From Roseomonas xinghualingensis (GTDB taxonomy: Bacteria > Pseudomonadota > Alphaproteobacteria > Acetobacterales > Acetobacteraceae), in the NCBI RefSeq assembly GCF_025791835.1, contig NZ_JAOXLP010000011.1:1-64000 (forward strand): a DNA stretch of 64,000 bases. Direction: 5' to 3'. The position numbers and the translations under genes are program-made. The notes beneath the pieces were generated by a model that did no database searches, was not told where the DNA came from, and saw nothing but the letters and a program-made list of their open reading frames with translations. Positions 1-64,000 of the stretch are shown here, piece by piece (positions within the stretch are counted from its first letter, which is position 1; each line of letters opens with the position of its first letter).

Positions 1-1158
1 GGCTTCTCGGGCGGCACGCTGGAGCGGCCGGCCCTGCAGCGGCTGCTCCGCGACATCGAGCAGGGGAGGGTGGATGTGGTGGTGGTCTATAAGATCGACC
101 GCCTGTCCCGCTCGCTGATGGACTTCTCCCGCCTGGTGGAGGTCTTTGATGCGCATGGGGTGACCTTCGTCTCCATCACCCAGTCCTTCAACACCACGAC
201 CAGCATGGGGCGGCTGACGCTCAACATCCTGCTCAGCTTTGCCCAGTTCGAGCGCGAGGTGATCGGCGAGCGGATCCGGGACAAGTTCGCGGCCTCCCGG
301 GCGCGCGGCATGTGGATGGGCGGCAAGGTACCGCTCGGCTACGACGTGCGGGAGCGGAAGCTGGTCATCAACGCGGCCGAGGCCGTGACGGTCCGGCGCG
401 TGTTCGAGCTCTTTCTGGACACCGCGTCCGGCACCGAGACGGCCCGCCAGCTCCAGGCGGAGGGCCGAACCACCAAGTCGGGACGGCTGCTGAACAAGGG
501 CGACGTCTACAAGCTGCTGAATAACCGCACCTATATCGGTGAGGCCACCCATAAGGGGAAGGTCTTTCCCGGCGAGCACGCAGCCATCATCGAGCGCCGC
601 ACCTGGGACCAGGTGCATGTCCTTCTGCGGGAGAGCCCGCGCAGCCGCGGCAACGTCACTCGAAACCAGACGCCGGCACTGCTGAAGGGGCTGCTGTTCG
701 GGGTGGACGGCCTGGCCATGTCGCCAACCCATACCCGGCACCGCGGGCGGCTCTACCGCTACTATGTCAGCCAGGCGGTGCTGAAAGGGGCGGGCCTATC
801 CGAGAAGGCCGACCCCACCTTTGTTCGGCGCATCCCGGCGGCGGCCATTGAGACGGCGGTGGTCGGGCAGGTTCGTGCGCTGCTGCGGCAGCCGGAGATC
901 ATCGTCGGCACCTGGACGGCGGCACGGGCCGGTGATCCGGAGCTCACCGAAGCCGAGACGCGGGAGACCCTGCATCAGCTGGAGCCGCTCTGGGAGGAGC
1001 TGTTCCCCGCCGAGCAGGCGCGGATCCTGCGGCTGCTGGTAGAGCGGGTGACGGTGTCGAGCACGGGCGCTGACATCCAGTTCCGGGTAGAGGGGCTGGC
1101 CAGTCTGATGCGGGATCTGGGGGCCGCTAACGTCCAGATGTTGGAGGCGGCGGAATGA
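1..1158 (+). CDS. Large serine recombinase, 5' end cut by window
   Basis: The frame is open from base 1 (reading GFSGGTLERPAL), so the start codon and the N-terminal catalytic serine lie outside the window. What is visible is the rest of the resolvase domain (YKIDRLSRSL, then ITQSFNTTTSMGRL and the helix around FAQFERE), followed by a recombinase domain (KVPLGYDVRERKL, LLNNRTYIGEATHKG) and a C-terminal helical region. The stretch that is normally a zinc ribbon (FGVDGLAMSPTHTRHRG) has lost its cysteines, as seen in many proteobacterial relatives. The family integrates, excises or inverts DNA. The stop overlaps the next start by 4 bp (ATGA), so the two genes are translationally coupled. Probably the recombinase of the mobile region that follows; the attachment sites were not found. 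Confidence 0.93.
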   Translation, partial: GFSGGTLERPALQRLLRDIEQGRVDVVVVYKIDRLSRSLMDFSRLVEVFDAHGVTFVSITQSFNTTTSMGRLTLNILLSFAQFEREVIGERIRDKFAASRARGMWMGGKVPLGYDVRERKLVINAAEAVTVRRVFELFLDTASGTETARQLQAEGRTTKSGRLLNKGDVYKLLNNRTYIGEATHKGKVFPGEHAAIIERRTWDQVHVLLRESPRSRGNVTRNQTPALLKGLLFGVDGLAMSPTHTRHRGRLYRYYVSQAVLKGAGLSEKADPTFVRRIPAAAIETAVVGQVRALLRQPEIIVGTWTAARAGDPELTEAETRETLHQLEPLWEELFPAEQARILRLLVERVTVSSTGADIQFRVEGLASLMRDLGAANVQMLEAAE

Positions 1159-1571
1159 GTGCTGCGGAAACCTCATCTCCCGCCAGCCTCACGGTCTGGG
1201 TGCCTCTGACGATCCGGCGCCGGCCAGGGCGGAAGACGGTGGTCACGCCGGAGGGGGGGATGAGCCCTGCCGTGCCCAGGCCAGCCACCCAGACGCATGG
1301 TGACCCGGCGCTCGTGAAAGCGTTGGCCCGGGCGTTCCGGTATCAGCGCATGCTGGACGACGGCCAGTACGCGTCGATCACTGAGATGGCTAAGGCCGAG
1401 AAGCTTGACCGGGGATACATGGGGCGGTTGTTGCAGCTGACCCTGCTGGCCCCAAACATCGTCGAGGCGGCTCTCAACGGGTCTGCACCTGGTCCCGACC
1501 TGCCGCGCCTCATGGACCCCTTCACGATAGAATGGCGCGAGCAGCGAGCAGCTCTCTTGCGCACGAGCTGA
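1155..1571 (+). CDS. Small recombinase-partner protein, HTH-like
   Basis: A 138-residue protein whose ATG overlaps the recombinase stop. The N-terminal half is basic and extended (VPLTIRRRPGRKTVV). The C-terminal half is helical, with a likely DNA-binding helix-turn-helix around SITEMAKAEKLDRGYMGRLL and the conserved run LTLLAPNIVEAALNG. In many alphaproteobacteria a protein of this kind sits directly after a large serine recombinase. Its job is not established; a recombination directionality or regulatory role is an inference from position. A decayed relative lies at 2948-3212. Confidence 0.75.
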   Translation: MSAAETSSPASLTVWVPLTIRRRPGRKTVVTPEGGMSPAVPRPATQTHGDPALVKALARAFRYQRMLDDGQYASITEMAKAEKLDRGYMGRLLQLTLLAPNIVEAALNGSAPGPDLPRLMDPFTIEWREQRAALLRTS

Positions 1572-1769
1572 GCGGACGCTCGTCCTCGGCCGGTCCTCTA
1601 GGTCCGCCATCGAGGCGTACTTGAGCGAGGATGGCCCTTTCGTGAGCGATGCACTGGGACGCCGCTCTCCTGTCAGCAGAAATTGCGATAGCCTCGAGAC
1701 CTCTGGGCTCCGGTCCGCCCAGATCGGAGAAGCTCGCCTGCCGCGAGCGGCAAACACCTGGAGAACTTC

Positions 1770-2963
1770 TTGCTTTATCTAGCCCGGACCGACAGCACCG
1801 CCACATCAGCGCTCGTGCGCCGGGCAGCCCCCCCGCCCGTGCCTGGCGTCGGCCCCGAACGCTGGCTGCAGGAGCGGCTCTATAACGCGCCCGGCCTTCT
1901 GTTGGCGGGAGCGGCCTCCCCCCGCCATGCGCGCCTCCGCTCTGTATGCATCGAGCTGCCCCTTCGCGACGTCGGCTATGCCGATTGGTTCGGAGTTACT
2001 CCCGAGGGCGAGATCGCGCTCGCTGAGGTGAAGCTTGGCACGAACGCCGAGGCGCGTCGCGAGGTGGTCGCGCAGGCGCTTGAATACCACGCCGCCCTCC
2101 GACGCCTGTCCTTCTCCTCGCTTGAGGAAGCCTGCTTGCGCGCCGAGCGCACCACCCTCACGACCGAAGCTGGCCTCTACGAGAGGTCTGGCGCCGGAGA
2201 GGCGGGCCTCGCCCCAGACGAGTTCGTGGAGAGGGTCGAGGCGAACCTCCGACGCGGGTCGTCCCTCCTCGCGATCGTCCTTGACCGCATGCCGGAGCGC
2301 CTCGCGCGGCTCGTGGCAGAGACAATCGCCGACCAGCCGGCGCTTCCCTTTGACGTCTCGCTGATCGAGGTCGGGCTCTATGACGCCCCGGACGGCGGGA
2401 TCGTACTCGCTCCCGTGCTCCGCGGCGCCGCGCTCGCGGTCACCCGGGCGGTGGTCCGCCTCGAAGGCCCGCTCGCGGCTGAGCCGGTCGCTGCCGGTAC
2501 GCCGGAGCGTGCTGCCCGCCCAGGTGCACGGTCGTTCGGGGAGTTCCTTGCAGCCCTTGATGCTGTCTCGCCCGGAGTGGCTGTCCGCTTTGGGACTTTC
2601 CTCGAGACGGCGGCGAGGAGCGGCGTTACGGCCCAGGTCGCACGATCGCTCATCCTACGTCTGGCGGGAGTGAACATTGGCTCACTTGGAACCACGGGTG
2701 AGCTCCAGGTGTATGCCACGGAGCCCGCGCGGGAAGCTGGCTGGGCAGCGTTCGAGGCTTACCTGGAAGCGATGTCGGCGGTGGTCGGCGTGCCTCTGGT
2801 CTCCCTCGCTAGCGGCGAGCGACGGCTCCGCTGCGACCTAACAGCCCTTCTCGACCGGCAAGACGGTTGGATCGAGGCGCTTCTGGCGTATCGCGACGCC
2901 GTGGCACCCGACGCTCCTACGACGGAGCCAAAGGCCGTGCCCCCGTTGATCCTTGGCTCTTAA
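1770..2963 (+). CDS. PD-(D/E)XK nuclease-like protein
   Basis: A 397-residue protein beginning at TTG, supported by GGAG at 1760-1763 six bases upstream; no better in-frame start is seen. Residues 30-110 fit the PD-(D/E)XK core: E30 in a helix, D72 (ADWFGV), E86 and K88 (the EVK strand) and Q102/Y106 (AQALEY), a set found in restriction-like nucleases. The C-terminal 250 residues match nothing I recognise. It stands between the recombinase pair and a broken copy of the partner gene, so it is cargo of the mobile region. DNA cleavage is inferred from the motif; the target is unknown. The last few codons overlap DNA homologous to the partner gene, so the C terminus may have been reset by a recombination junction. 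Confidence 0.7.
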   Translation: MLYLARTDSTATSALVRRAAPPPVPGVGPERWLQERLYNAPGLLLAGAASPRHARLRSVCIELPLRDVGYADWFGVTPEGEIALAEVKLGTNAEARREVVAQALEYHAALRRLSFSSLEEACLRAERTTLTTEAGLYERSGAGEAGLAPDEFVERVEANLRRGSSLLAIVLDRMPERLARLVAETIADQPALPFDVSLIEVGLYDAPDGGIVLAPVLRGAALAVTRAVVRLEGPLAAEPVAAGTPERAARPGARSFGEFLAALDAVSPGVAVRFGTFLETAARSGVTAQVARSLILRLAGVNIGSLGTTGELQVYATEPAREAGWAAFEAYLEAMSAVVGVPLVSLASGERRLRCDLTALLDRQDGWIEALLAYRDAVAPDAPTTEPKAVPPLILGS

Positions 2964-3212
2964 GGTCCCTAGCCCGGGCCCTCCGGTGTCAACGCATGCT
3001 TGACGAGGGGCGATGCGGCTCAATCAGTGAGTAGGCTGAGGCGAGGGTACGGGACGCGGCTATCTCGGCAGCGTACTGCGGCTGACGCTGCTCGCGCCCG
3101 ACCTCGCTCAGACGCTGCTGGACGGCTGAGCGCCAACTAGATTCACGCTGGCGCGGCTGCTAGGCCGCTCCCGACGCCCTGGACCGAGCAACATGCGCTG
3201 TTGGGCTGCCCG
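2948..3212 (+). pseudogene. Decayed copy of the recombinase-partner gene
   Basis: Translation in shifting frames recovers the protein at 1155-1571. From 2948 it reads DPWLLRSLARALRCQRMLDE, against DPALVKALARAFRYQRMLDD. It then meets a TAG inside the HTH and resumes one frame over as RGYLGSVLRLTLLAPDL, against RGYMGRLLQLTLLAPNI, ending in TGA after LLDG. A weaker trace (PWTEQHALLG against IEWREQRAALL) reaches about 3212. At least one frameshift and two stops make this a dead gene. It marks a second, older recombinase unit or a duplicated end of the element. Confidence 0.8.
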
Positions 3213-3532
3213 CCCGGTCCTTCAACACGAGCGTGCTAGCGACGCGGATCACCTTCACCGTCGAGGAAAGAGGGCATGTCGGTCGGATTGCTCGTCCGCG
3301 CTGCGCCCGCTCCAGCGGTTCGGAAATCGCTCTGCAGATCTGGAAATATGGCATTTCGTCAGGTGTCGCTCCGAACTCAGTGGCGCGCCGGATGCGTTCG
3401 ACATAATATCGAAGGAAATATGGGATCGGCCAAAGTGACCCTCGCTGCGAACATTTGGCCATGTGAGCCGCAGACGCACCGTGCGTGGCTACGACTCGAG
3501 GCCATTGTTTGCAGCGGCCGGAGGTTTTTTGC
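3213..3532. other. Gap upstream of hydrolase–CHAT genes
   Basis: About 320 bases with no convincing gene: the short open frames here lack a recognisable product and a ribosome site. This is the likely promoter region of the hydrolase–CHAT pair. The one structured element seen is the inverted repeat at 3397-3413. Confidence 0.5.
3397..3413. promoter_or_regulatory. Inverted repeat around a -10-like box
   Basis: TTCGA, seven bases, TCGAA, with CATAAT (3402-3407) inside the spacer. A 5 bp palindrome placed on a possible -10 box, 120 bases before the hydrolase start, would suit an operator. No clear -35 box was seen, so this is tentative. Confidence 0.3.
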
Positions 3533-4933
3533 GTGAGACCCTATCCGGACCTGGTTGTGTTCTTGCCTGGCATCGGCGGTTCATCCCTCTTGCGCGACGG
3601 TCGCACCATCTGGGGCGGAACGTGGCGTGCTATGGCGAATGCAATCGCTGGAGGTGGATTGGCCAAGCTGGCGCTGCCAGTCGGCGAAGGTAGGGATGAC
3701 CATGGATGCGGCGTCGAAGTGGGGAGCGTAGTCGATGATGTTCACGTTGTCCCGGGGCTGTGGAAGATTGATGCGTACGGTGGCTTCTGTTCGATGCTCG
3801 CCGCTTCAGTCGGCCTCGTTGAGGGGGAGAACTTCCACCGCTTCGCATACGATTGGCGACGCGACAACCGCCTATCGGCCATAAGGCTGGCCAACTTTGC
3901 CCAACGGTGGCTGTCGTCGTGGCGCATGCGGTCCGGCAACGTCGATGCGCGGATAGTCCTGGTCGCACATAGCATGGGCGGGCTCGTGGCGCGCCGTTAT
4001 GTTGAGTGCCTAGATGGATGGCGCGTCGTACGGCGCCTCTTCACAATTGGCACTCCGCACCGGGGATCCCTCGACGCTCTAGGATGTTTGGTAAACGGGT
4101 ACGCTAAAGGGATTGGTCCGCTGAGAGTGGACGCGACTGCGCCCCTAAGATCATTCCCGTCGGTCTACCAACTCCTTCCCACCTTCTCCTGCGTCGTGAC
4201 TAGTGAAGGGATGGTTCGGGTCCAAGATGCTCCTCTTGAAGGCGACGTCGGCGCCCAGGTCCGTGCCGGCGCGCTCGACGCGGCGAAGTTTCACGCGGAG
4301 ATCCGAGAAGCCGCCGAAATGAACCGAAGCATGGTGGGCTATCCCTCGGATTATCTTTCGCCCATTGCCTCGGCGCGTCAGCCCACCTTCCAATCTGCCC
4401 GCCCTCTTGCTTCGGGGATCGAGCTGCTTCGCACCTTTGAAGATGAGGACCACGGCGGCGACGGTACAGTGCCCATGGTATCTGCCGTGCCGCACGGGAT
4501 CGATGCATCGGCCGTCACCCACGTCTGGGGGCTGCACTCTCGCCTAGTCGCGGAGGAGGGGCTGCGGGAGCACGTACTCGGAGCGCTGAGGGCCGGCCGA
4601 GTTCCGATGGAGCGCTTCCGCTCGGCGGGTGGAGCCAAGCAGGTCCGGCTTGAGCTTGAGGACGCATGCGAGGCGGATGTGACCTTCGAACTGGCTGCGG
4701 CAGTCGACGACATGAGCGAGCAGACACTCTCGGCGGAGGCCGTGCGTTCCGAGGATGGCATGGTGCTGAGGACGACTCTCCACAGGAGCGGTCGGCGCTA
4801 CGTTGGTCCGATATCGCTTCCGGAGGGCGCGTGGCGTGTAGCGGTGCGGGGAACGAAGGCCGCTGCAGCGGAGGACTTGGTACTGGCGCTGCGTTCTGAC
4901 GGCTCGGTAGCGGGCAAGGCTGCAGGAGGATGA
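3533..4933 (+). CDS. LCAT-like alpha/beta hydrolase
   Basis: GTG at 3533 is preferred over an in-frame ATG at 3485 because GGAGG (3520-3524) lies eight bases before it, giving 466 residues. The N terminus carries the oxyanion-side loop FLPGIGGSSL. The nucleophile elbow AHSMGG places serine near 147. GGDGTVP supplies aspartate near 310 and WGLHSRL histidine near 335, completing a triad in the order of lecithin:cholesterol acyltransferase-like lipases. Residues 355-466 look like an added beta-rich domain. No signal peptide is seen, so it should act in the cytoplasm. The stop overlaps the CHAT start by 4 bp. Working inference: a lipase or acyl-ester hydrolase effector in a conflict system, controlled by or partnered with the CHAT protein. 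Confidence 0.82.
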   Translation: MRPYPDLVVFLPGIGGSSLLRDGRTIWGGTWRAMANAIAGGGLAKLALPVGEGRDDHGCGVEVGSVVDDVHVVPGLWKIDAYGGFCSMLAASVGLVEGENFHRFAYDWRRDNRLSAIRLANFAQRWLSSWRMRSGNVDARIVLVAHSMGGLVARRYVECLDGWRVVRRLFTIGTPHRGSLDALGCLVNGYAKGIGPLRVDATAPLRSFPSVYQLLPTFSCVVTSEGMVRVQDAPLEGDVGAQVRAGALDAAKFHAEIREAAEMNRSMVGYPSDYLSPIASARQPTFQSARPLASGIELLRTFEDEDHGGDGTVPMVSAVPHGIDASAVTHVWGLHSRLVAEEGLREHVLGALRAGRVPMERFRSAGGAKQVRLELEDACEADVTFELAAAVDDMSEQTLSAEAVRSEDGMVLRTTLHRSGRRYVGPISLPEGAWRVAVRGTKAAAAEDLVLALRSDGSVAGKAAGG

Positions 4934-6795
4934 ATGGGATCTACAGGCAGTGGCGAGACCTGGCCGAGCTTGCCGGCATCGTAGAAGCTTTGATGGAGCG
5001 CCGCTTTCCCGGCGAGCTACTTTGCCTGCGCCTTGAATGGTCAGGAAGGAAGATACGGGTTGAGGGCGAGATAGCAAGCGAGACAGCACGCTCCACGCTG
5101 CTGCGTCATCTGTCAGCCATACCCGGAACGCCCACTCTCATCGACGAGTTGACGGTCACAGGCTTCTTCGAGCCCGCTACTAACGATGATTGGTTCCTCA
5201 GACGGCAGCCGACGGGCGCGACCGAAAGTGACTCCGTCGCTCAAGGCGAGCGAGACCATGAACGGGGGAAGGAAGCTATCGTTCGCCATCCCTCCTTGCA
5301 GCCGGAGGGGCGGCTAGCGGCGGGCGCGACGATTGGAGTGATCGTGGATCTGACCGAAGCGGCTGAGACTTTCGGATCGCCCGCTCTGCAGCTCGCGAGG
5401 CTTGCCCCTGGCTGGGGTCAACTCGACGTCGACGTTCTAATAACATCTCGTGCATTCGTCCACCCGCTGCGAGGGTCGATTCGCGTGCTCGAGGAAGGCG
5501 GATCACGGCCTGCGCGGCTGCCGGCTGTGTTGCGTGACGACCTGACCTCAGGCGCTGCAATCGAAGTCTCGCTCATGTTCTTCGAGGAGCAACGGTTCTG
5601 CGGAAGCTGGGACACTAGGCTGGGTGTCGTCGCCGGAGAGTCGGGCGTCGATCCCAGTTTGGCCGCTCCGAGAAAACCGATAATCTCAATTGCATCGTCA
5701 GCGGGAAAGCCCGACCTGACGATTGTCATCAGGAGTCTGGGAGGGGAGAGGCTAGACTGGAATTGGCAACTCCCACGCGGCATCGAATTGGGCCTCGGCT
5801 CCATAGCCGGTTCAGTGCAAGTGGCTGATCCGAGGGGGTACGCCCGAGAGCTGCTGCGCGCTTGTCCACTGATGCCGGGTGCGGCTGTCAAACGACGTAT
5901 GGTAAGTATCGGAGAGGACATCTGGCTGAAAACGCCTCAGGAATTCCGAACAACATACGCGGCTTTGCGTGAGCGGCTTGGACCGAATTTCTCCATACAA
6001 CTTCTACTGGATGAGCACAGCATACCTTGGGAGATGATGGTCCCTGATGTTGAAGGAGCCGAGGCACTTTACTTGACGCATCCGATCGCCAGATGGCCTG
6101 TCGCGAACGGGGCGGACATGCCGTGGACGCTGCCAACAGGGGCTATCTGTAGCTTCGTGCCGCAATACAGGGACAACCGTACTCTTCCAGCTGCGCTGCT
6201 CGAGGGCGAATGGCTCGAGAATAGCCTTGGAGCACTGCGCCGTAAGGCCAGCGTCGATGGCTTCCTTTCCCTTATGGGATGTACTGACGCGCCAGGGCCG
6301 GTCTCGATGGTGCACTTTGCCGGGCACGGGCGCGCTGCCAACGAGGACGGCGGCGCTGGACTGCTGATGGAGGATGATTGGGTTATTGCCAGCGACCTCA
6401 ACTCCAAAAGCGCGAGTTTGGGAATGCGCGATCGGTCCATGGTGGTGCTCAACGCCTGTGAAATGGCAGACGTTGGGAGCGAACTGGGCTGGGTCTCGGG
6501 CTGGGCTCCACTCCTCGTGCGTCACCGTTTCGGAGCTGTGATTGCGCCGTTGTGGCGTGTTCAGGACAACGCTGCCCACGAGGTAATCGTGTCCGGCCTC
6601 CACCGTATGTATCGTGCTGGGTATGGTATCGGAGCGGCGTTCGCCGCAGCGCGCGCTGAACGTGCGTCGGATTCCGCCGCCGCCTATGCCTTCATAACGT
6701 ACGGCGACGTAATGGCTACTATTGGCCGCTACGCAGTTACGATCGCCGCAGCGAGCGGCACGTCCGCTTCGACTTGTGTCAAAACCTCCGTGTAA
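4930..6795 (+). CDS. CHAT-domain (caspase-fold) protease
   Basis: A 621-residue protein coupled to the hydrolase gene. AGGAGG (4924-4929) abuts the ATG, an unusually short spacing. Residues 27-80 resemble a BON-type alpha/beta fold (KIRVEGEIASE, IDELTVTG). Residues 125-260 appear beta-rich and are unassigned. Residues about 300-620 are a CHAT domain with the caspase dyad in place: histidine 466 in VHFAGHG and cysteine 510 in VVLNACE, then the typical GAVIAPLWRVQD and AFAAARAE segments. CHAT proteases cut partner proteins in bacterial immune and cell-death systems. The adjacent lipase is the obvious candidate substrate or effector, which is inference. The 3' end overlaps the opposing S8 gene by 67 bp. 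Confidence 0.88.
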   Translation: MNGIYRQWRDLAELAGIVEALMERRFPGELLCLRLEWSGRKIRVEGEIASETARSTLLRHLSAIPGTPTLIDELTVTGFFEPATNDDWFLRRQPTGATESDSVAQGERDHERGKEAIVRHPSLQPEGRLAAGATIGVIVDLTEAAETFGSPALQLARLAPGWGQLDVDVLITSRAFVHPLRGSIRVLEEGGSRPARLPAVLRDDLTSGAAIEVSLMFFEEQRFCGSWDTRLGVVAGESGVDPSLAAPRKPIISIASSAGKPDLTIVIRSLGGERLDWNWQLPRGIELGLGSIAGSVQVADPRGYARELLRACPLMPGAAVKRRMVSIGEDIWLKTPQEFRTTYAALRERLGPNFSIQLLLDEHSIPWEMMVPDVEGAEALYLTHPIARWPVANGADMPWTLPTGAICSFVPQYRDNRTLPAALLEGEWLENSLGALRRKASVDGFLSLMGCTDAPGPVSMVHFAGHGRAANEDGGAGLLMEDDWVIASDLNSKSASLGMRDRSMVVLNACEMADVGSELGWVSGWAPLLVRHRFGAVIAPLWRVQDNAAHEVIVSGLHRMYRAGYGIGAAFAAARAERASDSAAAYAFITYGDVMATIGRYAVTIAAASGTSASTCVKTSV

Positions 6796-9200
6796 AGGCT
6801 GGTCTGCACCTCCGGCGAAGTAATCGTCACCACAAGGCTGAAATGAACGTCGCGATCGTACTTTCCGCGTGCCCGTCTGGCCCACCAGCCGCGATTTGGA
6901 GCGACCATGAGGAGGTTACGGTCGCGCAGCTGGTAAGCTCGGCCTTTCCAAACATCCTGCTGCAGGCTGCCGCGGGTTCGGAGCCTCGAGCCGAGTAGCC
7001 AGCCGATTTCGCCCGCTCCACCGGGTTCTGCCTCGACGTCATTGTTGAAGCGCGCGAGCGCTTGGTCGTCTGTCTCGCCGTGTCGCTTCAAGTCGAACTT
7101 GAGCCGATGTGAGGCGTACAGTTCTCTCCTGCCTGCTGTGAACTCGCCTGGGTCCGGCTCGATGAAGTAGCTGAGGGTGCAGCGCATCTCGATCGGCGTG
7201 GCGCCGAGAGCCTCCAATGCCTGGTCGGGCCAAGGCAGGCGGAAGCTCTTCATCTGCCCCATGCGGACGTACGTACCCGTGAGCATGAACGGGCGCAGAG
7301 TGTCTTCAACTACCATCGTAAGCGCGTCGTCTGCACTCCAGAACAGCCGCTCTTCATCAGGAATGCCCCATCCGAAGCACTTTAAGACTTGTCCTGCCGC
7401 TTTCGCTTCAGAGAGTCCGCGCCCCACATGAAAAACGAGAAGACGTTCCATCTCCTCCGTCCATCGTGCCGAGTTGACCATCAGCGCGCGGATCGTTTCC
7501 GCTCGCATCGAGGGGTATCTAGCTCGGGCGCGGCAGGCGAGCCGCGCGGCGGCGGCAGTGGCAGCGCTTGTTTCGCCAGTGACCGTCACGAGCCTAGCGA
7601 GATCACGTGAGGTTGTCCGCACCATGTCTGGCACGTGTGGGATCGAGGTTCGTCCGCCGACGTCAATGAAGTGGTTGCCGCCCTCCATAACGATGTCCGG
7701 TTTGCGCGGATGAGAGACCTGCCAAGCTTGGGTGGTCCTTGATGTTGGGGCTAAACCTCCCGGCGGCGCGAGCAGGTTCGCTGTGGAGCACTTGTTTGTG
7801 GCGGCACCAACGGAAAGTGCATTCAGCGCCTGAGCGGGCGATTGTACGCCATGGTCAACATTGTGCGTTGCGTAATGGCTGACCCGATAAGGCCTGATTG
7901 CGCTGGTCTGCACGTTCCCTACGGCGGTGCAGACTAGTCGCGTAGCCGTGCCGTCGGCGTAGGCCAGTGCGTCGAGCGTGGCTGAAGTGCTGGTTGGTCG
8001 GCCGTCTTCCGCCTCGCCGACTGCTGTGGCGGCGAGACAGAACACGCGCGGTAGAGAGGTGCGCTCGACGAGCTCAATGGCGGCAGCGAGCGCTTCGCGC
8101 GCCGGGAGTCTCCTAGGATCCCGCGGAGCCGACACGACAACACTTTCGAGGGCAATTTCGAGTTCGGTCTCCTCAATTCCGTTGAGTACATCGTCAAGGT
8201 CACCATAGAGCGCGACGCCGGCCATCTTGGTTCCATGACCATCGGCGTCGTTCACGTCCCATTCGGGCCTGGCGGCGTGGCAACGACTCGCGGGCAGAGA
8301 TTGGCGCAGGAGAGGGTTGCGCCGGTTCACGCCTGTATCGAGAAGTGTTACGACGGGAGCGCCCCGTCTTGCTGGTCGGACACGCGCCGCGGCCTCCTCG
8401 ACGCCGGCCACTCGATCTCGGAGCACTGCCGTCTCCTCCGGAGACACGAAGCTGCTCGCACCTCGCAGTTCTACGACTGCGGCGCTCTCCTCTATAAGGC
8501 GTTCGACATCGCTGCGCGTACCGATCAACGTCCGGACGTCGACGTCCACGAAACGGGTCACGCCACCCTCGAAGTCAACGCCAATGTCGTCCGCCGCCGC
8601 CACGAAAGCGCCCTCAAGGCTGCGCCTCGTCCAGATCTCCCATTCGGCGGACGCGGTGGCCGTAGGCAACTTAGCTTCGTCGTCCGTCCAGTACTCCTCC
8701 ACGGTCGATCCGTGGAACCCATCGGCGCTCTCGAACAGGAAGAAGTTGCGGGGCCTGCGACCAGTACGCCAATCGACGTAGTCATCAAGATTGGCCAGCA
8801 TGTTCTCGATGCCCCGTTCGGTGACGAAGAAGCGAGCTTCGTCGACGGCCTGATTACTCCGACTGCGATCGCCGTCAGCTGTCCAGCGCCGGCGAACGCC
8901 GAGGAGAGCTCGATCGCGCGTCGCCAGCCCAGCGTCGGGCAAATAGAGTTGCACTCCTGGACGGGACCTGACTGTCACTGCTCGTCCGCGGCTGTCCTCG
9001 GGGACCCCGTGCCTCTCCTGCGCAGCGGTCAAGCTTTCAATCCCGCTGACAAGACTCCGCAGTTCTCGGCGGATGGTTTCGGCGTGCCGCCGCCTGTTCT
9101 GCACGACTGGCGGCTCTTGGGTGAATGCCCGATCCGGCGAGCTAAAAGAGCTGGATGCAGCGCCGATGGCGCGAAGGTGGATGTGCTTACGGCGCGCCAT
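6729..9200 (-). CDS. Subtilisin-like (S8) serine protease
   Basis: An 823-residue protein started at the ATG at 9200, with GAGGA six bases upstream. The catalytic triad is complete: aspartate 288 (LLDTGVN), histidine 322 (DGHGTKMAG) and serine 545 (GETSAAT, where the usual GTS is GETS). Asparagine 429 (AVGN) fits the oxyanion hole. Around 280 N-terminal residues precede the protease domain and about 230 follow it. There is no signal peptide, which is unlike secreted subtilisins and fits a cytoplasmic protease driven by the AAA+ ATPase encoded 72 bases upstream. Such ATPase–S8 pairs recur in accessory regions. A role in defence or protein-quality control is inference. Confidence 0.93.
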   Translation of the reverse strand: MARRKHIHLRAIGAASSSFSSPDRAFTQEPPVVQNRRRHAETIRRELRSLVSGIESLTAAQERHGVPEDSRGRAVTVRSRPGVQLYLPDAGLATRDRALLGVRRRWTADGDRSRSNQAVDEARFFVTERGIENMLANLDDYVDWRTGRRPRNFFLFESADGFHGSTVEEYWTDDEAKLPTATASAEWEIWTRRSLEGAFVAAADDIGVDFEGGVTRFVDVDVRTLIGTRSDVERLIEESAAVVELRGASSFVSPEETAVLRDRVAGVEEAAARVRPARRGAPVVTLLDTGVNRRNPLLRQSLPASRCHAARPEWDVNDADGHGTKMAGVALYGDLDDVLNGIEETELEIALESVVVSAPRDPRRLPAREALAAAIELVERTSLPRVFCLAATAVGEAEDGRPTSTSATLDALAYADGTATRLVCTAVGNVQTSAIRPYRVSHYATHNVDHGVQSPAQALNALSVGAATNKCSTANLLAPPGGLAPTSRTTQAWQVSHPRKPDIVMEGGNHFIDVGGRTSIPHVPDMVRTTSRDLARLVTVTGETSAATAAAARLACRARARYPSMRAETIRALMVNSARWTEEMERLLVFHVGRGLSEAKAAGQVLKCFGWGIPDEERLFWSADDALTMVVEDTLRPFMLTGTYVRMGQMKSFRLPWPDQALEALGATPIEMRCTLSYFIEPDPGEFTAGRRELYASHRLKFDLKRHGETDDQALARFNNDVEAEPGGAGEIGWLLGSRLRTRGSLQQDVWKGRAYQLRDRNLLMVAPNRGWWARRARGKYDRDVHFSLVVTITSPEVQTSLYTEVLTQVEADVPLAAAIVTA

Positions 9201-9272
9201 TTGTATTCCTCGGACGCACGAGACTGAAACTGCCGGGCGACTTCGTCAATCTCAGACCAACCCGGCAGCCTG

Positions 9273-10256
9273 CTAAGACCGATGTAGTTGTGCTCGCTCA
9301 GCAATGCAGGTGCCGAGGACTTCATTGCGAATTATGCCGTTATGATCGAGTACCGCGACACGAGCAGCGTCCTTGGCGGCAGCAACCAAATCGGCCTGGC
9401 TCAGGCCGGCAGCGTTGCTGCTTACCGCGATCCAATCAACATCGGCCATGGAGAAACGGCCAAGATGCGCTTTCAGTATGCGCTGGATCCCATCAGACGA
9501 CGGACGCTCGTACGCAAGAGAAGCGTCAAACCGACGGAATATCGCGGCGTCCAAAAGGGCGGAATGATTAGTGGCTGCAATCAGTAAGCTCGCGGACTTA
9601 TCTTGGTCGAGGAACTGCAGAAGAGAATTCAGCGTGCGGCGCGCCTCGCCAACATCATTTTCTGTGCCGCGGCTGGTTGCTAGCGCGTCGACCTCGTCGA
9701 AGAAATAAACGCCACGGGTCGTCTCCACTGCGTCGAATACTAACCTCAGCTTCGCCGCCGTCTCGCCCATAAATTTAGTGATGACGCCGTCCAGCATCAC
9801 AGTGAAAAGCGGAAGGCCTAGCTCGCCCGCCAGCGCCGCCGCCGTCATCGTCTTACCCGTGCCGGGAGGGCCGGCGAGAAGCAGCTTGCGCCGAGGCTCG
9901 AGGCCGCGTTCCGCCAGGAGCTCGCGCTCTCGGTGCTCGCGGGTCACACCCCTCAGCCTCGTCTCCAACGCTTCGGATAGAATCAGGTCGTCAATGCGCG
10001 TCTCCGGGTAGGACGCGTGTAGAATGCTGGCCAGCTCGCCGCGCGGCGCAAATATCGGTGTCGGTCGTGCGCTTGGTCGCCGCTCGGAAGCTTCAGTTCG
10101 GAGATTGCTGACCAGTGTCCGGATTTCATCCGCCATTCGGCCGCGACCCGCCTTGGCGGCGTCCGACGCTATGTGTTCCGCAATCGCAAAGAAGCTAGAC
10201 TCGTCGCCCGTCGCGTGGCTCCGGATTAAGCCGAGAAGTTGCTTGCTGCTGGCCAT
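9273..10256 (-). CDS. AAA+ ATPase paired with S8 protease
   Basis: A 327-residue protein. GTG at 10259 and ATG at 10256 are adjacent; the ATG has GGGA six bases upstream and is preferred. The AAA+ module has Walker A GPPGTGKT near residue 130, Walker B VYFFDEVD near 185, sensor-1 ATN near 230 and the arginine-finger motif FRRFD near 243. The overall pattern is that of FtsH- or spastin-like ATPases. About 70 residues before the module (HATGDESSFFAIAEHI) form a helical adaptor. It follows the HTH gene after nine bases and precedes the S8 gene. It likely unfolds or presents substrates to, or switches on, that protease; this is inferred from pairing. Confidence 0.92.
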   Translation of the reverse strand: MASSKQLLGLIRSHATGDESSFFAIAEHIASDAAKAGRGRMADEIRTLVSNLRTEASERRPSARPTPIFAPRGELASILHASYPETRIDDLILSEALETRLRGVTREHRERELLAERGLEPRRKLLLAGPPGTGKTMTAAALAGELGLPLFTVMLDGVITKFMGETAAKLRLVFDAVETTRGVYFFDEVDALATSRGTENDVGEARRTLNSLLQFLDQDKSASLLIAATNHSALLDAAIFRRFDASLAYERPSSDGIQRILKAHLGRFSMADVDWIAVSSNAAGLSQADLVAAAKDAARVAVLDHNGIIRNEVLGTCIAERAQLHRS

Positions 10257-10265
10257 CACGCGTCC

Positions 10266-10592
10266 CTAGTGGCTGTCGCCGAGTTGGTCGAGAGCGAGCT
10301 TCAGAGCCATTTCGACCCTGGCCCTTACCCTGCGCTCTGCCTCGAGTTCTTGCAACGCCCTATGCAACGCAAGGCGCGTGCTCATGGTGCCATGGTCGGC
10401 TCCTAGCCATGCCTCGAGACGGCCGCTCACCATACGCGTGAATGCCTGGCTCCGGAGAGAACGTGAAAGCGTTCCTGGATCAACTTGTATGACACGAGCA
10501 AGCCCCCTGAGCGACATGTTCGCCTCCGCCATCTTGCGGCGCGTGGCCTCGGTGAGGGACGGGCGGAAGCTCCTCCTTGGTCGACCATTCAT
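10266..10592 (-). CDS. HTH DNA-binding protein, likely regulator of AAA–S8 genes
   Basis: 108 residues from the ATG at 10590-10592; an open frame extends upstream but its sequence is uncharacteristic. Residues 22-65 (MSLRGLARVIQVDPGTLSRS) read as a Cro/C1-type helix-turn-helix. The C-terminal 40 residues form a charged helix (LQELEAERRVRARVEMALK) that could dimerise. It is the first gene of a three-gene minus-strand operon. A repeat-rich site at 10602-10625 lies directly before its start, which suggests autoregulation. Confidence 0.72.
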   Translation of the reverse strand: MNGRPRRSFRPSLTEATRRKMAEANMSLRGLARVIQVDPGTLSRSLRSQAFTRMVSGRLEAWLGADHGTMSTRLALHRALQELEAERRVRARVEMALKLALDQLGDSH

Positions 10593-10601
10593 TCTCTGTC
10601 T

Positions 10602-10625
10602 GTTGCATAAAACGTTGCGTGCAAC
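10602..10625. promoter_or_regulatory. Repeat-based operator candidate before the HTH gene
   Basis: GTTGCA at 10602-10607 and TGCAAC at 10620-10625 form an inverted repeat. An inner GTTGC (10614-10618) makes a tight palindrome GTTGC-GT-GCAAC with the right arm and a direct repeat, 12 bases apart, with the left arm. Three copies of a 5-mer within 24 bases, ten bases from an HTH gene start, fit an autoregulatory operator. No binding data exist here. Confidence 0.45.
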
Positions 10626-11070
10626 AATATGGAATGCTGGTTCCCCGGCCGATCGGATAGGCCCGTGGAGCTCCTGGGACCGGTTTGGACGACGGCCAGA
10701 GTGCAGCATCCCAAGCCTCGCAAATGGGCGTGGCATCCGGTTCGAATGCTGCAGCTTGGTGGTTACGCCACCCTCAAGACGACGGGCCGAGGAGAGGACA
10801 GCGTCACACGCTTCCGCATTCCTCTTGCCCGAACTCGCGTGCGACTCTTAACCGTCGCTCAAGCCGCGCGGCAGGCAGGCCGGGAGCAAGCGTCCGCCTA
10901 AGGCTTTTCGAGGTGAACGAGGTGACAAGGAGGAGGACGCCGCCCGACGCGAAGCTGACGACCGCTGACGTGTGAAGCTCGGGCAAAACGGCCCGAAGTT
11001 GGCAATCAATTGCGACCGCCCGAGTAGATAAAACGCCAACTCCGGGCGATGTCGGCCAAAAAACGGCCAG
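10626..11070. other. Intergenic stretch without recognised gene
   Basis: About 445 bases between the HTH operon promoter and the first non-coding repeat. Short open frames on both strands give compositions without recognisable domains and lack ribosome sites. Nothing further was seen apart from short G/C-rich hairpins. Confidence 0.4.
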
Positions 11071-11238
11071 TTACAGGGCGCTAAGCCATACAGGCTAAAC
11101 CGCCCAGGTCCTAAGCGTCAGAGACGAATGCCTCTCCGGAGAGAGAAAACGCCGCTCGTTGCACCTCCGAAGTATCGAGGTGCACGCCAGAAATGGTGTG
11201 GAGGCACACGGAAAGGCGCGATCCAAGCCACCCCAGAG
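11071..11238. repeat. Diverged ~170 bp non-coding repeat, copy 1
   Basis: Aligns with 11937-12108 over its whole length. It begins TTACAGGGCGCTAAGCC and includes the perfect palindrome CTCTCCGGAGAG (11132-11143) and a 7 bp hairpin GCACCTC…GAGGTGC (11161-11183). Changes between copies fall on all codon positions and are mostly non-synonymous in any frame, which argues against a protein. Possibly a structured RNA or a leftover of element ends; the strand is unknown. Confidence 0.5.
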
Positions 11239-11288
11239 TACGTTCCTCTGGAGATGAAATGGGAGCCAGGAGTCTCCCACCCGCGGCC

Positions 11289-11528
11289 TCAGGCCGCCTG
11301 AGCCTTCCGCTCCTTGGCTTCCGCCTCGGAACGAGCCTTCCAGAAGGTCATGTCGGCCTCCTTGCTGAACATGACCCGAACGCCCGTGGCGCCCTTGCTC
11401 ACCCGGAGCTTGCCACCATTCCGGGACCGGTGATCCTCCATCCATTCCTTAAAGACCGCGTCGTCGGGGGAGTGCCCCGCGAATTCGAGAACCCCGGCGA
11501 TCTCTTCCTGTTTACGTCGCTTGACCAT
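11289..11528 (-). CDS. Small hypothetical protein
   Basis: 79 residues, highly charged, ending in a lysine/glutamate/alanine helix. The central part (DDAVFKEWMEDHRSRNGGK, then RVMFSKEADMTFWKAR) has the mixed hydrophobic pattern of a folded protein, unlike the reverse-strand frame. I do not recognise the family. It lies 49 bases downstream of another small gene on the same strand, so the two may be co-transcribed. It sits in the boundary zone between the accessory region and the tRNA genes. Confidence 0.5.
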   Translation of the reverse strand: MVKRRKQEEIAGVLEFAGHSPDDAVFKEWMEDHRSRNGGKLRVSKGATGVRVMFSKEADMTFWKARSEAEAKERKAQAA

Positions 11529-11577
11529 TCTTCAGAACCTTACTGATGGAGGAGGAGAACGCTGGCGCAGCCGTCGC

Positions 11578-11751
11578 TCAGCGATCGCCCGTCTTGCGGT
11601 TACTCTGAGTGGCGGAGCTCACGCCACCCTGCTTGCCGCCGCTGTTGCCGGAACCGGCGCGGGCGTCCTTCGGGTTGGCCTTCCCACCGGTCGCATTCTT
11701 GCCGCCCTGAGGGGCGCGGCCGGCGGGGGGGAGGGGAGGGAGATTTGCCAT
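11578..11751 (-). CDS. Small low-complexity protein
   Basis: 57 residues if started at the ATG at 11751, which has AAGG about seven bases upstream; an in-frame ATG at 11799 would add 16 residues. It begins MANLPPLPPAG and is then rich in glycine, asparagine, lysine and serine (GGKNATGGKANPKDAR), so it is probably disordered. No family is recognised. Pairing with the 79-residue gene downstream is the main support that it is real. Confidence 0.35.
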   Translation of the reverse strand: MANLPPLPPAGRAPQGGKNATGGKANPKDARAGSGNSGGKQGGVSSATQSNRKTGDR

Positions 11752-12124
11752 GGGGGTGCCTTGTGCTTGTTGGGCAGATGAAGGGCGTCTGTCGAACAAA
11801 CGCCACCGCCCTGCCTACGGCTCCAAGGCGCTCCGCTAAAGGTCGGGCTTGAAGATCGGGTTTTGGTGAAGGGGGCGAACCGCCCAGGAAACGCGCGGCC
11901 AATTTCGGGCGGGTGTTCAGAGAAAATGCGCTGTACTTACAACGCGGTAAAGCTGGTGGGCTGAACCACCCAAGTCCCAAGCTTCGGAGACAAATGGCTC
12001 TCTGGAGAGAGAAATTGCTCCTTGTTCCGCCTTCGAAGCATCAAGCTGAACGCGGAAAATGCAGCCGAAACACACGGAGAGCGCGATCTCAATCTTACCA
12101 GAGACAACTTGTCCTAAGAAAGAC
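11752..12124. other. Intergenic stretch between small genes and tRNAs
   Basis: No protein gene is supported. The second half holds copy 2 of the non-coding repeat. An open frame here runs on antisense through the tRNA and ends in the artefact GIRTLDPDLGKVV, so it was not called. Confidence 0.5.
11937..12108. repeat. Diverged ~170 bp non-coding repeat, copy 2
   Basis: Partner of 11071-11238. It shares TTACA-GCG-TAAAGC, the GGCTGAACCACCCAAG block, the CTCTCTGGAGAGAG hairpin (which keeps pairing despite base changes), CGAAGCATC and ACACGGAGAGCGCGATC. It ends 16 bases from the first tRNA-Gly. The nearly preserved hairpin suggests selection on RNA structure, but two copies are too few to prove it. 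Confidence 0.5.
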
Positions 12125-12199
<75 letters not shown>

Positions 12200-12257
12200 G
12201 CTCCATGCGTGGCAGTTGTATAACCAACCGAAATCCAACGGCATGAAAGAAACTGCT

Positions 12258-12332
<75 letters not shown>

Positions 12333-12408
12333 GCTCCGTGCGTGGCGGCCGTATGACATGGGTCGTAGGGGCTTGCAACCCCCCTCCCATGGTTTGATCA
12401 GGGGGGGC

Positions 12409-12918
12409 ATGCCCCAGACTCCCGAAGCCCTCCTCGCACGCCTGAGCATGCAGGGAATAGAAGCCCTAACGCACCGCCACCCACCGCTCCACACCGTGGC
12501 GGAGAGCAAGGAACTGCGCGGCGACCTCCCCGGACTTCATGTGAAGAACCTCTTTCTCCGTGCGAAGCCCCCGCAGCCCTTCCTGCTGGTGGTGGCGGAG
12601 GAAGACACGCCGCTCTCCATCAATGCCCTCGCGCGCCGCCTTGGCACTGGCCGCCTCTCCATGGCGAATGAGGAGGAGCTGTGGGAACGTCTCGGCGTCC
12701 GCCCGGGCTCGGTGACGCCGCTCGCCCTGGTCAACGCGCCGGCGGGCAGCGTCCGGCTGGTGATGGACCACCGCCTGCTGGACGGTCCCGGCCCCGTGAA
12801 CGTCCATCCCCTCACCAACACCGCCACCACGGCCCTGCGGCCAGCCGATCTCCGCCGCTTCCTGGAGGGGCTGGGCCATCCGCCCGAGCCAATCGACCTG
12901 ACCGCCCCGCTTGCCTGA
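12409..12918 (+). CDS. Aminoacyl-tRNA editing protein (ProX/YbaK domain)
   Basis: 169 residues from ATG 12409; an earlier in-frame start at 12358 would add a non-conserved tail. The YbaK/ProX fold is evident: ALTHRHPPLHTVAESKELR, GLHVKNLFLRAK, the lysine-bearing strand, FLLVVAEEDTPLSIN, LGVRPGSVTPLALVN and the C-terminal VNVHPLTNTATTAL. Stand-alone members deacylate mischarged alanyl-tRNA(Pro). The start codon sits in the palindrome GGGGCATGCCCC (12404-12415) and lacks a purine-rich ribosome site of ordinary kind, relying on a G run. Confidence 0.88.
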   Translation: MPQTPEALLARLSMQGIEALTHRHPPLHTVAESKELRGDLPGLHVKNLFLRAKPPQPFLLVVAEEDTPLSINALARRLGTGRLSMANEEELWERLGVRPGSVTPLALVNAPAGSVRLVMDHRLLDGPGPVNVHPLTNTATTALRPADLRRFLEGLGHPPEPIDLTAPLA

Positions 12919-12975
12919 ACGCCCGCGCGGCGCATCTATGGGGACAACGAAGCCACCTGAACCGTCGGAATCCCC

Positions 12976-13902
12976 ATGAGCACCCTTCTCGACCAGACCC
13001 CATCCCCCGCCGACGACATCATCAAGGACGGCAACCAGAAGACCTTCATGCAGGATGTCGTCGCGGCGTCCCGCGAGGTGCCCGTGCTGGTGGATTTCTG
13101 GGCCACCTGGTGCGGCCCCTGCAAGCAGCTCACCCCGGCGCTGGAGAAGGTGGTCCGCGCCGCTGGCGGCCGCGTGCGGCTGGTGAAGATCGACATCGAC
13201 CAGAACCGGGCCCTGGTCCAGCAACTCGCCCAGCTTGGCCTGCCGCTGCAGTCCGTGCCCACGGTGGCGGCCTTCTGGCAGGGCCAGATTGCCGACCTCT
13301 TCCAGGGCGCCCTGCCCGAGAGCGAGGTGAAGAAGTTCATCGAGAACCTGCTCAAGCTCGCCGGCGGCCAGATGCCCTCCGCCGATCTTCTGGCCGAGGC
13401 GAAGAAGGCCGCCGAGGAAGGCGATCATCAGGGCGCCCTGGAACTCTATGGCGCCCTCATCCAGCAGGAGCCCGAGAACGCCGCCGCCTTCGCCGGCGCA
13501 GCTCGCGCCCTGATGGAGATGGGCCAGGAGGAGCAGGCCGAGCAGGTGCTGGAGAGTGTCCCGCCCAAGCACCAGGACCATGCCGAGGTCGCCGCCGTCC
13601 GCAGCGCGCTGGAACTGGCCAAGGCCGGCCGCGAGGCCCGCGGCAAGCTGGCCGAATACGAGGCGCGCCTGGCCGCCGACCCGAATGACCACCAGGCCCG
13701 GATCGACCTGGCCATCGCGCTGAACGCCGCTGATGACCGCACCGCTGCCGCCGACGCCCTGCTTGAGGCCTTCCGCCGCGATCCGGCTTGGAACGACCAA
13801 GCCGCTCGCAAGCAGCTCCTGAAGTTCTTCGAGGCTTGGGGCTTCGAGGATCCGGCAACCAAGGCCGGCCGGCGCAAGCTGTCCTCCATGCTGTTCAGCT
13901 GA
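12976..13902 (+). CDS. Thioredoxin/co-chaperone, YbbN type
   Basis: 308 residues. Residues 20-125 are a thioredoxin fold with active site WCGPC (cysteines 46 and 49) and the cis-proline strand SVPTVAAF. Residues 135-300 are TPR-like helical repeats (EEGDHQGALELYGALIQQ and similar), as in YbbN/CnoX. Unlike E. coli YbbN, which has lost the first cysteine, both redox cysteines are present, so it may also reduce disulfides. A strong hairpin follows the stop. Confidence 0.93.
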   Translation: MSTLLDQTPSPADDIIKDGNQKTFMQDVVAASREVPVLVDFWATWCGPCKQLTPALEKVVRAAGGRVRLVKIDIDQNRALVQQLAQLGLPLQSVPTVAAFWQGQIADLFQGALPESEVKKFIENLLKLAGGQMPSADLLAEAKKAAEEGDHQGALELYGALIQQEPENAAAFAGAARALMEMGQEEQAEQVLESVPPKHQDHAEVAAVRSALELAKAGREARGKLAEYEARLAADPNDHQARIDLAIALNAADDRTAAADALLEAFRRDPAWNDQAARKQLLKFFEAWGFEDPATKAGRRKLSSMLFS

Positions 13903-13929
13903 GGCCAACCGACAGCCATCGCCTCCGCC

Positions 13930-13959
13930 AGGAAACGCATCCGCAGGGATGCGTTTCCT
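13930..13959 (+). terminator. Hairpin after the thioredoxin gene
   Basis: AGGAAACGCATCC (13930-13942), a four-base loop and the exact complement (13947-13959). A 13 bp perfect stem 28 bases after the stop. It is followed by a C run rather than Ts, so termination would not be of the classical U-tract form. Confidence 0.6.
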
Positions 13960-13991
13960 CCCCCCACGCGGCGAACGGGAGCCGTCTGGCC

Positions 13992-14654
13992 ATGCCTTTC
14001 CACCCCACGGGCCTCGGCACGCTGCCGGCGGAAATCGCGATCTTTCCCCTGACGGGGGCGCTCCTGCTGCCTGGCGGCCGACTGCCGTTGAATATCTTCG
14101 AGCCGCGCTACCTGGCCATGGTGGAGGCCAGCCTCGGGAATCGCCGCAGCTTCGGCATGATCCAGCCCGATCCCGCTGCGGTTCCAACGCCCAATGGGCC
14201 GGGCCTCTACCGCGTCGGCTGCCTCGGCCGCCTTTCCTCCTTCGCCGAGACGGAGGATGGTCGCCTCCTGATCACCCTGGCCGGCGTGATCCGCTTCCAG
14301 GTCGCGGAGGAACTGCCGATGCAGGACGGTTACCGCCGCATCCGGCCAGACTACGCCCCCTTTGCCCAGGATCTGGACCGACAGCCGGTGCCCGGCGCGA
14401 TCGACCGTGCCGAGTTGCTCTCGGCCCTGCGCCCCTATTTCCGGGTCCAGGGTATCGAGGCCAATTGGGAGGCGATCGAGCGGCTGGATGACCAATCCCT
14501 CGTCACCACCCTGGGCATGGTCTGCCCCTTCGGCGTGCCGGAGAAGCAGGCGCTGCTGGAGGCACCTGACCTCACGGCCCGTGCCGACATGCTGGTGGCG
14601 ATGCTGCGGATGGACAGCCTGCCCGTACCGGGCCAAGACATCCGCCCAAGCTGA
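13992..14654 (+). CDS. LON peptidase substrate-binding domain protein
   Basis: 220 residues started at ATG 13992 with GGGAG upstream; the frame is open further 5' but that part is low in family pattern. The LON N-terminal (PUA-like) fold runs nearly full length: EIAIFPLTGALLLPGG, LNIFEPRYLAMVE, FGMIQPD, VGCLGRLSSFAETEDGR and the helical end LVTTLGMVCPFGVPEKQALLE. There is no ATPase or protease domain, so it is the stand-alone type of unknown substrate. The Trm112-like gene follows after 12 bases. Confidence 0.9.
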   Translation: MPFHPTGLGTLPAEIAIFPLTGALLLPGGRLPLNIFEPRYLAMVEASLGNRRSFGMIQPDPAAVPTPNGPGLYRVGCLGRLSSFAETEDGRLLITLAGVIRFQVAEELPMQDGYRRIRPDYAPFAQDLDRQPVPGAIDRAELLSALRPYFRVQGIEANWEAIERLDDQSLVTTLGMVCPFGVPEKQALLEAPDLTARADMLVAMLRMDSLPVPGQDIRPS

Positions 14655-14666
14655 GGACCATTCGCC

Positions 14667-14873
14667 ATGACCGAAACGCCCAACCAGACGGGCGAAGCCG
14701 TCGCCGTTGATCCCCGCCTGCTGGAGATCCTCGTCTGTCCCGTCACCAAGGGGCCGCTGCGCTATGACCGTGCCGCCGGTGAACTGGTGAGCGAGAACGC
14801 CGGCCTGGCCTACCCCATCCGCGACGGCATCCCCATCATGCTGCCCGATGAGGCCCGCCGCCTCTCCGACTGA
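14667..14873 (+). CDS. Trm112 family (YcaR-like) small protein
   Basis: 68 residues with the family core [14 protein letters not shown] and [20 protein letters not shown]. Eukaryotic Trm112 activates methyltransferases; the bacterial members' role is not settled. Only one of the usual zinc-site cysteines (VCPVTK) is present, as in many bacterial members. It lies between the LON-domain and DUF971 genes with short gaps, so the three form one transcription unit. Confidence 0.88.
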
Positions 14874-14881
14874 GGTTCCCC

Positions 14882-15262
14882 GTGCCGAACCCGACCGAAA
14901 TCCGCCTCCGCCGCGTCGAACGCCGCCTGGAGGTGGCCTTCGACGATGGCAGCAGCTTCAGCCTGCCCGCCGAATACCTGCGCGTGGAAAGCCCCTCCGC
15001 CGAGGTGCAGGGCCATGGCCCCGGTCAGAAGACGCTGGTCCATGGCAAGCGGGATGTCGGAATCGTCGCGCTGGAGCCGGTGGGCAACTACGCCATCCGC
15101 ATCGTCTTCGACGACCGCCACGACACGGGCATCTATAGCTGGGAGACGCTGCACCAGCTGGGTCGCGAATACGCGACGCGGTGGCCGGAATACGAAGCGG
15201 CCCTGGCCGCACAGGGCCTCTCGCGTGACCTGCGCGGGCGTGCAGGGAAGGGGCGGGGCTGA
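14882..15262 (+). CDS. DUF971 domain protein
   Basis: 126 residues from a GTG nine bases after the previous stop. It has the DUF971 (gamma-butyrobetaine hydroxylase N-terminal-like) pattern: EIRLRRVERRLEVAFDDG, LPAEYLRVESPSAEVQGHG, VGNYAIRIVFDDRHDTGIYSW and LHQLGREY. In other genomes the domain is often found alone or fused near ApbC/Mrp Fe-S proteins. Function is unknown. Confidence 0.88.
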   Translation: MPNPTEIRLRRVERRLEVAFDDGSSFSLPAEYLRVESPSAEVQGHGPGQKTLVHGKRDVGIVALEPVGNYAIRIVFDDRHDTGIYSWETLHQLGREYATRWPEYEAALAAQGLSRDLRGRAGKGRG

Positions 15263-15314
15263 TTCTTCCCCATCTGCAATCCGCACTCGGCCTGCTGGCG
15301 CTCCTGGACTAAGC

Positions 15315-15345
15315 GGCAGGCCGAAATCATGTGTCTCGGCCTGCC
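15315..15345. terminator. Hairpin after DUF971 gene
   Basis: GGCAGGCCGA and TCGGCCTGCC, 10 bp perfect arms with an 11-base loop, 53 bases after the stop. Likely a transcription end signal, with no T run. Confidence 0.4.
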
Positions 15346-15403
15346 CTCGCTGCTCGCCGCCACCATCGCCTGCCGCATGGCGGGCGCAACTGTGGGGCTG
15401 TTC

Positions 15404-15418
15404 TCGCCCTGAGGGCGA
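15404..15418. terminator. Hairpin between convergent genes
   Basis: TCGCCCT-G-AGGGCGA, 7 bp perfect arms, 11 bases after the carbonic anhydrase stop and downstream of the plus-strand DUF971 gene. It suits a bidirectional terminator. Confidence 0.45.
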
Positions 15419-15428
15419 AAGCGCGCCG

Positions 15429-16145
15429 CTACACCATCCGCACGCCGCCGCTGGCGATGTCATAGACAGCGCCGGCCACCTTCACCCGGCCGGCTTTCAC
15501 CGACGCCGTCAGCAATGTCGAGGCGCTCCCCAGCACCTCCATGCCGTGCCGCACATTCTCGACCGTCGCTGCAGTCGTCAGATCCTCCGGCTGCTGCGCG
15601 ATGGCGCGGGCCACACCCGGCCGCATCGCTTCTGCCAGGGCGGGCAGGTAGCCCGGCAGCTTCGCATCCTCCTGCAACACCCGGAGTGTGGCCGCCACCG
15701 CGCCGCAGTTCGAATGCCCAAGGACCACCAGCAACGGGATTCCCAGCACCGCCACCCCGTATTCCAGGCTCGCCAGCCCATCGCGGGTCACGTAGTTCCC
15801 CGCCACGCGGACAACGAACAGGCTGCCCGGCGCCTGGTCGAAGATCCGGTCTGGCACCACGCGTGAATCGGCGCAGGAGATGAAGGCGGCGATTGGATGC
15901 TGCGCCGTGGCAAGTCGCGCGCGCCCCGCCGCAGGGTCCTGCCGCATGGGCGCATTGGCCAGGTAGCGAGCATGGCCTTCCTGCAATCGCGCTAGCGCCT
16001 CATCCGGTGGAATGGCATTCGGCCCTGGAGCATTCGGGCCTGCCGCTCTTGCGCCGCCACCCAGCATCAGCCCGAGCGCGGAGGCCGCGCCGAAGACATG
16101 GCGGCGGGACACAGCACCACCATCCCGTGAGCAAAGCAGGCACAT
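15429..16145 (-). CDS. Secreted beta-type carbonic anhydrase
   Basis: 238 residues. An N-terminal leader SRRHVFGAASALGLML followed by ARAAG looks like a Tat signal, so the enzyme should reach the periplasm. The zinc ligands of beta-carbonic anhydrases are all present: cysteine 91 and aspartate 93 (ISCADSR), histidine 144 and cysteine 147 (GHSNCGAV). It interconverts CO2 and bicarbonate. Single gene facing the DUF971 unit, upstream neighbour recR on the same strand 77 bases further downstream. Confidence 0.92.
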   Translation of the reverse strand: MCLLCSRDGGAVSRRHVFGAASALGLMLGGGARAAGPNAPGPNAIPPDEALARLQEGHARYLANAPMRQDPAAGRARLATAQHPIAAFISCADSRVVPDRIFDQAPGSLFVVRVAGNYVTRDGLASLEYGVAVLGIPLLVVLGHSNCGAVAATLRVLQEDAKLPGYLPALAEAMRPGVARAIAQQPEDLTTAATVENVRHGMEVLGSASTLLTASVKAGRVKVAGAVYDIASGGVRMV

Positions 16146-16222
16146 CGCAGCGATTCTCCCCCAGTGATTCAGGGGGCTGTAAAATCATGAAAGCGCGGAC
16201 ATTCAAACCGCCCTGGATGTCC

Positions 16223-16861
16223 TTACGCTGGCCGCCGCGCCCTCAAGGCCGCGGCCAGTGTGCCGTCATCCAGTACATCCAACGCCCCGCCCATGGGCAC
16301 GCCCTGGGCCAGCCGGGTGAGAGGAACGGCAAGCGGCTTCAGCCGGTCTGCCAGGTAATGCCCGGTGGTCGCACCCTCCACGGTGGCGGGCAAGGCAAGG
16401 ATCACCTCCTCCACGCCACCTTCCGCGATGCGCTCCACCAGCGGCTGGATCGAAAGATCCTCCGGCCCCACCCCGCCCAGCGCCGAAAGCGTGCCGCCCA
16501 GCACATGGTAGAGCCCGCGATGCGCCCCCGCACGCTCCAGCGCCCAAAGGTCCGCCACGCCTTCCACCACGCAGATCAGCCCGCGCTCGCGCCGCGGATC
16601 GCGGCATATCTGGCAAGGATCGCGCGTATCCAGGTTGCCGCAGATCCGGCAAGGCTTCACCGCTTCCGCCGCCGCATCCAGCGAACGGGCGAGCGGCAAC
16701 ATCAGGCGCTGAGGGTCCTGCAACATCTTCAGCACGGCGCGCCGCGCGGAGCGGCGCCCCAGCCCCGGCAGGCGGGAGAGCAGCAGGATAAGCTGCTCCA
16801 CCGGATCATTGGGCGGGACCGGAGAGGGCTCCGTGGAGGGGTCGAACGGCATCCTCCTCAT
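16223..16861 (-). CDS. recR: Recombination protein RecR
   Basis: 212 residues. A helix-hairpin-helix (LSRLPGLGRRSARRAV), a four-cysteine zinc finger (CRIC near 71 and CQIC near 83), a Toprim domain (GLICVVEGVADLWALER) and the C-terminal Walker-like end give the standard RecR layout. It loads RecA with RecFO at gaps. Two ATGs three codons apart are possible starts; AGGAGG lies between them and would be too close to the second. It follows ybaB and dnaX on the same strand, the usual order. Confidence 0.96.
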   Translation of the reverse strand: MRRMPFDPSTEPSPVPPNDPVEQLILLLSRLPGLGRRSARRAVLKMLQDPQRLMLPLARSLDAAAEAVKPCRICGNLDTRDPCQICRDPRRERGLICVVEGVADLWALERAGAHRGLYHVLGGTLSALGGVGPEDLSIQPLVERIAEGGVEEVILALPATVEGATTGHYLADRLKPLAVPLTRLAQGVPMGGALDVLDDGTLAAALRARRPA

Positions 16862-16897
16862 ATGGGAACGGAGCCCTCGGATCGCATCAGAAACGCA

Positions 16898-17251
16898 TCA
16901 GAACGGCAGCTTGAAGCCGCCCAGCCCGCCGCCGCTGCCCATACCCGGGATGTTCAGGCCGGAGGTCGCCTTGGACATCTCCTCGGCCATCATCGCCTCG
17001 ACCTTCTGCTTGGCGTCCGCATGGGCCGCGACGATCAGGTCCTCCAGCACCTCACGCTCCTCGGCCACCATCAGCGAGGGGTCGATCACGATGCCCTTCA
17101 GGTCGCCCTTGCCCGAGAGCGTCACGCGCACCATGCCAGCGCCGGCCTGGCCCTCCATGGTGGCGGCCTCCAGCTTGGCCTGCATCTCGGCCATCTTGGC
17201 CTGCATCTGCTGCGCCTGCTTCAGCATGTTGCCCAGGTTCTTCATCGGCAT
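16898..17251 (-). CDS. YbaB/EbfC nucleoid-associated protein
   Basis: 117 residues with the family start [20 protein letters not shown], core [22 protein letters not shown] and a glycine-rich C terminus ending LGGFKLPF. It binds DNA as a dimer. It lies between dnaX and recR, the classic setting. Confidence 0.96.
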
Positions 17252-17311
17252 TCCTTCGGTCGGATAGGGAAAGCGTTGCCTCTCCCCAAGGGGAGGGGAA
17301 TGGGATGGCGG

Positions 17312-19351
17312 CTAGGGCCTGTCCATCCCGGCCGGTTCGGCATCCAGCGGCGCGAATCCGGGATCGTCGTTGTCGCTCGGCAGGAAGCCGCTCTCGTCCT
17401 CCGTCACCGGCTCGCCATCGCTGACCTCCGGCGGGGGCAGGCCATAGGCGTCCAGCGAGGCGTCGCGCACCTCGCGGATCTGGGCGCCCGGAAAGGCATC
17501 CATCACCGCCAGCACCAGCGGGTGGCTGCGTGCCACCTCCAGCCGGGCTTCATCCGCCGCGCGGCGCTGCTCGGCCAGGGTCGGCTCGCCCTCGGCATTC
17601 GAGAGAGAGACGGTCCAGCGCGCGCCCGTCACCTCCTGCAGCAGGGCGGTGAGCTGCCCCGCCAGGTCGCGCGGAGCGTCGGGGCGGGTGCGAAGCTCGA
17701 TTCGTCCTTCGGCGAAGCGCACCAGATGGACGCTGTGCACCAGATGCGCGTGCAGCATCGGCTTCCGGCCCGAAGCGAGCGCCGCCACCTCGCGGAAGGT
17801 GGTGGGAACCGGGAGCGGGGCCACCTCCGGCTCCGGCTGCACGGCTGGCGCCGGTTCGGCCACGGCCCGCATGGGTGCGCCTCCCGCAATGGCGCGCAGG
17901 CCACCACCCGGCGCCCCGCCGACGGAGGTGCCGGCAACCGCATGGGCCATCGCGCCCGGGGGCATGCCTGGCCCAGTGCCAGAAGACCCGGTACCAGAAG
18001 GCCCAGGACCGCCGGTGTCATTCCGCGGCGCCTGGGCGCCCGAGAGGCGCCGCACGATTTCGCCGGGCGTCGGCATCTCGGCCAGATGGGCCAGCCGGAT
18101 CAGCACCATTTCCGCCGCCGCGCGGCGATCGGGGCTGTCCGCCACCTCGCCGATGCCCTTCAGCAGCACCTGCCAGGCGCGGCTCAGCACGGGGATGGTC
18201 AGCGTCTCGGCCAGGGCCCCGCCGCGCACCCGCTCCGTCTCCGGGATGGAGGGATCGTTGCGCAGCGCCGGCACGGCGCGGAAGCGGGTGAGGGTATGGG
18301 TCAGCTCGGCCATGTCGGCCAGCACCACGCCAGGATCGGCCCCGCGCTCATGCGCTCGGTCCATGGCCTGCAACACCGCCGGCAGGTCGCCGCGCATGGC
18401 GGCTTCCATCAGGTCCATCACCATGGCGCGGTCCGCCAGCCCCAGCATGTCCCGAACCTGCTCGGCCGAAACGGCGCCGCCCGCATCCGGCATGGCGATC
18501 GCCTGGTCGAGCAGCGACAACCCGTCACGCACCGATCCATCGGCGGCGCGCGCGATCATCGCCAGCGCCTCCGGCTCGATGGTCGCGCCTTCCTTTTCCA
18601 CGATCCGGGCGAAATGCGCGCGCAATGTCTCCTGCGGCACGCGCTTCAGGTCGAAGCGCTGGCAGCGGGAGAGGATGGTCGCGGGAACCTTGCGGATCTC
18701 GGTTGTGGCGAAGAGGAACTTCACCGCCGGCGGCGGTTCCTCCAGCGTCTTGAGCAGCGCGTTGAACGCCGCCCCCGACAGCATGTGCACCTCGTCGAGG
18801 ATATAGACCTTGAAGCGCCCCTGGCTGGGCCGGAAGCGCACCGCCTCGCGGATCTCGCGGACATTGTCGACGCTGTTGTTCGAGGCAGCGTCCATCTCCA
18901 CCACATCCGGATGGCGATCCGCCAGGATGGCGCGGCATTCAGGGCAGACGCCGCAGGGATCGGCGGTGGGGCCGCCATTGCCATCCGGCCCGATGCAGTT
19001 CAGCGCGCGGGCGATGATGCGTGCGGTGGTGGTCTTTCCCACCCCGCGCACGCCGGTGAGCATGAAGGCATGCGCCACGCGGTTCTGGGCGAAGGCGTTG
19101 CGCAGGGTGCGGACCAGCGCCTCCTGCCCGATCAGATCGTTGAAATCCAGCGGCCGGTACTTCCGGGCCAGCACCCGGTAGGGCTGGGAGGGTTCCGCCG
19201 GGGCGGCCTCGGCCACAACGGGGGGCGGAGCAGCGGCAGGGGCAGGGGCAGTGGCCGGCGGCGCGGGATCACCGAAAAGCCCCGGACCCTCCATCGGAGG
19301 ATCGGGCAGGTCGTCCGTCGGCTCGGTCGAAAGGTCTGTGTCGCTGGTCAT
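17312..19351 (-). CDS. dnaX: DNA polymerase III gamma/tau subunit
   Basis: 679 residues. The AAA+ clamp-loader module starts at YRVLARKYRPLDFNDLIG near 58, with Walker A GVRGVGKT (100-107), a zinc module of cysteines 119, 133, 136 and 139, and SRC near the sensor region. The last 280 residues are the proline-rich linker and tau C-terminal domain. A proline/alanine-rich extension of about 57 residues before the conserved start is unusual; a later start cannot be excluded, but no methionine lies near the core. The SRP RNA gene sits directly upstream. Confidence 0.95.
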   Translation of the reverse strand: MTSDTDLSTEPTDDLPDPPMEGPGLFGDPAPPATAPAPAAAPPPVVAEAAPAEPSQPYRVLARKYRPLDFNDLIGQEALVRTLRNAFAQNRVAHAFMLTGVRGVGKTTTARIIARALNCIGPDGNGGPTADPCGVCPECRAILADRHPDVVEMDAASNNSVDNVREIREAVRFRPSQGRFKVYILDEVHMLSGAAFNALLKTLEEPPPAVKFLFATTEIRKVPATILSRCQRFDLKRVPQETLRAHFARIVEKEGATIEPEALAMIARAADGSVRDGLSLLDQAIAMPDAGGAVSAEQVRDMLGLADRAMVMDLMEAAMRGDLPAVLQAMDRAHERGADPGVVLADMAELTHTLTRFRAVPALRNDPSIPETERVRGGALAETLTIPVLSRAWQVLLKGIGEVADSPDRRAAAEMVLIRLAHLAEMPTPGEIVRRLSGAQAPRNDTGGPGPSGTGSSGTGPGMPPGAMAHAVAGTSVGGAPGGGLRAIAGGAPMRAVAEPAPAVQPEPEVAPLPVPTTFREVAALASGRKPMLHAHLVHSVHLVRFAEGRIELRTRPDAPRDLAGQLTALLQEVTGARWTVSLSNAEGEPTLAEQRRAADEARLEVARSHPLVLAVMDAFPGAQIREVRDASLDAYGLPPPEVSDGEPVTEDESGFLPSDNDDPGFAPLDAEPAGMDRP

Positions 19352-19468
19352 CCGGGCGGCTGGCTAGAGCAGTTTGGGAGCGGGTGGCCGCTTCCGGGCG
19401 CTTCCGCCCTTCAGCGATCCGCTCTGAAGGCGCGGCCTGGGCCGCCAGGCATCTGAAAGCTCAAGGGT

Positions 19469-19563
19469 GGAAGACCGGCCACGACCCGGGCGTATACCCG
19501 CCTCGGCTGCTTCCTTCCGGACCTGACCGGGTCGACGAGGCGCCCGTCCGCGACCGGCCTTCC
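19469..19563 (-). ncRNA. ffs: Small signal recognition particle RNA (4.5S type)
   Basis: On the minus strand it carries the invariant apical core CAGGTCCGGAAGGAAGCAGC. The ends GGAAGGCCGG (19563-19554) and CCGGTCTTCC (19478-19469) pair to close one long hairpin of about 95 nt. The RNA binds Ffh and guides membrane protein targeting. A position directly upstream of dnaX is common in alphaproteobacteria. End points are from the terminal stem and may be off by a few bases. Confidence 0.93.
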
Positions 19564-19665
19564 GGGGCGGAATATGGGGGGAGCGCCCTCAGGAGTCCAC
19601 CACTCCCCCGGCACTCCCGCTGCCCGTTGTCGTGCCGGTTCCCCCGTGCGACCTTCCAGCCACCC

Positions 19666-20607
19666 ATGCTGTCCATCCCCGCCAGCCGCCCCAACGCCTA
19701 TACAGGCAACCCGCTCGACCGCGTTTCCGAACGCCGGGACGACGCAGAATTCGTGGCCGCCGCCCTGGCATCGCGAGAAAGCCTCATCATTCCCGTCTGG
19801 CGGTCCAAGAGCCTGCTGCGCGGCGTCGAATCCGGCGCTCCGGAGGCCGTGCTGCTGACGCGGGAGGCCGCCGAGGCGGTGCTGATGGCCGGCGGCCCCT
19901 GGGCGCTGCTGGGGCTGCGGGAGGGCACCCCGGTCTTCGCCGTGGATTGCAGCGGGGCCGAGGACCCGCTCCCCCTCCTGCCCGACGGATTCGGAACCTT
20001 CCAGGATCTTCGGGCCGTGGCCGGCCTGCTGCCGCCCGGCGAGGCCTCGCTCCTCGCCCATGCGCGGGGCCTGATGCACTGGCGCACCCGCCACCGCTTC
20101 TGTGGCGCCTGCGGTCATGCCTGCGAGCCTCGCTCGGCCGGTAACTCCATGAGCTGCACGAATTGCGGCACCCAGCATTTTCCGCGCACCGATCCGGCCG
20201 TGATCATGCTGGTGGTGGCCAGGGACGAAGGGGGCGACCGCTGCCTGCTCGGCCATTCCACCCGCTTCCCGAATACCGCCATGTACTCGACCCTGGCCGG
20301 ATTCGTGGAGCCGGGCGAGAGCCTGGAGGAGGCGGTGCGGCGCGAGGTGTTCGAGGAGACGGGCGTGCGCGTCGGCGCCGCCCATTATCACTCATCCCAG
20401 CCCTGGCCTTTTCCCTCATCCATCATGCTCGGTTTCCACGCGGAAGCCTTGAGCCATGACATCACCGTGGACCCGAACGAGCTACGCGACGCGCGCTGGT
20501 TCACCCGCGACGAAATCCGTAACCACAAGAACGCCGGTTTTTCCCTGCCACGGGTCGATTCCATCGCCCGCCGCCTGATCGAGGACTGGCTGGAGTCCAC
20601 CCCATGA
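19666..20607 (+). CDS. nudC: NAD+/NADH diphosphatase NudC
   Basis: 313 residues from ATG 19666. An N-terminal domain is followed by a four-cysteine zinc ribbon (cysteines 146, 149, 164, 167), the Nudix box (GFVEPGESLEEAVRREV, continuing EETGV) and the NudC signature SQPWPFPSS at 244-252. It hydrolyses NADH to NMNH and AMP and can remove NAD caps from RNA. The stop overlaps the lipoprotein start by 4 bp. Confidence 0.95.
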   Translation: MLSIPASRPNAYTGNPLDRVSERRDDAEFVAAALASRESLIIPVWRSKSLLRGVESGAPEAVLLTREAAEAVLMAGGPWALLGLREGTPVFAVDCSGAEDPLPLLPDGFGTFQDLRAVAGLLPPGEASLLAHARGLMHWRTRHRFCGACGHACEPRSAGNSMSCTNCGTQHFPRTDPAVIMLVVARDEGGDRCLLGHSTRFPNTAMYSTLAGFVEPGESLEEAVRREVFEETGVRVGAAHYHSSQPWPFPSSIMLGFHAEALSHDITVDPNELRDARWFTRDEIRNHKNAGFSLPRVDSIARRLIEDWLESTP

Positions 20608-20894
20608 TCCGTCCCATTTCCGCCCTGGCTCTGCTGCTTGGGCTTGCCGCTTGCGCCATCAACGACCCGCTGCCGCCCGCAGCCAATGCGGATGAGGCGG
20701 CCTGCCGCGCGCAGGCCCAGGATTCCCCTGCCGCGAAGGAGGCGTTCCGGCGCCTTGCCCCCGGGAACCCGACGCAGCGGGACCGCGTGATGGCCGAGGC
20801 CGCCGCAGCCGAGCGCCGGGTCTATCTCCGCTGCATGCGCGCCAGGGGCTTGGCCCCGCGGGGCGGCGTGGAGCCGGTGCTCCCGCCGCGATAG
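20604..20894 (+). CDS. Small predicted lipoprotein
   Basis: 96 residues. The hydrophobic leader ends in the lipobox LAAC at cysteine 17, then a mature part rich in alanine and arginine with cysteines in EAACRAQAQ and YLRCMRARG. Coupled to nudC. No family is recognised. It converges on hisE, leaving 16 bases between stops. Confidence 0.7.
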   Translation: MIRPISALALLLGLAACAINDPLPPAANADEAACRAQAQDSPAAKEAFRRLAPGNPTQRDRVMAEAAAAERRVYLRCMRARGLAPRGGVEPVLPPR

Positions 20895-20910
20895 CAGGGG
20901 CTGGGCCGGG

Positions 20911-21573
20911 TTAGGGCAGCTTCGTTGTCTGCCCGGCCTTGACCACTCCCACCGGGGAAAGGTTCTGGCGTGAGGCCTTCTCGGCGATGCCGCTGATCCC
21001 CTCGCGCCGTACCAGCTCCGCCCAGACCTCCTCGGGCCGGATGCCCGCATCCACCCAGACAACGATCAGGTGGTAGAGCAGGTCGGCGCTCTCGCCGATC
21101 AGGGCGGTGCGGTTGCCGGCCATCGCCTCGATCACCGCCTCCACCGCCTCCTCGCCCAGCTTCTGGGCGACTTTCGGCGTGCCGCGCGCCAGCAGCCGGG
21201 CGGAATGCGAGACAGTGGCGTCGCCGGAGAGACGCCGCTCCTCCACCGTGGCCCACAGCCGGTCCAGCACCGCCGCGATCGGATCAGCCTTTCCGGGATC
21301 CAGCGGATCCAGATGCCGTGATTCGGCGCGGCGCACACGCTTGGGAACCGGGGCGTCCGCCGCTACCGGGGCATCCGCCAGATCCTCCGGCACGGGCAGC
21401 GGATGGAGGCGCAGATCCTCCTTCCACTTGGCTGGCTTCAGCTTGGGCGGCTTGATCTTCGCCTTTCCGGGCTTGCCTTTGGCTTCCGTCTTCTTGCGCG
21501 GCAGGGCCACCTCCTCCGTCATTTCCGTACCGGCGGCCTTCTTCGCCTTGCGCGGCTTCATGGCCTTCGCCAT
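20911..21573 (-). CDS. hisE: Phosphoribosyl-ATP pyrophosphatase with long basic N-terminal tail
   Basis: 220 residues, about twice the usual HisE length. The HisE core occupies residues 95-205 ([46 protein letters not shown]), and it removes pyrophosphate in step two of histidine synthesis. Residues 1-55 are lysine/proline/alanine-rich ([19 protein letters not shown]), histone-H1-like. The ATG overlaps the hisF stop by one base, which fixes the start and shows the tail is translated. The tail's purpose is unknown. Confidence 0.9.
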
Positions 21574-22352
21574 CACGCGGCCTCCCGCAATTCCGTGGTC
21601 GGGCGCACGGGCAGCCCGGCCTCTGCCAACGCCGCTTTCGCTTCCGAGATGCGGAACTGGCCGTAATGGAAGACGCTGGCCGCCAGCAGCCCTGTCGCCC
21701 CGGCCTTCGCGCCTTCCGCGAAATGCTCCAGCTTGCCCACGCCGCCCGAGGCGACGAGGGGCAGCCGCACCGCCGCCCGCACCGCACGCAACAGGTCGAG
21801 GTCGAAGCCCTCGCCCGTGCCGTCGCGGTCCATGGAGGTCAGCAGGATCTCGCCCGCGCCCAGGCTCTCCACCCGGCGCGCCCATTCCACCGCATCCATG
21901 CCGGTTTCGCGCCGGCCACCATGGGTGAAGATCTCCCAGCGGCCCGGAGCCACGCGGCGCGCATCAATGGCCACCACGATCGCCTGGCTGCCGAAGGCTT
22001 CCGCCCCGCGCCGCACCAGATCCGGATCGGCCAGCGCCGCCGAGTTCACCGAAACCTTGTCCGCGCCGGCCAGCAGCAGGGCGCGCATGTCCTCCACACT
22101 GCGCACGCCGCCGCCGACGGTCAGGGGGATGAACACTTCCGCCGCCGTGCGCGAGACGACATCGAGCATCGTGCCCCGGTTCTCATGCGTCGCGCCGATG
22201 TCCAGGAAGGTGATCTCGTCCGCTCCCTCGCGGTCATAGGCACGCGCCTGCTCCACCGGGTCGCCCGCATCGCGCAGGGAGACGAAGTTCACGCCCTTCA
22301 CGACGCGGCCATCCTTCACGTCCAGGCAGGGAATCACGCGCAGCGCCAGCAC
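21573..22352 (-). CDS. hisF: Imidazole glycerol phosphate synthase cyclase subunit
   Basis: 259 residues, a full TIM barrel with the catalytic aspartates at 11 (VIPCLD) and 130 (VVAID) and the phosphate loops VGGGVRS and ASGGVG. With HisH it forms IGP and AICAR. hisE follows with a one-base overlap; other his genes are not in the window. Confidence 0.97.
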
Positions 22353-22413
22353 GATGGGAACTCCTGTGGGAATGATCGGCGATTGCGCCCCCGAGCCCCG
22401 GGGGTCAAGCGCC

Positions 22414-23250
22414 TCAGTGAAGCCTGGCCCGCCATTCCTCGATCATGTCCCGCCCGCGCTCGGCCGCCTCCCCCGTGGGCACCAGGGCGAGGAAGCGCTC
22501 CATTCCCTCGATGGCCGCGCCCAGCCGGCCGAGCCGCGCGTTCATCACCGCCGCCTCGCGCCAGAGCGGCGCCGCATCGGGCGCCAGGCGCAGCATGTCG
22601 GTGGTGCAGGCCAGCGCGCCTTCCAGATCGTTGTCGTGCAAGCGGCGCAGGCGGATATTGGTCTGAAGGCGGAGCAGCACGGCGCGGCGGCTCATCGGCA
22701 CCAGCATGCCGGGGCGCAGCTCCGCATCCGGTCCCTCGATCTGCTTGATCAGGCTGCGCAGCGCCTGGGCGGGCAGGGCCGTTCCACCGCCGAAGGGATC
22801 GGCCACCAGGGCCCCGCCCTTTCCCATCCCCTCGATCGCGATGAGGAAATGGCCGGGGAAGTCCAGCCCGCGCGCCGTCCAACCCGCCGATTCCGCCAGA
22901 TGCAGCCAGAGCAGCCCGATCGCCACGGGCAATCCGCGGCGGCGCTCTGTCACGCGGATCAGGTTGGCGTTGCGCGGGTCGTCATAGGTCTCGGAATCGC
23001 CTTCATACCCGCCCTTCTCATGGATCACTTCCGCGAGCAGGGCGCGGCGCCCCTCGGCATCGGTCGGGAGGTTCCGGGAGAGCACGGCGCGCACCAGTTC
23101 CGAGATGCGGGCCTCCGCCGCGCGCCAATTGGCCTCGGGCGCATCGATTCGCGCGAATTGCAGCGCGACGGCGGCCAGGTTCAGCTCGTCATCCGGCAGG
23201 TGCCCGGCGGCCTCGATGGCCGCCCGCGCCTCGGCGACGGCATCCGGCAT
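22414..23250 (-). CDS. SirB1 family protein (transglutaminase-like plus TPR)
   Basis: 278 residues. The N-terminal domain has the SirB1 transglutaminase-like pattern ([44 protein letters not shown]), with no clear catalytic cysteine. The C-terminal part is a short helical repeat ([19 protein letters not shown]). Function is not established. The start overlaps the HIT gene stop by one base, so they are co-expressed. Confidence 0.85.
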
Positions 23251-23639
23251 CAGGCCTGCACGCCCGGGACCATGCGTCCCAGCCGCCTGCCGCCGAAGAT
23301 GTGGACATGGAAATGCGGCACTTCCTGCCCGCCTTCCTGCCCCATATTCGTCAGGGCGCGATAGCCGCGTTCCTCCAGCCCCAGCTCCCGTGCCACGCGG
23401 CCCACGGCCCGCCAGAAGCCTGCGATCTCCGCCTCCGACGCATTGGCGCTGAAATCGGCCAGCGAGACATAGCGCCCGCGCGGGATCACCAGCACATGCA
23501 CTGGCGCCTGGGGGTTGATGTCGTGGAATGCGATGGCGTGCTCGTCCTCATGCACGCGCTTGCTCGGGATCTCGCCGCGCAGGATCTTCGCGAAGATGTT
23601 GTTGTCGTCATAGGGCGGCAGGCCAGTGGTTCCGGACAT
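23250..23639 (-). CDS. HIT family nucleotide hydrolase (HINT type)
   Basis: 129 residues from ATG 23639, chosen because GGAG lies six bases upstream. NIFAKILRGEIP, VLVIPRGRYVSL and the histidine triad HFHVH (109, 111, 113) identify a HINT-like purine phosphoramidate hydrolase. First gene of a pair with SirB1. Confidence 0.94.
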   Translation of the reverse strand: MSGTTGLPPYDDNNIFAKILRGEIPSKRVHEDEHAIAFHDINPQAPVHVLVIPRGRYVSLADFSANASEAEIAGFWRAVGRVARELGLEERGYRALTNMGQEGGQEVPHFHVHIFGGRRLGRMVPGVQA

Positions 23640-23676
23640 GGCAACTCCTCGCGATGGGGCATTCTTCCTGCGGCGC

Positions 23677-23702
23677 CCTGGGGCCTGGCGCAAGGCCCCA
23701 GG
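23677..23702. terminator. GGGGCC/GGCCCC hairpin
   Basis: CCTGGGGCCT, six bases, AGGCCCCAGG: a perfect 10 bp stem between the nucleotidase stop and the HIT start. Same core as other intergenic hairpins in the window. Confidence 0.45.
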
Positions 23703-23755
23703 TTATTGCGCGGCTCTTTCACCCCATCACGCGCCGCAGGCCGGGCGCACGGCGG

Positions 23756-25366
23756 TCAATGCTGCGTGATGCGCCCGTCGGTCACCGGTGCCACCTGTCC
23801 GCGGGCGGCGATGTGGTCCGCCAGCACCTCCTCCAGCGGCGGGCCTTCGTCATAGGCATCCAACGCCGCATCGCGCAGGGCGGCATAGCCGTCCCCTCCG
23901 GCCCGCATGAAGTTGTTCGTCACCACCCGGTAGGCGCGGTCCGGGTCCAGCGGGCCGGAGGCGGTGGAGACCTCCCGCACCCGCTGCCCCGGCGGCGCGG
24001 AGGGGTCGAAGGTGAGTCGCAGCCCTGCCACATGCGGGAAGCGCCCGGCCAGCGCCGGCAGGCGGGACAGCCCGTTCTCCAGCGCGGCCCGTAGCGCCCC
24101 CCCACGGATGGTGACCATCGCGAGCGTGTTGCCGAAGGGCAGCACCGCCAGCACGTCGCCATAGGTGATCGTGCCGGCGGGCAGGGAGGCACGCAGCCCG
24201 CCACCATTCACGATGGCGATCTCGGCGGAGGGCACCCAGGCCAGCGCCGCCTCGGCCACCAGGTTGCCCAGGGCGCATTCCCTCCTCCGGCAATCGGCAT
24301 CGGGGAAGGGGCCTGAGGCCACGCCCAGCGGGCGCCGGCGCAACTCCCCCAGCGGCGCCGCGAACTCGGCGACCACCGCCGCCACCGCCGGGTCCTCTGG
24401 CACATCCGCATCCACCGGCCGCACCGCCCCGCCATGCGTGGCCACGCGCCCATCGCCGGACAGGTCCAGATCCAGCCGCCCGAGATAGCGCCCATGGCAG
24501 GCCACGGTCGCGATCCGTACATCCCGGCCACGCCCCGCCACCATCAGCGGATGCGGCCCCACCGCGCCGGGCAACCCGTTCGCCAGCAGCAGATGCGAAT
24601 GGCCGCCAATGAGGGCATCGATCCCGCCGACTTCCGCTGCCAGCTTCAGGTCGGCTGGCAGGCCGAGATGCGACAGCACCACCACCGTGCGCACCCCCTG
24701 CTGCCGGCGCAGCGCGAAGATGGCGCGGTCCGCCGCTTCCAGCGGATCGGTGAAGCGCAGAGTGGGCCCGGGCGAGGAGGAAGTGGCGGTGTCCGGCGTC
24801 GTCAGCGCCACCACCCCGATCCGGGCGCCGCCTGCTTCGAGGATGGTGGAAGCCGTTATCCGGTCTCGCAGCAGAGGTTCCTCGCGCGCGTCGAGATTGG
24901 CCGAGAGCAGCGGGAAGGGAACCTGCGCCGCATAGCGTGCGAGGTTTGCGGGGCCATTGTCGAACTCGTGGTTACCCAGGGCCATGGCCATGGTGCCCAC
25001 CGCCCGCTGCACCGCCGCCTCCGCCAGCCCGCGGTGGAAGGTGTAGTAGAGGCTGCCCATGAACTGGTCGCCCGCATCCAGCAGGAAGGGCACGCGGTTT
25101 TCGGCCAGCGCCGCCGCACGGGCCTCTCGGATCGCGCCGGCCAGGCGTGCCGAACCGCCGGCGCAGGGGCGGCCTTCCCGGCAGACGCTGCCACCCTCCG
25201 CCACGCCCTCATGCTTGGAATGGAAGTCATTCAAATGCAGCAGTGCGATTCTCAGGCTATCGGCCGCGATGGCGGGGCGCAGCGCGGGGGCCGCCAATGG
25301 CAGCGCCGCCGCCGCGCGCAGCAGGCCACGTCGTGACAGATGTGGAATGACGGGGTCGTGCCGCAT
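23756..25366 (-). CDS. Periplasmic 5'-nucleotidase/metallophosphatase (UshA-like)
   Basis: 536 residues from ATG 25366 (AAGGG upstream), starting just before a Tat-like leader SRRGLLRAAAALPLAAP; the frame is open 40 codons further 5' without a leader pattern. The calcineurin-like metal sites are present: DFH (47-49), LLDAGDQF (aspartate 100) and GNHEFD (131-136). The C-terminal nucleotidase domain carries NGGGLRASLPAG and YRVVTNNFMRAGGDGY. It probably releases phosphate from nucleotides in the periplasm. Confidence 0.92.
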   Translation of the reverse strand: MRHDPVIPHLSRRGLLRAAAALPLAAPALRPAIAADSLRIALLHLNDFHSKHEGVAEGGSVCREGRPCAGGSARLAGAIREARAAALAENRVPFLLDAGDQFMGSLYYTFHRGLAEAAVQRAVGTMAMALGNHEFDNGPANLARYAAQVPFPLLSANLDAREEPLLRDRITASTILEAGGARIGVVALTTPDTATSSSPGPTLRFTDPLEAADRAIFALRRQQGVRTVVVLSHLGLPADLKLAAEVGGIDALIGGHSHLLLANGLPGAVGPHPLMVAGRGRDVRIATVACHGRYLGRLDLDLSGDGRVATHGGAVRPVDADVPEDPAVAAVVAEFAAPLGELRRRPLGVASGPFPDADCRRRECALGNLVAEAALAWVPSAEIAIVNGGGLRASLPAGTITYGDVLAVLPFGNTLAMVTIRGGALRAALENGLSRLPALAGRFPHVAGLRLTFDPSAPPGQRVREVSTASGPLDPDRAYRVVTNNFMRAGGDGYAALRDAALDAYDEGPPLEEVLADHIAARGQVAPVTDGRITQH

Positions 25367-25632
25367 GGATGCCCTTTTCACCGCGAAATATGCGCCCAGC
25401 CTCGCTTCCACGCTGCGGCCGCCCCGGTGTAGCGCCATTGCGGCCGGATCGGAATCGACCTTGCGTGGCATGGGATGCAGGTTCAAACGGCCCGGGTCCG
25501 AATGCCGGGCGCCGAATCCACGCCGCGCCAGGGTTAAGCCCGAGGCGCGGTCCCGCCCGCGCGCGGCCCGCGTGGAACCAGCGCGCCCCCCTTCACAGGG
25601 GCCCCCTTCACAGGGGAAGGAGCGGTGAACGC

Positions 25633-26541
25633 ATGCCGATCTACCTGCCGATTGCCGAGATGTCGGTGGATGCCTTCCTCCTGCTGGGCATCGGGCTTGG
25701 TGTCGGTTGGCTCTCGGGCCTGTTCGGCGTGGGCGGCGGCTTCCTGCTCACGCCCTTGTTGATCCTGATCGGCATTCCTGCCCCGGTGGCCGTGGCCTCG
25801 GGCGCGAACCAGACATTGGGGGCCTCCGTCTCCGGCCTCATTGCCCAGTGGCGGCGCGGCAATGTCGATGCGCGCATGGGGATGGTGCTGCTGGTGGCCG
25901 GCCTTGCGGGCTCGGCGGCCGGCACGCAGTTCTTCGTGCTGCTGCGCCGGCTCGGCCAGGTCGATCTCGCCGTCTCGCTCTTCTACGTCGTCGTGCTCGG
26001 CACGGTGGGCATGCTGATGGTGCGCGAAAGCCTGCGCGCCATCCTGCGCCGCCGACGCGCCCTGCCGGCGCGCACGCACCAGCATTCCTGGCTGCACGGC
26101 CTGCCGCTGAAGATGCGCTTCCGCAAGTCGCGCCTCTACATCTCCATCATCCCGCCCGCGCTGGTGGGATTCGGCATCGGCATCCTCTCGGCCATCATGG
26201 GCGTGGGCGGCGGCTTCATGCTTGTGCCCGCCATGATCTACCTGCTGGGCATGCCGACGACGACAACCATCGGCACCAGCCTCTTCCAGGTCACTTTCGT
26301 CAGTGCCAACGTGACCCTGCTGCAGGCACTGCAGACCGGATCGGTGGATATCGTGCTGACCCTGCTCCTGCTTACGGGTGGCGTGGCGGGCGCGCAGTTC
26401 GGCGCGGCCATGGGCACGAAGCTGCGTGGCGAGGAGACCCGGGCCCTGCTTGGCCTGCTGGTGCTCTCCGTCGCCGCGGGGCTGCTGGTGAATCTGCTCC
26501 AGACGCCTGACAGTCTCTACGTCATCGGTCCGGCGACGTGA
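25633..26541 (+). CDS. TauE/SafE family anion exporter (TSUP)
   Basis: 302 residues with about eight membrane segments and the duplicated family motif, GLFGVGGGFLLTPLL near 35 and AIMGVGGGFMLVPAM near 195. Members export sulfite, sulfoacetate or related anions. GAAGGAG lies upstream of ATG 25633. It overlaps the following TIGR02186 gene, a frequent partner in alphaproteobacteria. Confidence 0.93.
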   Translation: MPIYLPIAEMSVDAFLLLGIGLGVGWLSGLFGVGGGFLLTPLLILIGIPAPVAVASGANQTLGASVSGLIAQWRRGNVDARMGMVLLVAGLAGSAAGTQFFVLLRRLGQVDLAVSLFYVVVLGTVGMLMVRESLRAILRRRRALPARTHQHSWLHGLPLKMRFRKSRLYISIIPPALVGFGIGILSAIMGVGGGFMLVPAMIYLLGMPTTTTIGTSLFQVTFVSANVTLLQALQTGSVDIVLTLLLLTGGVAGAQFGAAMGTKLRGEETRALLGLLVLSVAAGLLVNLLQTPDSLYVIGPAT

Positions 26542-27314
26542 TGCTGCCGCGTCTCCTGGTGCGGGCAGGGCTGTTGCTGGCCCTGTTCCTGCCGCCCGGC
26601 GCGATGGCTCAGCCCGCCCCGGCGCCTCAGGCCGGCCCGGCGCTGGCCGCCGAGCTCGGCCAACCCCGCATCGCCGTGGACACCGCCTTCACCGGCGCGG
26701 ACCTGCTCGTCTTCGGCGCCACGGACCGGCTTCTCGGCCCGGACGGGGACAACGTCATCGTGCTCGGCCTTGGTCCCACCCGGGACGTGACGGTGCGGCG
26801 TCGCGTGAAGCGCCTCGGCATCTGGGTGAACGGCCCCGCCGCCCGGTTTCGCGAGGTTCCGGACTACTACGCCCTGGCTTCCACGGCACCGGTGGCCGGG
26901 CTTTTGGATGAGCCGGCGCGGCGCGAGCGGCGCCTGGGGCTCGACATGCTCACGGCACGCCTGCCGGGCCCGCGCGATCCTGCCTTCCGGGAAGCGCTGA
27001 TCCGACTCAAACAGGACACCCACCAGTGGGTCGAGGAAGAGAACATGGTGGGGGTTTCGGGCGGCCGCCTCTTCCATGCCCGCCTGCCGCTGCCCTCCAC
27101 GGTTACGCCGGGCGATTACGTGGTGCAGGTCATGCTGGTGCGTGACCACCGCATCATCGCCCGCCAGGAACTGTCCTTCGGGGTGGACCGGGTGGGCGCC
27201 ACCGCCCGCATCGCCGACGTGTCCCGCCATGAGCCCCTGCTCTATGGCCTCGCATGCGTCCTGCTCGCGGCACTGGCGGGGTGGCTGGGAAGTGTCATAT
27301 TCCGGCGCGGCTGA
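26541..27314 (+). CDS. TIGR02186 family membrane protein
   Basis: 257 residues: a cleavable leader ending PPGAMA, a periplasmic body (ADLLVFGATDRL, VTVRRRVKRLGIWVNG, YYALASTAPV) and one C-terminal membrane helix (LACVLLAALAGWLGSVIF). ATG overlaps the TSUP stop by one base; a GTG one codon earlier is possible. Association with the exporter suggests a shared role that has not been defined. Confidence 0.85.
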   Translation: MLPRLLVRAGLLLALFLPPGAMAQPAPAPQAGPALAAELGQPRIAVDTAFTGADLLVFGATDRLLGPDGDNVIVLGLGPTRDVTVRRRVKRLGIWVNGPAARFREVPDYYALASTAPVAGLLDEPARRERRLGLDMLTARLPGPRDPAFREALIRLKQDTHQWVEEENMVGVSGGRLFHARLPLPSTVTPGDYVVQVMLVRDHRIIARQELSFGVDRVGATARIADVSRHEPLLYGLACVLLAALAGWLGSVIFRRG

Positions 27315-27337
27315 GCAGCACCCTCGAGGAGCCCCCC

Positions 27338-27802
27338 ATGCCGCAGGACCGCGTTTTCCTCGTGGTGGTCGATGACAGCCCGGAGCGGGCTGTCGCCCTG
27401 CGCTATGCCTGCCTGCGGGTGCGAAAATCCGGCGGCCGCGTCGCACTGCTGCGGATCACCGAGCCGGTGGGCCTGCAGGAATGGGCCGGTGTCGGCGCCT
27501 TGATGCAGGAGGAGCGGCGGCAGGAGGCGGAGCAGCTTCTCTCGGCCCTCGCCGCCCAGGTGCAGGAGATTACCGGCGGCATGCCCTTCCTCCTGATCCG
27601 CGAGGGCGATCCGGTGGAGGAGGTTCTCTCCGTGCTGGTCGAGGACCCGCGCATTTCCATCCTGGTCCTGGCCACCGCGACCGAGGGCGGCCCGGGGCCT
27701 CTCATCAGCGCCCTGACCGGGCGGGCGGCCGGCCGCCTTCGCTGCCCGATGACACTGGTGCCTGGCACGATGGACGATGCGGCGCTCGACCGGGTGACCT
27801 GA
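27338..27802 (+). CDS. Universal stress protein (UspA fold)
   Basis: 154 residues from ATG 27338. FLVVVDDSPERAVALRYAC begins the fold, ILVLATATEGGPGPLIS and RLRCPMTLVPG end it; the ATP-loop G-x2-G-x9-G(S/T) is only loosely kept. In the same direction as the TSUP pair with a 23-base gap. Stress role is by family only. Confidence 0.85.
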   Translation: MPQDRVFLVVVDDSPERAVALRYACLRVRKSGGRVALLRITEPVGLQEWAGVGALMQEERRQEAEQLLSALAAQVQEITGGMPFLLIREGDPVEEVLSVLVEDPRISILVLATATEGGPGPLISALTGRAAGRLRCPMTLVPGTMDDAALDRVT

Positions 27803-27912
27803 GTCTCCCGCAGCCCACCCCCGCGCCCGAAACAGTTGCTTCGCCACGCCGTCTGCACCACATCCGGTCACATAGGGCGGCAGGTTGTTCCGCCGCAGCA
27901 GGGAATTCCCGG

Positions 27913-28476
27913 ATGTTCATCGAGACCGAGGCGACGCCAAACCCCGCGACCCTCAAGTTCCTCCCTGGCCAGGACGTGATGGGCGACCGCGGCACCGCCG
28001 ATTTCACCTCGGCTGGAATGGCTGGCCGTTCGCCCCTCGCCGCGCGTCTTTTCGAGCTGGAGGGCGTCGCGCGCGTTTTCCTCGGCGCCGATTTCGTCAC
28101 CATCACCAAGACGAACGAGGCCGAGTGGCAGGATCTGCGCCCGCAGGTGCTCGGCGCCATCATGGAGCACGCCATGGCCGGGCGCCCCGTCATGGCCGGC
28201 GACGAGACCGAGGATGACGTGGAGGACACCGATCCGGCTGATGCCGAGGTGGTGGCCCAGATCAAGGAACTGCTGGATACCCGCGTGCGCCCGGCGGTGG
28301 CTGGCGATGGGGGCGATATCGTCTTCCGCGGCTTCCGCGACGGCATCGTGAAGCTGCGCATGCAGGGCGCCTGCTCCGGCTGCCCGTCCTCGCGGGCGAC
28401 CCTCAAGCATGGCGTGGAGAACATGCTGCGCCACTACGTGCCCGAGGTGGTTGCGGTGGAGCAGGTCGAGGCCTGA
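27913..28476 (+). CDS. NifU-type Fe-S scaffold protein
   Basis: 187 residues. Residues 1-88 are the Nfu N-terminal domain (MFIETEATPNPATLKFLPG). Residues 110-180 are the NifU C-terminal domain with the cluster-binding CSGCPSS motif and GDGGDIVFRGF. It carries Fe-S clusters to target proteins. Confidence 0.94.
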   Translation: MFIETEATPNPATLKFLPGQDVMGDRGTADFTSAGMAGRSPLAARLFELEGVARVFLGADFVTITKTNEAEWQDLRPQVLGAIMEHAMAGRPVMAGDETEDDVEDTDPADAEVVAQIKELLDTRVRPAVAGDGGDIVFRGFRDGIVKLRMQGACSGCPSSRATLKHGVENMLRHYVPEVVAVEQVEA

Positions 28477-28519
28477 TCCGGGCCGCTGACCGGGTATCAT
28501 TCATCGAGGCTATGGCCAT

Positions 28520-28550
28520 GATGCCATGCGGCAATTTGCCGCATGGCATC
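28520..28550. promoter_or_regulatory. 15 bp perfect inverted repeat before rutE
   Basis: GATGCCATGCGGCAA (28520-28534), one base, and its exact complement (28536-28550). It begins 43 bases after the nifU-type gene and ends 32 bases before the rutE start. It could be a terminator without a T run, or a large operator for rutE; the sequence is not of the GGGGC hairpin class found elsewhere here. Confidence 0.55.
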
Positions 28551-28582
28551 TGACGCGCGTAATCCTGCCAGCCGAGGAGATC

Positions 28583-29197
28583 ATGATGCCCGATACCAAC
28601 ATGACCCAGGCCGGCCGCCTTGACGACGCCGCGCTGGACCGCGTGTTCCGCACCGCGCGCACCGCCAATGCCTGGCAGGACCGCCCTGTCTCCGACGAGA
28701 CGCTCCGCGAGCTCTACAGCCTGGTGTCCCTTGGCCCGACCGGCGCCAACCAGACACCGGGCCGCTTCGTCTTCGTGCGCACGCCCGAGGGCAAGGAGAA
28801 GCTGCTGACCGCCGTTTCCTCCGGCAACCAGGAGAAGACGCGGACCGCTCCGGTGACGGTGATCGTCACCTATGACCCGCAATTCTTCGAACACCTGCCG
28901 CGCCTCTTCCCCCATGCCGATGCCAAGGCCTGGTTCACCGGCAACGCGGCCCTCGCCGAGCGCAGCGCCTTCATGAACAGCACGCTGCAGGCTGCCTACC
29001 TCATCCTCGCTGCGCGCTCGCTGGGCCTGGATGCCGGGCCGATGGGCGGCTTCGATTCCGCCAAGATGGACAGCCTGTTCCTGGCGGAGAGCGGTTGGAA
29101 GTCTACCATGCTCATCAACCTGGGCTATGGCGACCACTCCAAGACCTTCGGGCGCCTGCCACGTCTCGGCTTCGAGGAAGCGGCCATCCTGGCCTGA
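28583..29197 (+). CDS. rutE: Malonic semialdehyde reductase RutE (nitroreductase family)
   Basis: 204 residues from ATG 28583 with GAGGAG upstream. The nitroreductase fold is clear: [61 protein letters not shown] and INLGYGD. The match is to RutE, which reduces malonic semialdehyde in pyrimidine breakdown. No other rut genes are seen nearby, so the in vivo substrate could differ. Confidence 0.88.
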
Positions 29198-29205
29198 TCC
29201 GGCAT

Positions 29206-29227
29206 GGCCAGGGGCTTGCCCCTGGCC
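29206..29227 (+). terminator. Hairpin after rutE
   Basis: GGCCAGGGGC-TT-GCCCCTGGCC, a perfect 10 bp stem nine bases after the stop. Member of the recurring GGGGC/GCCCC hairpin set. Confidence 0.55.
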
Positions 29228-29339
29228 CCGATCTGCTTGGAGGCGGCCCTCAGCCGGAAGCCCGAGGCAAGGCCTCCTGGGTGGCAACTCTCCACCATGC
29301 CTTCCGTTCGGATTTCCTCCATTCGAAGGGCATCCGCAC

Positions 29340-29606
29340 ATGGTCAGGCCAATCTTGATCCCCGCGCTTCTGGCGATCGGGGCCTTGCCGGTTCTGGCGC
29401 GCGCCCCTGGCCCCGAGGAACTGGGCCGGATCGAAGCGGCGTTGCGAGGTGCTGGCTATGCGGTCTGGGGCAGGATCGACATTCCGGCCGGAGGAGACCG
29501 GGTGGTCGTGGAGGCAGCCCGCCGCACGCTGGAAGGCCCTGCTCGCAGCGTGGTGGTCGAGCCTTCGACCATGCGGGTCACCGAGGAGATGCCGGCGCGG
29601 CAGTAG
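29340..29606 (+). CDS. Small secreted protein
   Basis: 88 residues. The leader VRPILIPALLAIGALPVLARA suggests export. The mature part (EELGRIEAALRGAGYAVWGRID) resembles PepSY-like small periplasmic proteins in length and in the helix-then-strand pattern; this is weak. It converges on the response regulator gene with 16 bases between stops. Confidence 0.6.
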   Translation: MVRPILIPALLAIGALPVLARAPGPEELGRIEAALRGAGYAVWGRIDIPAGGDRVVVEAARRTLEGPARSVVVEPSTMRVTEEMPARQ

Positions 29607-29622
29607 CGCGCCGGCAAATCGG

Positions 29623-30339
29623 TCAGGCAGCCACGCGGCCGGCCTGCGGATCGAGGCGGTAACCGCCCCCTTCGGTCAGCAACAGCGAGGCCGAGGCCGG
29701 ATCCGGCTCGATCTTCTGGCGCAGCCGGTAGATATGCGTCTCCAGCGTGTGCGTGGTGACGGCGGCGTTGTAGCCCCACACCTCGTTCAGCAGGATCTGC
29801 CGCCCCACCGGCCGGCCGCCGGCGCGGTAGAGGAACTTCAGGATCGAGCATTCCTTCTCGGTCAGCCGGATCCGGCGATTGCGCGCCGTGTCCTGAAGCA
29901 TCTTGGCCGATGGCCGGAAGGTATAGGGCCCGATCACGAAGACCGCGTCCTCGGAATTGTCGAAGACGCGAAGCTGGGCACGCAGCCGCGCGATCAGCTC
30001 CATGATCCGGAACGGCTTGGCGATGTAGTCGTTCGCGCCGGAATCCAGGCCGCGCACCACATCCTGCTCGGCATCTGCGCCGGTCAGCATGATGATGGGC
30101 ACCTTAATGCCGTTCCGGCGCAACTCCGCACACAGATCGCGCCCGTCGCCATCCGGCAGCCCGATATCGAGCAGCACGGCATCGAAGCGCGCTCCTTCCG
30201 ACAGCAGGATCTGGCCAGCATCGGCCATGGTCCCGGCCTCCCGCGGCGCGAACTCGCCATCCACAGCCAACTGCTCGGACAGGGTGGTCCGGAGCGCCGG
30301 GTCGTCGTCCACGATCAGGATCGGACGTGGGTCCGACAT
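29623..30339 (-). CDS. OmpR-type response regulator
   Basis: 238 residues. The receiver domain has acidic DDD at 11-13, phospho-acceptor aspartate 58, threonine 86 and lysine 108. The winged-helix output domain follows (RLTEKECSILKFLYRAGG, EVWGYNAAVTTHTLETHIYRLRQKIE). No histidine kinase gene adjoins it, so its sensor is elsewhere. The C-terminal domain is of the PhoB/OmpR kind. Confidence 0.94.
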   Translation of the reverse strand: MSDPRPILIVDDDPALRTTLSEQLAVDGEFAPREAGTMADAGQILLSEGARFDAVLLDIGLPDGDGRDLCAELRRNGIKVPIIMLTGADAEQDVVRGLDSGANDYIAKPFRIMELIARLRAQLRVFDNSEDAVFVIGPYTFRPSAKMLQDTARNRRIRLTEKECSILKFLYRAGGRPVGRQILLNEVWGYNAAVTTHTLETHIYRLRQKIEPDPASASLLLTEGGGYRLDPQAGRVAA

Positions 30340-30515
30340 GCACCCTCCCGTATTGAAGATCTCTTCCAGGAGGCGGCCAGTATGACCGATCCCGGAGTTA
30401 TGAACTCGCGATATGGGGCCAAGTGGCGTGCAGCGGCAAGCCTTAGCTCTCTTTTTCGTGGGTCGGGGCTAATTTGCCACGGTCAGGGACCTCCCAGAAC
30501 CATGAAGCATCCCAT

Positions 30516-30549
30516 ATTGGCGAAGCGGGAGGCAATGTGTCTCGCCAAT
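30516..30549. promoter_or_regulatory. Inverted repeat in the ribA leader
   Basis: ATTGGCGA (30516-30523) and TCGCCAAT (30542-30549), perfect 8 bp arms 18 bases apart, 42 bases before the ribA start. The intergenic region (30340-30591) is otherwise featureless; it does not show the conserved blocks of an FMN riboswitch. Confidence 0.3.
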
Positions 30550-30591
30550 GGAGATGCATGAGATGAATGGCCTCCGTCAGGGCGATTCCCG

Positions 30592-31818
30592 ATGGCTTTG
30601 CGTGTGGCGGACCTGCGGGTAGGTAACGGTATGGCCGACACTTCGATATGCGCACAGCCGCAGGGAACTTCGGGGATGGCCGGGACCGGTCCCGCGCCTG
30701 ATCCCCGCACGGGCGGGATGCGCGCCGTGCACCGTGTGGTGTCCGAGCTGCGCCGCGGCACGCCGGTGATCCTCTCCGCCGGCGGTGAGTCCCTGGTGCT
30801 GGCCGCCGCAGAGACGGTGGGCGCACGCGGCCTGGCGGAACTGGCCGAGGCCGCCCTTGCCTCTCCGGTCCTGCTGCTCTCCGCCTCGCGGGCGGCCGCT
30901 ATCCTTTCCCGCCCCGTGCCGACCTCTTCGGCGGCTGAGGCCGCGCCGGTGTCCCTCCGCCTCTCGCCCGGCCTGCTTGCACCCGAATCTCTCCGCCGTC
31001 TGGCTGATCCGGTGGCCGAGCAGCTCCTGCCGGAGGCACCGCAGATCGTGTCCGCCACCGGCTTCGCCCAGGCCCTCTCTCCGGCCGCGATCAGCCTGGC
31101 CAAGATCGGAAGGCTGCTGCCTGCCCTTGTCGCGGCCCCGGCTTCCGCGCCTGTCGCCGCACGGCTCGGCCTCCTCGAGGTCCAGGTGCAGGATGTACTG
31201 GCCTATCCGGCCTCGGCCGCTGCCAGCCTTACACGGGTGGCGGAGGCAAGCGTGCCGCTGGAAGATGCGCCGCAGGCCCGGATTGTCGCCTTCCGCGCCG
31301 CCGATGGTGGGATCGAGCATCTGGCCATCCTGGTCGGCCAACCGGAGGCCGCCAGCGCCGCACCGCTCTGCCGCATCCATTCCGAGTGCTTCACCGGGGA
31401 TCTGCTGGGCTCGCTCCGCTGCGATTGCGGCCCGCAGTTGCGCGGCGCCATCGCCCGCATGGCGCAGGAGCCAACCGGCGGCGTGCTGCTCTATCTGGCG
31501 CAGGAAGGGCGGGGGATCGGGCTGGTGAACAAGCTCCGCGCCTACAAGCTGCAGGATGCGGGGCTGGATACGCTCGATGCCAACCGCGCCCTTGGCTACG
31601 GCGCCGATGAGCGCGGCTTCCGCGTGGCGGCGACCATGCTGGAGGCGCTGGGCATCCCCCGCATCCGGCTGCTGACCAACAACCCGGACAAGCTCGCCGG
31701 CCTTGCTGCCTGCGGCATCCAGGTGGAAGGCCGCGTCTCCCATCTCTTCGCCGCCAATGGGGTGAATGACGGCTATCTGGCGACGAAGAAGGCTCGCTTC
31801 GGCCATCTGCTGGGCTGA
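30592..31818 (+). CDS. ribA: GTP cyclohydrolase II with degenerate N-terminal domain
   Basis: 408 residues. The C-terminal half (from about 215) is a complete GTP cyclohydrolase II: zinc cysteines 266, 277 and 279 (SECFTGDLLGSLRCDCG), LYLAQEGRGIGLVNK and the end YLATKKARFGHLL. It opens GTP in the first riboflavin step. Residues 45-210 align in place with the RibB (DHBP synthase) domain of bifunctional proteins but lack its acidic catalytic motifs, as in other alphaproteobacterial RibA proteins. The start is uncertain; ATG at 30631 is an alternative. Confidence 0.92.
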   Translation: MALRVADLRVGNGMADTSICAQPQGTSGMAGTGPAPDPRTGGMRAVHRVVSELRRGTPVILSAGGESLVLAAAETVGARGLAELAEAALASPVLLLSASRAAAILSRPVPTSSAAEAAPVSLRLSPGLLAPESLRRLADPVAEQLLPEAPQIVSATGFAQALSPAAISLAKIGRLLPALVAAPASAPVAARLGLLEVQVQDVLAYPASAAASLTRVAEASVPLEDAPQARIVAFRAADGGIEHLAILVGQPEAASAAPLCRIHSECFTGDLLGSLRCDCGPQLRGAIARMAQEPTGGVLLYLAQEGRGIGLVNKLRAYKLQDAGLDTLDANRALGYGADERGFRVAATMLEALGIPRIRLLTNNPDKLAGLAACGIQVEGRVSHLFAANGVNDGYLATKKARFGHLLG

Positions 31819-31838
31819 GGAGGGGCCTTCAGCCCTCC
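31819..31838 (+). terminator. Hairpin after ribA
   Basis: GGAGGGGC and GCCCTCC flank CTTCA directly at the ribA stop, a slightly bulged stem of the GGGGC set. Confidence 0.35.
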
Positions 31839-31984
31839 CGCACGCGAGAGGATCTGATGACTCAAGCCCCGGTTCCTAAGGGGCCGCGCGGCGCGGTATG
31901 GGCAGGAAGGGGCGCGTCTTCGGCTGCTTTTCCTCCAGCGCCTTACCTCTTGCATCCAGGCCCGGCCTGCCGCCAGGAAACGGC

Positions 31985-32473
31985 ATGACCACAGCTCTCG
32001 TCGATGGCCAGAACCTGATCCTTCACCGGGACCGCTGGCGCTGCGCCATCGGTCGCGGCGGCATCCGCGCTGACAAGCAGGAGGGGGACGGCGCGACGCC
32101 GCGTGCCCTGATGACCCTGCGCCGCGTGCTCTATCGTGCCGATCGCGGCCCGGCCCCCCGTTGCGCCGTGCCGGTGGAGCCTATCGGCCCCATGGATGGC
32201 TGGTGCGACGACCCAACCGATCCCGCCTACAACCGCCCCGTCACGCTGCCCTATGCCGGGCGGCACGAGGAGCTTTGGCGGAGCGACGGGGTCTATGACA
32301 TCATCGGCGTGCTCGGCTGGAACGATGCGCCGGTGGTGCGGGGCAGGGGCAGCGCGATCTTCCTGCATGTCGCCCGGCCCGATTACACGCCGACCGAGGG
32401 CTGCGTCGCCCTGGCACTTCCTGACTTGCGGGCAGCCCTGGCCGCTGGGCTGACGGCCATCGAGGTCGCCTGA
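31985..32473 (+). CDS. L,D-transpeptidase-like (YkuD) protein
   Basis: 162 residues from ATG 31985. It shows GVLGWNDAP, then the catalytic region GSAIFLHVARPDY and TPTEGCVAL, where histidine and cysteine match the YkuD HXX…SXGC motif (here TEGC). No signal peptide is visible, unlike typical wall cross-linkers, so its location is uncertain. Similar short proteins are widespread in alphaproteobacteria. Confidence 0.85.
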   Translation: MTTALVDGQNLILHRDRWRCAIGRGGIRADKQEGDGATPRALMTLRRVLYRADRGPAPRCAVPVEPIGPMDGWCDDPTDPAYNRPVTLPYAGRHEELWRSDGVYDIIGVLGWNDAPVVRGRGSAIFLHVARPDYTPTEGCVALALPDLRAALAAGLTAIEVA

Positions 32474-32529
32474 GCTTTTTCACGTTTCAGTGATGCGTTG
32501 GGGCGGGGCCGTGCCTATCCTCGCCTCCG

Positions 32530-33210
32530 ATGCGCCGAATCCTGCTCCTCCTCCCGCTTCTCCTGCCTGCCTGCGGATCGACGCCGGACATGGGCGAGAT
32601 GGGCCGCTCGGCCGAGAACCTCCTCCGCGCCAGCATCTTCCTGCCGCCCCGGCAGGACGCCATTGCACCCCGCCAGCACGAGGTGCCCCGGAGCAGCCTT
32701 CCGGATGCGGAGGAAGCCGGGGCAGATGGCGCGGCCTTGCTCGTCACCTATGGCAGCCAGCGCAAGGTAATGGCGATGATCCAGGGCCATGGCGAGCAGC
32801 GCATGTGGCGTTCCCAGGACGGCACGGTGGTGGCCACCGATGGGGCGCGGGTGGTGGCGACCGCCGGCACCGCCACCAACCTGGCCGCCACGCGCTTCGA
32901 CAGCGCCGATCCGCTGGATGACGTGACCACGCTCCTGAACCGTCCGGCGGCCGTGCGCCGGGTGGTGGATCTCGCCCCCGCCACGCGCGATCCGAACCGC
33001 ATGCGCTTCGGCGTCGCGCTGGAATGCCGCATGCGGGCGGCGCGGATCGCCGAGGGGCTGTTCGTGGAGGAGCGCTGCGGCGGTGGGGCCCGTTTCGTGA
33101 ACCGCTACTGGGCCGATGCCGAGACAGGCGCCGTCTGGCGCTCGGAGCAATGGGTGGGGATGGATGACCGCCCGATGGTGATCGAGGTGCTCAGCCCGCC
33201 CGCCAACTGA
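32530..33210 (+). CDS. YjbF/GfcB family lipoprotein
   Basis: 226 residues. A leader with the lipobox LLPACG (cysteine 15) precedes the YjbF-like body (SIFLPPRQDA, ALLVTYGSQRKVMAMIQG, GTVVATDGARVV, RYWADAETGAVWRSEQWVG). Relatives act in group 4 capsule or exopolysaccharide export. Its 3' end overlaps the opposing WecA-like gene by 20 bp, and that gene also belongs to polysaccharide synthesis. Confidence 0.82.
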   Translation: MRRILLLLPLLLPACGSTPDMGEMGRSAENLLRASIFLPPRQDAIAPRQHEVPRSSLPDAEEAGADGAALLVTYGSQRKVMAMIQGHGEQRMWRSQDGTVVATDGARVVATAGTATNLAATRFDSADPLDDVTTLLNRPAAVRRVVDLAPATRDPNRMRFGVALECRMRAARIAEGLFVEERCGGGARFVNRYWADAETGAVWRSEQWVGMDDRPMVIEVLSPPAN

Positions 33211-34255
33211 GCCCGGCGTGCCGTACGCGTCGGGCGACATAGGCCAGCCAGATCAGCTGCACCACGAGCGGCGGCAGCACCACCAGCGGCTTCACGTCGG
33301 AGTCCAGGTTGGGGAAGGCGAGGGCGAGCATCGCCTGGAACAGCACGAAGCCGCCATGCACCATCGTGACCTGCCGCACCGACATGCCGGAGCGCTGCGC
33401 CAACTGGTAAAGATGGGTGCGATGCGGTGTGCTCGGCCGCTCTCCCATCAGCACCCGGCGGATCAGGGTGAACCCTGTGTCGAAGAGATGGGCGAACAGC
33501 AGCAGCGGCACGATCAGGAAGGAAAGCTGCGACGTATCGAAGCGGGAGCAGGCCACCGCCAGCACTGCAAGGATGAAGCCCAGGAACTGGCTGCCCACAT
33601 CCCCCATGAAAATCCGCGCGGGATGCAGGTTGTAGGGCAGGAAGCCCAGCAGGCCGGCGCTCAGGAACAGCGCGGCCGCATAAACGAACCAGGCTTCCTG
33701 CTGCGCGCCGATGAAGCAGAGCGAGGCGCAGACCACCAGCAGCGATCCACCGACCAGCCCATCCATCCCGTCCATGAAGTTCACGGCATTGGTGCAGGCG
33801 ATGATCCAGAACAGCGTCAGCAACGGTCCCCAGAGGCCGAGATCGACCACCCCCACCCAGGGAAGCGCCAGCCGCGTCAACACCAGCCCGCTGGCCATGG
33901 CCACCAGCGCCGCCCCCGTCTGGGCCGCCAGTTTCACGATGAAGCGGAAATCCATCAGGTCATCGGCCAGAGCCACGCCCGCAATGGCGATGGCGGCGAG
34001 GATCGTGCCGATGAATTCCGGTTCGGCGATACGCGCGAAGCGGGCCGTGCCGTAGAGCACCACCATCCCCACCACGAAGGCGGCGACAATGCCCAGGCCG
34101 CCGCCGCGTGGGGTGGGCACCGTATGCGCCGTCGCGGCGCGCCGGGCCGGATCGTCCAGCATGGGATAGGCGATCATCAGCCGCACCACCCCGGCCGATA
34201 GCAGCACCAGCAGCACGGCGAAGCCGAAATGCGGCAGAAAGGCCTCAAGCTGCAT
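33191..34255 (-). CDS. Polyprenyl-phosphate sugar-1-phosphate transferase (WecA/MraY family)
   Basis: 354 residues with about ten membrane helices and the family motifs in order: PTPRGGG, the magnesium motif ADDLMD, NAVNFMDGMDGL, FMGDVGS and the cytoplasmic HRTHLYQ. It moves a HexNAc-1-phosphate to undecaprenyl phosphate and so starts a surface glycan; the exact sugar cannot be read. Last gene of a five-gene overlapping run. Confidence 0.92.
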   Translation of the reverse strand: MQLEAFLPHFGFAVLLVLLSAGVVRLMIAYPMLDDPARRAATAHTVPTPRGGGLGIVAAFVVGMVVLYGTARFARIAEPEFIGTILAAIAIAGVALADDLMDFRFIVKLAAQTGAALVAMASGLVLTRLALPWVGVVDLGLWGPLLTLFWIIACTNAVNFMDGMDGLVGGSLLVVCASLCFIGAQQEAWFVYAAALFLSAGLLGFLPYNLHPARIFMGDVGSQFLGFILAVLAVACSRFDTSQLSFLIVPLLLFAHLFDTGFTLIRRVLMGERPSTPHRTHLYQLAQRSGMSVRQVTMVHGGFVLFQAMLALAFPNLDSDVKPLVVLPPLVVQLIWLAYVARRVRHAGLSWRAG

Positions 34256-35004
34256 CAGGGCGTGATCCGCGCCGGTTCCTGGCTGGCATAGACATCGCCG
34301 CTATTCGCCGCATGGGGCAGGGCGGCGATCCAGTTCCGCATCGCCTCCGCACCGACGGGGGAGGGAAGCGCGAGGCGCATGTCCTCTCCGAGCGCCGCGT
34401 TGAACCGGAAGGGGCCGAGTGCCGCCAGCCGTGCCAGGCAGTCCGCCGCGACCTTGCGCTGGATGGTGGTGAATTCGAAGGCCAGGGCGCGCGGCGCGAA
34501 GGAGAGGCCAGCCAGGGCCTCGGCCTCGAACCCTTCCACGTCAAGTTTGATGAAATCCGGCGTGCCATGCGCGGCGGTGAGCGCATCGAGCGTCGTGACC
34601 GGGCGGGTGATGGTCGCGTCCCATTCCTGCCCTTCCCAGCCCGGGGCACCACCGGCGGCGGCCACGAAGGCGCCGGAAGCGGTGGCGACGGTCGGGTTGC
34701 GCGTATTCAGCCGCAGCACCGCCTCGCCCGGCGCGGCGCCGACCAGGGCGGGCACAAGCGCGACCCCGTCATCCCCCCGGAAAACCAGCCGCAGCACGCG
34801 CAGCAAGGGCGGTTGCGGCTCCACCGCGACGGCGCGCGCGCCCAGCCGGCGGAAGCTGGCCGCGCGGTCGCCGACATGGGCGCCGATGTCGAAGCCAAGT
34901 TCCCCGGGGCCCAGGAAGCGGGAGAGGAAGGCATCCAGCGCCTCCGCCCGCCCTGGCGCGTAATAGGTCTCGATGGATCGACGCAGTGCGCTCCGAGGCT
35001 TCAT
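34255..35004 (-). CDS. FkbM family methyltransferase
   Basis: 249 residues. FDIGAHVGDRAASFRRLGARAVAVEP is the SAM-binding strand and loop; DFIKLDVEGFEAEALAGL is the FkbM signature. It probably O-methylates a sugar, fitting the WecA-like gene it overlaps by one base. Confidence 0.9.
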   Translation of the reverse strand: MKPRSALRRSIETYYAPGRAEALDAFLSRFLGPGELGFDIGAHVGDRAASFRRLGARAVAVEPQPPLLRVLRLVFRGDDGVALVPALVGAAPGEAVLRLNTRNPTVATASGAFVAAAGGAPGWEGQEWDATITRPVTTLDALTAAHGTPDFIKLDVEGFEAEALAGLSFAPRALAFEFTTIQRKVAADCLARLAALGPFRFNAALGEDMRLALPSPVGAEAMRNWIAALPHAANSGDVYASQEPARITP

Positions 35005-35831
35005 GCCTCGAAGACCAGGGCGCAGCCCGCCGCGCGGGCCGGTGGCACCATCACGCCGCCCGGCACCTCCACCAGTGGTTCCGCGGCCAGGTGGCGCCGC
35101 GTCGCGTCCAAATCCGCCACGCCGATCACCATGGCCATCACCGCCGGCAGGGCAGGGGCCTCCGCCCCGGGGAGGATGGCGGTGGCCACTTCTGGCGGCA
35201 GGATGCGCACCCGCGCGCCATCCGGCAGGGGCAGGGCGAAGCCGCCCGCTGGATCAGGTTCCAACGCCAGGCCGGAGAGGCGGGAGAGACGCGCGGCGCT
35301 TTCCGCCGGGTGGCCGGACACCACGATGGCGGCGCGCAACTCGGTTGCTCCATTGGCGTGCCCCATCCAGCGCTCCTGCCAGATGGCCTCGGGCGTGAGG
35401 TGGCGCACGAGTTGAACGCGGCCTTCCGGTGCCTCTGGCAGTGGCAGGCGCTCGAAGCGCGCGATAGGCCCGCCGGCCTCCACGGGGCGGGAGAGGGGGG
35501 AGATTCCGGGGATCTCCAGCCCGGCCCGCCGCAGCCGCGCCAGGTTGCCCTCGGAATCCTCCATGCCCAGCGCCAGGATGCGTGCACCCTCGAAGCGGTC
35601 CAGCATCGCGCCCAGCCCGTTATCGGGCAGGGCGGGATCGACCACCGCCAGCAATTCGATATAGCCCCGCTGAAGCATGGCGCAGCGATTGGCGGTGCCC
35701 AGCGGCTGGTCCCCGCGGGACTGTCGCGCAATGGGCGTCAGCGTGAAGCCGAGGCGCTCATAGGCCCCCCATAGCGCCGCCGCGTCGCGCGAGCAGACGC
35801 CAACATGGTCGAGGCCGCTGGACGTGCTCAT
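35001..35831 (-). CDS. VOC/glyoxalase-like protein
   Basis: 276 residues from ATG 35831. LDHVGVCSRDAAALWGAYERLGF and RGYIELLAVVDP give one vicinal-oxygen-chelate module, and MVIGVADLDATRRHLA starts a second. Histidine and glutamate ligands fit a metal site. The substrate is unknown. It overlaps both neighbours. Confidence 0.85.
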   Translation of the reverse strand: MSTSSGLDHVGVCSRDAAALWGAYERLGFTLTPIARQSRGDQPLGTANRCAMLQRGYIELLAVVDPALPDNGLGAMLDRFEGARILALGMEDSEGNLARLRRAGLEIPGISPLSRPVEAGGPIARFERLPLPEAPEGRVQLVRHLTPEAIWQERWMGHANGATELRAAIVVSGHPAESAARLSRLSGLALEPDPAGGFALPLPDGARVRILPPEVATAILPGAEAPALPAVMAMVIGVADLDATRRHLAAEPLVEVPGGVMVPPARAAGCALVFEA

Positions 35832-36493
35832 CAGGCGGCTGGCCCGGCCTCGTATTGCGGCAGCAGCCATTCCTTCGGCTCCTGCCCCGCCTCGTCATAC
35901 CAGCGCGAGACCAGCGGATGCACGCGCACCGCCTGCACATAAGCCTTGCCGCGCGCGGAGAGGGCGGGAGCATAGGTGATCAGCCGCGCGGCGACGGGCG
36001 CATACATCACATCGGCCACGCCCATCGTCGCGCCATGCAGGAAGGGGCCGCCGCTGGCCTCCAGGCATTGCGCCCAGATCGTCTCGATGCGCGCGATATC
36101 CGCCAGCGCGTCCGATGTGCCGCCGAGGCCCGCGAAATCGCGGCCGATATTGAAGGGCATCGCCTGGCGCAGTCCGCGGAAGCCCCCATGCATCTCCGAG
36201 GCCGCGCTGCGCAGCAGGGCGCGCAGCACGCGGTCCTTTGGCCAGAGGGAGGGCGCCAGCTCCGCGCAGTATTCGCAAATGGCGAGGCTCTCCCAGACCC
36301 GCGCGCCCTTGTGCTCCAGATAGGGAACCAGCCCTGTCGGCGTGGCGGCCTTGATGGCGGTGGTATTGCCCCCACCCGCGAGCGGGATGAGTTGCTCCTC
36401 CACATCCAGCCCGGCGAGATGCACGGCCAGCCAGCCGCGCATCGACCAGGATGAGTAGCGTTTCGTCCCGATGACGAGCTTTCCGTCAGCCAT
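35831..36493 (-). CDS. Glutathione S-transferase family protein
   Basis: 220 residues from ATG 36493. The N-terminal thioredoxin-like domain has VIGTKRYSSWSMRGWLAVHLAG and TGLVPYLEHKG…VWESLAICEY; the C-terminal domain is helical with GVADVMYAPVAARL. The start overlaps the oxidoreductase stop by eight bases. Confidence 0.9.
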   Translation of the reverse strand: MADGKLVIGTKRYSSWSMRGWLAVHLAGLDVEEQLIPLAGGGNTTAIKAATPTGLVPYLEHKGARVWESLAICEYCAELAPSLWPKDRVLRALLRSAASEMHGGFRGLRQAMPFNIGRDFAGLGGTSDALADIARIETIWAQCLEASGGPFLHGATMGVADVMYAPVAARLITYAPALSARGKAYVQAVRVHPLVSRWYDEAGQEPKEWLLPQYEAGPAA

Positions 36494-37505
36494 GCGCGGG
36501 CACCCCCTTCGACGTCGAATACTCGAAATGCAGCGCCTCGCCCGGATGCACGCGGGGATGGATGGCATGGGCCGCCATCGCCGCCTCCGAGAAGCCCTGC
36601 AGGATCAGCTTCAGCTTGCCCGGATAGGTCGCCACGTCGCCAATCGCGAAAATGCCGGGGCGCGAGGTTTCGCAGGTGGAGGGCTCCACCGTGACATGGC
36701 TGCGTTCCATGCCCAGCCCCCATTCGGCGATCGGCCCCAACTCCATCGAAAGCCCGAAGAAGGCCAGCAGATGGTCCGCCTCCACGTCGCGCGTCTCGCC
36801 CTTCAGCGTCGCGAGCGTGACATGCGTCAGCGCCGCGCCGTCGCCCTTCAGCGAATGGAGCTGATAGGGGATGGCCAGCTCCAGCTCGCCCTTCGCCGCG
36901 GCGGCGTCCATCTGCGCCGTGCTCTCGGGCGCCGCGCGGAACTTCGGCCGGCGGTGCACCACCGTCACCTTCGCCGCGATCTCCTTCAGCGACAGCGCCC
37001 AGTCCACCGCCGAATCACCGCCGCCCGCGATCACCACCTTCTTGCCGCGGAAGTCTTCCCGCCGGCTCACCATGTACCGCACCGCGCCGGACTGCTCGTA
37101 GCGCGTCAGATCCTCCAACGGCGGGCGGTTCGGGCCGAAGGCGCCGGCGCCGGCCGCCAGGATCACGGCCTTGGCCCGCACGCTGTCGCCCTCGCTGGTG
37201 CCGAGGGTGAAATGCCCGTCCTCCTCCAGCAGCCGTTCCACGCGGCGGCCGAGCAGGTAGATCGGGGCAAAGGGCTGCGCCTGCTTCTCCAGCGCATCGA
37301 TCAGGTCCTGGCCGGCGATGCGGGGATGGGCGGGAATGTCGAAGATCGGCTTCTCCGGGTAGAGCGCCGAGCACTGGCCACCGATCGCCTCCAGCGTATC
37401 GATGACCACGCATTTCATCCGCAGCATGCCGCATTCGAACACGGCGAAGAGTCCGGCCGGACCAGCGCCGATGATGGCGACATCCGTCTCGATATGCGCG
37501 GTCAT
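36486..37505 (-). CDS. Ferredoxin–NADP+ reductase, thioredoxin-reductase-like type
   Basis: 339 residues. FAD loop IIGAGPAGLFAVFECG, then GGQCSALYPEKPIFDIP, the NADPH loop VIAGGGDSAVDWAL and the C-terminal FAIGDVATYPGKLKLI. There is no CxxC redox pair, which separates it from thioredoxin reductase and fits type-2 FNR. First gene of the five-gene run ending with the WecA-like transferase. Confidence 0.92.
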   Translation of the reverse strand: MTAHIETDVAIIGAGPAGLFAVFECGMLRMKCVVIDTLEAIGGQCSALYPEKPIFDIPAHPRIAGQDLIDALEKQAQPFAPIYLLGRRVERLLEEDGHFTLGTSEGDSVRAKAVILAAGAGAFGPNRPPLEDLTRYEQSGAVRYMVSRREDFRGKKVVIAGGGDSAVDWALSLKEIAAKVTVVHRRPKFRAAPESTAQMDAAAAKGELELAIPYQLHSLKGDGAALTHVTLATLKGETRDVEADHLLAFFGLSMELGPIAEWGLGMERSHVTVEPSTCETSRPGIFAIGDVATYPGKLKLILQGFSEAAMAAHAIHPRVHPGEALHFEYSTSKGVPAHG

Positions 37506-37671
37506 GGGTGCAATGCGTCCCCGTTGCGGTCAGGGGAGGCGTGATACCGCGCGCGGGAAGGGGGGGAAAGCCGGAGGCTTAGCCCCCGGACTTCGGGGCC
37601 TGTCTGGCGGCGGGCCTGAGGTCCATGACCTCAGGCGGCTGGCATGGCGGTTTGCGTGATCCAGCTAACTC

Positions 37672-37690
37672 AAGGGGGCATAGCCCCCTT
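37672..37690 (-). terminator. Hairpin after the small lipoprotein gene
   Basis: AAGGGGGC-ATA-GCCCCCTT, a perfect 8 bp stem ten bases beyond the stop on the minus strand. Confidence 0.5.
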
Positions 37691-37699
37691 CAGCCCGGA

Positions 37700-37879
37700 T
37701 CAGTTCGGCTTGGCGCGGTCGATCGCCCGGTCCACGGCCCGCCCGGTCCGCTCCACTGGCCCGCTCGGCGGGTCCACCGTGTCCCGCACGCGTTCGCCGA
37801 CAGTGCGGTTCTCCCCGGTGCAGGCGGCCAGGGTGGCCAGCAGCAGCATGGGCATCAGGGCGGTTCGGATCACGCGCAT
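37700..37879 (-). CDS. 59-residue lipoprotein
   Basis: Starts at ATG 37879 (MRVIRTALMPMLLLATLAAC), with AGGAAGGAG upstream and the lipobox LAAC at cysteine 20. The short mature part (TGENRTVGERVRDTVDPPSG) is arginine/aspartate-rich and unstructured-looking. Entericidin-like small lipoproteins have this build, but the resemblance is only general. It diverges from the tsaE operon. A hairpin follows its stop. Confidence 0.75.
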   Translation of the reverse strand: MRVIRTALMPMLLLATLAACTGENRTVGERVRDTVDPPSGPVERTGRAVDRAIDRAKPN

Positions 37880-38002
37880 AGGATATGGATTCTCCTTCCT
37901 TTGGCCCGGTCTGGCGGGCCTGCAAGGGGCTAACCGGATAGGAGCATCCCGGTTTCGCCGACTTGCCCCTCTCCCTGCCCTGGAGGCAGATTGGGGTCAC
38001 CC

Positions 38003-38470
38003 ATGACCTCCCCGATCACCCTTTCCCTGCCTGATGAGGCGGCGACCGGCGCGCTTGCCGCCCGTGCCGCGCGGTTGGCGCGCCCGGGCGACGCCATTCT
38101 GCTGGACGGCCCGCTGGGCGCCGGGAAATCCGCCTTCGCCCGTGCCTTCCTGCGCGCAGCCGCTGGCAATCCGGCGCTGGAGGTGCCCTCGCCGACCTTC
38201 ACCCTGGTGCAGTCCTATGAACTGCCGGGCAGCATGGCGCACCACATGGACCTCTATCGGCTGGAGGGGCCGGACGCCCTGCCGGAGCTGGGATGGGAGG
38301 AGGCGCGGGAGGGTATCGTGCTGGTGGAGTGGCCCGAGCGCCTCGGCCCCCATGCGCCCGGCGACGCGCTGCGGATTTCCCTGGCCCAGGGGGATGCGCC
38401 GGATGCCCGCAATGCCATTCTATCCGGCTGGGATGCCCCCCGCCTGAACGCCCTGGCGACCATCGCATGA
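38003..38470 (+). CDS. tsaE: tRNA threonylcarbamoyladenosine ATPase TsaE
   Basis: 155 residues from ATG 38003 (an in-frame TTG at 37991 is less likely). Walker A GPLGAGKS near 37, the switch PSPTFTLVQSYE, HMDLYRL and EWPERLG are the TsaE pattern. It works with TsaB and TsaD in making t6A. Overlaps the kinase gene by 4 bp. Confidence 0.94.
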   Translation: MTSPITLSLPDEAATGALAARAARLARPGDAILLDGPLGAGKSAFARAFLRAAAGNPALEVPSPTFTLVQSYELPGSMAHHMDLYRLEGPDALPELGWEEAREGIVLVEWPERLGPHAPGDALRISLAQGDAPDARNAILSGWDAPRLNALATIA

Positions 38471-39477
38471 GCCTCGACAGCTTTCTCGCTACCCATGGCT
38501 ATGCCGGGGCGTGCCGCGTGCCATTGCCGGGCGATGCCGGCCACCGCCGCTATCTGCGCATGGTGGGCGGCCCGCGCCCGGCGCTCCTGATGGATGGGTC
38601 CGGCGCCGCCGCTGTCGGCCTGCCTTCCGCCGAGGCCGATCTGCGGTCCTTCATCGTCATCGCGGCCCATATCCGCTCGATCGGCCTGTCCGCGCCCGAG
38701 GTGCTGGCAGCCGATCCGCCCGCCGGCCTTCTGCTGCTGGAGGACCTGGGCGAGCCCACCCATGCCACGCTGCTGGATGCGGGAGCGGAGCCGCTGCCGC
38801 TCTATCTCGCCGCCGCCGAGACCCTGGCCGCCCTGCACGAGGCCCCGCCGCCCGCTGGCCTGCCGGCCTGGGAAGGCGCCGCCATGGCCCGCGCCAGCGG
38901 TGCCACCTTCCTCGACTGGTGGTGGCCCGCAGCCCTGGGCGCCGAGCCCACCGCCGCCCAACGGGAGGGCTTCCACGCGACGATGGGCGCCATGCTCAAG
39001 CCCTTCGAGGGCCGGGGCGGCTTTGTTCATCGCGACTACTTCCCGGCCAACCTCCTGCCCCTGCCCGAGAGGCCCGGCCCCGCCTCGGTCGGCGTCATCG
39101 ATTTCCAGGATGCCGGCCATGGCCACCCGGCCTATGACCTGGTGAGCCTGTTGCAGGATGCCCGCCGTGACGTGCCGGATGAGGTGCGGCAGGCCGCCAC
39201 CGCCCGCTACCTGGAACGCCGCTCCGGGCTGGACCGCGAGGAGTTCGAGGCGGCCACCGCTGTCATGGCCGCCCAGCGCCATTTGCGCGTCGCTTCCCTC
39301 TGGGTGCGGCTGGACCGGCGCGACGGAAAGCCGCACTACCTCCGCCACGGGCCGCGCTGCTGGCGCCTGCTGGATGCGGCCCTGGCCCATCCCGCCGCGG
39401 CGCCGCTCGCGACCTTTCTTGATGAACACGTGCCCCGCGACTTGCGGGCCAACCCAGTGATGGAACCCGCCGCATGA
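38467..39477 (+). CDS. amgK: N-acetylmuramate/N-acetylglucosamine kinase AmgK
   Basis: 336 residues of the aminoglycoside-phosphotransferase fold: GDAGHRRYLRM, LLLLEDLGE, the catalytic FVHRDYFPANLL and the metal motif GVIDFQDAGHGHPAYDL. Followed with overlap by murU, the pair that recycles peptidoglycan sugars straight to UDP-MurNAc and bypasses fosfomycin-sensitive MurA. The gene symbol rests on that pairing. Confidence 0.9.
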   Translation: MSLDSFLATHGYAGACRVPLPGDAGHRRYLRMVGGPRPALLMDGSGAAAVGLPSAEADLRSFIVIAAHIRSIGLSAPEVLAADPPAGLLLLEDLGEPTHATLLDAGAEPLPLYLAAAETLAALHEAPPPAGLPAWEGAAMARASGATFLDWWWPAALGAEPTAAQREGFHATMGAMLKPFEGRGGFVHRDYFPANLLPLPERPGPASVGVIDFQDAGHGHPAYDLVSLLQDARRDVPDEVRQAATARYLERRSGLDREEFEAATAVMAAQRHLRVASLWVRLDRRDGKPHYLRHGPRCWRLLDAALAHPAAAPLATFLDEHVPRDLRANPVMEPAA

Positions 39478-40199
39478 TCAGCCTGACCCATGGCATGGTG
39501 CTGGCGGCCGGGCTCGGGACGCGCATGCGCCCGCTGACCGAGACCGTGCCCAAGCCCCTTCTCGCCCTGCGCGGCCGCTCCCTGCTGGACCATGCGCTCG
39601 ACCGGCTCTCGGAGGCCGGGATCGACGATGTGGTGGTGAACGCCCACCACCTCGCCCCGCAGGTCGTCGCCGCCTGTGAGGCCCGGACGAAGCCCCACTG
39701 CACCGTGCTGGTGGAGGATGAGCTGCTGGAGACCGGCGGCGGCATCCGTAATGCCTTGCCGCATCTCGGCAAGGGGCCCTTCGCCGTGGTGAATGGCGAT
39801 GCTTATTGGCTGGATGGCCCCAACTCCGCCCTGTCGCGCCTTGCCGCCGCCTTCGACGAGGAGCGGATGGACGCGTTGCTGCTGATGGTCCGTGCCGCGG
39901 CGGTGGATGGCGAGGTCGGTCTGGGGGACTTCCTGCTAGACCCGATCGGCCGGATTCGCCGCCCGAAGGAGCGCGAGGTCGCCCCTTATCTCTACGCCGG
40001 CGTGCAGATCATGCACCCCCGCCTGCTGGACGACACCAAGCCCGGCCGTTTCGGCCTGATGGGCTCCTGGATGCGCGCGATCGAGGAAGGGCGCCTCTAT
40101 GGCCTCGTCCATGACGGCGTGTGGTTCCATCTCTCCACCCCGCCCGATCTGGTCCGCGCGGAGGAAATTCTGGACAAGGGGCTGGTGAAACTGTTCTAG
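39474..40199 (+). CDS. murU: N-acetylmuramate alpha-1-phosphate uridylyltransferase MurU
   Basis: 241 residues. The nucleotidyltransferase signature VLAAGLGTRMRPLTETVPKPLL is at 10-31, with VVNAHHLAPQV, ETGGGIRNALP and VVNGDAYW following. It joins UTP to MurNAc-1-P. Coupled to amgK by a 4 bp overlap. Confidence 0.92.
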   Translation: MISLTHGMVLAAGLGTRMRPLTETVPKPLLALRGRSLLDHALDRLSEAGIDDVVVNAHHLAPQVVAACEARTKPHCTVLVEDELLETGGGIRNALPHLGKGPFAVVNGDAYWLDGPNSALSRLAAAFDEERMDALLLMVRAAAVDGEVGLGDFLLDPIGRIRRPKEREVAPYLYAGVQIMHPRLLDDTKPGRFGLMGSWMRAIEEGRLYGLVHDGVWFHLSTPPDLVRAEEILDKGLVKLF

Positions 40200-40236
40200 C
40201 GCTGTTCTTCCATTGGGGGAGGGGAGGACGCAGGCG

Positions 40237-43200
40237 GTGAGGCTGTACGAGATTCCGGCCCATCGTCCCTTCCTGGACGACCTGGCCCATGGCGTGCTCG
40301 CCATGGCCGAGGACCTGGACGACCCCGCGGCGCTGGCCCGCACCACGATCCTGCTGCCCACGCGCCGTGCCGCGCGGTCCTTGCGCGAGGCCTTCCTGAA
40401 GGCCTCCGGCAAGCCTGCGCTGCTGCTGCCGCGCCTCCGCGCGCTGGCGGGCCTCTCGACCGAGGATGCGGAGGAGCTGTCGCTTCCGGCCCTGCTGGAG
40501 CAGCCGCCCGCCGTGGACCCGGCCCGGCGCCTCGCGGTGCTGACCGAGATGGTGATGCGCCTGCCGCCGCATTTCGGCGGCCCCGGCAGCCCGGACCAGG
40601 CATGGCGCCTGGCGCTGGAACTGGCGACATTGCTGGACGAGATGGCGCTGGAGGGATGCGACCCCGAGCGCCTGCCTGAGCTCGTCACCGGCGAACTCGC
40701 GAAGCATTGGGAGATCACCCACACCTTCCTCGGCGGCGTGATCCAGTCCTGGCATGGCTGGCTGCAGGAGCAGGGGCTATCCGATATTGGCGCGCGCCGC
40801 GTGGCGGCCCTGCGCGCTCAGGCCCAGGCCTGGAAGGACAATCCGCCGAAGGATCCGGTGATCGCCGCCGGCATCGGTATCGGCGGCACCATCCCCGCGG
40901 CCACCGACCTGCTGCGCCTGATCGCGCGGCTGGAGAAAGGTGCTGTGGTGCTGCATGGCGCCGGCGAGGAAGTGCCGCCCGAGTTGTGGGATGTGTTGCG
41001 CGACGCCCATAGCCACGCGCTGAACGGCACCGCCCGCCTGCTGCGGGGCCTGGATGCCACCGCCAATGATCTTCGCCCCTGGCTGAGCCGCGCGCCCGAT
41101 GCCCCCGCGCCGAACGACGCCCGTGCCGAATTGCTGGCCCGCGCCCTGCGCCCGGAGGATGGCATTGCCTGCTGGCAGGAGCGAGAGCCGGAGCGCTGGC
41201 GTCCTGCCTTGTCCGGTTTGGACCTGCTGATCGCCCCGGACGAGGCGAACGAGGCCGCCGCCATTGCCCTGCTGCTGCGGGAAGCCCTGGAAATACCCGG
41301 CGCCCGCGCCGCCCTGGTGACGCCGGACCGGGACCTCGCGCGCCGCGTCTCGGTGGAACTGCTGCGCCACGGCATCCTGGCCGATGATTCCGCCGGCCAG
41401 CCGCTGGGCATGACCCCGGCCGGCGCCTTCCTGCGCCTGATCGGGCGCATGGTGGAGGAGCAGTTCGCCCCGGTTCCCCTGCTGGCCTGCCTGAAGCACC
41501 CGCTCTGCGCCGCCGGGATGGCGCGGCCTGACTGGATGCGGGCAGTGCGTGAGCTGGAGCAGACGGCGCTGCGCGGCCCTCGTCCCGGCGCTGGGCTGGC
41601 GGGGCTTCGCGCCGCGGTGGAAGGCGCCCTGGCCGATCCCGAGCGCCCGGAGACGGAGGGCCGCCGGGAGCGCCGGCTGGAGCGCCGCGCCCGCCTGTTC
41701 GCGATGCTGGACGCCCTGGAAGCGGCGCTCGGTAACTTCCGGGCATTGGAGCGCGAGGTCCGGCCTCCCACCGATCTGCTGGCCGATCATCTCTCCGCCG
41801 CCGAGGCCCTGGCCTCCACCGATGAGCGCCCCGGCGGGCTGCGCCTGTATTCCGGCGAGGAGGGCGAGCCGCTCGCCATCCACCTCGCCAGCCTGGAACC
41901 GGCCATGCGTGCCCTGCCGCCGCTGGAAGCCGCTGCCTGGCCCGCGCTGTTCGACGCGCTGCTGGAAGGCCCGCTCGCCCCAGGTATCCGCACCATGCGC
42001 GGCCGCAAGGGCGCATCGCATCCGCGCGTGCAGATCCTCGGCCTGCTGGAAGCGCGGCTGCAATCCTTCGATCGCGTGGTGCTCGGCGCGCTGGAGGAAA
42101 GCGTCTGGCCGCTGGCCACCGATCCCGGCGCCTGGATGAGCCGCCCCATGCGTGCCCAGTTTGGCCTGCCCGCGCCCGAGGCGCGCATTGGCCGCGTCTG
42201 CGCCGACTTCCTGCTCTCCGCCCTCTCCGCGCCGCGCGCCACCCTGTCGCGTGCCCGCAAGCGTGGCGGATCACCCACCGTGGCCGCGCGCTGGCTGACG
42301 CGGGTCGAGACCTTCCTGAACGGCCAGGGGCTGGGCGGGCTGGACACCTCGCCCGCCACCATCTGGGCTTCGAAGCTGGACATGCCGGCCCGGCCACAGC
42401 CCTGCATGCGCCCCGAGCCGTCGCCGCCCGCCGCGCTGCGCCCGCGCCGGATCAGCGTGACGGATGTCTGGTTGCTGAAATCCGACCCTTACGCATGGTA
42501 CGCCAAGCGGATGCTGAAGCTGCGCCCGCTGGATGACCTGGATGCCGAGGCGGATGCGGCGGAATATGGCAATATCGTCCACCGCATGGTCGCGCGCTGG
42601 CTGGAGCTTTGCGGCGGTGACCCGCATTGCCTGGATGCCGTGACGCATTTCGCGCAGGCGACGGAGGATGCGCTGGCGGAGTTCGCGCCACGCCCTGGCC
42701 TTGTCGCCTATTGGCGCCCGCGCCTCGCGCGTATCGCGGATTTCGTGCTGAGGACGGAGCGCAGGCGCGATGGTGTGCTGCGCCGCCATGCGGAGATCGA
42801 GGGTGGTATCGATCTGCCTTGCGGCGTGCGGCTGGAAGGCCGCGCGGACCGGGTGGATGTGATGAAGGACGGCAGCCTCGTCCTCATCGATCTCAAGACC
42901 GGCGCGCCACCCAGCAATGCCGAGATGGCCGATGGCCGCGCGCCGCAGATGCCCTTGGAAGCCGCCATCGCGGCGCGTGGCGGCTTCACTGACATTTCGG
43001 CCGCCGAGGTTGCCGCGCTGGAGCATTGGCACGTCTCCGGCGGCTATGAGGCGGGGACCGTGGAGCCGTTCCGCCCGAGGGATTCCACATTGCCGGAGGT
43101 GAGCGAGCAGGCCTTCGAGGCGCTGAACAGCCTCGTGCAGGACTTCCTGCTGGGTGACCGTCCCTTCCTGGCGCGCCCGCATCCGGCGCGCACGCCGAAG

Positions 43201-43281
43201 GGCGACGAATACGATCACCTGTCGCGTATCGCCGAATGGGGCGGCGCGAGCGAAGGCGCCGATGGGGGCGGCACCGCGTGA
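40237..43281 (+). CDS. addB: AddB subunit of the helicase–nuclease
   Basis: 1014 residues from GTG 40237, nine bases after GGAGG. The N-terminal half is the inactive helicase-like domain (TTILLPTRRAARSL). The C-terminal nuclease domain carries ISVTDVWLLKSDPYAWYAKRML, GNIVHRMVARWL and the catalytic LVLIDLKTG. With AddA it resects double-strand ends. The usual AddB iron-sulfur cysteines were not evident, as in the alphaproteobacterial type. Confidence 0.95.
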   Translation: MRLYEIPAHRPFLDDLAHGVLAMAEDLDDPAALARTTILLPTRRAARSLREAFLKASGKPALLLPRLRALAGLSTEDAEELSLPALLEQPPAVDPARRLAVLTEMVMRLPPHFGGPGSPDQAWRLALELATLLDEMALEGCDPERLPELVTGELAKHWEITHTFLGGVIQSWHGWLQEQGLSDIGARRVAALRAQAQAWKDNPPKDPVIAAGIGIGGTIPAATDLLRLIARLEKGAVVLHGAGEEVPPELWDVLRDAHSHALNGTARLLRGLDATANDLRPWLSRAPDAPAPNDARAELLARALRPEDGIACWQEREPERWRPALSGLDLLIAPDEANEAAAIALLLREALEIPGARAALVTPDRDLARRVSVELLRHGILADDSAGQPLGMTPAGAFLRLIGRMVEEQFAPVPLLACLKHPLCAAGMARPDWMRAVRELEQTALRGPRPGAGLAGLRAAVEGALADPERPETEGRRERRLERRARLFAMLDALEAALGNFRALEREVRPPTDLLADHLSAAEALASTDERPGGLRLYSGEEGEPLAIHLASLEPAMRALPPLEAAAWPALFDALLEGPLAPGIRTMRGRKGASHPRVQILGLLEARLQSFDRVVLGALEESVWPLATDPGAWMSRPMRAQFGLPAPEARIGRVCADFLLSALSAPRATLSRARKRGGSPTVAARWLTRVETFLNGQGLGGLDTSPATIWASKLDMPARPQPCMRPEPSPPAALRPRRISVTDVWLLKSDPYAWYAKRMLKLRPLDDLDAEADAAEYGNIVHRMVARWLELCGGDPHCLDAVTHFAQATEDALAEFAPRPGLVAYWRPRLARIADFVLRTERRRDGVLRRHAEIEGGIDLPCGVRLEGRADRVDVMKDGSLVLIDLKTGAPPSNAEMADGRAPQMPLEAAIAARGGFTDISAAEVAALEHWHVSGGYEAGTVEPFRPRDSTLPEVSEQAFEALNSLVQDFLLGDRPFLARPHPARTPKGDEYDHLSRIAEWGGASEGADGGGTA

Positions 43282-46200
43282 ACGAAGCCTTCTCGGCACG
43301 CCAGCGTGCCTATTTTGCACAGCAGATGGCCTCCGACCCGCGCATCTCCGCCTGGGTGGGTGCCTCAGCGGGTTCCGGCAAGACGAAGGTCCTCACCGAT
43401 CGCGTGCTGCGCCTGCTGCTGCGCGAGGACACGCAGCCCGGCCGCATCCTCTGCCTCACCTTCACCAAGGCCGCGGCGGCTGAAATGGCGACGCGCCTGG
43501 CCGCCCGGCTGGGCCAATGGTCCGTGCTGCCCGAGCCGAAGCTGCGCGTGGCGCTGGAGGAACTGATCGGCCAGCCGCCGACGCGCGCGGAGCTGGAAAC
43601 GGCACGCCGCCTTTTCTGCCGTGTGCTGGAGCAGCCGGGCGGGATGCGGATCGCGACCATCCACGCCTTCTGCCAGTCGCTTCTCCGCAGCTTCCCGCTG
43701 GAAGCACGCCTCCCGCCTGCCTTCACCCTGCTGGAGGAGGCGGACAGCGCCACCCTCCTCGCCGAGGCGCGCGAGGCCGCATTGGCCGGGCGTGCCATCC
43801 CGGACGAAGCACTGGCGGGGTTGGCACGCCTTGTTTCCGCCGACAGCCTGGCGAAGGCGCTGCGCGAACTCGTGGGCAAGCGCGAGCGCCTGCGCGCGCT
43901 GCTGGAGCGTGCTGACGGGCATATCCCCGTGCTGCGCGAATGCCTGGATATCCCGGATGGCGAGGCGGAGGACATGCTCATGGCCTCTGTCGTCCGTCCG
44001 CCGGATTCCTTCCGCGAGGCGCTCGCCACCCTGGTGCAGCACAAGAACAAGGGGCCGCGCGAAGCGGCCGCCACGCTGCTTGCCATCCTCTCCGAGCCCG
44101 AGGAAACCCGGTCCGCACGCTGGGAAGCCTGGTACACGGCGCTGTTCACCCAGAAGGGCGAGCCGCGCGCCGCGCTGGCGAAGGATGATGCCTGCGCCGC
44201 CGAGATGAAGCGGGTTGAAGGCATCCTCTCCCGCTGGGCCGCGCATCGCCTGCTCGGCGCCACTGGTTCCCTGCTTTCGGCCGCGCGCCCGGTGCTGGAG
44301 GACTACAAGCTGCGCAAGCAGCGCCGAGGCGCCCTGGATTTCGACGACCTGATCCATCGCGCGCAGGAACTGCTGCGCGATCCCGGCTCCGCCTGGGTGC
44401 TGTTCAAGCTGGATGGCGGCCTGGACCACCTCCTGCTGGACGAGGCGCAGGACACCAACCCCGTGCAATGGGGCATCGCCCAGTCCCTTGCTGAGGAGTT
44501 CTTCTCCGGCACCGGCACGCGCGAGGCTGGGGAACGCACGCTCTTCGTCGTGGGCGACGAGAAGCAGAGCATCTTCGGCTTCCAGGGCGCCGATGCGCGC
44601 GGCTTCGCCGAGTGGGAGACGCGCTTCGACCATCAGGTGACACGCGGCGGCGCGGTGTTCGAGCGCGTGCCGCTGAACGTCTCCTTCCGCTCATGCGAGC
44701 CCGTGCTTTCCCTTGTCGATCATGTCTTCGCCGATGGCGATGCGCGCAAGGGCGTGGTGCGAGATGGCGCGACGCTGGAGCATTCCGCCGATCGCGCCGG
44801 CCATGCCGGCAAGGTGGAGATCTGGCCGCTCCTCGAACATGCCGGCACCGAGACGCCCGAGCCCTGGGTGGTGCCACGCGAGCCCGTGGCCGCGCAGGAT
44901 TCCGAGGCCCTGCTGGCCGAGGCCATCGCCGCCCGGATCGGGCGCATGATCGCGGAGGAGAAGCTGCCCGCGCGCGGCGGCCGCCCGATCCATCCCGGCG
45001 ACATCATGGTGCTGGTGCGCCGCCGCACGCGGCTGATCGAATTGCTGGTGCGCCAGCTCAAGCAGCGCGGCATTCCCGTGGGCGGCGTGGACCGCATGGT
45101 GCTGGTGGAGCAGATCGCCGTGCGCGACATGCTCGCCCTTTGCGACGTGCTGCTTCTGCCGGAGGATGACCTTGCCCTCGCCGCGCTGCTGAAATCGCCG
45201 CTGATCGGTCTTTCGGAAGATGATCTCTTCGCCCTCGCGCATGGCCGCGAAGGCCCTCTCTGGCATGGGCTGATCAAGCACCGGCACGAAAAGACGCCCA
45301 TTGGCCAGGCTGCCAGCTGGATTGCGGCGCTTGCGGACCGGGCGGACCTCATCACGCCGCATGCGCTGCTCTCCGAGGTGCTGGGCGAGCATGGCGGCCG
45401 CGCCCGCCTTCTCGCACGGCTCGGCGCCGAGGCCGCGGAAGCGCTCGATGAACTCCTCTCCGCCGCGCTGCGCCACGAGAACCGGCACGCGCCCTCCCTG
45501 CAGAGCTTCGTGCAATGGCTCCGCCGTGGCGGCGCCGAGGTGAAGCGCGAGATGGAGAACGCCGCCGATGCCGTGCGCATCATGACCGCGCATGGCTCCA
45601 AGGGCCTGCAGGCTCCGGTGGTCATCATCCCCGATATCGGCCGTGGCGGCATGCGCGACACCTTGCTCTGGAGCGGCGCGGGCCGCTCCGGCGCCAACGC
45701 CCCCGAAATTCCCCTCTGGGCACCCCGGAAGGAATTCCAGGCGGCCCCATGGACCCGCGCGCGGGATGCCCGCGCCCAGGCCGATGCGGAGGAGGAGAAC
45801 CGGCTTCTCTATGTCGCGCTCACCCGCGCGGAGGATCGCCTCATCGTCTGCGGCCTCGCTCCCCGCAGGACGACGGCGCATCCGTCCTGGCACGCGCTGG
45901 TGAAGGCCGGCGTCGCCCGTGGGCTGGAAGCGGGCAAGCCAGGCTTTGCCGCAGTTCCCTTCGATCCCACCACGCTGGGCCTGCCCGAAGGCTGCGGCTT
46001 CGGCGATGAGGGCTGGGAGATCACCACTCCGCAGGAGGCCGAGCCCAGGATCGACCCACCGGCCCTGCGGGCCGAGGATGCCGAGCTTCCCGCCTGGGCC
46101 ACCATCCCCGCGCCTCCGGAGGCGAGCGAGGACCCTATCGCCCCCTCCCGTATGGAAGGCGAGGCGGAGCTCCCTGCCGCCGCCCCGCATGGCGCTGGCG

Positions 46201-46724
46201 ATCCCAGCGGCCGCCGCTTCCGGCGTGGCCTGCTGATCCATGGCCTGCTCCAGCACCTGCCCGAGCATGACGAGGCGCGCTGGGAGGAGCTGGCGCGCCG
46301 CCATCTCGCCCGTCCCGGCCACGGCCTGGACCCTTCCGAGCGAGAGGCGACGCTGGCGGAAACCCTGGCTGTCCTGCGCCATCCCGCGCTGGACGGTGCC
46401 TTTGGCCCAGGCAGCCTCGCGGAGGCCCCGCTGGCCGGTGTGGTGAACGGCATTCCCGTCGCCGGCCAGGTGGATCGCCTGCTGGTCACGGCGGATCGCG
46501 TGCTGGTGTTGGACTACAAGACCAACCGCCCGCCGCCCTCCGAGGTCTCGGCGGTGCCGCCAACCTATCTTCGCCAGATGGCCGCCTATCGCGCCGTGCT
46601 GCGCGCCGCCTGGCCAGGCCGGCGGGTGGAATGCGCGCTGGTCTGGACCTGGTCCGGCCATGTCATGCCCCTGCCGGATGCCGCGATGGATCCGCATGCT
46701 CCCGGTGCCGGAAAACGCGCCTGA
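43278..46724 (+). CDS. addA: AddA helicase–nuclease subunit
   Basis: 1148 residues from a GTG overlapping the addB stop. UvrD-type helicase motifs: Walker A ASAGSGKT (near 30), LCLTFTKAAAAEM, DFDDLIHRAQELL, LLDEAQDTNPVQW, VGDEKQSIFGFQGA and the ALTRAEDRLIVCG end. The C-terminal RecB-like nuclease has VLVLDYKTNRPPP. The pair performs RecBCD-like end processing. Confidence 0.96.
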   Translation: MNEAFSARQRAYFAQQMASDPRISAWVGASAGSGKTKVLTDRVLRLLLREDTQPGRILCLTFTKAAAAEMATRLAARLGQWSVLPEPKLRVALEELIGQPPTRAELETARRLFCRVLEQPGGMRIATIHAFCQSLLRSFPLEARLPPAFTLLEEADSATLLAEAREAALAGRAIPDEALAGLARLVSADSLAKALRELVGKRERLRALLERADGHIPVLRECLDIPDGEAEDMLMASVVRPPDSFREALATLVQHKNKGPREAAATLLAILSEPEETRSARWEAWYTALFTQKGEPRAALAKDDACAAEMKRVEGILSRWAAHRLLGATGSLLSAARPVLEDYKLRKQRRGALDFDDLIHRAQELLRDPGSAWVLFKLDGGLDHLLLDEAQDTNPVQWGIAQSLAEEFFSGTGTREAGERTLFVVGDEKQSIFGFQGADARGFAEWETRFDHQVTRGGAVFERVPLNVSFRSCEPVLSLVDHVFADGDARKGVVRDGATLEHSADRAGHAGKVEIWPLLEHAGTETPEPWVVPREPVAAQDSEALLAEAIAARIGRMIAEEKLPARGGRPIHPGDIMVLVRRRTRLIELLVRQLKQRGIPVGGVDRMVLVEQIAVRDMLALCDVLLLPEDDLALAALLKSPLIGLSEDDLFALAHGREGPLWHGLIKHRHEKTPIGQAASWIAALADRADLITPHALLSEVLGEHGGRARLLARLGAEAAEALDELLSAALRHENRHAPSLQSFVQWLRRGGAEVKREMENAADAVRIMTAHGSKGLQAPVVIIPDIGRGGMRDTLLWSGAGRSGANAPEIPLWAPRKEFQAAPWTRARDARAQADAEEENRLLYVALTRAEDRLIVCGLAPRRTTAHPSWHALVKAGVARGLEAGKPGFAAVPFDPTTLGLPEGCGFGDEGWEITTPQEAEPRIDPPALRAEDAELPAWATIPAPPEASEDPIAPSRMEGEAELPAAAPHGAGDPSGRRFRRGLLIHGLLQHLPEHDEARWEELARRHLARPGHGLDPSEREATLAETLAVLRHPALDGAFGPGSLAEAPLAGVVNGIPVAGQVDRLLVTADRVLVLDYKTNRPPPSEVSAVPPTYLRQMAAYRAVLRAAWPGRRVECALVWTWSGHVMPLPDAAMDPHAPGAGKRA

Positions 46725-46807
46725 ATCGCCTTGTCGGCTTGGCCCGGGCCGTGACATTCAGGCCCCGGAACGGCCCGCACGAAGCGGGCCGCGAGGAACG
46801 CCCCAGT

Positions 46808-47797
46808 ATGCTGACCCGCCGGACGCTCGGCATGGCCGCTCTCGGCCTGCCCCTGATCAGCCTCGCCAGGGTGCGCGACGCCGCCGCCCAGGCGGATCCG
46901 AACTATCCCAGCCGCCCCGTCACCCTCGTCGTTCCCTGGGCCGCCGGCGGCTCCACCGATGCCGTGGCGCGCATCCTGGCCGCGCGCCTCTCGCAGGACA
47001 GCGGCAAGTCCTTCGTCGTGGACAACCGCGCGGGCGCCAATGGCACGATCGGCTTCGCCTCCGTCGCCCGCGCCCGGCCGGATGGCTACACGCTGCTGGT
47101 CGGCACCATCAGCACCTATGCGATGGCGCCGCATCTCTATCAGCTGCCCTATGACAATGATCGCGCCTTCACCGGCGTCGGCCTGGTCGCCGCGCAGCCG
47201 ATGATCATGGTGGTGCCGAAGAACTCGCCAGCCCGCACGCTGGCTGAGTTCATCGAACTGGCGAAGCGCCCCGACAGCAACATGACCTATGCTAATTCCG
47301 GCACCGGCAGCTCCACCCATCTCGCGACCGAGCTGTTCCTCCAGGCTGCCGATCTGAGGATGAACGATGTCGGCTACCGCGCCGGCGCGCAGGCGGTGCA
47401 GGGCACGCTTCAGGGGGAGGTCTCCATGGTGATCCAGGCCGCCTCCGGCCTGTTGCCGCTGATCCAGTCCGGCGAGCTGCGCCCGCTGGCCATCTCCTCG
47501 CGCGAGCGCAGCTCGGTCGCGCCCGACATTCCCACCTTCCGCGAGCAGGGCTTCCCCGATTACGAGGCGGTGGAGCACATCGCCATTCTCGCGCCAGCCG
47601 GTACGCCCGCACCGATTATCGCGCGTGTGAACGGCATGGCCCGCGCGGCAATGACCGCGGCCGAGACACGCGAGCGCCTCGCGGCCCTTGCGGTGACGCC
47701 CGAGATGCAGGGGCCGGAGGAATGGGCGGCCTATAACGCGGCGGAGAATGCCAAGTGGCGTGAGGTTATTCGTTCGCGCGATATCAAGGTGCAGTAG
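46808..47797 (+). CDS. Bug family (TctC-type) extracytoplasmic binding protein
   Basis: 329 residues. The leader LTRRTLGMAALGLPLISLA has a twin-arginine look. The mature part begins YPSRPVTLVVPWAAGGSTDAVAR and contains NRAGANGTIG and TYANSGTGSSTHLATELF, all typical of tripartite tricarboxylate transporter binding proteins. No TctA/TctB genes are nearby, the usual orphan state of the large Bug family. Ligand unknown. Confidence 0.93.
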   Translation: MLTRRTLGMAALGLPLISLARVRDAAAQADPNYPSRPVTLVVPWAAGGSTDAVARILAARLSQDSGKSFVVDNRAGANGTIGFASVARARPDGYTLLVGTISTYAMAPHLYQLPYDNDRAFTGVGLVAAQPMIMVVPKNSPARTLAEFIELAKRPDSNMTYANSGTGSSTHLATELFLQAADLRMNDVGYRAGAQAVQGTLQGEVSMVIQAASGLLPLIQSGELRPLAISSRERSSVAPDIPTFREQGFPDYEAVEHIAILAPAGTPAPIIARVNGMARAAMTAAETRERLAALAVTPEMQGPEEWAAYNAAENAKWREVIRSRDIKVQ

Positions 47798-47799
47798 GG

Positions 47800-47818
47800 C
47801 CAGGGGCTTTGCCCCTGG
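47800..47818. terminator. Hairpin between convergent genes
   Basis: CCAGGGGC-TTT-GCCCCTGG, a perfect 8 bp stem three bases after the Bug gene and 39 bases from the kinase gene stop. Probably terminates both. Confidence 0.55.
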
Positions 47819-47856
47819 AACCCGCCAGGGTGGCCGTTGCCTCCTCGGCGGCGGCT

Positions 47857-49521
47857 TCACCCGACCCCGGTCGGTCCATCCAGAATGATGCGCACCTGCC
47901 GTGCCAGTTCGGCGCGGCTGTAGGGCTTATGGATCAGGTCGAACTCCGTGCCGAAGGAATCCTTGTGGCTGATCGAGGCGTCGGCATAGCCGGTGGTCAG
48001 CAGCACCTTGATGCGCGGGCGCTGGCGGCGGGCCTCCCGCGCCAGCATCACACCGTTCATTCCACCCGGCATGATCAGGTCCGTAAAGAGCATGTCGAGC
48101 GGCATGCCGCCCGCGATCATGCGCATCGCCTGATTCCCATCATGGGCGATATGAACGGTGTAGCCGAATTCCTCGAGGATGGCGCGGGCAAGCTCCGCGA
48201 CCTCCGGCCGGTCGTCCACGACCAGGATCGTCTCCGTGCCCGGCCGTTCGGAGGCGCGGGGTGAAGCGGCGCGCGGCGGCGTGTCCTCCTCCGCCACGGG
48301 AAAATAAAGATGGAGGGTGGTTCCCTGGCCGAGCGTGCTCTCGATCTGCACGGTCCCGCCGGACTGGCGCACGAAGCCATAGACCATGGACAGGCCCAGC
48401 CCGGTCCCGCGCCCTTCCTCCTTGGTCGTGAAGAAGGGCTCCATGACGCGGGACAGGATTTCAGGCGGCATGCCGCTGCCATTGTCGCTGATGCTGATCT
48501 TCACATAGCAACCGGGAGAAAGGCGGCCGCGCATCAGCGCATCCTCCGCGCCGGCTATATGGTTGCATGTGGCGATCGTCACGGCCCCGTTCGGCTGCCC
48601 GGCCAAAGCGTCGCGCGCATTGATCAGGATGTTCAGCAACGCGACCTCGGTCTGGGTGGTGTCCAGCCGGCAGGGGCCGAGATCGGGCGCGAGGTTCAGG
48701 CGCAGGGCCACGCCGTCGCCCAGCGTGCGCGAGGCCATCTCGCGAATGCCCTCCACCAGGGCATTGAGGCTGACTGTCCAGCCCTCCAGCCGCTGCTTGC
48801 GCGAGAAGGCGAGAAGCTGCTGGGTGAGCGTCGCCGCGCGGTCGGCGGCTGCGCGTGCGTTCCCCAGGCTGCGGCGCATCCGTGGCATGTCGGGCTCAGG
48901 TCGCCTCAGCCCGCTATCGACCAGATCCATGTAGCCACGCATGACCTGCAGCAGGTTGTTGAAGTCATGCGCGATCCCGCCGGTCAGCTGCCCCAGCGCC
49001 TCCATCTTCTGTGCCTGGCGCAGCGCTTCCTCGGCATCCCTGCGGCGGCTGACATCGAGCTGGGAGGCGAAGAAGTAGATCAGTTCCCCGGACGGGCTGA
49101 AGACCGGGGCGATGAAGAGGGCATTCCAGAAGGTGCTGCCGTTCTTCCGGTAGTTCAGGATCTCGGCCGCGATCTCGCGCCGGGTGCTGATGGCATGGCG
49201 GAGTTCCGCCACTGTTTCCCGGTCCGTGTCAGGTCCCTGCAGGAAGCGGCAGTTGCGGCCGAGAAGCTCCTCCTGGGCATAGCCCGTCATCCGGACAAAG
49301 GCCTGGTTGGAGAAGACGATCGGATTGTCGTGCTGCCGAGGATCCGTGACGATCATCGGCATCCGCGTCATCTCGACGGCGGCGAAGAAAATATCCGCCT
49401 GGGTGTCGTTGAAGCCTTCATGCTCCGCCCGGATTGTCGGGGCTCGCTCCAGTTGAACCGGGTCCAGTACATTCCCGGGAGCCTGCTCCGGCCCGGCGGT
49501 CTCGTAGGCGTCGTCGTTCAT
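47857..49521 (-). CDS. LOV-domain hybrid histidine kinase, blue-light sensor
   Basis: 554 residues in three modules. Residues 45-160 are a LOV-type PAS domain with the photoactive cysteine 91 in GRNCRFLQG, the flavin asparagines 123 and 133 in [11 protein letters not shown] and glutamine 154 in FASQLDVS. Residues 170-410 are the kinase (phospho-histidine 185 in [12 protein letters not shown]-box [31 protein letters not shown]). Residues 430-550 are a receiver with aspartate 481. All residues for a flavin-cysteinyl photocycle are present. No partner regulator gene adjoins. It ends opposite the Bug gene. Confidence 0.93.
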
Positions 49522-49617
49522 TGGGCAGGAGAAGGCTCGCGAAGCCAGAGGTTGAACACTTCAGATCGGTTCGGCCTCTCAATCCGCAAGGGGAGGAATC
49601 AGGTCTCAGCCCCCGGG

Positions 49618-50316
49618 TCAGGCCGCCAGGGCCTGGGTGGCTCGGTTGTTGCGGACCTGCACGAGGGTGAAGAGCCCGGCCGGCGGGCAGGGCTCCAGCG
49701 ATTCTACCTGGGCATCGGTGTCCAGCAGGTCGGAAAGGGCGAAGTCCGGGTGCCAGCCCAGCACGCGGGAAAGCGGTGCCATGGTCCGCTCCACCCACCA
49801 GCGCGGCCCGTCCTGCGCAGCGAAATGGTTCACGAAGAGCAGTTGGCCGCCCGGCCGCACCACCCGCGACATCTCGGCGAAGAGGCGCCGGGCATCGGGC
49901 ACCACGCTGGCGGTGAACATGGCCACGGCGATGTCGAAGGACCCGTCGTGGAAGGCCATCCGCTCCGCATCCATCTCCACCAGCCCCTCGACATTGGCGA
50001 GCTTCTCGGCCGCGACGCGCTCCCGCGCCTTCTCCAGCATCTCCCGCGACAGGTCGACGCCTACCACCCGCTTCTCGGCGCGGTAGCGCGGCAGGGCGAG
50101 GCCGGTGCCCACCCCCACCTCCAGCACCCTTGTGCCGGGCAGGCGGTTCACCAGGGCCACCGCCCGCTTGCGCCCGAAGGAGGAGACGCCGCCGAAGACC
50201 GTGTCATAAACCCCCGCCCAGCGGCGGTAGGCATCTCGGACAGCGCCCGCGTCCAGCACCGCGCGCTTGTGGTCCCGCGACGGATCGGCGGTAAGGTCGG
50301 GCAAGGGGCGCGCCAT
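49618..50316 (-). CDS. SAM-dependent methyltransferase, PmtA-like
   Basis: 232 residues. VYDTVFGGVSSFGRKRAV precedes the SAM motif VLEVGVGTGLALPRY and VVGVDLSREMLEKAR. The pattern matches alphaproteobacterial phosphatidylethanolamine N-methyltransferases, which make phosphatidylcholine; ubiquinone-type methyltransferases are the alternative. Confidence 0.85.
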   Translation of the reverse strand: MARPLPDLTADPSRDHKRAVLDAGAVRDAYRRWAGVYDTVFGGVSSFGRKRAVALVNRLPGTRVLEVGVGTGLALPRYRAEKRVVGVDLSREMLEKARERVAAEKLANVEGLVEMDAERMAFHDGSFDIAVAMFTASVVPDARRLFAEMSRVVRPGGQLLFVNHFAAQDGPRWWVERTMAPLSRVLGWHPDFALSDLLDTDAQVESLEPCPPAGLFTLVQVRNNRATQALAA

Positions 50317-50449
50317 GGTCGTTCAAGGTCCGCTCAATGGGCCGCCGGGAGGCAGGCAGGAGGGCGCTAAACCAGCGCCAGGCGGCGCGCAAGCGCCGTT
50401 CCAATCCCGCGTTCCCCGCCGCCCTTAAGCCACGGGGAAGGCGGGGGTT

Positions 50450-51667
50450 TCAGTTGGCCGCGCGGGCCGGGGCTTCGGAGCGGATCAGCCGCACCCGCCG
50501 CCCGTCCACGCCGAGGGCGAGATCGCCGTTCCGCAGCGCCAGGGCATCGGCCCCGAAGGCCTTGCGGCGCCAGCCTTGCAGGGCCGGCAGGTCCTCCGGC
50601 GCGTCCGAGGCCAGCCGGTCCAGGTCGTCGGAACTGGCCAGCAGCTTGGGTGCCACCTGGTGCTCTTCCGCCTTGGTGGCCAGCAGAACCTTCAGCAGCG
50701 CCACCAGCGCCGGGGAGGGGGAGGGACCAGCGCGGTCCTTCGGGGCCTCGGGCAGCTCCGCATCCGGCAGGGCGCGGGCGGCCTCGATGGCGGCCAGGAG
50801 GGAGGCGCCGGACTTGCCGCGGGCGAAGCCCTCGGTCACGCCGCGCGCCCGGGCCAGGGCATTGGCATCGGCGGGGGCGGTGGCCGCCACCTCCAGCAGC
50901 GATTCGTCGCGCAGCAGGCGCTGGCGGGGGATGTTCACCCGCTGCGCCTCGCGCTCCCGCCAGGCGGCGATGGCGCGCAGCGTGCCCAGGAAGCGCCGGT
51001 TGGTGGTGCGGGGGCGCAGCTTCTCCCAGGCGGTGTCGGGATCGGTGCCGTAGGTGGCGGGGTCCATCAGGGCCGACATCTCCTCGGCCACCCAGCCCAG
51101 CCGGTCTTCCCGCTCGAGCCGATCCCGCAGCGCCACGTAGATGCGGCGCAGATGGGTTACGTCCGCCGCCGCATAGGCGATCTGGGCGGGGGAGAGGGGG
51201 CGGGCCGACCAGTCGCTGAAGCGATGGGCCTTGTCGATCTGGGCGTCGGCCAGGGCACGGGCCAGGCTGTCATAGCTCGCCTGGTCGCCGAAGCCAGCCA
51301 CCATGGCGGCGATCTGGGTATCGAACAGGGGCTGCGGCGTCTGGCCGAAGCGCAGCAGGAAGATCTCCACATCCTGCCGGCAGGCATGGAAGACCTTCAC
51401 CACCTGCTCATCCGCGAGCAGGGCCCCGAGGGGGGAGAGGTCCAGCCCCGGGGCCAGCGCATCCACCACCGCCGTGTCCTGGCTGCCGCCGAGCTGCACC
51501 ACGCAGAGCTCGGGCCAGTAGGTCCGCTCCCGCATGAACTCGGTGTCCACCGTCACGAAGGGCTCCTGGCGGAGCCGCTCGCAAAGCGGGACCAGCTGCT
51601 CGGTGGTGGTGATCAGGACGGGCTCGGGATCGGCGGCCGAGCGGCTGGAATGGGGGCGGCGGGACAT
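50450..51667 (-). CDS. rnd: Ribonuclease D
   Basis: 405 residues. The 3'-5' exonuclease domain has the DEDDy residues: FVTVDTEFMRE, KVFHACRQDVEIF, and the YAAADVTHLRRIY motif with tyrosine. HRDC-like helices follow. It trims tRNA and other RNA 3' ends. Confidence 0.95.
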   Translation of the reverse strand: MSRRPHSSRSAADPEPVLITTTEQLVPLCERLRQEPFVTVDTEFMRERTYWPELCVVQLGGSQDTAVVDALAPGLDLSPLGALLADEQVVKVFHACRQDVEIFLLRFGQTPQPLFDTQIAAMVAGFGDQASYDSLARALADAQIDKAHRFSDWSARPLSPAQIAYAAADVTHLRRIYVALRDRLEREDRLGWVAEEMSALMDPATYGTDPDTAWEKLRPRTTNRRFLGTLRAIAAWREREAQRVNIPRQRLLRDESLLEVAATAPADANALARARGVTEGFARGKSGASLLAAIEAARALPDAELPEAPKDRAGPSPSPALVALLKVLLATKAEEHQVAPKLLASSDDLDRLASDAPEDLPALQGWRRKAFGADALALRNGDLALGVDGRRVRLIRSEAPARAAN

Positions 51668-51786
51668 AAGGGGCGGGTTTAAGCGCAGAACGCGCCTGTC
51701 ACAAATCGCGGCTTCCCGAGGCCTGTCATGCGCCCCCCGCCGGGCGGCGGGGAGGGGGCGGGGATCGCCCCCTCCCTGGGGCCATC

Positions 51787-52875
51787 TCAGGGCTGGGCTT
51801 CCAGCACGGTGTTGAAGGGCGTCTCCGTCGCGATCCGCACGCGGGAGAAGCCGGCCTCGCGCAGCAGCGCCTCCAGGCGGGCGGGGCCCGCCTGGGCGCC
51901 CAGCGCGGCGGCGCCTGGCTGGTCGAGCGAAACCGGCGTGCAGATCATGGTGGAGGCCGCGTAGTACAGCCGGCCGACCGGGTTGATGTTCTCCTCCAGC
52001 CGGTTGCCGGCCTTGGGCTCTACCGCCATGAAGGTGCCGTCCGACCGGAGGGCGTCGCGAATCCGCCGGGCGACGCCGACCGGATCGCCCATGTCGTGCA
52101 GCGCGTCGAAGCAGGCCACCAGGTCGTAGCCTCCGGGCGCGAAGTCGGCCGCCCCGGCCACCTGGAAGGAGGTGTTGCCGGCCACCCCCGCCCGCCCCGC
52201 GGCCTCACGCGCGCAGGCGATCGAGGCCGCATGGTAATCCAGCCCGGTGAAGTACGAGGCCGGGAAGGCCTCCGCCATCAAGATCACCGAGGCGCCATGG
52301 CCGCAGCCCAGATCGGCCACGCGCGCCCCGCGACGCAGCCGCTCCTCCATGCCATCCAGCGCAGGGAGCCATTCATTCAGGAGATGCGCCGCGTAGCCGG
52401 GGCGGAAGAAGCGCGCGATGCCGCTGAACAGGCAGGCGCAGCGCGTTCCATAGCCTGCGCCCCGGCCATCCTGTTGCCGGAAGGCGCGCATGACCTGGGA
52501 ATGGTCCAGTACATTGGCCGCCGCGATTTCGAAGGCGCCGAGCATGAAGGCGGGACTGTCCGGCCGCGCGAAGACCATCGCCTGCTCCGGCGTCATGGTG
52601 AAGCGCCCGGTGTTGGGGGCGTAGTCGAGATAGCCGGCGGCGGCATGGGCGGAGAGCCATTCGCGCAGCAGGCGCTCATTCGCGCCGGTGCTCCGCGCCA
52701 GCTCGGCCGGCGTGATGGGGCTGGCGCCGTCCAGGGCCGCATAGAGGCCGAGTTCGTCGCCGATGCGGACGAGGGGCACCACCATGGCGCCACCGAGATC
52801 GTCGAGCATGCGTCCGACAAAGCCCTGCAGCTTCTCCGGATCCGGCGAAGCACGTGAGGCGAGCATCGTGTCCAT
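51787..52875 (-). CDS. Methyltransferase with N-terminal winged-helix dimerisation domain
   Basis: 362 residues. Residues 15-85 form the helical/winged domain of O-methyltransferases (IGDELGLYAALDG, ITPAELARSTGANERLLREWL). The SAM core follows with ARVADLGCGHGASVILMAEAF and YDLVACFDALHDMGDP. The substrate is unknown. It is divergent from an AraC-type regulator across 161 bases, a layout that often marks a regulator and its target. Confidence 0.88.
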   Translation of the reverse strand: MDTMLASRASPDPEKLQGFVGRMLDDLGGAMVVPLVRIGDELGLYAALDGASPITPAELARSTGANERLLREWLSAHAAAGYLDYAPNTGRFTMTPEQAMVFARPDSPAFMLGAFEIAAANVLDHSQVMRAFRQQDGRGAGYGTRCACLFSGIARFFRPGYAAHLLNEWLPALDGMEERLRRGARVADLGCGHGASVILMAEAFPASYFTGLDYHAASIACAREAAGRAGVAGNTSFQVAGAADFAPGGYDLVACFDALHDMGDPVGVARRIRDALRSDGTFMAVEPKAGNRLEENINPVGRLYYAASTMICTPVSLDQPGAAALGAQAGPARLEALLREAGFSRVRIATETPFNTVLEAQP

Positions 52876-53036
52876 TCATTTTCTCCTCGGACACGCTATT
52901 GCTAGGCGCTTCCGGGCCGGGATCGAATGACGCGGCTTCCGATCCGTTTGACCGTTCGTCCGGAAAGTCGGTACGCTTTGCACCACGTCCGGATCGCCTG
53001 CCCGATCGTCCATCGGGACTGGCAGGAAGGGGATGC

Positions 53037-54044
53037 ATGGGTGCGGATGCCCTGTCAGAGGTGCTGCGCGCGGTGCGGCTCACCGGCGCTGTCTTCTTCC
53101 GCCTCGAAGCCCGCGAGCCATGGGTGGCAGCGGCGCCGCCCTCGGTGTCCTGCGCGCCTTACGTCCTGCCAGGGGCGCAGCACGTCATCGAGTACCATGT
53201 CGTCCATAGCGGCTCCTGCTGGGGCGGGCCCATGGGCGCGGAGCCGGTGCGGCTGGTGGCGGGGGACATCATCGCCTTTCCCCAGGGCGATGCCTTTCCC
53301 CAGGGCGATCCGCATGTCCTTTCCAGCGACCCGGGACTGCGGCAGGAACCGGACCTGGCCGTCTACCGCGATGCCGTGGCCGCCGGTCCGCCCATTGCCT
53401 ACCGGCTGGGTGCGGAGGGGCCATCGACCGCCTGCGTGATCTGCGGCTTCCTGGGCTGCGACGCGCGTCCCTTCAACCCGCTTCTCGAAGCCCTGCCGCG
53501 CATGCTGCATGTTCATTCGAGATCGGATCGCGGCGCGTCCTGGATGGGGCATCTCGTCCGCGCGGCCATGGCGGAATCGCTGACCCGGCGGATCGGTGGG
53601 GAGGCAATCCTCGCACGGCTGAGCGAGCTGATGTTCGCCGAGCTGGTGCGCCGCCATGTCGAATCCATGCCGCCGGAGGGGGCGGGCTGGTTCGCCGGGC
53701 TGCGCGATCCGCATGTCGGCCGCGCCCTGAACCTGCTGCACGCGCGGCCTGCGGCACCCTGGACGCTGGATGCGCTGGCGCGGGATGTCGGCCTCTCCCG
53801 CTCCTCCTTCGCGGAGCGCTTCATGCGGCTCGTCGGGCATCCGCCGATGCAGTACCTGGCGCGCTGGCGGATGCAGCTCGCGGCTGGCCTGCTGACGGAT
53901 AGCGCGCGGCAGGTCGCGCGGGTGGCGATCGAGGTCGGCTACGACTCCGAGGCCGCCTTCAGCCGCGCGTTCCACAAGGTGGTCGGCATGCCTCCGGCTG
54001 CCTGGCGGCGCAGTTGCGAGAGGGGTGCCGCCGTGCGGTCCTGA
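53037..54044 (+). CDS. AraC family regulator with cupin sensor domain
   Basis: 335 residues from ATG 53037 with AAGGGG upstream; the frame is open earlier without conserved sequence. Residues 1-190 are a cupin_6-type ligand domain. Residues 225-330 hold the two AraC helix-turn-helices (WTLDALARDVGLSRSSFAERF and VARVAIEVGYDSEAAFSRAF). The cupin loop carries a six-residue duplication (FPQGDAFPQGD). It likely controls the divergent methyltransferase gene. Confidence 0.92.
   Translation: MGADALSEVLRAVRLTGAVFFRLEAREPWVAAAPPSVSCAPYVLPGAQHVIEYHVVHSGSCWGGPMGAEPVRLVAGDIIAFPQGDAFPQGDPHVLSSDPGLRQEPDLAVYRDAVAAGPPIAYRLGAEGPSTACVICGFLGCDARPFNPLLEALPRMLHVHSRSDRGASWMGHLVRAAMAESLTRRIGGEAILARLSELMFAELVRRHVESMPPEGAGWFAGLRDPHVGRALNLLHARPAAPWTLDALARDVGLSRSSFAERFMRLVGHPPMQYLARWRMQLAAGLLTDSARQVARVAIEVGYDSEAAFSRAFHKVVGMPPAAWRRSCERGAAVRS
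53274..53309 (+). repeat. 18 bp perfect tandem duplication inside the AraC gene
   Basis: GCCTTTCCCCAGGGCGAT occurs twice in a row (53274-53291, 53292-53309) with no mismatch, in frame. Relatives normally have a single copy of this FP(Q/H)GD loop, so the event looks recent. Confidence 0.9.
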
Positions 54045-54057
54045 GCGGATGGCGCCG

Positions 54058-54225
54058 CTAAAGGAAGGCGCGCAGCACGATCGGCGCCAGGATGGCGCTG
54101 ACCAGCGCGTTCAGTGCCAGGGCAATCCCAGCGAAGGTGCCGGCCACGAAGTCCACATGATAGGCCCGCGCCTGCGGAGCGGGGATCGCGCCGGTCGGAC
54201 CCGGGCGATGCCGTGGATCCGCCAC
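54058..54225 (-). pseudogene. 3' fragment resembling lrgB
   Basis: A GTG-started frame of 55 codons is all that is open. Its last 37 residues, starting ARAYHVDFVAGTFAGIALAL and ending in APIVLRAFL, resemble the C-terminal membrane helix region of LrgB/CidB proteins (typical order: TARA-x-E-x-x-AGAFAGLAMGLN). The other ~190 residues of LrgB are missing; the DNA upstream is the pgi promoter. Read as a remnant left by deletion. A short membrane peptide gene is the alternative. Confidence 0.55.
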
Positions 54226-54325
54226 GTTCTCACCAGACAGTGAGCCTGCGGAGAGGTGATCGGCGGCCGCCTTCCGTCGCTGCGACCGCCCCCGTAACCT
54301 GCGCGCCAGACGAATGAGGACTTGC

Positions 54326-55933
54326 ATGGCGGATATGGCAGAGATGGCCTGGGAACGGGTGATGGAACTGGCGCGCGCGCCTGGTGCGTCTGCCATCCGT
54401 CCCCTGATGGCCGATCCGGCCCGCGCCGCCCGCTTCACCCATCGCGCGGGCGACATCCTGGCCGACCTCTCCAAGACCTCCGTCTCGGATACGGTGCGCG
54501 ATGCGCTGCTGGCCCTGGCTCGCGAGCGGCATGTGCTGCCGGCGCGTGATGCCATGGCGCGCGGCGAGGCGATCAACACCACCGAAGGCCGTGCCGTTCT
54601 GCATATCGCTCTGCGTGGACCGCGCCATGCCTACCGCGTGGGGAATGAATACGCCTCCGTCGAGGTGCATGCCACGCTGGATGCCATGCGCGCCTTTTGT
54701 GAGCGTGTTCATGAGGAAGGGCGCTTCACCGATGTGGTGAATATCGGCATCGGCGGTTCCGACCTTGGCCCGCAGATGGCAGCACGCGCCCTGTGGCGGC
54801 AAGGCATGCCGATGAGGGTGCATTACCTCTCGAATGTCGATGGCCATGCCTGGGAGGCGATGCGCCACGGGCTGGACCCGGCACGCACCCTGGTTCTCGT
54901 GGCCAGCAAGACCTTCACCACCGCCGAGACCATGGCGAATGCCCATCTCGTTCGCGGCTGGCTGCGTGCCGCGCTGGGCGACAAGGCGAATGCCAGCCTC
55001 GTTGCCCTCTCCACCAATCTGAAGGCCACGCGTGAGTTCGGCGTGCCGGATGACCAGGTCTTCGGTTTCCGCGACTGGGTGGGCGGGCGCTTCTCCATGT
55101 GGTCCGCCATCGGCCTTTCCATCGCCCTGGCCTGCGGGTGGGAGGAGTTCGCCGCGCTGCTGGCCGGCGCGCGGAAGATGGACGAGCATTTCCTCTCGGC
55201 GCCCGAGGCGGAGAACCTGCCGCTGCTCATGGCGCTGACCGAAGTCTGGCACGTCAATGGCCTTGGCTATCCCAGCCGCGCCGTTCTTCCCTATGACGAT
55301 CGCCTGGCCCGTTTCCCTGCGCATCTGCAGCAGGTGGAAATGGAGAGCCTGGGCAAGCGCGTGACGATGGGCGGCATGCCCGTGCCTCGCGCCACGGGCC
55401 CGGTGGTCTTCGGCGAGCCGGGGACGAATTCGCAGCATTCCTTCATGCAGCTGCTGCATCAGGGCACCACGCCGGTCCCGGCCGATATCGTGCTGATCGC
55501 CAATCCCGACCATGGCTTCGAGGAGAACCACCGCCTGCTCCTTGCCAATGGCCTCGCCCAGGCGGAGGCGTTGCTGCGCGGGCGGGATGCCAGCGAGGTG
55601 CGGGCGGAGATGGAGGCGAAGGGCATGTCCGCCGCGGCGATCGAGGCGCTGCTGCCGCATCGTCTCTTCCCCGGTAACCGGCCGAGCGCGACGCTGGTGC
55701 TGCCGCGCCTGGATGCGAACACGCTTGGCCAGCTCGTGGCGCTCTATGAGCACAAGGTCTTCTGCCTCGGCGCGCTGTGGAACGTGAATGCCTTCGACCA
55801 ATGGGGCGTCGAGTTGGGCAAGCAGCTCGCCGGTACGCTGTTGCCTGAACTGGCACCGGGTGCGGCGGTGGGGGAGCATGACCCCTCCACCACCGCGCTG
55901 ATCGCGGAGCTGCACCGGCTGCGGGGCGGCTGA
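54326..55933 (+). CDS. pgi: Glucose-6-phosphate isomerase
   Basis: 535 residues from ATG 54326 with AGGA upstream (ATG 54314 would add four residues). VVNIGIGGSDLGPQMAARAL, VASKTFTTAETMANAH, the catalytic FGEPGTNSQHSFMQLLHQG and the C-terminal FDQWGVELGKQLA are complete. Links glucose-6-P and fructose-6-P. Confidence 0.97.
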   Translation: MADMAEMAWERVMELARAPGASAIRPLMADPARAARFTHRAGDILADLSKTSVSDTVRDALLALARERHVLPARDAMARGEAINTTEGRAVLHIALRGPRHAYRVGNEYASVEVHATLDAMRAFCERVHEEGRFTDVVNIGIGGSDLGPQMAARALWRQGMPMRVHYLSNVDGHAWEAMRHGLDPARTLVLVASKTFTTAETMANAHLVRGWLRAALGDKANASLVALSTNLKATREFGVPDDQVFGFRDWVGGRFSMWSAIGLSIALACGWEEFAALLAGARKMDEHFLSAPEAENLPLLMALTEVWHVNGLGYPSRAVLPYDDRLARFPAHLQQVEMESLGKRVTMGGMPVPRATGPVVFGEPGTNSQHSFMQLLHQGTTPVPADIVLIANPDHGFEENHRLLLANGLAQAEALLRGRDASEVRAEMEAKGMSAAAIEALLPHRLFPGNRPSATLVLPRLDANTLGQLVALYEHKVFCLGALWNVNAFDQWGVELGKQLAGTLLPELAPGAAVGEHDPSTTALIAELHRLRGG

Positions 55934-55949
55934 CGCGGCCCTTTGCCGG

Positions 55950-57825
55950 TCAGAACCAGAACTGCAATCCGGCATAGAGGCTGCGCCCGAAGCCCGGCTC
56001 GAACAGAGCGGCATTCGGCGCGGCCACGGGCGCGACCGAGGCGCTGGAGATGTACTTCTTGTCCGTCAGGTTGCGTCCCTCGGCGAAGACCGACAGCCCG
56101 TTCTCGAAGTCCCATGCCGCGCGCAGCCCGAGAAGGGCATAGGCATTGGTCTTCACCGTGTTCGCATAATCCACGAAGAAGCCCTGCGGCACCCATTCGA
56201 GCGTCGGTGCCATGCTGGTGCCGGAAGGGTGCCGGTAGCGCAGCTCCGCCCGGTAGAGATGGCGCGGCGCACCGGGTAACTGGTTGTCGCCATAGGCGGC
56301 GTCGCCATCGAAGTGGAAGTCGTTGAAGCTATAGGCCTGTCGCAGCGTCAGGCTGTCACCGGTGCCGGGTGACGCAAGGTCGCGCAGGATGATCCAGGAT
56401 AGCGCCGCCTCAATCCCCTGATGGATGGTACGGTCGGCATTGAGCGCGAGGCTGGCGCCGGTTCCGGTGGGATCGAAAAGCTGGATCTCGTCCCGGATCG
56501 ATGCGCGGTAGGCGGCGACTTCCCAATCCAGCCCGCCATGTTTCCCCCGGGTGCCGATTTCGATGGTCCTTGCCCGCTGCGCCTTCAGAGCGGAGAAGCC
56601 GCGCGCGGCCAGGGGCGTCAGGTCACCGATCGTCGGCGGCTCCGTCGCCCAGGCGAGGTTGGTGAAGACCTGCGCCTCCGGCGTGACCTCCCACAGCAGC
56701 CCGATCTGCGGATTGGCGTAACGGTAGGTGGCTGAGCCGGACTGGTCTCCATCGGAGAGGAAGCGGTCGCGGCTGGCGCGATAGGCCTCCCCAAGCTGCA
56801 GACCCGCCACCAGCGCCAGATCCGGCAGGATGTGGAGCGTGTTCTGCAGCGTCGCGCTGTGGCTGCGCGCGCGGTCGGTGCTGGAGGCCGTCAGCCGCCC
56901 CGGATGGCCGCCCAGGTTGAGGTAGCGGCGGCTGTCATAGGTGCCGAAGCCGAGCGTGCCGCCGGCCACCAGCCGGTTGCACAGGCCGCCGATCTCGCCT
57001 TCCAGTGTCAGCCGGGCGAAGCCGTTCACGTCATCGGTGCGCTGGTCGATATACTGGAAGATCGAGTGGTCCAGCTCCCGGTGGGCATAGGAGGCGCCGA
57101 GGTCCAGCACCGCGCCGGGCGAGATCCGCCAACTGGTGCGGTTGCCGAAGCGGTTGCTCTCGATGTTGCGCTGATAGTCGTTGAGGATGTTGGCCGCGGC
57201 CGCCATGCGCGGGTCGGACAGCGCCTGCCGCCGCGCCATAGGCGGCTTGTGCCCGGCGATAGCCGTAGCTGCCCGCTTCGCCCCGCAGCACGGCGCCCGG
57301 ATCGCTGCGGCCGGTCGGCGTCGCGAAATTCAGCACGCCGCCCAGGGTCGCGCTGCCCAGGCCAAAGGCATTGGCGCCACGCAGCACCTCCACATGGCCG
57401 AAGACCAGCGGGTCCAGTTCCTGGAAGTCGCCCGCGCCATCCGCCTGGTTCAGTGGCACGCCGTCCTGAGTGAGCTGAACGCCGCGCAGGTGGAAGTTCC
57501 GCGAGAGCCCCGAGCCACGGATCGAGAGCCGCGTGTCCTCTCCCCATTTCGGCTGGGCGAAGACGCCAGGTGCGTATTCCAGCACGTCGCGCAGCGTGGT
57601 GACGCCGGCGCGCGCGTGGATCTCTTCGCCCGGCAGGACGGTGACGTTGCCCGGCACCTGCCGGAGCCTCTCGGCGGCGGTCGTGGCAACGGGAGCGGTG
57701 AGGGACGGGATGGCACCGGTGACCGAGACTTCGGGCACCAGGATGGGCGGGGCCGCTTCCTGGGCAAGAGCGGGCAGCGGAAGGCAGGCGGCCGCGAGCA
57801 GCGCGGCACGATACGAAGGGAGCAT
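55950..57825 (-). pseudogene. TonB-dependent receptor, broken by deletion and frameshift
   Basis: The 5' part (57825 to about 57240) encodes a signal peptide (LLAAACLPLPALAQ) and a full plug domain (PGNVTVLPGEEI, LRDVLEYAPGVF, RLSIRGSGLSRNFHLRGVQL, GHVEVLRGANAFGLGSATLGG), ending SYGYRRAQAAYG. The 3' part continues in another frame from RRQALSDPRMAAAANILNDY to the outer-membrane end YAGLQFWF. In relatives some 70-80 residues of early barrel strands separate those two motifs; here they touch, with the frame changed near 57238. Residues of both parts are otherwise well kept, so the lesion is probably recent. Metal-chelate uptake is likely, given the DUF2946 gene upstream. Confidence 0.85.
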
Positions 57826-57886
57826 GATGACAACCTGACAGGCATGGGCAGGCCGGCCCGTGATCGGGCCGGGGCGGACATGGCGG

Positions 57887-58231
57887 TCAGGCGGCGGGTG
57901 GCGCGCGGGGTTGTTGCGGCGGGGCGCGGGGTGGGAAGGGCGGCAGCCCGGCAGGTCCCGCCGGAAAGGACTCTGCTGCATAGACGATGCGCCGCGGCGT
58001 GGGCGGCCCATCCGCCTCGATGGCAGCCGGACCCTGGCAAAGCTCGCAGCAGGACGGGTCCTGGCTCTTCTCGACCGGCTTGCCGTTCTCATCCACCAGC
58101 ACGGTCCGCATGCCGGAGGGGCTGCACAGCTCCACTGCCATGGCGCGCGCATGCGGCATCACCGCCGCCGCCCATTGCAGGAGCAGGAGGCCGGCGATCA
58201 GGCGCGCGACAAGGCTGCGGGGTGGGCGCAT
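57887..58231 (-). CDS. DUF2946 family protein
   Basis: 114 residues from ATG 58231. A membrane or signal segment (SLVARLIAGLLLLQWAAAVM) is followed by a cysteine-bearing core (ELCSPSGMRTVLVDENG, DPSCCELCQG) and a proline-rich end. DUF2946 genes often neighbour TonB receptors and copper genes, so metal handling is inferred. It is upstream of the broken receptor on the same strand, 61 bases apart. Confidence 0.75.
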   Translation of the reverse strand: MRPPRSLVARLIAGLLLLQWAAAVMPHARAMAVELCSPSGMRTVLVDENGKPVEKSQDPSCCELCQGPAAIEADGPPTPRRIVYAAESFPAGPAGLPPFPPRAPPQQPRAPPAA

Positions 58232-58344
58232 CAACCTTCCCGCTAACAGAGGGCGGCGAAACTGGCGAGGTGGAGGCTTAACTCCTCCTTCACCCAGGCA
58301 GGACATCCTTGCCTCGGCGCCACCAAAGCCCCATCCCCTGCCAT

Positions 58345-60204
58345 GTGATTATCGACCAGATCATTCGCCGCCTTCCCTCCACCACAGCGGACCGCATCGC
58401 CGCCGGCGAGGTGGTGGAACGCCCCGCCGCCGCCGTGAAGGAGCTGGTGGAGAACGCGCTGGATGCCGGCGCCCGGCGCATCAGCGTCACCCTGGAAGGC
58501 GGCGGCATTGATCGCATCCTGGTGGAGGACGATGGCAAGGGCATGGTCCCCGCCGACCTCGCCCTCTGCATCGAGCGCCATGCCACCTCCAAGCTGCCGG
58601 ACGAGGAGACGCTCTTCCGCATCGCGACGCTGGGTTTCCGGGGAGAGGCGCTGCCCTCCATCGGTGCTGTCTCGCGCCTGTCCATCACCACCCGGCCGCG
58701 CGATGGCGACGCTCATGCCATCCATGTGGAGGCCGGGCGGGTCGGGGAGGTAATCCCGGCCGCCGCGGCGCCTGGCACGCGGGTGGAGGTGCGGGACCTG
58801 TTCTTCGCCACCCCCGCCCGCCGGAAATTCCTCAAGACGCCCGGCACCGAAGCCTCCCATGCCGTGGAGGCGGTGCGGCGCCTCGCCCTGGCCTGGCCAG
58901 AGGTAGGCTTCCGCGTGACGGTGGATGGCCGCACGGCGCTCGATGTGGCGCCCGCCGACCGGGCTGGCCGTGCTGCCGCCCTGCTGGGCCCCGATTTCGC
59001 CGGCGCCTCCGTGCGGGTGCATGGCCAATGGCCCGATCTGGCGCTGGAGGGGCTGGCCGCGCTCCCCACCCACAACCGTGCCACCGCCGCCGAGCAGCAT
59101 CTGGTGGTGAACCGCCGCCCGGTGCGCGATCCGCTGCTGCGCGCCGCGCTGCGCGTGGCCTATCGGGACGTGCTTGCGGCCGGGCGCCATCCCGTGGCCG
59201 CGCTGTTCCTCGAAATCCCGCCCGAGGCGGTGGATGTGAACGTCCATCCGATGAAGACGGAGCTGCGCTTCCGGGATTCCTCAGGCGTGCGCGGCGCGCT
59301 GATCGCCTCGCTGCGGCGGGCGCTGGGAACGGGCGCGGGCGTGGGCATGGCACGGAGCGGCTGGGATGCCGGTGGCGCGCCGGATCCATCCTGGCCGAGC
59401 CGGGCTGGGCAGCCGCTGTCCGAGGAGACGGCAGGTGAAGCCGAATCAGCTCCCTGGCCCGATGCCGGCGCCGCCCCGGCCCGCCCGTCCGGCTTCGCGG
59501 AGACAGGCTTCGCCTTCACGGCGGCGCCCGTGTCGCGCCCCATCCAGCCGCGCTTCTCCCTGCCGCCGCGCCCGCAACCCCTGCCTGCCGAGGCGACGCC
59601 CCCGCCGGAAAGTATGGAGGAAGGCCCGCTTGGCCGTCCGCTGGCGCAGCTGCTGGATACCTACATCCTGGCCGAGGCATCCGACGGCGCCCTGGTCCTG
59701 GTGGACCAGCACGCGGCGCATGAGCGCCTGACGCATGAGCGGCTTTCGGCCCAGCTGGTGGAAGGCGGCGTGCGGTCCCAGCCGCTGCTGCTGCCTGCCG
59801 TGGTGGATATGCCCGTGGCCGATGCGCTGCGGCTGGCGGAGCGCGCGGAGGAACTGGCGCGGCTGGGGCTGGAGATCGAGCCCTTCGGCCCCGGCGCCAT
59901 CCTGGTGCGCGCCCTGCCGGCGCTGCTCGGCAATCCGGAGCCGGGCCCGATCCTGGCCGATATCGCGGCGGAGCTGTCCGACTGGGAGGAAAGCACGGCG
60001 CTGGAGCGCCGGCTGGATGCCGCCGTGGCGCGGCTGGCCTGCCATGGCAGCGTCCGCGCCGGGCGCCGCCTCAACACGGCGGAGATGGCCGCCCTGCTGC
60101 GCGAGATGGAGGCGACGCCACGCGCCGCCACCTGCTCCCATGGCCGCCCGACCTTCCTGCGCCTGGGCGCGGGCGATCTGGCGCGGATGTTCGGGCGGAC
60201 CTGA
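58345..60204 (+). CDS. mutL: Mismatch repair protein MutL
   Basis: 619 residues from GTG 58345 (VIIDQIIRRLPSTTADRIAA). The GHKL ATPase motifs ENALDAGA, DDGKGM and GFRGEALPSIGAVS are complete. The C-terminal domain has DQHAAHERLTHE, matching the DQHA-X2-E-X4-E endonuclease motif, so this MutL should nick DNA itself, as expected where MutH is absent. Confidence 0.97.
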   Translation: MIIDQIIRRLPSTTADRIAAGEVVERPAAAVKELVENALDAGARRISVTLEGGGIDRILVEDDGKGMVPADLALCIERHATSKLPDEETLFRIATLGFRGEALPSIGAVSRLSITTRPRDGDAHAIHVEAGRVGEVIPAAAAPGTRVEVRDLFFATPARRKFLKTPGTEASHAVEAVRRLALAWPEVGFRVTVDGRTALDVAPADRAGRAAALLGPDFAGASVRVHGQWPDLALEGLAALPTHNRATAAEQHLVVNRRPVRDPLLRAALRVAYRDVLAAGRHPVAALFLEIPPEAVDVNVHPMKTELRFRDSSGVRGALIASLRRALGTGAGVGMARSGWDAGGAPDPSWPSRAGQPLSEETAGEAESAPWPDAGAAPARPSGFAETGFAFTAAPVSRPIQPRFSLPPRPQPLPAEATPPPESMEEGPLGRPLAQLLDTYILAEASDGALVLVDQHAAHERLTHERLSAQLVEGGVRSQPLLLPAVVDMPVADALRLAERAEELARLGLEIEPFGPGAILVRALPALLGNPEPGPILADIAAELSDWEESTALERRLDAAVARLACHGSVRAGRRLNTAEMAALLREMEATPRAATCSHGRPTFLRLGAGDLARMFGRT

Positions 60205-60227
60205 TCGGCAGAGCCTAAAGCGGCAGC

Positions 60228-61448
60228 CTACAGAGGCTCTGTCGCGATGGTGGTGCCACTGGCGGTGGGCTTGAGCGGTTCCACACCGTGCCGGACTTCC
60301 AGCTCCTCATGATCCTGGGCCAGGAGCCACCGGAAGGAGCGCCGCAGGGCCTCCGTGCCGTTCCGCTCGAACCATTTACCATGGGAGAAGATCACCCGCT
60401 CCGGCTGCAGGGCGATCAGCCGGGAGGCTGCCTCGGCCGCCTCCGGATGGCGCCGCCGCACCACCGCCCGCAGATAGGGCGGGGGCATGCCATCGGGCGC
60501 CAGCATGCCGAAGGCCCAGGCGAGCGGCCGCAGCGGCAGCGGCACCTTATGCGCCTCCAGGTTCATGACAAGATCAGTGAGCACCAGCGTGCGGGAGGGC
60601 TGGTGGAACATCGCCATCTCGTGGAAGCCCGCGCCGCCGGGCACCGGCACCATCTCGATCACGCCACCCCAGGCAGCAGGCGCCGAATCGCCCAGGTCGT
60701 AATCCAGCCGCACGCCGCTTCGCTTCACCTGGGAGCGTTCGCGCAGGCCGGGCGCGGCCCAGGTCACCGCCTTGGGGCAGGCCTCCGCCCAATCTTTCAG
60801 GAAGGTCCAATGCGCGAAATTGGGCGCGACCAGATGGGCGATGCGGCCGATCCGCTCCAGTTCCCGGTGCAGGCCGCGGCTGTAGCGCGTGGGGGAGTGC
60901 AGCAGCAGGTCGCCATCGGGCAGGCGGATCACCGTCATCCGCGCGCCGATCGCCGCGCCCATGGCGTTCGGCAGCAGGCTGTCCACGATATGGATGTCCT
61001 GTGCCACGGGCTTGGGCGTGTCGAAGGGCGGGTAGCCGACCTGATGGGCGATGGCATGGTCATCGCGTGCCAGCAGCCGCCCGATAGGGCCGGAGCCCTG
61101 GCCGGGCCCACGGCGCGGTGCCGCGCTGCTGAAGGCCACCACCGCCAGTTCCGCCAGGCCGATGCCGATGAGAAGGGCGCGCGCCTCATCCGGTTCACGG
61201 CGCATGGTGATCCCGGCGCCGATCAGCGCCGCGCCGCCGATGGCATCCAGCGCCAGGTGCTGGCGCATGGAGAGGACGGGCCTGACGCCCCCCTCGTAAT
61301 CGGTCAGCAGGGAATAGCCGGCGTGATAGGCGCCGGCGGTGCCGAGCGCGCGCCGCACCGCCGGGGGCAGTGTCGGGCAGGTGGAGAGGCCGCCCAGGAT
61401 GGCGGCCACGCCATAGTCGATCAGTCCATGCAGGCGGGTGGTGATCAT
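60228..61448 (-). CDS. DUF4336 protein with N-terminal membrane domain
   Basis: 406 residues. Residues 1-110 hold two to four hydrophobic segments (DYGVAAILGGLST, LDAIGGAALIGAGI, ALLIGIGLAELAVVAF). Residues 150-400 match DUF4336 (IHIVDSLLPNAMGAAIGARMTV, HLVAPNFAHWTFLKDW, LTDLVMNLEAH, VIFSHGKWFERNG), a beta-lactamase-like hydrolase fold with partly changed metal ligands. The joining of the two parts in one protein is noteworthy. Function unknown. Confidence 0.8.
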   Translation of the reverse strand: MITTRLHGLIDYGVAAILGGLSTCPTLPPAVRRALGTAGAYHAGYSLLTDYEGGVRPVLSMRQHLALDAIGGAALIGAGITMRREPDEARALLIGIGLAELAVVAFSSAAPRRGPGQGSGPIGRLLARDDHAIAHQVGYPPFDTPKPVAQDIHIVDSLLPNAMGAAIGARMTVIRLPDGDLLLHSPTRYSRGLHRELERIGRIAHLVAPNFAHWTFLKDWAEACPKAVTWAAPGLRERSQVKRSGVRLDYDLGDSAPAAWGGVIEMVPVPGGAGFHEMAMFHQPSRTLVLTDLVMNLEAHKVPLPLRPLAWAFGMLAPDGMPPPYLRAVVRRRHPEAAEAASRLIALQPERVIFSHGKWFERNGTEALRRSFRWLLAQDHEELEVRHGVEPLKPTASGTTIATEPL

Positions 61449-61548
61449 CTGGGGAAATCCATGCCGGGGGTCCCGTCAGAACGGGAGAGCCGCGCGATGG
61501 ATGCCCCTTCAGGGCCTGCCTGGCTTCACACCCGCAAGGGGCGCTGCG

Positions 61549-61569
61549 CCCCGGCCGGTCAGGCCGGGG
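61549..61569 (-). terminator. Hairpin after the acidic small protein gene
   Basis: CCCCGGCC, five bases, GGCCGGGG: a perfect 8 bp stem 11 bases beyond the stop, with a second GGGGCG/CGCCCC hairpin next to it. Confidence 0.5.
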
Positions 61570-61580
61570 CGCGGAGGGCT

Positions 61581-61820
61581 TCAGCCCTCCTCGTCATCCG
61601 ACCCGCGAAGGTCGCAGGCGATGACATAGGCGGGGGAACCGTCCTCCGCCTCCATCTCCTCGATGAGGTCGATCCCGTAGATGTCGATCTCGCCCTCCTC
61701 ATCCTCCTCGCCGCCCAGCATGATGCCGAGGGCAATGGGGCGGGACGGGTCGAGCTTCTGCAACTCGGCGATCAGGGCGCCGACCGTCATGGTCTCGGTG
61801 GCCTGGGTGTTATCGGACAT
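61581..61820 (-). CDS. Small acidic hypothetical protein
   Basis: 79 residues from ATG 61820. TETMTVGALIAELQKLDPSRP is a short helix pattern, followed by a glutamate/aspartate-rich stretch (GGEEDEEGEIDIYGID) and YVIACDL. It is the third gene behind pepA and holC on the same strand. Not a family I can name; composition suggests a soluble, regulatory or inhibitor-like role, which is speculation. Confidence 0.65.
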   Translation of the reverse strand: MSDNTQATETMTVGALIAELQKLDPSRPIALGIMLGGEEDEEGEIDIYGIDLIEEMEAEDGSPAYVIACDLRGSDDEEG

Positions 61821-61886
61821 GGATTGCGCTCCTGAGGGCGGGGCCGATGTGGCAGGGTCGCGGGTCCCCCGCAAGGGCGGCAAGGA

Positions 61887-62333
61887 TTATTCCCGCTTTG
61901 TCCATCCATTCGGACCCTGCTGCCAATAGGTCAGCGCATGCCCGGCGGCGCGGGCCCGGCGCCAGCGGTCCCGTGCCGCTTCCAGGGCCGCGGGGTCGTT
62001 ACCGTCGAACAGGTCGAAGATGCGATCGTATTCCCCGGCCCGCGCGGTGTCCGCCCCATCGGCCAGGAAGAGATGGCGGGCCCCGTTGGGGGCTTCGTCC
62101 TCGGTGGTGAGCCAGATGGGCTGGAGATCCGGATCGCCGGTGGTGGGAGTGCCGTGCGGCAGCCAGTCCGGATCGGGGCAGAGCCAAAGGGCGGCGTCCA
62201 GCGCCGCCAGACGCTCGGGCCCGCCCACCCGCACCACGGCGCGCCCGCCACTGGCCAGCACGCGGCCGAGCAGCTTCGGCAGCGCCACCTCCAGCGCCGT
62301 GCGGGTCAGGTGGTAGAAGCCGATCTCGGTCAT
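61887..62333 (-). CDS. holC: DNA polymerase III chi subunit
   Basis: 148 residues: MTEIGFYHLTRTALEVALPKLL, GRAVVRVGGPERLAALDAALW, GTPTTGDPDLQPIWLT and FDGNDPAALEAARDRWR are the HolC pattern. It bridges the clamp loader and SSB. Overlaps the pepA stop by 4 bp, a common pairing. Confidence 0.94.
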   Translation of the reverse strand: MTEIGFYHLTRTALEVALPKLLGRVLASGGRAVVRVGGPERLAALDAALWLCPDPDWLPHGTPTTGDPDLQPIWLTTEDEAPNGARHLFLADGADTARAGEYDRIFDLFDGNDPAALEAARDRWRRARAAGHALTYWQQGPNGWTKRE

Positions 62334-63796
62334 GCCTCGAAACGGTCCGAGACCAGGCGGTCCAGTAGCCGTACCCCGAAGCCGCTCGGGCCTGGGGGCA
62401 GGGGATAAGGGCCAGCCTCCCCGTCTTCCTCGCGCAGGTCCATCCCGGCGATGTCCAGATGCACCCAGGGGATGGATTCCTGCCCTTCGGGGCTGGCGAA
62501 TTCCCGCAGGAAGGCAGCGGCATGGCAGGCGTCGGGCAGGAACTTCCCGGCCCAGCCGCCCCCTCCGCCGCCCGCAGGCAGGCAGTGGCGGAGATCGGCG
62601 ATCTCGCTGTCCAGATCCGTGCGGTGCCGCTCACCGATCGGCATGGGCCAGAGTGGCTCGCCCACCGCATCGCCCGCCGCCATGGCGGCATCGCGAAGGG
62701 CGGGATCATTGCCGAACAGCCCGGCGCGGTGATGGCCCAGGGCGGTGACGACGCTGCCGGTCAGCGTCGCCAAGTCAATCATGGCGCGGGGCTTTAGCCC
62801 GCGTGCATGGTGCAGGGCATCGGCCAGCACCAGCCGTCCCTCCGCATCCGTGTCCACCACCTCCACCGTGCGGCCGGAGGCCATGCGGAGCACATCGCCG
62901 GGGCGGTAGCTGTCGGCGGCAGTGGCGTTCTCGGCGATGGCCAGAACGGCCAGGGCCGGGGCAGGGCTGTCCCGCAGGGCCAGGGCCAGGATCGCGCCCG
63001 CGCAGGCAGCGGCGCCGGCCATGTCGGCCTTCATCGCCTCCATCCCAGGGCCATGCTTGATGCTGATGCCGCCCGTGTCGAAGGTGATGCCCTTGCCGAT
63101 GAAGGCGACCGGCGCGGCGTGGCCCTCGCCATGTCCTGGCCACCGCAGCACGACAAGGCGTGGCGGATACGTTGATCCCTGCCCCACCGCCAGCAGCCCG
63201 CCATAGCCATGGCGCTCCAGCCAGTGGCGGCCGTGAACCTCCACCTCGATTCCGTATTTCTCCAGGCGGCGCAGGCGATCGGCGAATTTGGTGGGTGCCA
63301 GGCGGTTGCCGGGCTCCGCCGCCAGGTCGCGCGCGAAGCCCACGCCACGCAGCACGGCCCGCACCCTCTCGATCTCCGGCGTGGCGGCGGCTGGGTCATC
63401 CACCAGCAATTCAAGCTGGCGCAGGGCGGCCGGTGGCTCGGCACCGTAATGGGGCAGGCGATGGGCGCGCATTCCGGCACCCATGGCCAGTGCCCCGATC
63501 TCGGGCGGGGTGAGGCCACGGGCGTCGAGGACTCCTTGCTTCGCCTCGGCCATGGAGGCCGCGGCCAGGGCCCCCGCCGCTTCCAGCCCCTGAGCGTGCG
63601 AAGAATCCACGCCAATCAGCCAGACCGTGCGCCCTTCCAGCGCGCCATCCAGCCGCAGCGCCTCGCCCTTTGCCGGATCGAAGCCGGCGGCGGCAGCGGC
63701 GGGCGCATAGGCCGCGGGCAGGAAACCGCCCGGCCGGACGGGGAGGGCGAGCGGATGCTCGTTGCGCGGGTGTCCGGTCAGGCGGAGCTTCAGCAC
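62330..63796 (-). CDS. Leucyl aminopeptidase family protein
   Basis: 488 residues. The N-terminal domain is short and divergent. The catalytic domain has GKGITFDTGGISIKHGPGM, KADMAGAAA and VVDTDAEGRLVLADAL, giving the two-metal site of M17 peptidases. The usual SG-x-A-(Y)RPGD region reads ADSYRPGD. Cytosolic removal of N-terminal residues is likely. Confidence 0.93.
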   Translation of the reverse strand: MLKLRLTGHPRNEHPLALPVRPGGFLPAAYAPAAAAAGFDPAKGEALRLDGALEGRTVWLIGVDSSHAQGLEAAGALAAASMAEAKQGVLDARGLTPPEIGALAMGAGMRAHRLPHYGAEPPAALRQLELLVDDPAAATPEIERVRAVLRGVGFARDLAAEPGNRLAPTKFADRLRRLEKYGIEVEVHGRHWLERHGYGGLLAVGQGSTYPPRLVVLRWPGHGEGHAAPVAFIGKGITFDTGGISIKHGPGMEAMKADMAGAAACAGAILALALRDSPAPALAVLAIAENATAADSYRPGDVLRMASGRTVEVVDTDAEGRLVLADALHHARGLKPRAMIDLATLTGSVVTALGHHRAGLFGNDPALRDAAMAAGDAVGEPLWPMPIGERHRTDLDSEIADLRHCLPAGGGGGGWAGKFLPDACHAAAFLREFASPEGQESIPWVHLDIAGMDLREEDGEAGPYPLPPGPSGFGVRLLDRLVSDRFEA

Positions 63797-63809
63797 CTCG
63801 GCACGCGCC

Positions 63810-64000
63810 TCAGCGGCGTGGGCGGCGGGTCGCCGGGCGGCGGGCAGGGCGCGGCGGAACAGGTTCCGTCCCTGGGCGCGCCGGCAGGTCCGGCGTCGGC
63901 AGCAGTGGCTCGGAAGCCTCGGTGCCCTCGGACAGCACGGCGGGGGATTCGCTGCCCTCGCCGGTCACCGCCGCCTCTTCCTCTGCGGCGGGCTCGGGCT
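63810..64000 (-). CDS. C-terminal tail of an unidentified protein, cut by window
   Basis: Open in one frame from the window end to TGA at 63810, 13 bases before pepA. The visible 63 residues are acidic then proline/arginine-rich (PEPAAEEEAAV, then TPDLPARPGTEPVPPRPARR), a disordered tail. Codon use matches neighbours. No family can be named from the tail alone. Confidence 0.5.
   Translation of the reverse strand, partial: PEPAAEEEAAVTGEGSESPAVLSEGTEASEPLLPTPDLPARPGTEPVPPRPARRPATRRPRR

Follow-up and report, generated by a model that had tools for sequence, protein, structure and literature searches.

IetAS is counted among the anti-phage systems. It consists of an AAA+ ATPase gene placed directly before a gene for a cytoplasmic S8 protease, and is called IteA/IteS in NCBIfam, SgiAT on SGI1 and ietAS on pTiC58. 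In the available text of one report, the IetS/IetA-like proteins of SGI1 are a toxin/antitoxin pair, and the closest known to them is the pTiC58 pair; IetS-type toxicity and IetA-type neutralisation are thereby reported for a relative, and no post-segregational killing was seen when the SGI1 operon was driven by its own promoter (PMC5006074). A 2025 paper, in its accessible part, still calls the IetAS mechanism unknown (PMC11878078). The ternary vWA-MoxR (VMAP) systems pair an α/β-hydrolase with a caspase, according to the portion available (Kaur et al. 2020, PMC7159879), and the accessible text on CARD-NLR systems lists gasdermin, phospholipase or endonuclease effectors (PMC13236601).

In the 64,000-nucleotide stretch of Roseomonas xinghualingensis DNA analyzed here (the window), a five-gene cassette spans 3533-10592 (~7 kb; Table 1), and copies of it occur on plasmids and on chromosome-sized contigs. 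ORF calls and Pfam recovered all five genes with the families and strands given in the first-pass annotation, whose outer ends agree with the refined gene starts. The lipase and CHAT genes overlap, as had been claimed, by 4 nt (4930-4933). Their operon on the plus strand converges with the S8, AAA+ and HTH genes on the minus strand, giving two transcription units; at their 3' ends the CHAT and S8 reading frames share 67 nt (6729-6795). The most probable start codon of the lipase gene is GTG 3533, which has GGAGG 8 nt upstream. IetA starts at GTG 10259 or ATG 10256 and has the Walker A motif GPPGTGKT. The sole Pfam match of the HTH gene is sub-threshold (PF13936, E 0.0013), its start at 10592 is backed by orthologues in L089 and L090 (E ~1e-11 to 1e-12), and it was found by profile in L161 and L162; that its product might repress the right-hand operon is a guess. 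Consensus scans for promoters and terminators gave nothing above shuffles. Because the arrangement recurs in other replicons, it goes beyond chance.

Table 1. Features of the cassette and its genomic slot (window coordinates)
Feature	Position	Strand	Evidence
Serine recombinase, left side of slot	1..1158	+	PF00239 from profile position 65, PF07508; same gene/slot in L145, L146
Small ORF beside recombinase	1155..1571	+	ORF call; relative in L145
LCAT-type (phospho)lipase	3533..4933	+	PF02450 E 7.8e-12; GTG start with GGAGG; predicted model matches lysosomal phospholipase A2
CHAT (caspase/separase-like) protease	4930..6795	+	PF12770 E 2.5e-11; predicted model
IetS-like cytoplasmic subtilisin (S8)	6729..9200	-	PF00082 E 1.2e-36; PADLOC IetS E 4.1e-36
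IetA-like AAA+ ATPase	9273..10259	-	PF00004 E 2e-30; PADLOC IetA E 3.9e-72
Small HTH gene, 5' of ietA, likely regulator	10266..10592	-	weak PF13936; orthologues L089, L090, L161, L162
Right-hand tail of slot	11070..12213		BLASTN; common to same-genus relatives G001, G007, G008, G009
tRNA-Gly(GCC) bounding slot	12125..12199	-	tRNA call
Second tRNA-Gly(GCC)	12258..12332	-	tRNA call

The set had been taken for no recognised named system, which holds for the five genes together but not for the AAA+/S8 half, identified as IetAS by PADLOC and NCBIfam profiles. As in other IetAS loci, the two genes are adjacent and co-directional with IetA first, both proteins match the PADLOC models, and the location is mobile and accessory. 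The stand-alone pair L122 scores alike in PADLOC (3.4e-70 and 5.6e-40). The NCBIfam equivalog cut-offs are not reached (IteA 208.1 vs 510 bits, IteS 42.0 vs 900 bits), so the right half is IetAS-like rather than an NCBI equivalog; a stand-alone IetAS pair also stays under them (198.6 and 55.2 bits). Unlike the stand-alone pairs, the window's IetS belongs to a distinct clade and is accompanied by a convergent CHAT-lipase operon and an HTH gene. Identity is 44-50% within this linked clade and 28-37% to the stand-alone pairs examined.

The full Ser-Asp-His triad of the lipase (S163/D326/H351, numbering of the 3485 ORF), the CHAT dyad (H466/C510, ORF numbering) and the S8 triad (D288/H322/S545, ORF numbering) were borne out and are kept in all copies compared (LCAT 6/6, CHAT 7/7, S8 7/7); C510 and S545 are as first named, and the lipase serine given as S147 is S163 minus 16. 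By its Pfam LCAT match, triad and shared fold, the lipase is of the LCAT/group XV phospholipase A2 type, and hydrolysis of phospholipids is predicted. Structures with a fold similar to its predicted model (pLDDT 87.4) include lysosomal phospholipase A2, LCAT and the type VI effector Tle4; in the model, a C-terminal beta-sandwich follows a low-confidence hinge at residues 380-382. Arg379, beside the hinge, is Arg in 28 of 33 relatives. Since the first model strand begins at residue 23, there is no room for a signal peptide. The CHAT protein belongs to clan CD by its Pfam match (44 bits vs a cut-off of 24), the dyad in all seven copies and a caspase-like fold. Its model, of middling confidence (pLDDT 65.8), matches separase, Craspase, gingipain and SAVED-CHAT. 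A profile search of PDB sequences found no match for CHAT, and this placement comes from the predicted model. Relatives of this CHAT are few: it was found in 1 of 299 genomes of the family, the source genome itself (~4 candidates scored per genome), in 2 of 394 genomes of another family, both divergent, and in 8 proteins including the query among the best 8,000 candidates by shared words.

At the level of α/β-hydrolases, and as far as the available text describes them, the vWA-MoxR (VMAP) systems resemble this locus in having a caspase-superfamily protease gene adjoining the hydrolase gene. The cassette has IetAS in place of vWA, MoxR and VMAP; a Pfam scan of the 7 ORFs of 70-10736 found none of these defining components, and membership was rejected. 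The CARD-NLR systems are also alike in tying proteases to a membrane-damaging effector, with phospholipases named as alternative effectors in the accessible part of the source (PMC13236601). As described there, however, they use trypsin-like proteases, CARD and an NLR ATPase; the cassette's proteases are S8 and CHAT and its ATPase, IetA, is a PF00004 AAA protein, and membership was likewise rejected. For Craspase (TPR-CHAT) and SAVED-CHAT, the triggers are CRISPR effectors or cyclic nucleotides; unlike these, the cassette has no CRISPR or cyclic-nucleotide partner among the 7 ORFs scanned. The pairing of α/β-hydrolase and caspase is already published for other conflict systems, and IetAS as its partner is new.

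Four other replicons carry all five genes in this order, at 30-60% protein identity, and there are two partial versions. In L088 the lipase and CHAT genes are retained, but IetS is shortened and IetA is missing; L091 has CHAT, IetS and IetA but no recognisable lipase. Unless these copies have decayed or been re-wired, each half can therefore do without part of the other. Upstream of CHAT in L091 are two genes without a Pfam match, one of which presumably carries a metallo-β-lactamase-like motif, judged by eye. In the seven members of the IetS clade whose DNA was read (the window, L088-L091, L161 and L162), CHAT is adjacent and convergent in all seven and LCAT is present in six. Among 445 plasmid records, the four best IetS matches are the four with CHAT adjoining. 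In an S8-only search of 198 genomes, both top-scoring S8 genes lay in a full cassette, and LCAT or CHAT accompanied none of the 11 others. LCAT and CHAT had no influence on this search, but the S8 genes of L161 and L162 did, because its profile (A5) included P0244 and P0219, whose contigs equal those of L161 and L162 in size.

A phylogenetic tree places 20 CHAT/LCAT-linked IetS proteins in one clade of 113 members (support 0.972) with none of 27 stand-alone proteins inside; 13 of the 20 were assigned by matching longest-contig size rather than by DNA (12 with LCAT, P0209 with CHAT), and the P entries were picked for similarity to the window's S8, with P0244 and P0219 removed. LCAT and S8 distances are correlated (r 0.907, n=16, 0 of 20,000 permutations), with host phylogeny left in. 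Metagenome LCAT and S8 proteins share 13 longest-contig sizes above 5 kb, including the window's own, against a control mean of 0.2; from 14 shared sizes, dropping the window's own and 3296 (too short for both genes) leaves the 12 used above. From recurrence, clade structure and controls, a chance neighbourhood of two unrelated accessory systems was judged unlikely.

The co-occurrence of LCAT, CHAT, AAA+ and S8 proposed in the first-pass annotation thus depends on how the families are drawn. As broad families they rarely meet: cassette-type S8 was near none of 80 LCAT loci among the matches listed (genome_contigs; many flanks <10 kb), and LCAT or CHAT lay beside none of 26 assessable stand-alone IetAS pairs, but they do meet within the one IetS clade. 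The stand-alone set includes 16 further pairs without LCAT or CHAT; L169 was left out of the original 27, having 96 bp beyond S8, and the flank there is short in L107 (1.7 kb), L123 (1.6 kb) and L126 (2.3 kb). Stand-alone IetAS is widespread, and must work without CHAT or lipase. These pairs could mean that two separate conflict systems, IetAS and a CHAT-lipase system with its own trigger, are inherited side by side with no common pathway. The lipase-CHAT pairs that lack a cassette-type S8 in the available DNA (L004, L005, L026, L047) and the division into two convergent transcription units would fit as well. Loose partners are expected to swap, however, and here there is an IetS clade peculiar to the linked arrangement, CHAT is in every one of the seven copies read, LCAT and S8 distances are correlated, and the same convergent order stands in distant replicons and chromosomes; we consider separate systems improbable. 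Judged from sequence, the two halves are one inherited unit, new here, and the earlier view that they belong together is upheld by clade-specific linkage, repeated order and correlated distances. Very probably the five genes make up one functional module.

In keeping with the accessory location first assigned to it, the cassette sits as cargo in a tRNA-Gly slot of variable content, and none of 35 genomes from the same genus and family has it. The serine recombinase reported beside it is present with its N-terminus cut by the contig start: the window begins at base 1 of the contig, and the Resolvase match at profile position 65 of 145. For the adjoining small ORF, the L145 relative matches a centromere-binding HTH domain below threshold. 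Besides the tandem tRNA-Gly genes, direct repeats gave no trustworthy attachment-site candidate. Defence genes nearby, also expected, were present for the three plasmid copies with annotation and in the corresponding slot of G001, where they are clear, but not in that of three other relatives. Among the proteins scanned there (part of the ORFs), none was a convincing defence protein: at E 1e-5, PADLOC gave no match for the 10 proteins from G009; in G008, 1 of 6 had matches, all read as ABC-ATPase-like (mad3, AriA, mad8), and in G007, 1 of 4 had weak JetC/LmuB matches. A phage origin was rejected; CHAT had no match in 50,697 phage records, S8 had two at ~34% identity (one covering 85% of the protein), and LCAT gave 2 loci of 21 pattern matches in viral_contigs.

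The four plasmid copies (L088-L091) are on plasmids typed as conjugative. An addiction module, in which IetS, CHAT and lipase kill cells that lose the plasmid or island and IetA is the antidote, would suit this setting and the toxin/antitoxin behaviour of the SGI1 proteins, to which the pTiC58 pair is closest. The available account of SGI1 nevertheless has no post-segregational killing from the operon's own promoter (PMC5006074). Two complete copies (L161, L162) are on contigs of 5.6 and 9.1 Mb and are, by that size, presumably chromosomal. All nine neighbours scanned beside lipase relatives of other lineages are caspase, NACHT/STAND-type, TPR or CHAT genes rather than addiction genes, and in L066, L070 and L079 the relative and CHAT lie in a single frame. 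Addiction seems even less probable than two separate systems.

With moderate confidence, we prefer to read the five genes as a single conserved conflict (defence) cassette: a variant of IetAS to which a killing arm of caspase and phospholipase has been added. The joint inheritance of the two halves suggests a built-in cell-death switch, and defence would probably act by cell death. What triggers the cassette, in which order cleavage proceeds and that it defends against phage are inferred as follows. IetA would keep the system off by restraining the IetS protease, the arrangement reported for the IetA/IetS-like proteins of SGI1. Infection might disturb IetA or its target and free the protease side, and CHAT would be switched on, directly or in parallel. 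CHAT would then activate the phospholipase in the cytoplasm, perhaps through a cut in the hinge that joins hydrolase and beta-sandwich, next to Arg379, and the lipase would hydrolyse the cell's own membrane phospholipids, so that the cell dies before the invader spreads. We infer both the freeing of the lipase by CHAT and the control of either by IetAS: that CHAT controls the lipase is slightly favoured, and that IetS acts upstream of CHAT is doubtful. The complete death cascade with two protease classes, from an AAA+-restrained subtilisin (IetAS) through CHAT to an unlocked internal phospholipase, is proposed tentatively.

If this cascade is true, one branch of IetAS would gain a downstream effector and a mechanism, and the design would parallel animal caspase-to-membrane-effector pathways, but with a lipase. 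The cassette extends the α/β-hydrolase-caspase pairing to a new partner in a compact unit. Through its tie to CHAT and a phospholipase, this IetAS clade suggests what could be under the control of the AAA+/subtilisin switch, a possible role that becomes testable with a few point mutants.

The five genes and the catalytic residues named in the first-pass annotation were all found in the window sequence. The lipase most likely begins with a GTG codon at 3533, with a GGAGG located 8 nt upstream, and a start at this point is common to many LCAT relatives; the HTH gene starts at 10592, going by its orthologues. The LCAT and CHAT genes overlap by 4 nt, and the CHAT and S8 genes are convergent, overlapping tail to tail by 67 nt. 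The G+C content is 0.61-0.64 over 3-12 kb of the window against 0.66-0.75 from 13 kb onward. A 397-aa ORF lies between the recombinase and the lipase; Pfam gave no match for it, and its PADLOC match to PDC-S11 is weak (E 1.5e-4). Residues 34-77 of CHAT, a compact helix-strand-strand-helix-strand part in the predicted model, match the OmpATb/ArfA N-terminal domain below threshold (E 0.0032; 17.7 bits, where the cut-off is 81).

Positions of the features discussed
Feature	Sequence	Position	Strand
Recombinase	window	1-1158	+
397-aa ORF	window	1770-2963	
LCAT lipase	window	3533-4933	+
CHAT	window	4930-6795	+
S8 (IetS)	window	6729-9200	-
AAA+ (IetA)	window	9273-10259	-
HTH	window	10266-10592	-
tRNA-Gly locus	window	12.1-12.3 kb	
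Slot cargo of G001	L145	1015-12903	
Genes at the lipase position (one caspase gene, two with no Pfam match)	L091 (pAtCG920)	7933-11445	
Apparent replication-gene region beside the cassette	L162 (G1729)	1-6000	
Convergent CHAT operons	L092 (pTi_AR125)	5581-11675	

IetAS was reportedly found as a defence system by Gao and others in 2020. PADLOC assigned the AAA+ protein to IetA (E 3.9e-72) and the S8 protein to IetS (E 4.1e-36). NCBIfam gives the same names, IteA and IteS, with cut-offs reached neither by the window pair nor by the stand-alone pair of locus L122. According to one paper, the toxin of Salmonella genomic island 1 is an IetS-like subtilisin and the antitoxin an IetA-like ATPase, and the pTiC58 pair is the closest one known (PMC5006074). 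A 2025 paper terms the IetAS mechanism unknown (PMC11878078). The Walker A motif is GPPGTGKG, with Gly replacing the usual Thr/Ser after Lys, in all five other CHAT-linked IetA proteins (L089, L090, L091, L161, L162); it reads GKT in the window IetA and in 21/21 stand-alone IetA proteins with the motif found (26 examined, five without a match).

Both halves of the cassette belong to a single inherited unit. A tree built from 151 S8 proteins placed the 20 that are linked to CHAT or LCAT (13 of them judged by equal longest-contig sizes of metagenome proteins) in one group of 113 members (support 0.972) that contains none of the 27 stand-alone S8 proteins; an earlier tree with 18 linked and 16 stand-alone proteins gave the same split. 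LCAT and S8 distances correlated over 16 pairs with r 0.907, a value reached by none of 20,000 permutations (best 0.53). The LCAT and S8 match lists had 14 contig sizes in common, 13 above 5 kb, the window's own included; shifted controls shared 0.2 on average and never more than 2. The catalytic residues are conserved in all copies compared, and identity to the window proteins is 37-40% for LCAT, 30-33% for CHAT, 44-50% for S8 and 55-60% for IetA.

The IetS query matched 445 of 72,556 plasmid records. The best four matches were 44-49% identical, the 26 others listed 34% or less; these four are among the eight records matching this CHAT, and CHAT adjoins IetS in each. L089 and L090 carry the full five-gene set. 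L088 lacks IetA and HTH and combines LCAT-CHAT with a shortened S8. L091 has CHAT-S8-IetA, the lipase position being taken by a caspase gene and two upstream genes of unknown family, a pattern that resembles a swap of the killing arm. When S8 alone was used to search 198 genomes of another family, 13 S8 genes were recovered. Two, at 1,238 and 1,268 bits (L161, L162), came with the whole cassette; no LCAT or CHAT was present in the DNA fetched around the other eleven (392-604 bits). Nor was either found beside 16 further IetAS pairs from 385 + 229 genomes (S8 28-37% identical), giving 0/26 stand-alone pairs overall, with L169 left out since its contig ends there. In L162 the cassette directly follows apparent dnaA, dnaN, recF and gyrB genes, assigned by eye; the cassette can thus adjoin a replication-gene region. 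Plasmid locus L092 shows a similar convergent pattern without IetAS: a metallophosphoesterase gene paired with CHAT on one side, and a CHAT-CHAT-winged-HTH operon opposite it. One open frame (1,063-1,925 aa) matches both LCAT and CHAT profiles in L066, L070 and L079, from other lineages; each joins the lipase and CHAT functions in a natural fusion.

No LCAT was found in the 35 same-genus and same-family genomes searched. At the tRNA-Gly locus, the recombinase and tail flank differing cargo in G001 and G009, two genomes of the same genus. G008 has in common with the window slot the tail and a small ORF beside the recombinase, and G007 only the tail; in G002 and G006 neither recombinase nor tail was seen in the DNA fetched, just 1.7 kb past the tRNA for G006. 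The G001 cargo includes a SIR2-domain protein, a type III methyltransferase, a REase-III-like protein and an RmrA-like protein; no convincing defence genes were found among the proteins scanned from G007, G008 and G009. Since cargo differs between relatives and defence genes are clear just in G001 among the proteins scanned, this is a variable slot that holds defence genes at times. Of the annotated plasmid copies, L088 has AbiE-type and caspase genes nearby, L089 has a KwaB-like gene, and L091 has caspase and TIR genes.

The gene content, folds, residues and joint inheritance of the cassette are shown by computation. In the proposed scheme, IetA would hold IetS in check until some disturbance released it; CHAT would then be turned on and would unlock the lipase, which would cut the inner membrane. 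Least secure in this scheme is the placing of IetS upstream of CHAT. In the lipase model a low-confidence hinge (residues 380-382) joins the hydrolase and the β-sandwich, directly preceded by Arg379, and Arg occupies this position in 28 of 33 relatives selected independently of having a CHAT partner. The nearest folds to the CHAT model include separase, which cleaves after Arg, and gingipain R, whose structure entry is titled Arg-specific. The hinge is therefore a candidate cleavage site of CHAT, though the conservation of Arg379 may be structural instead. Among the papers listed by full-text searches of open-licence literature, none evidently combined IetAS with CHAT or a lipase. IetAS itself is already known; the cassette is IetAS plus a caspase-phospholipase arm.
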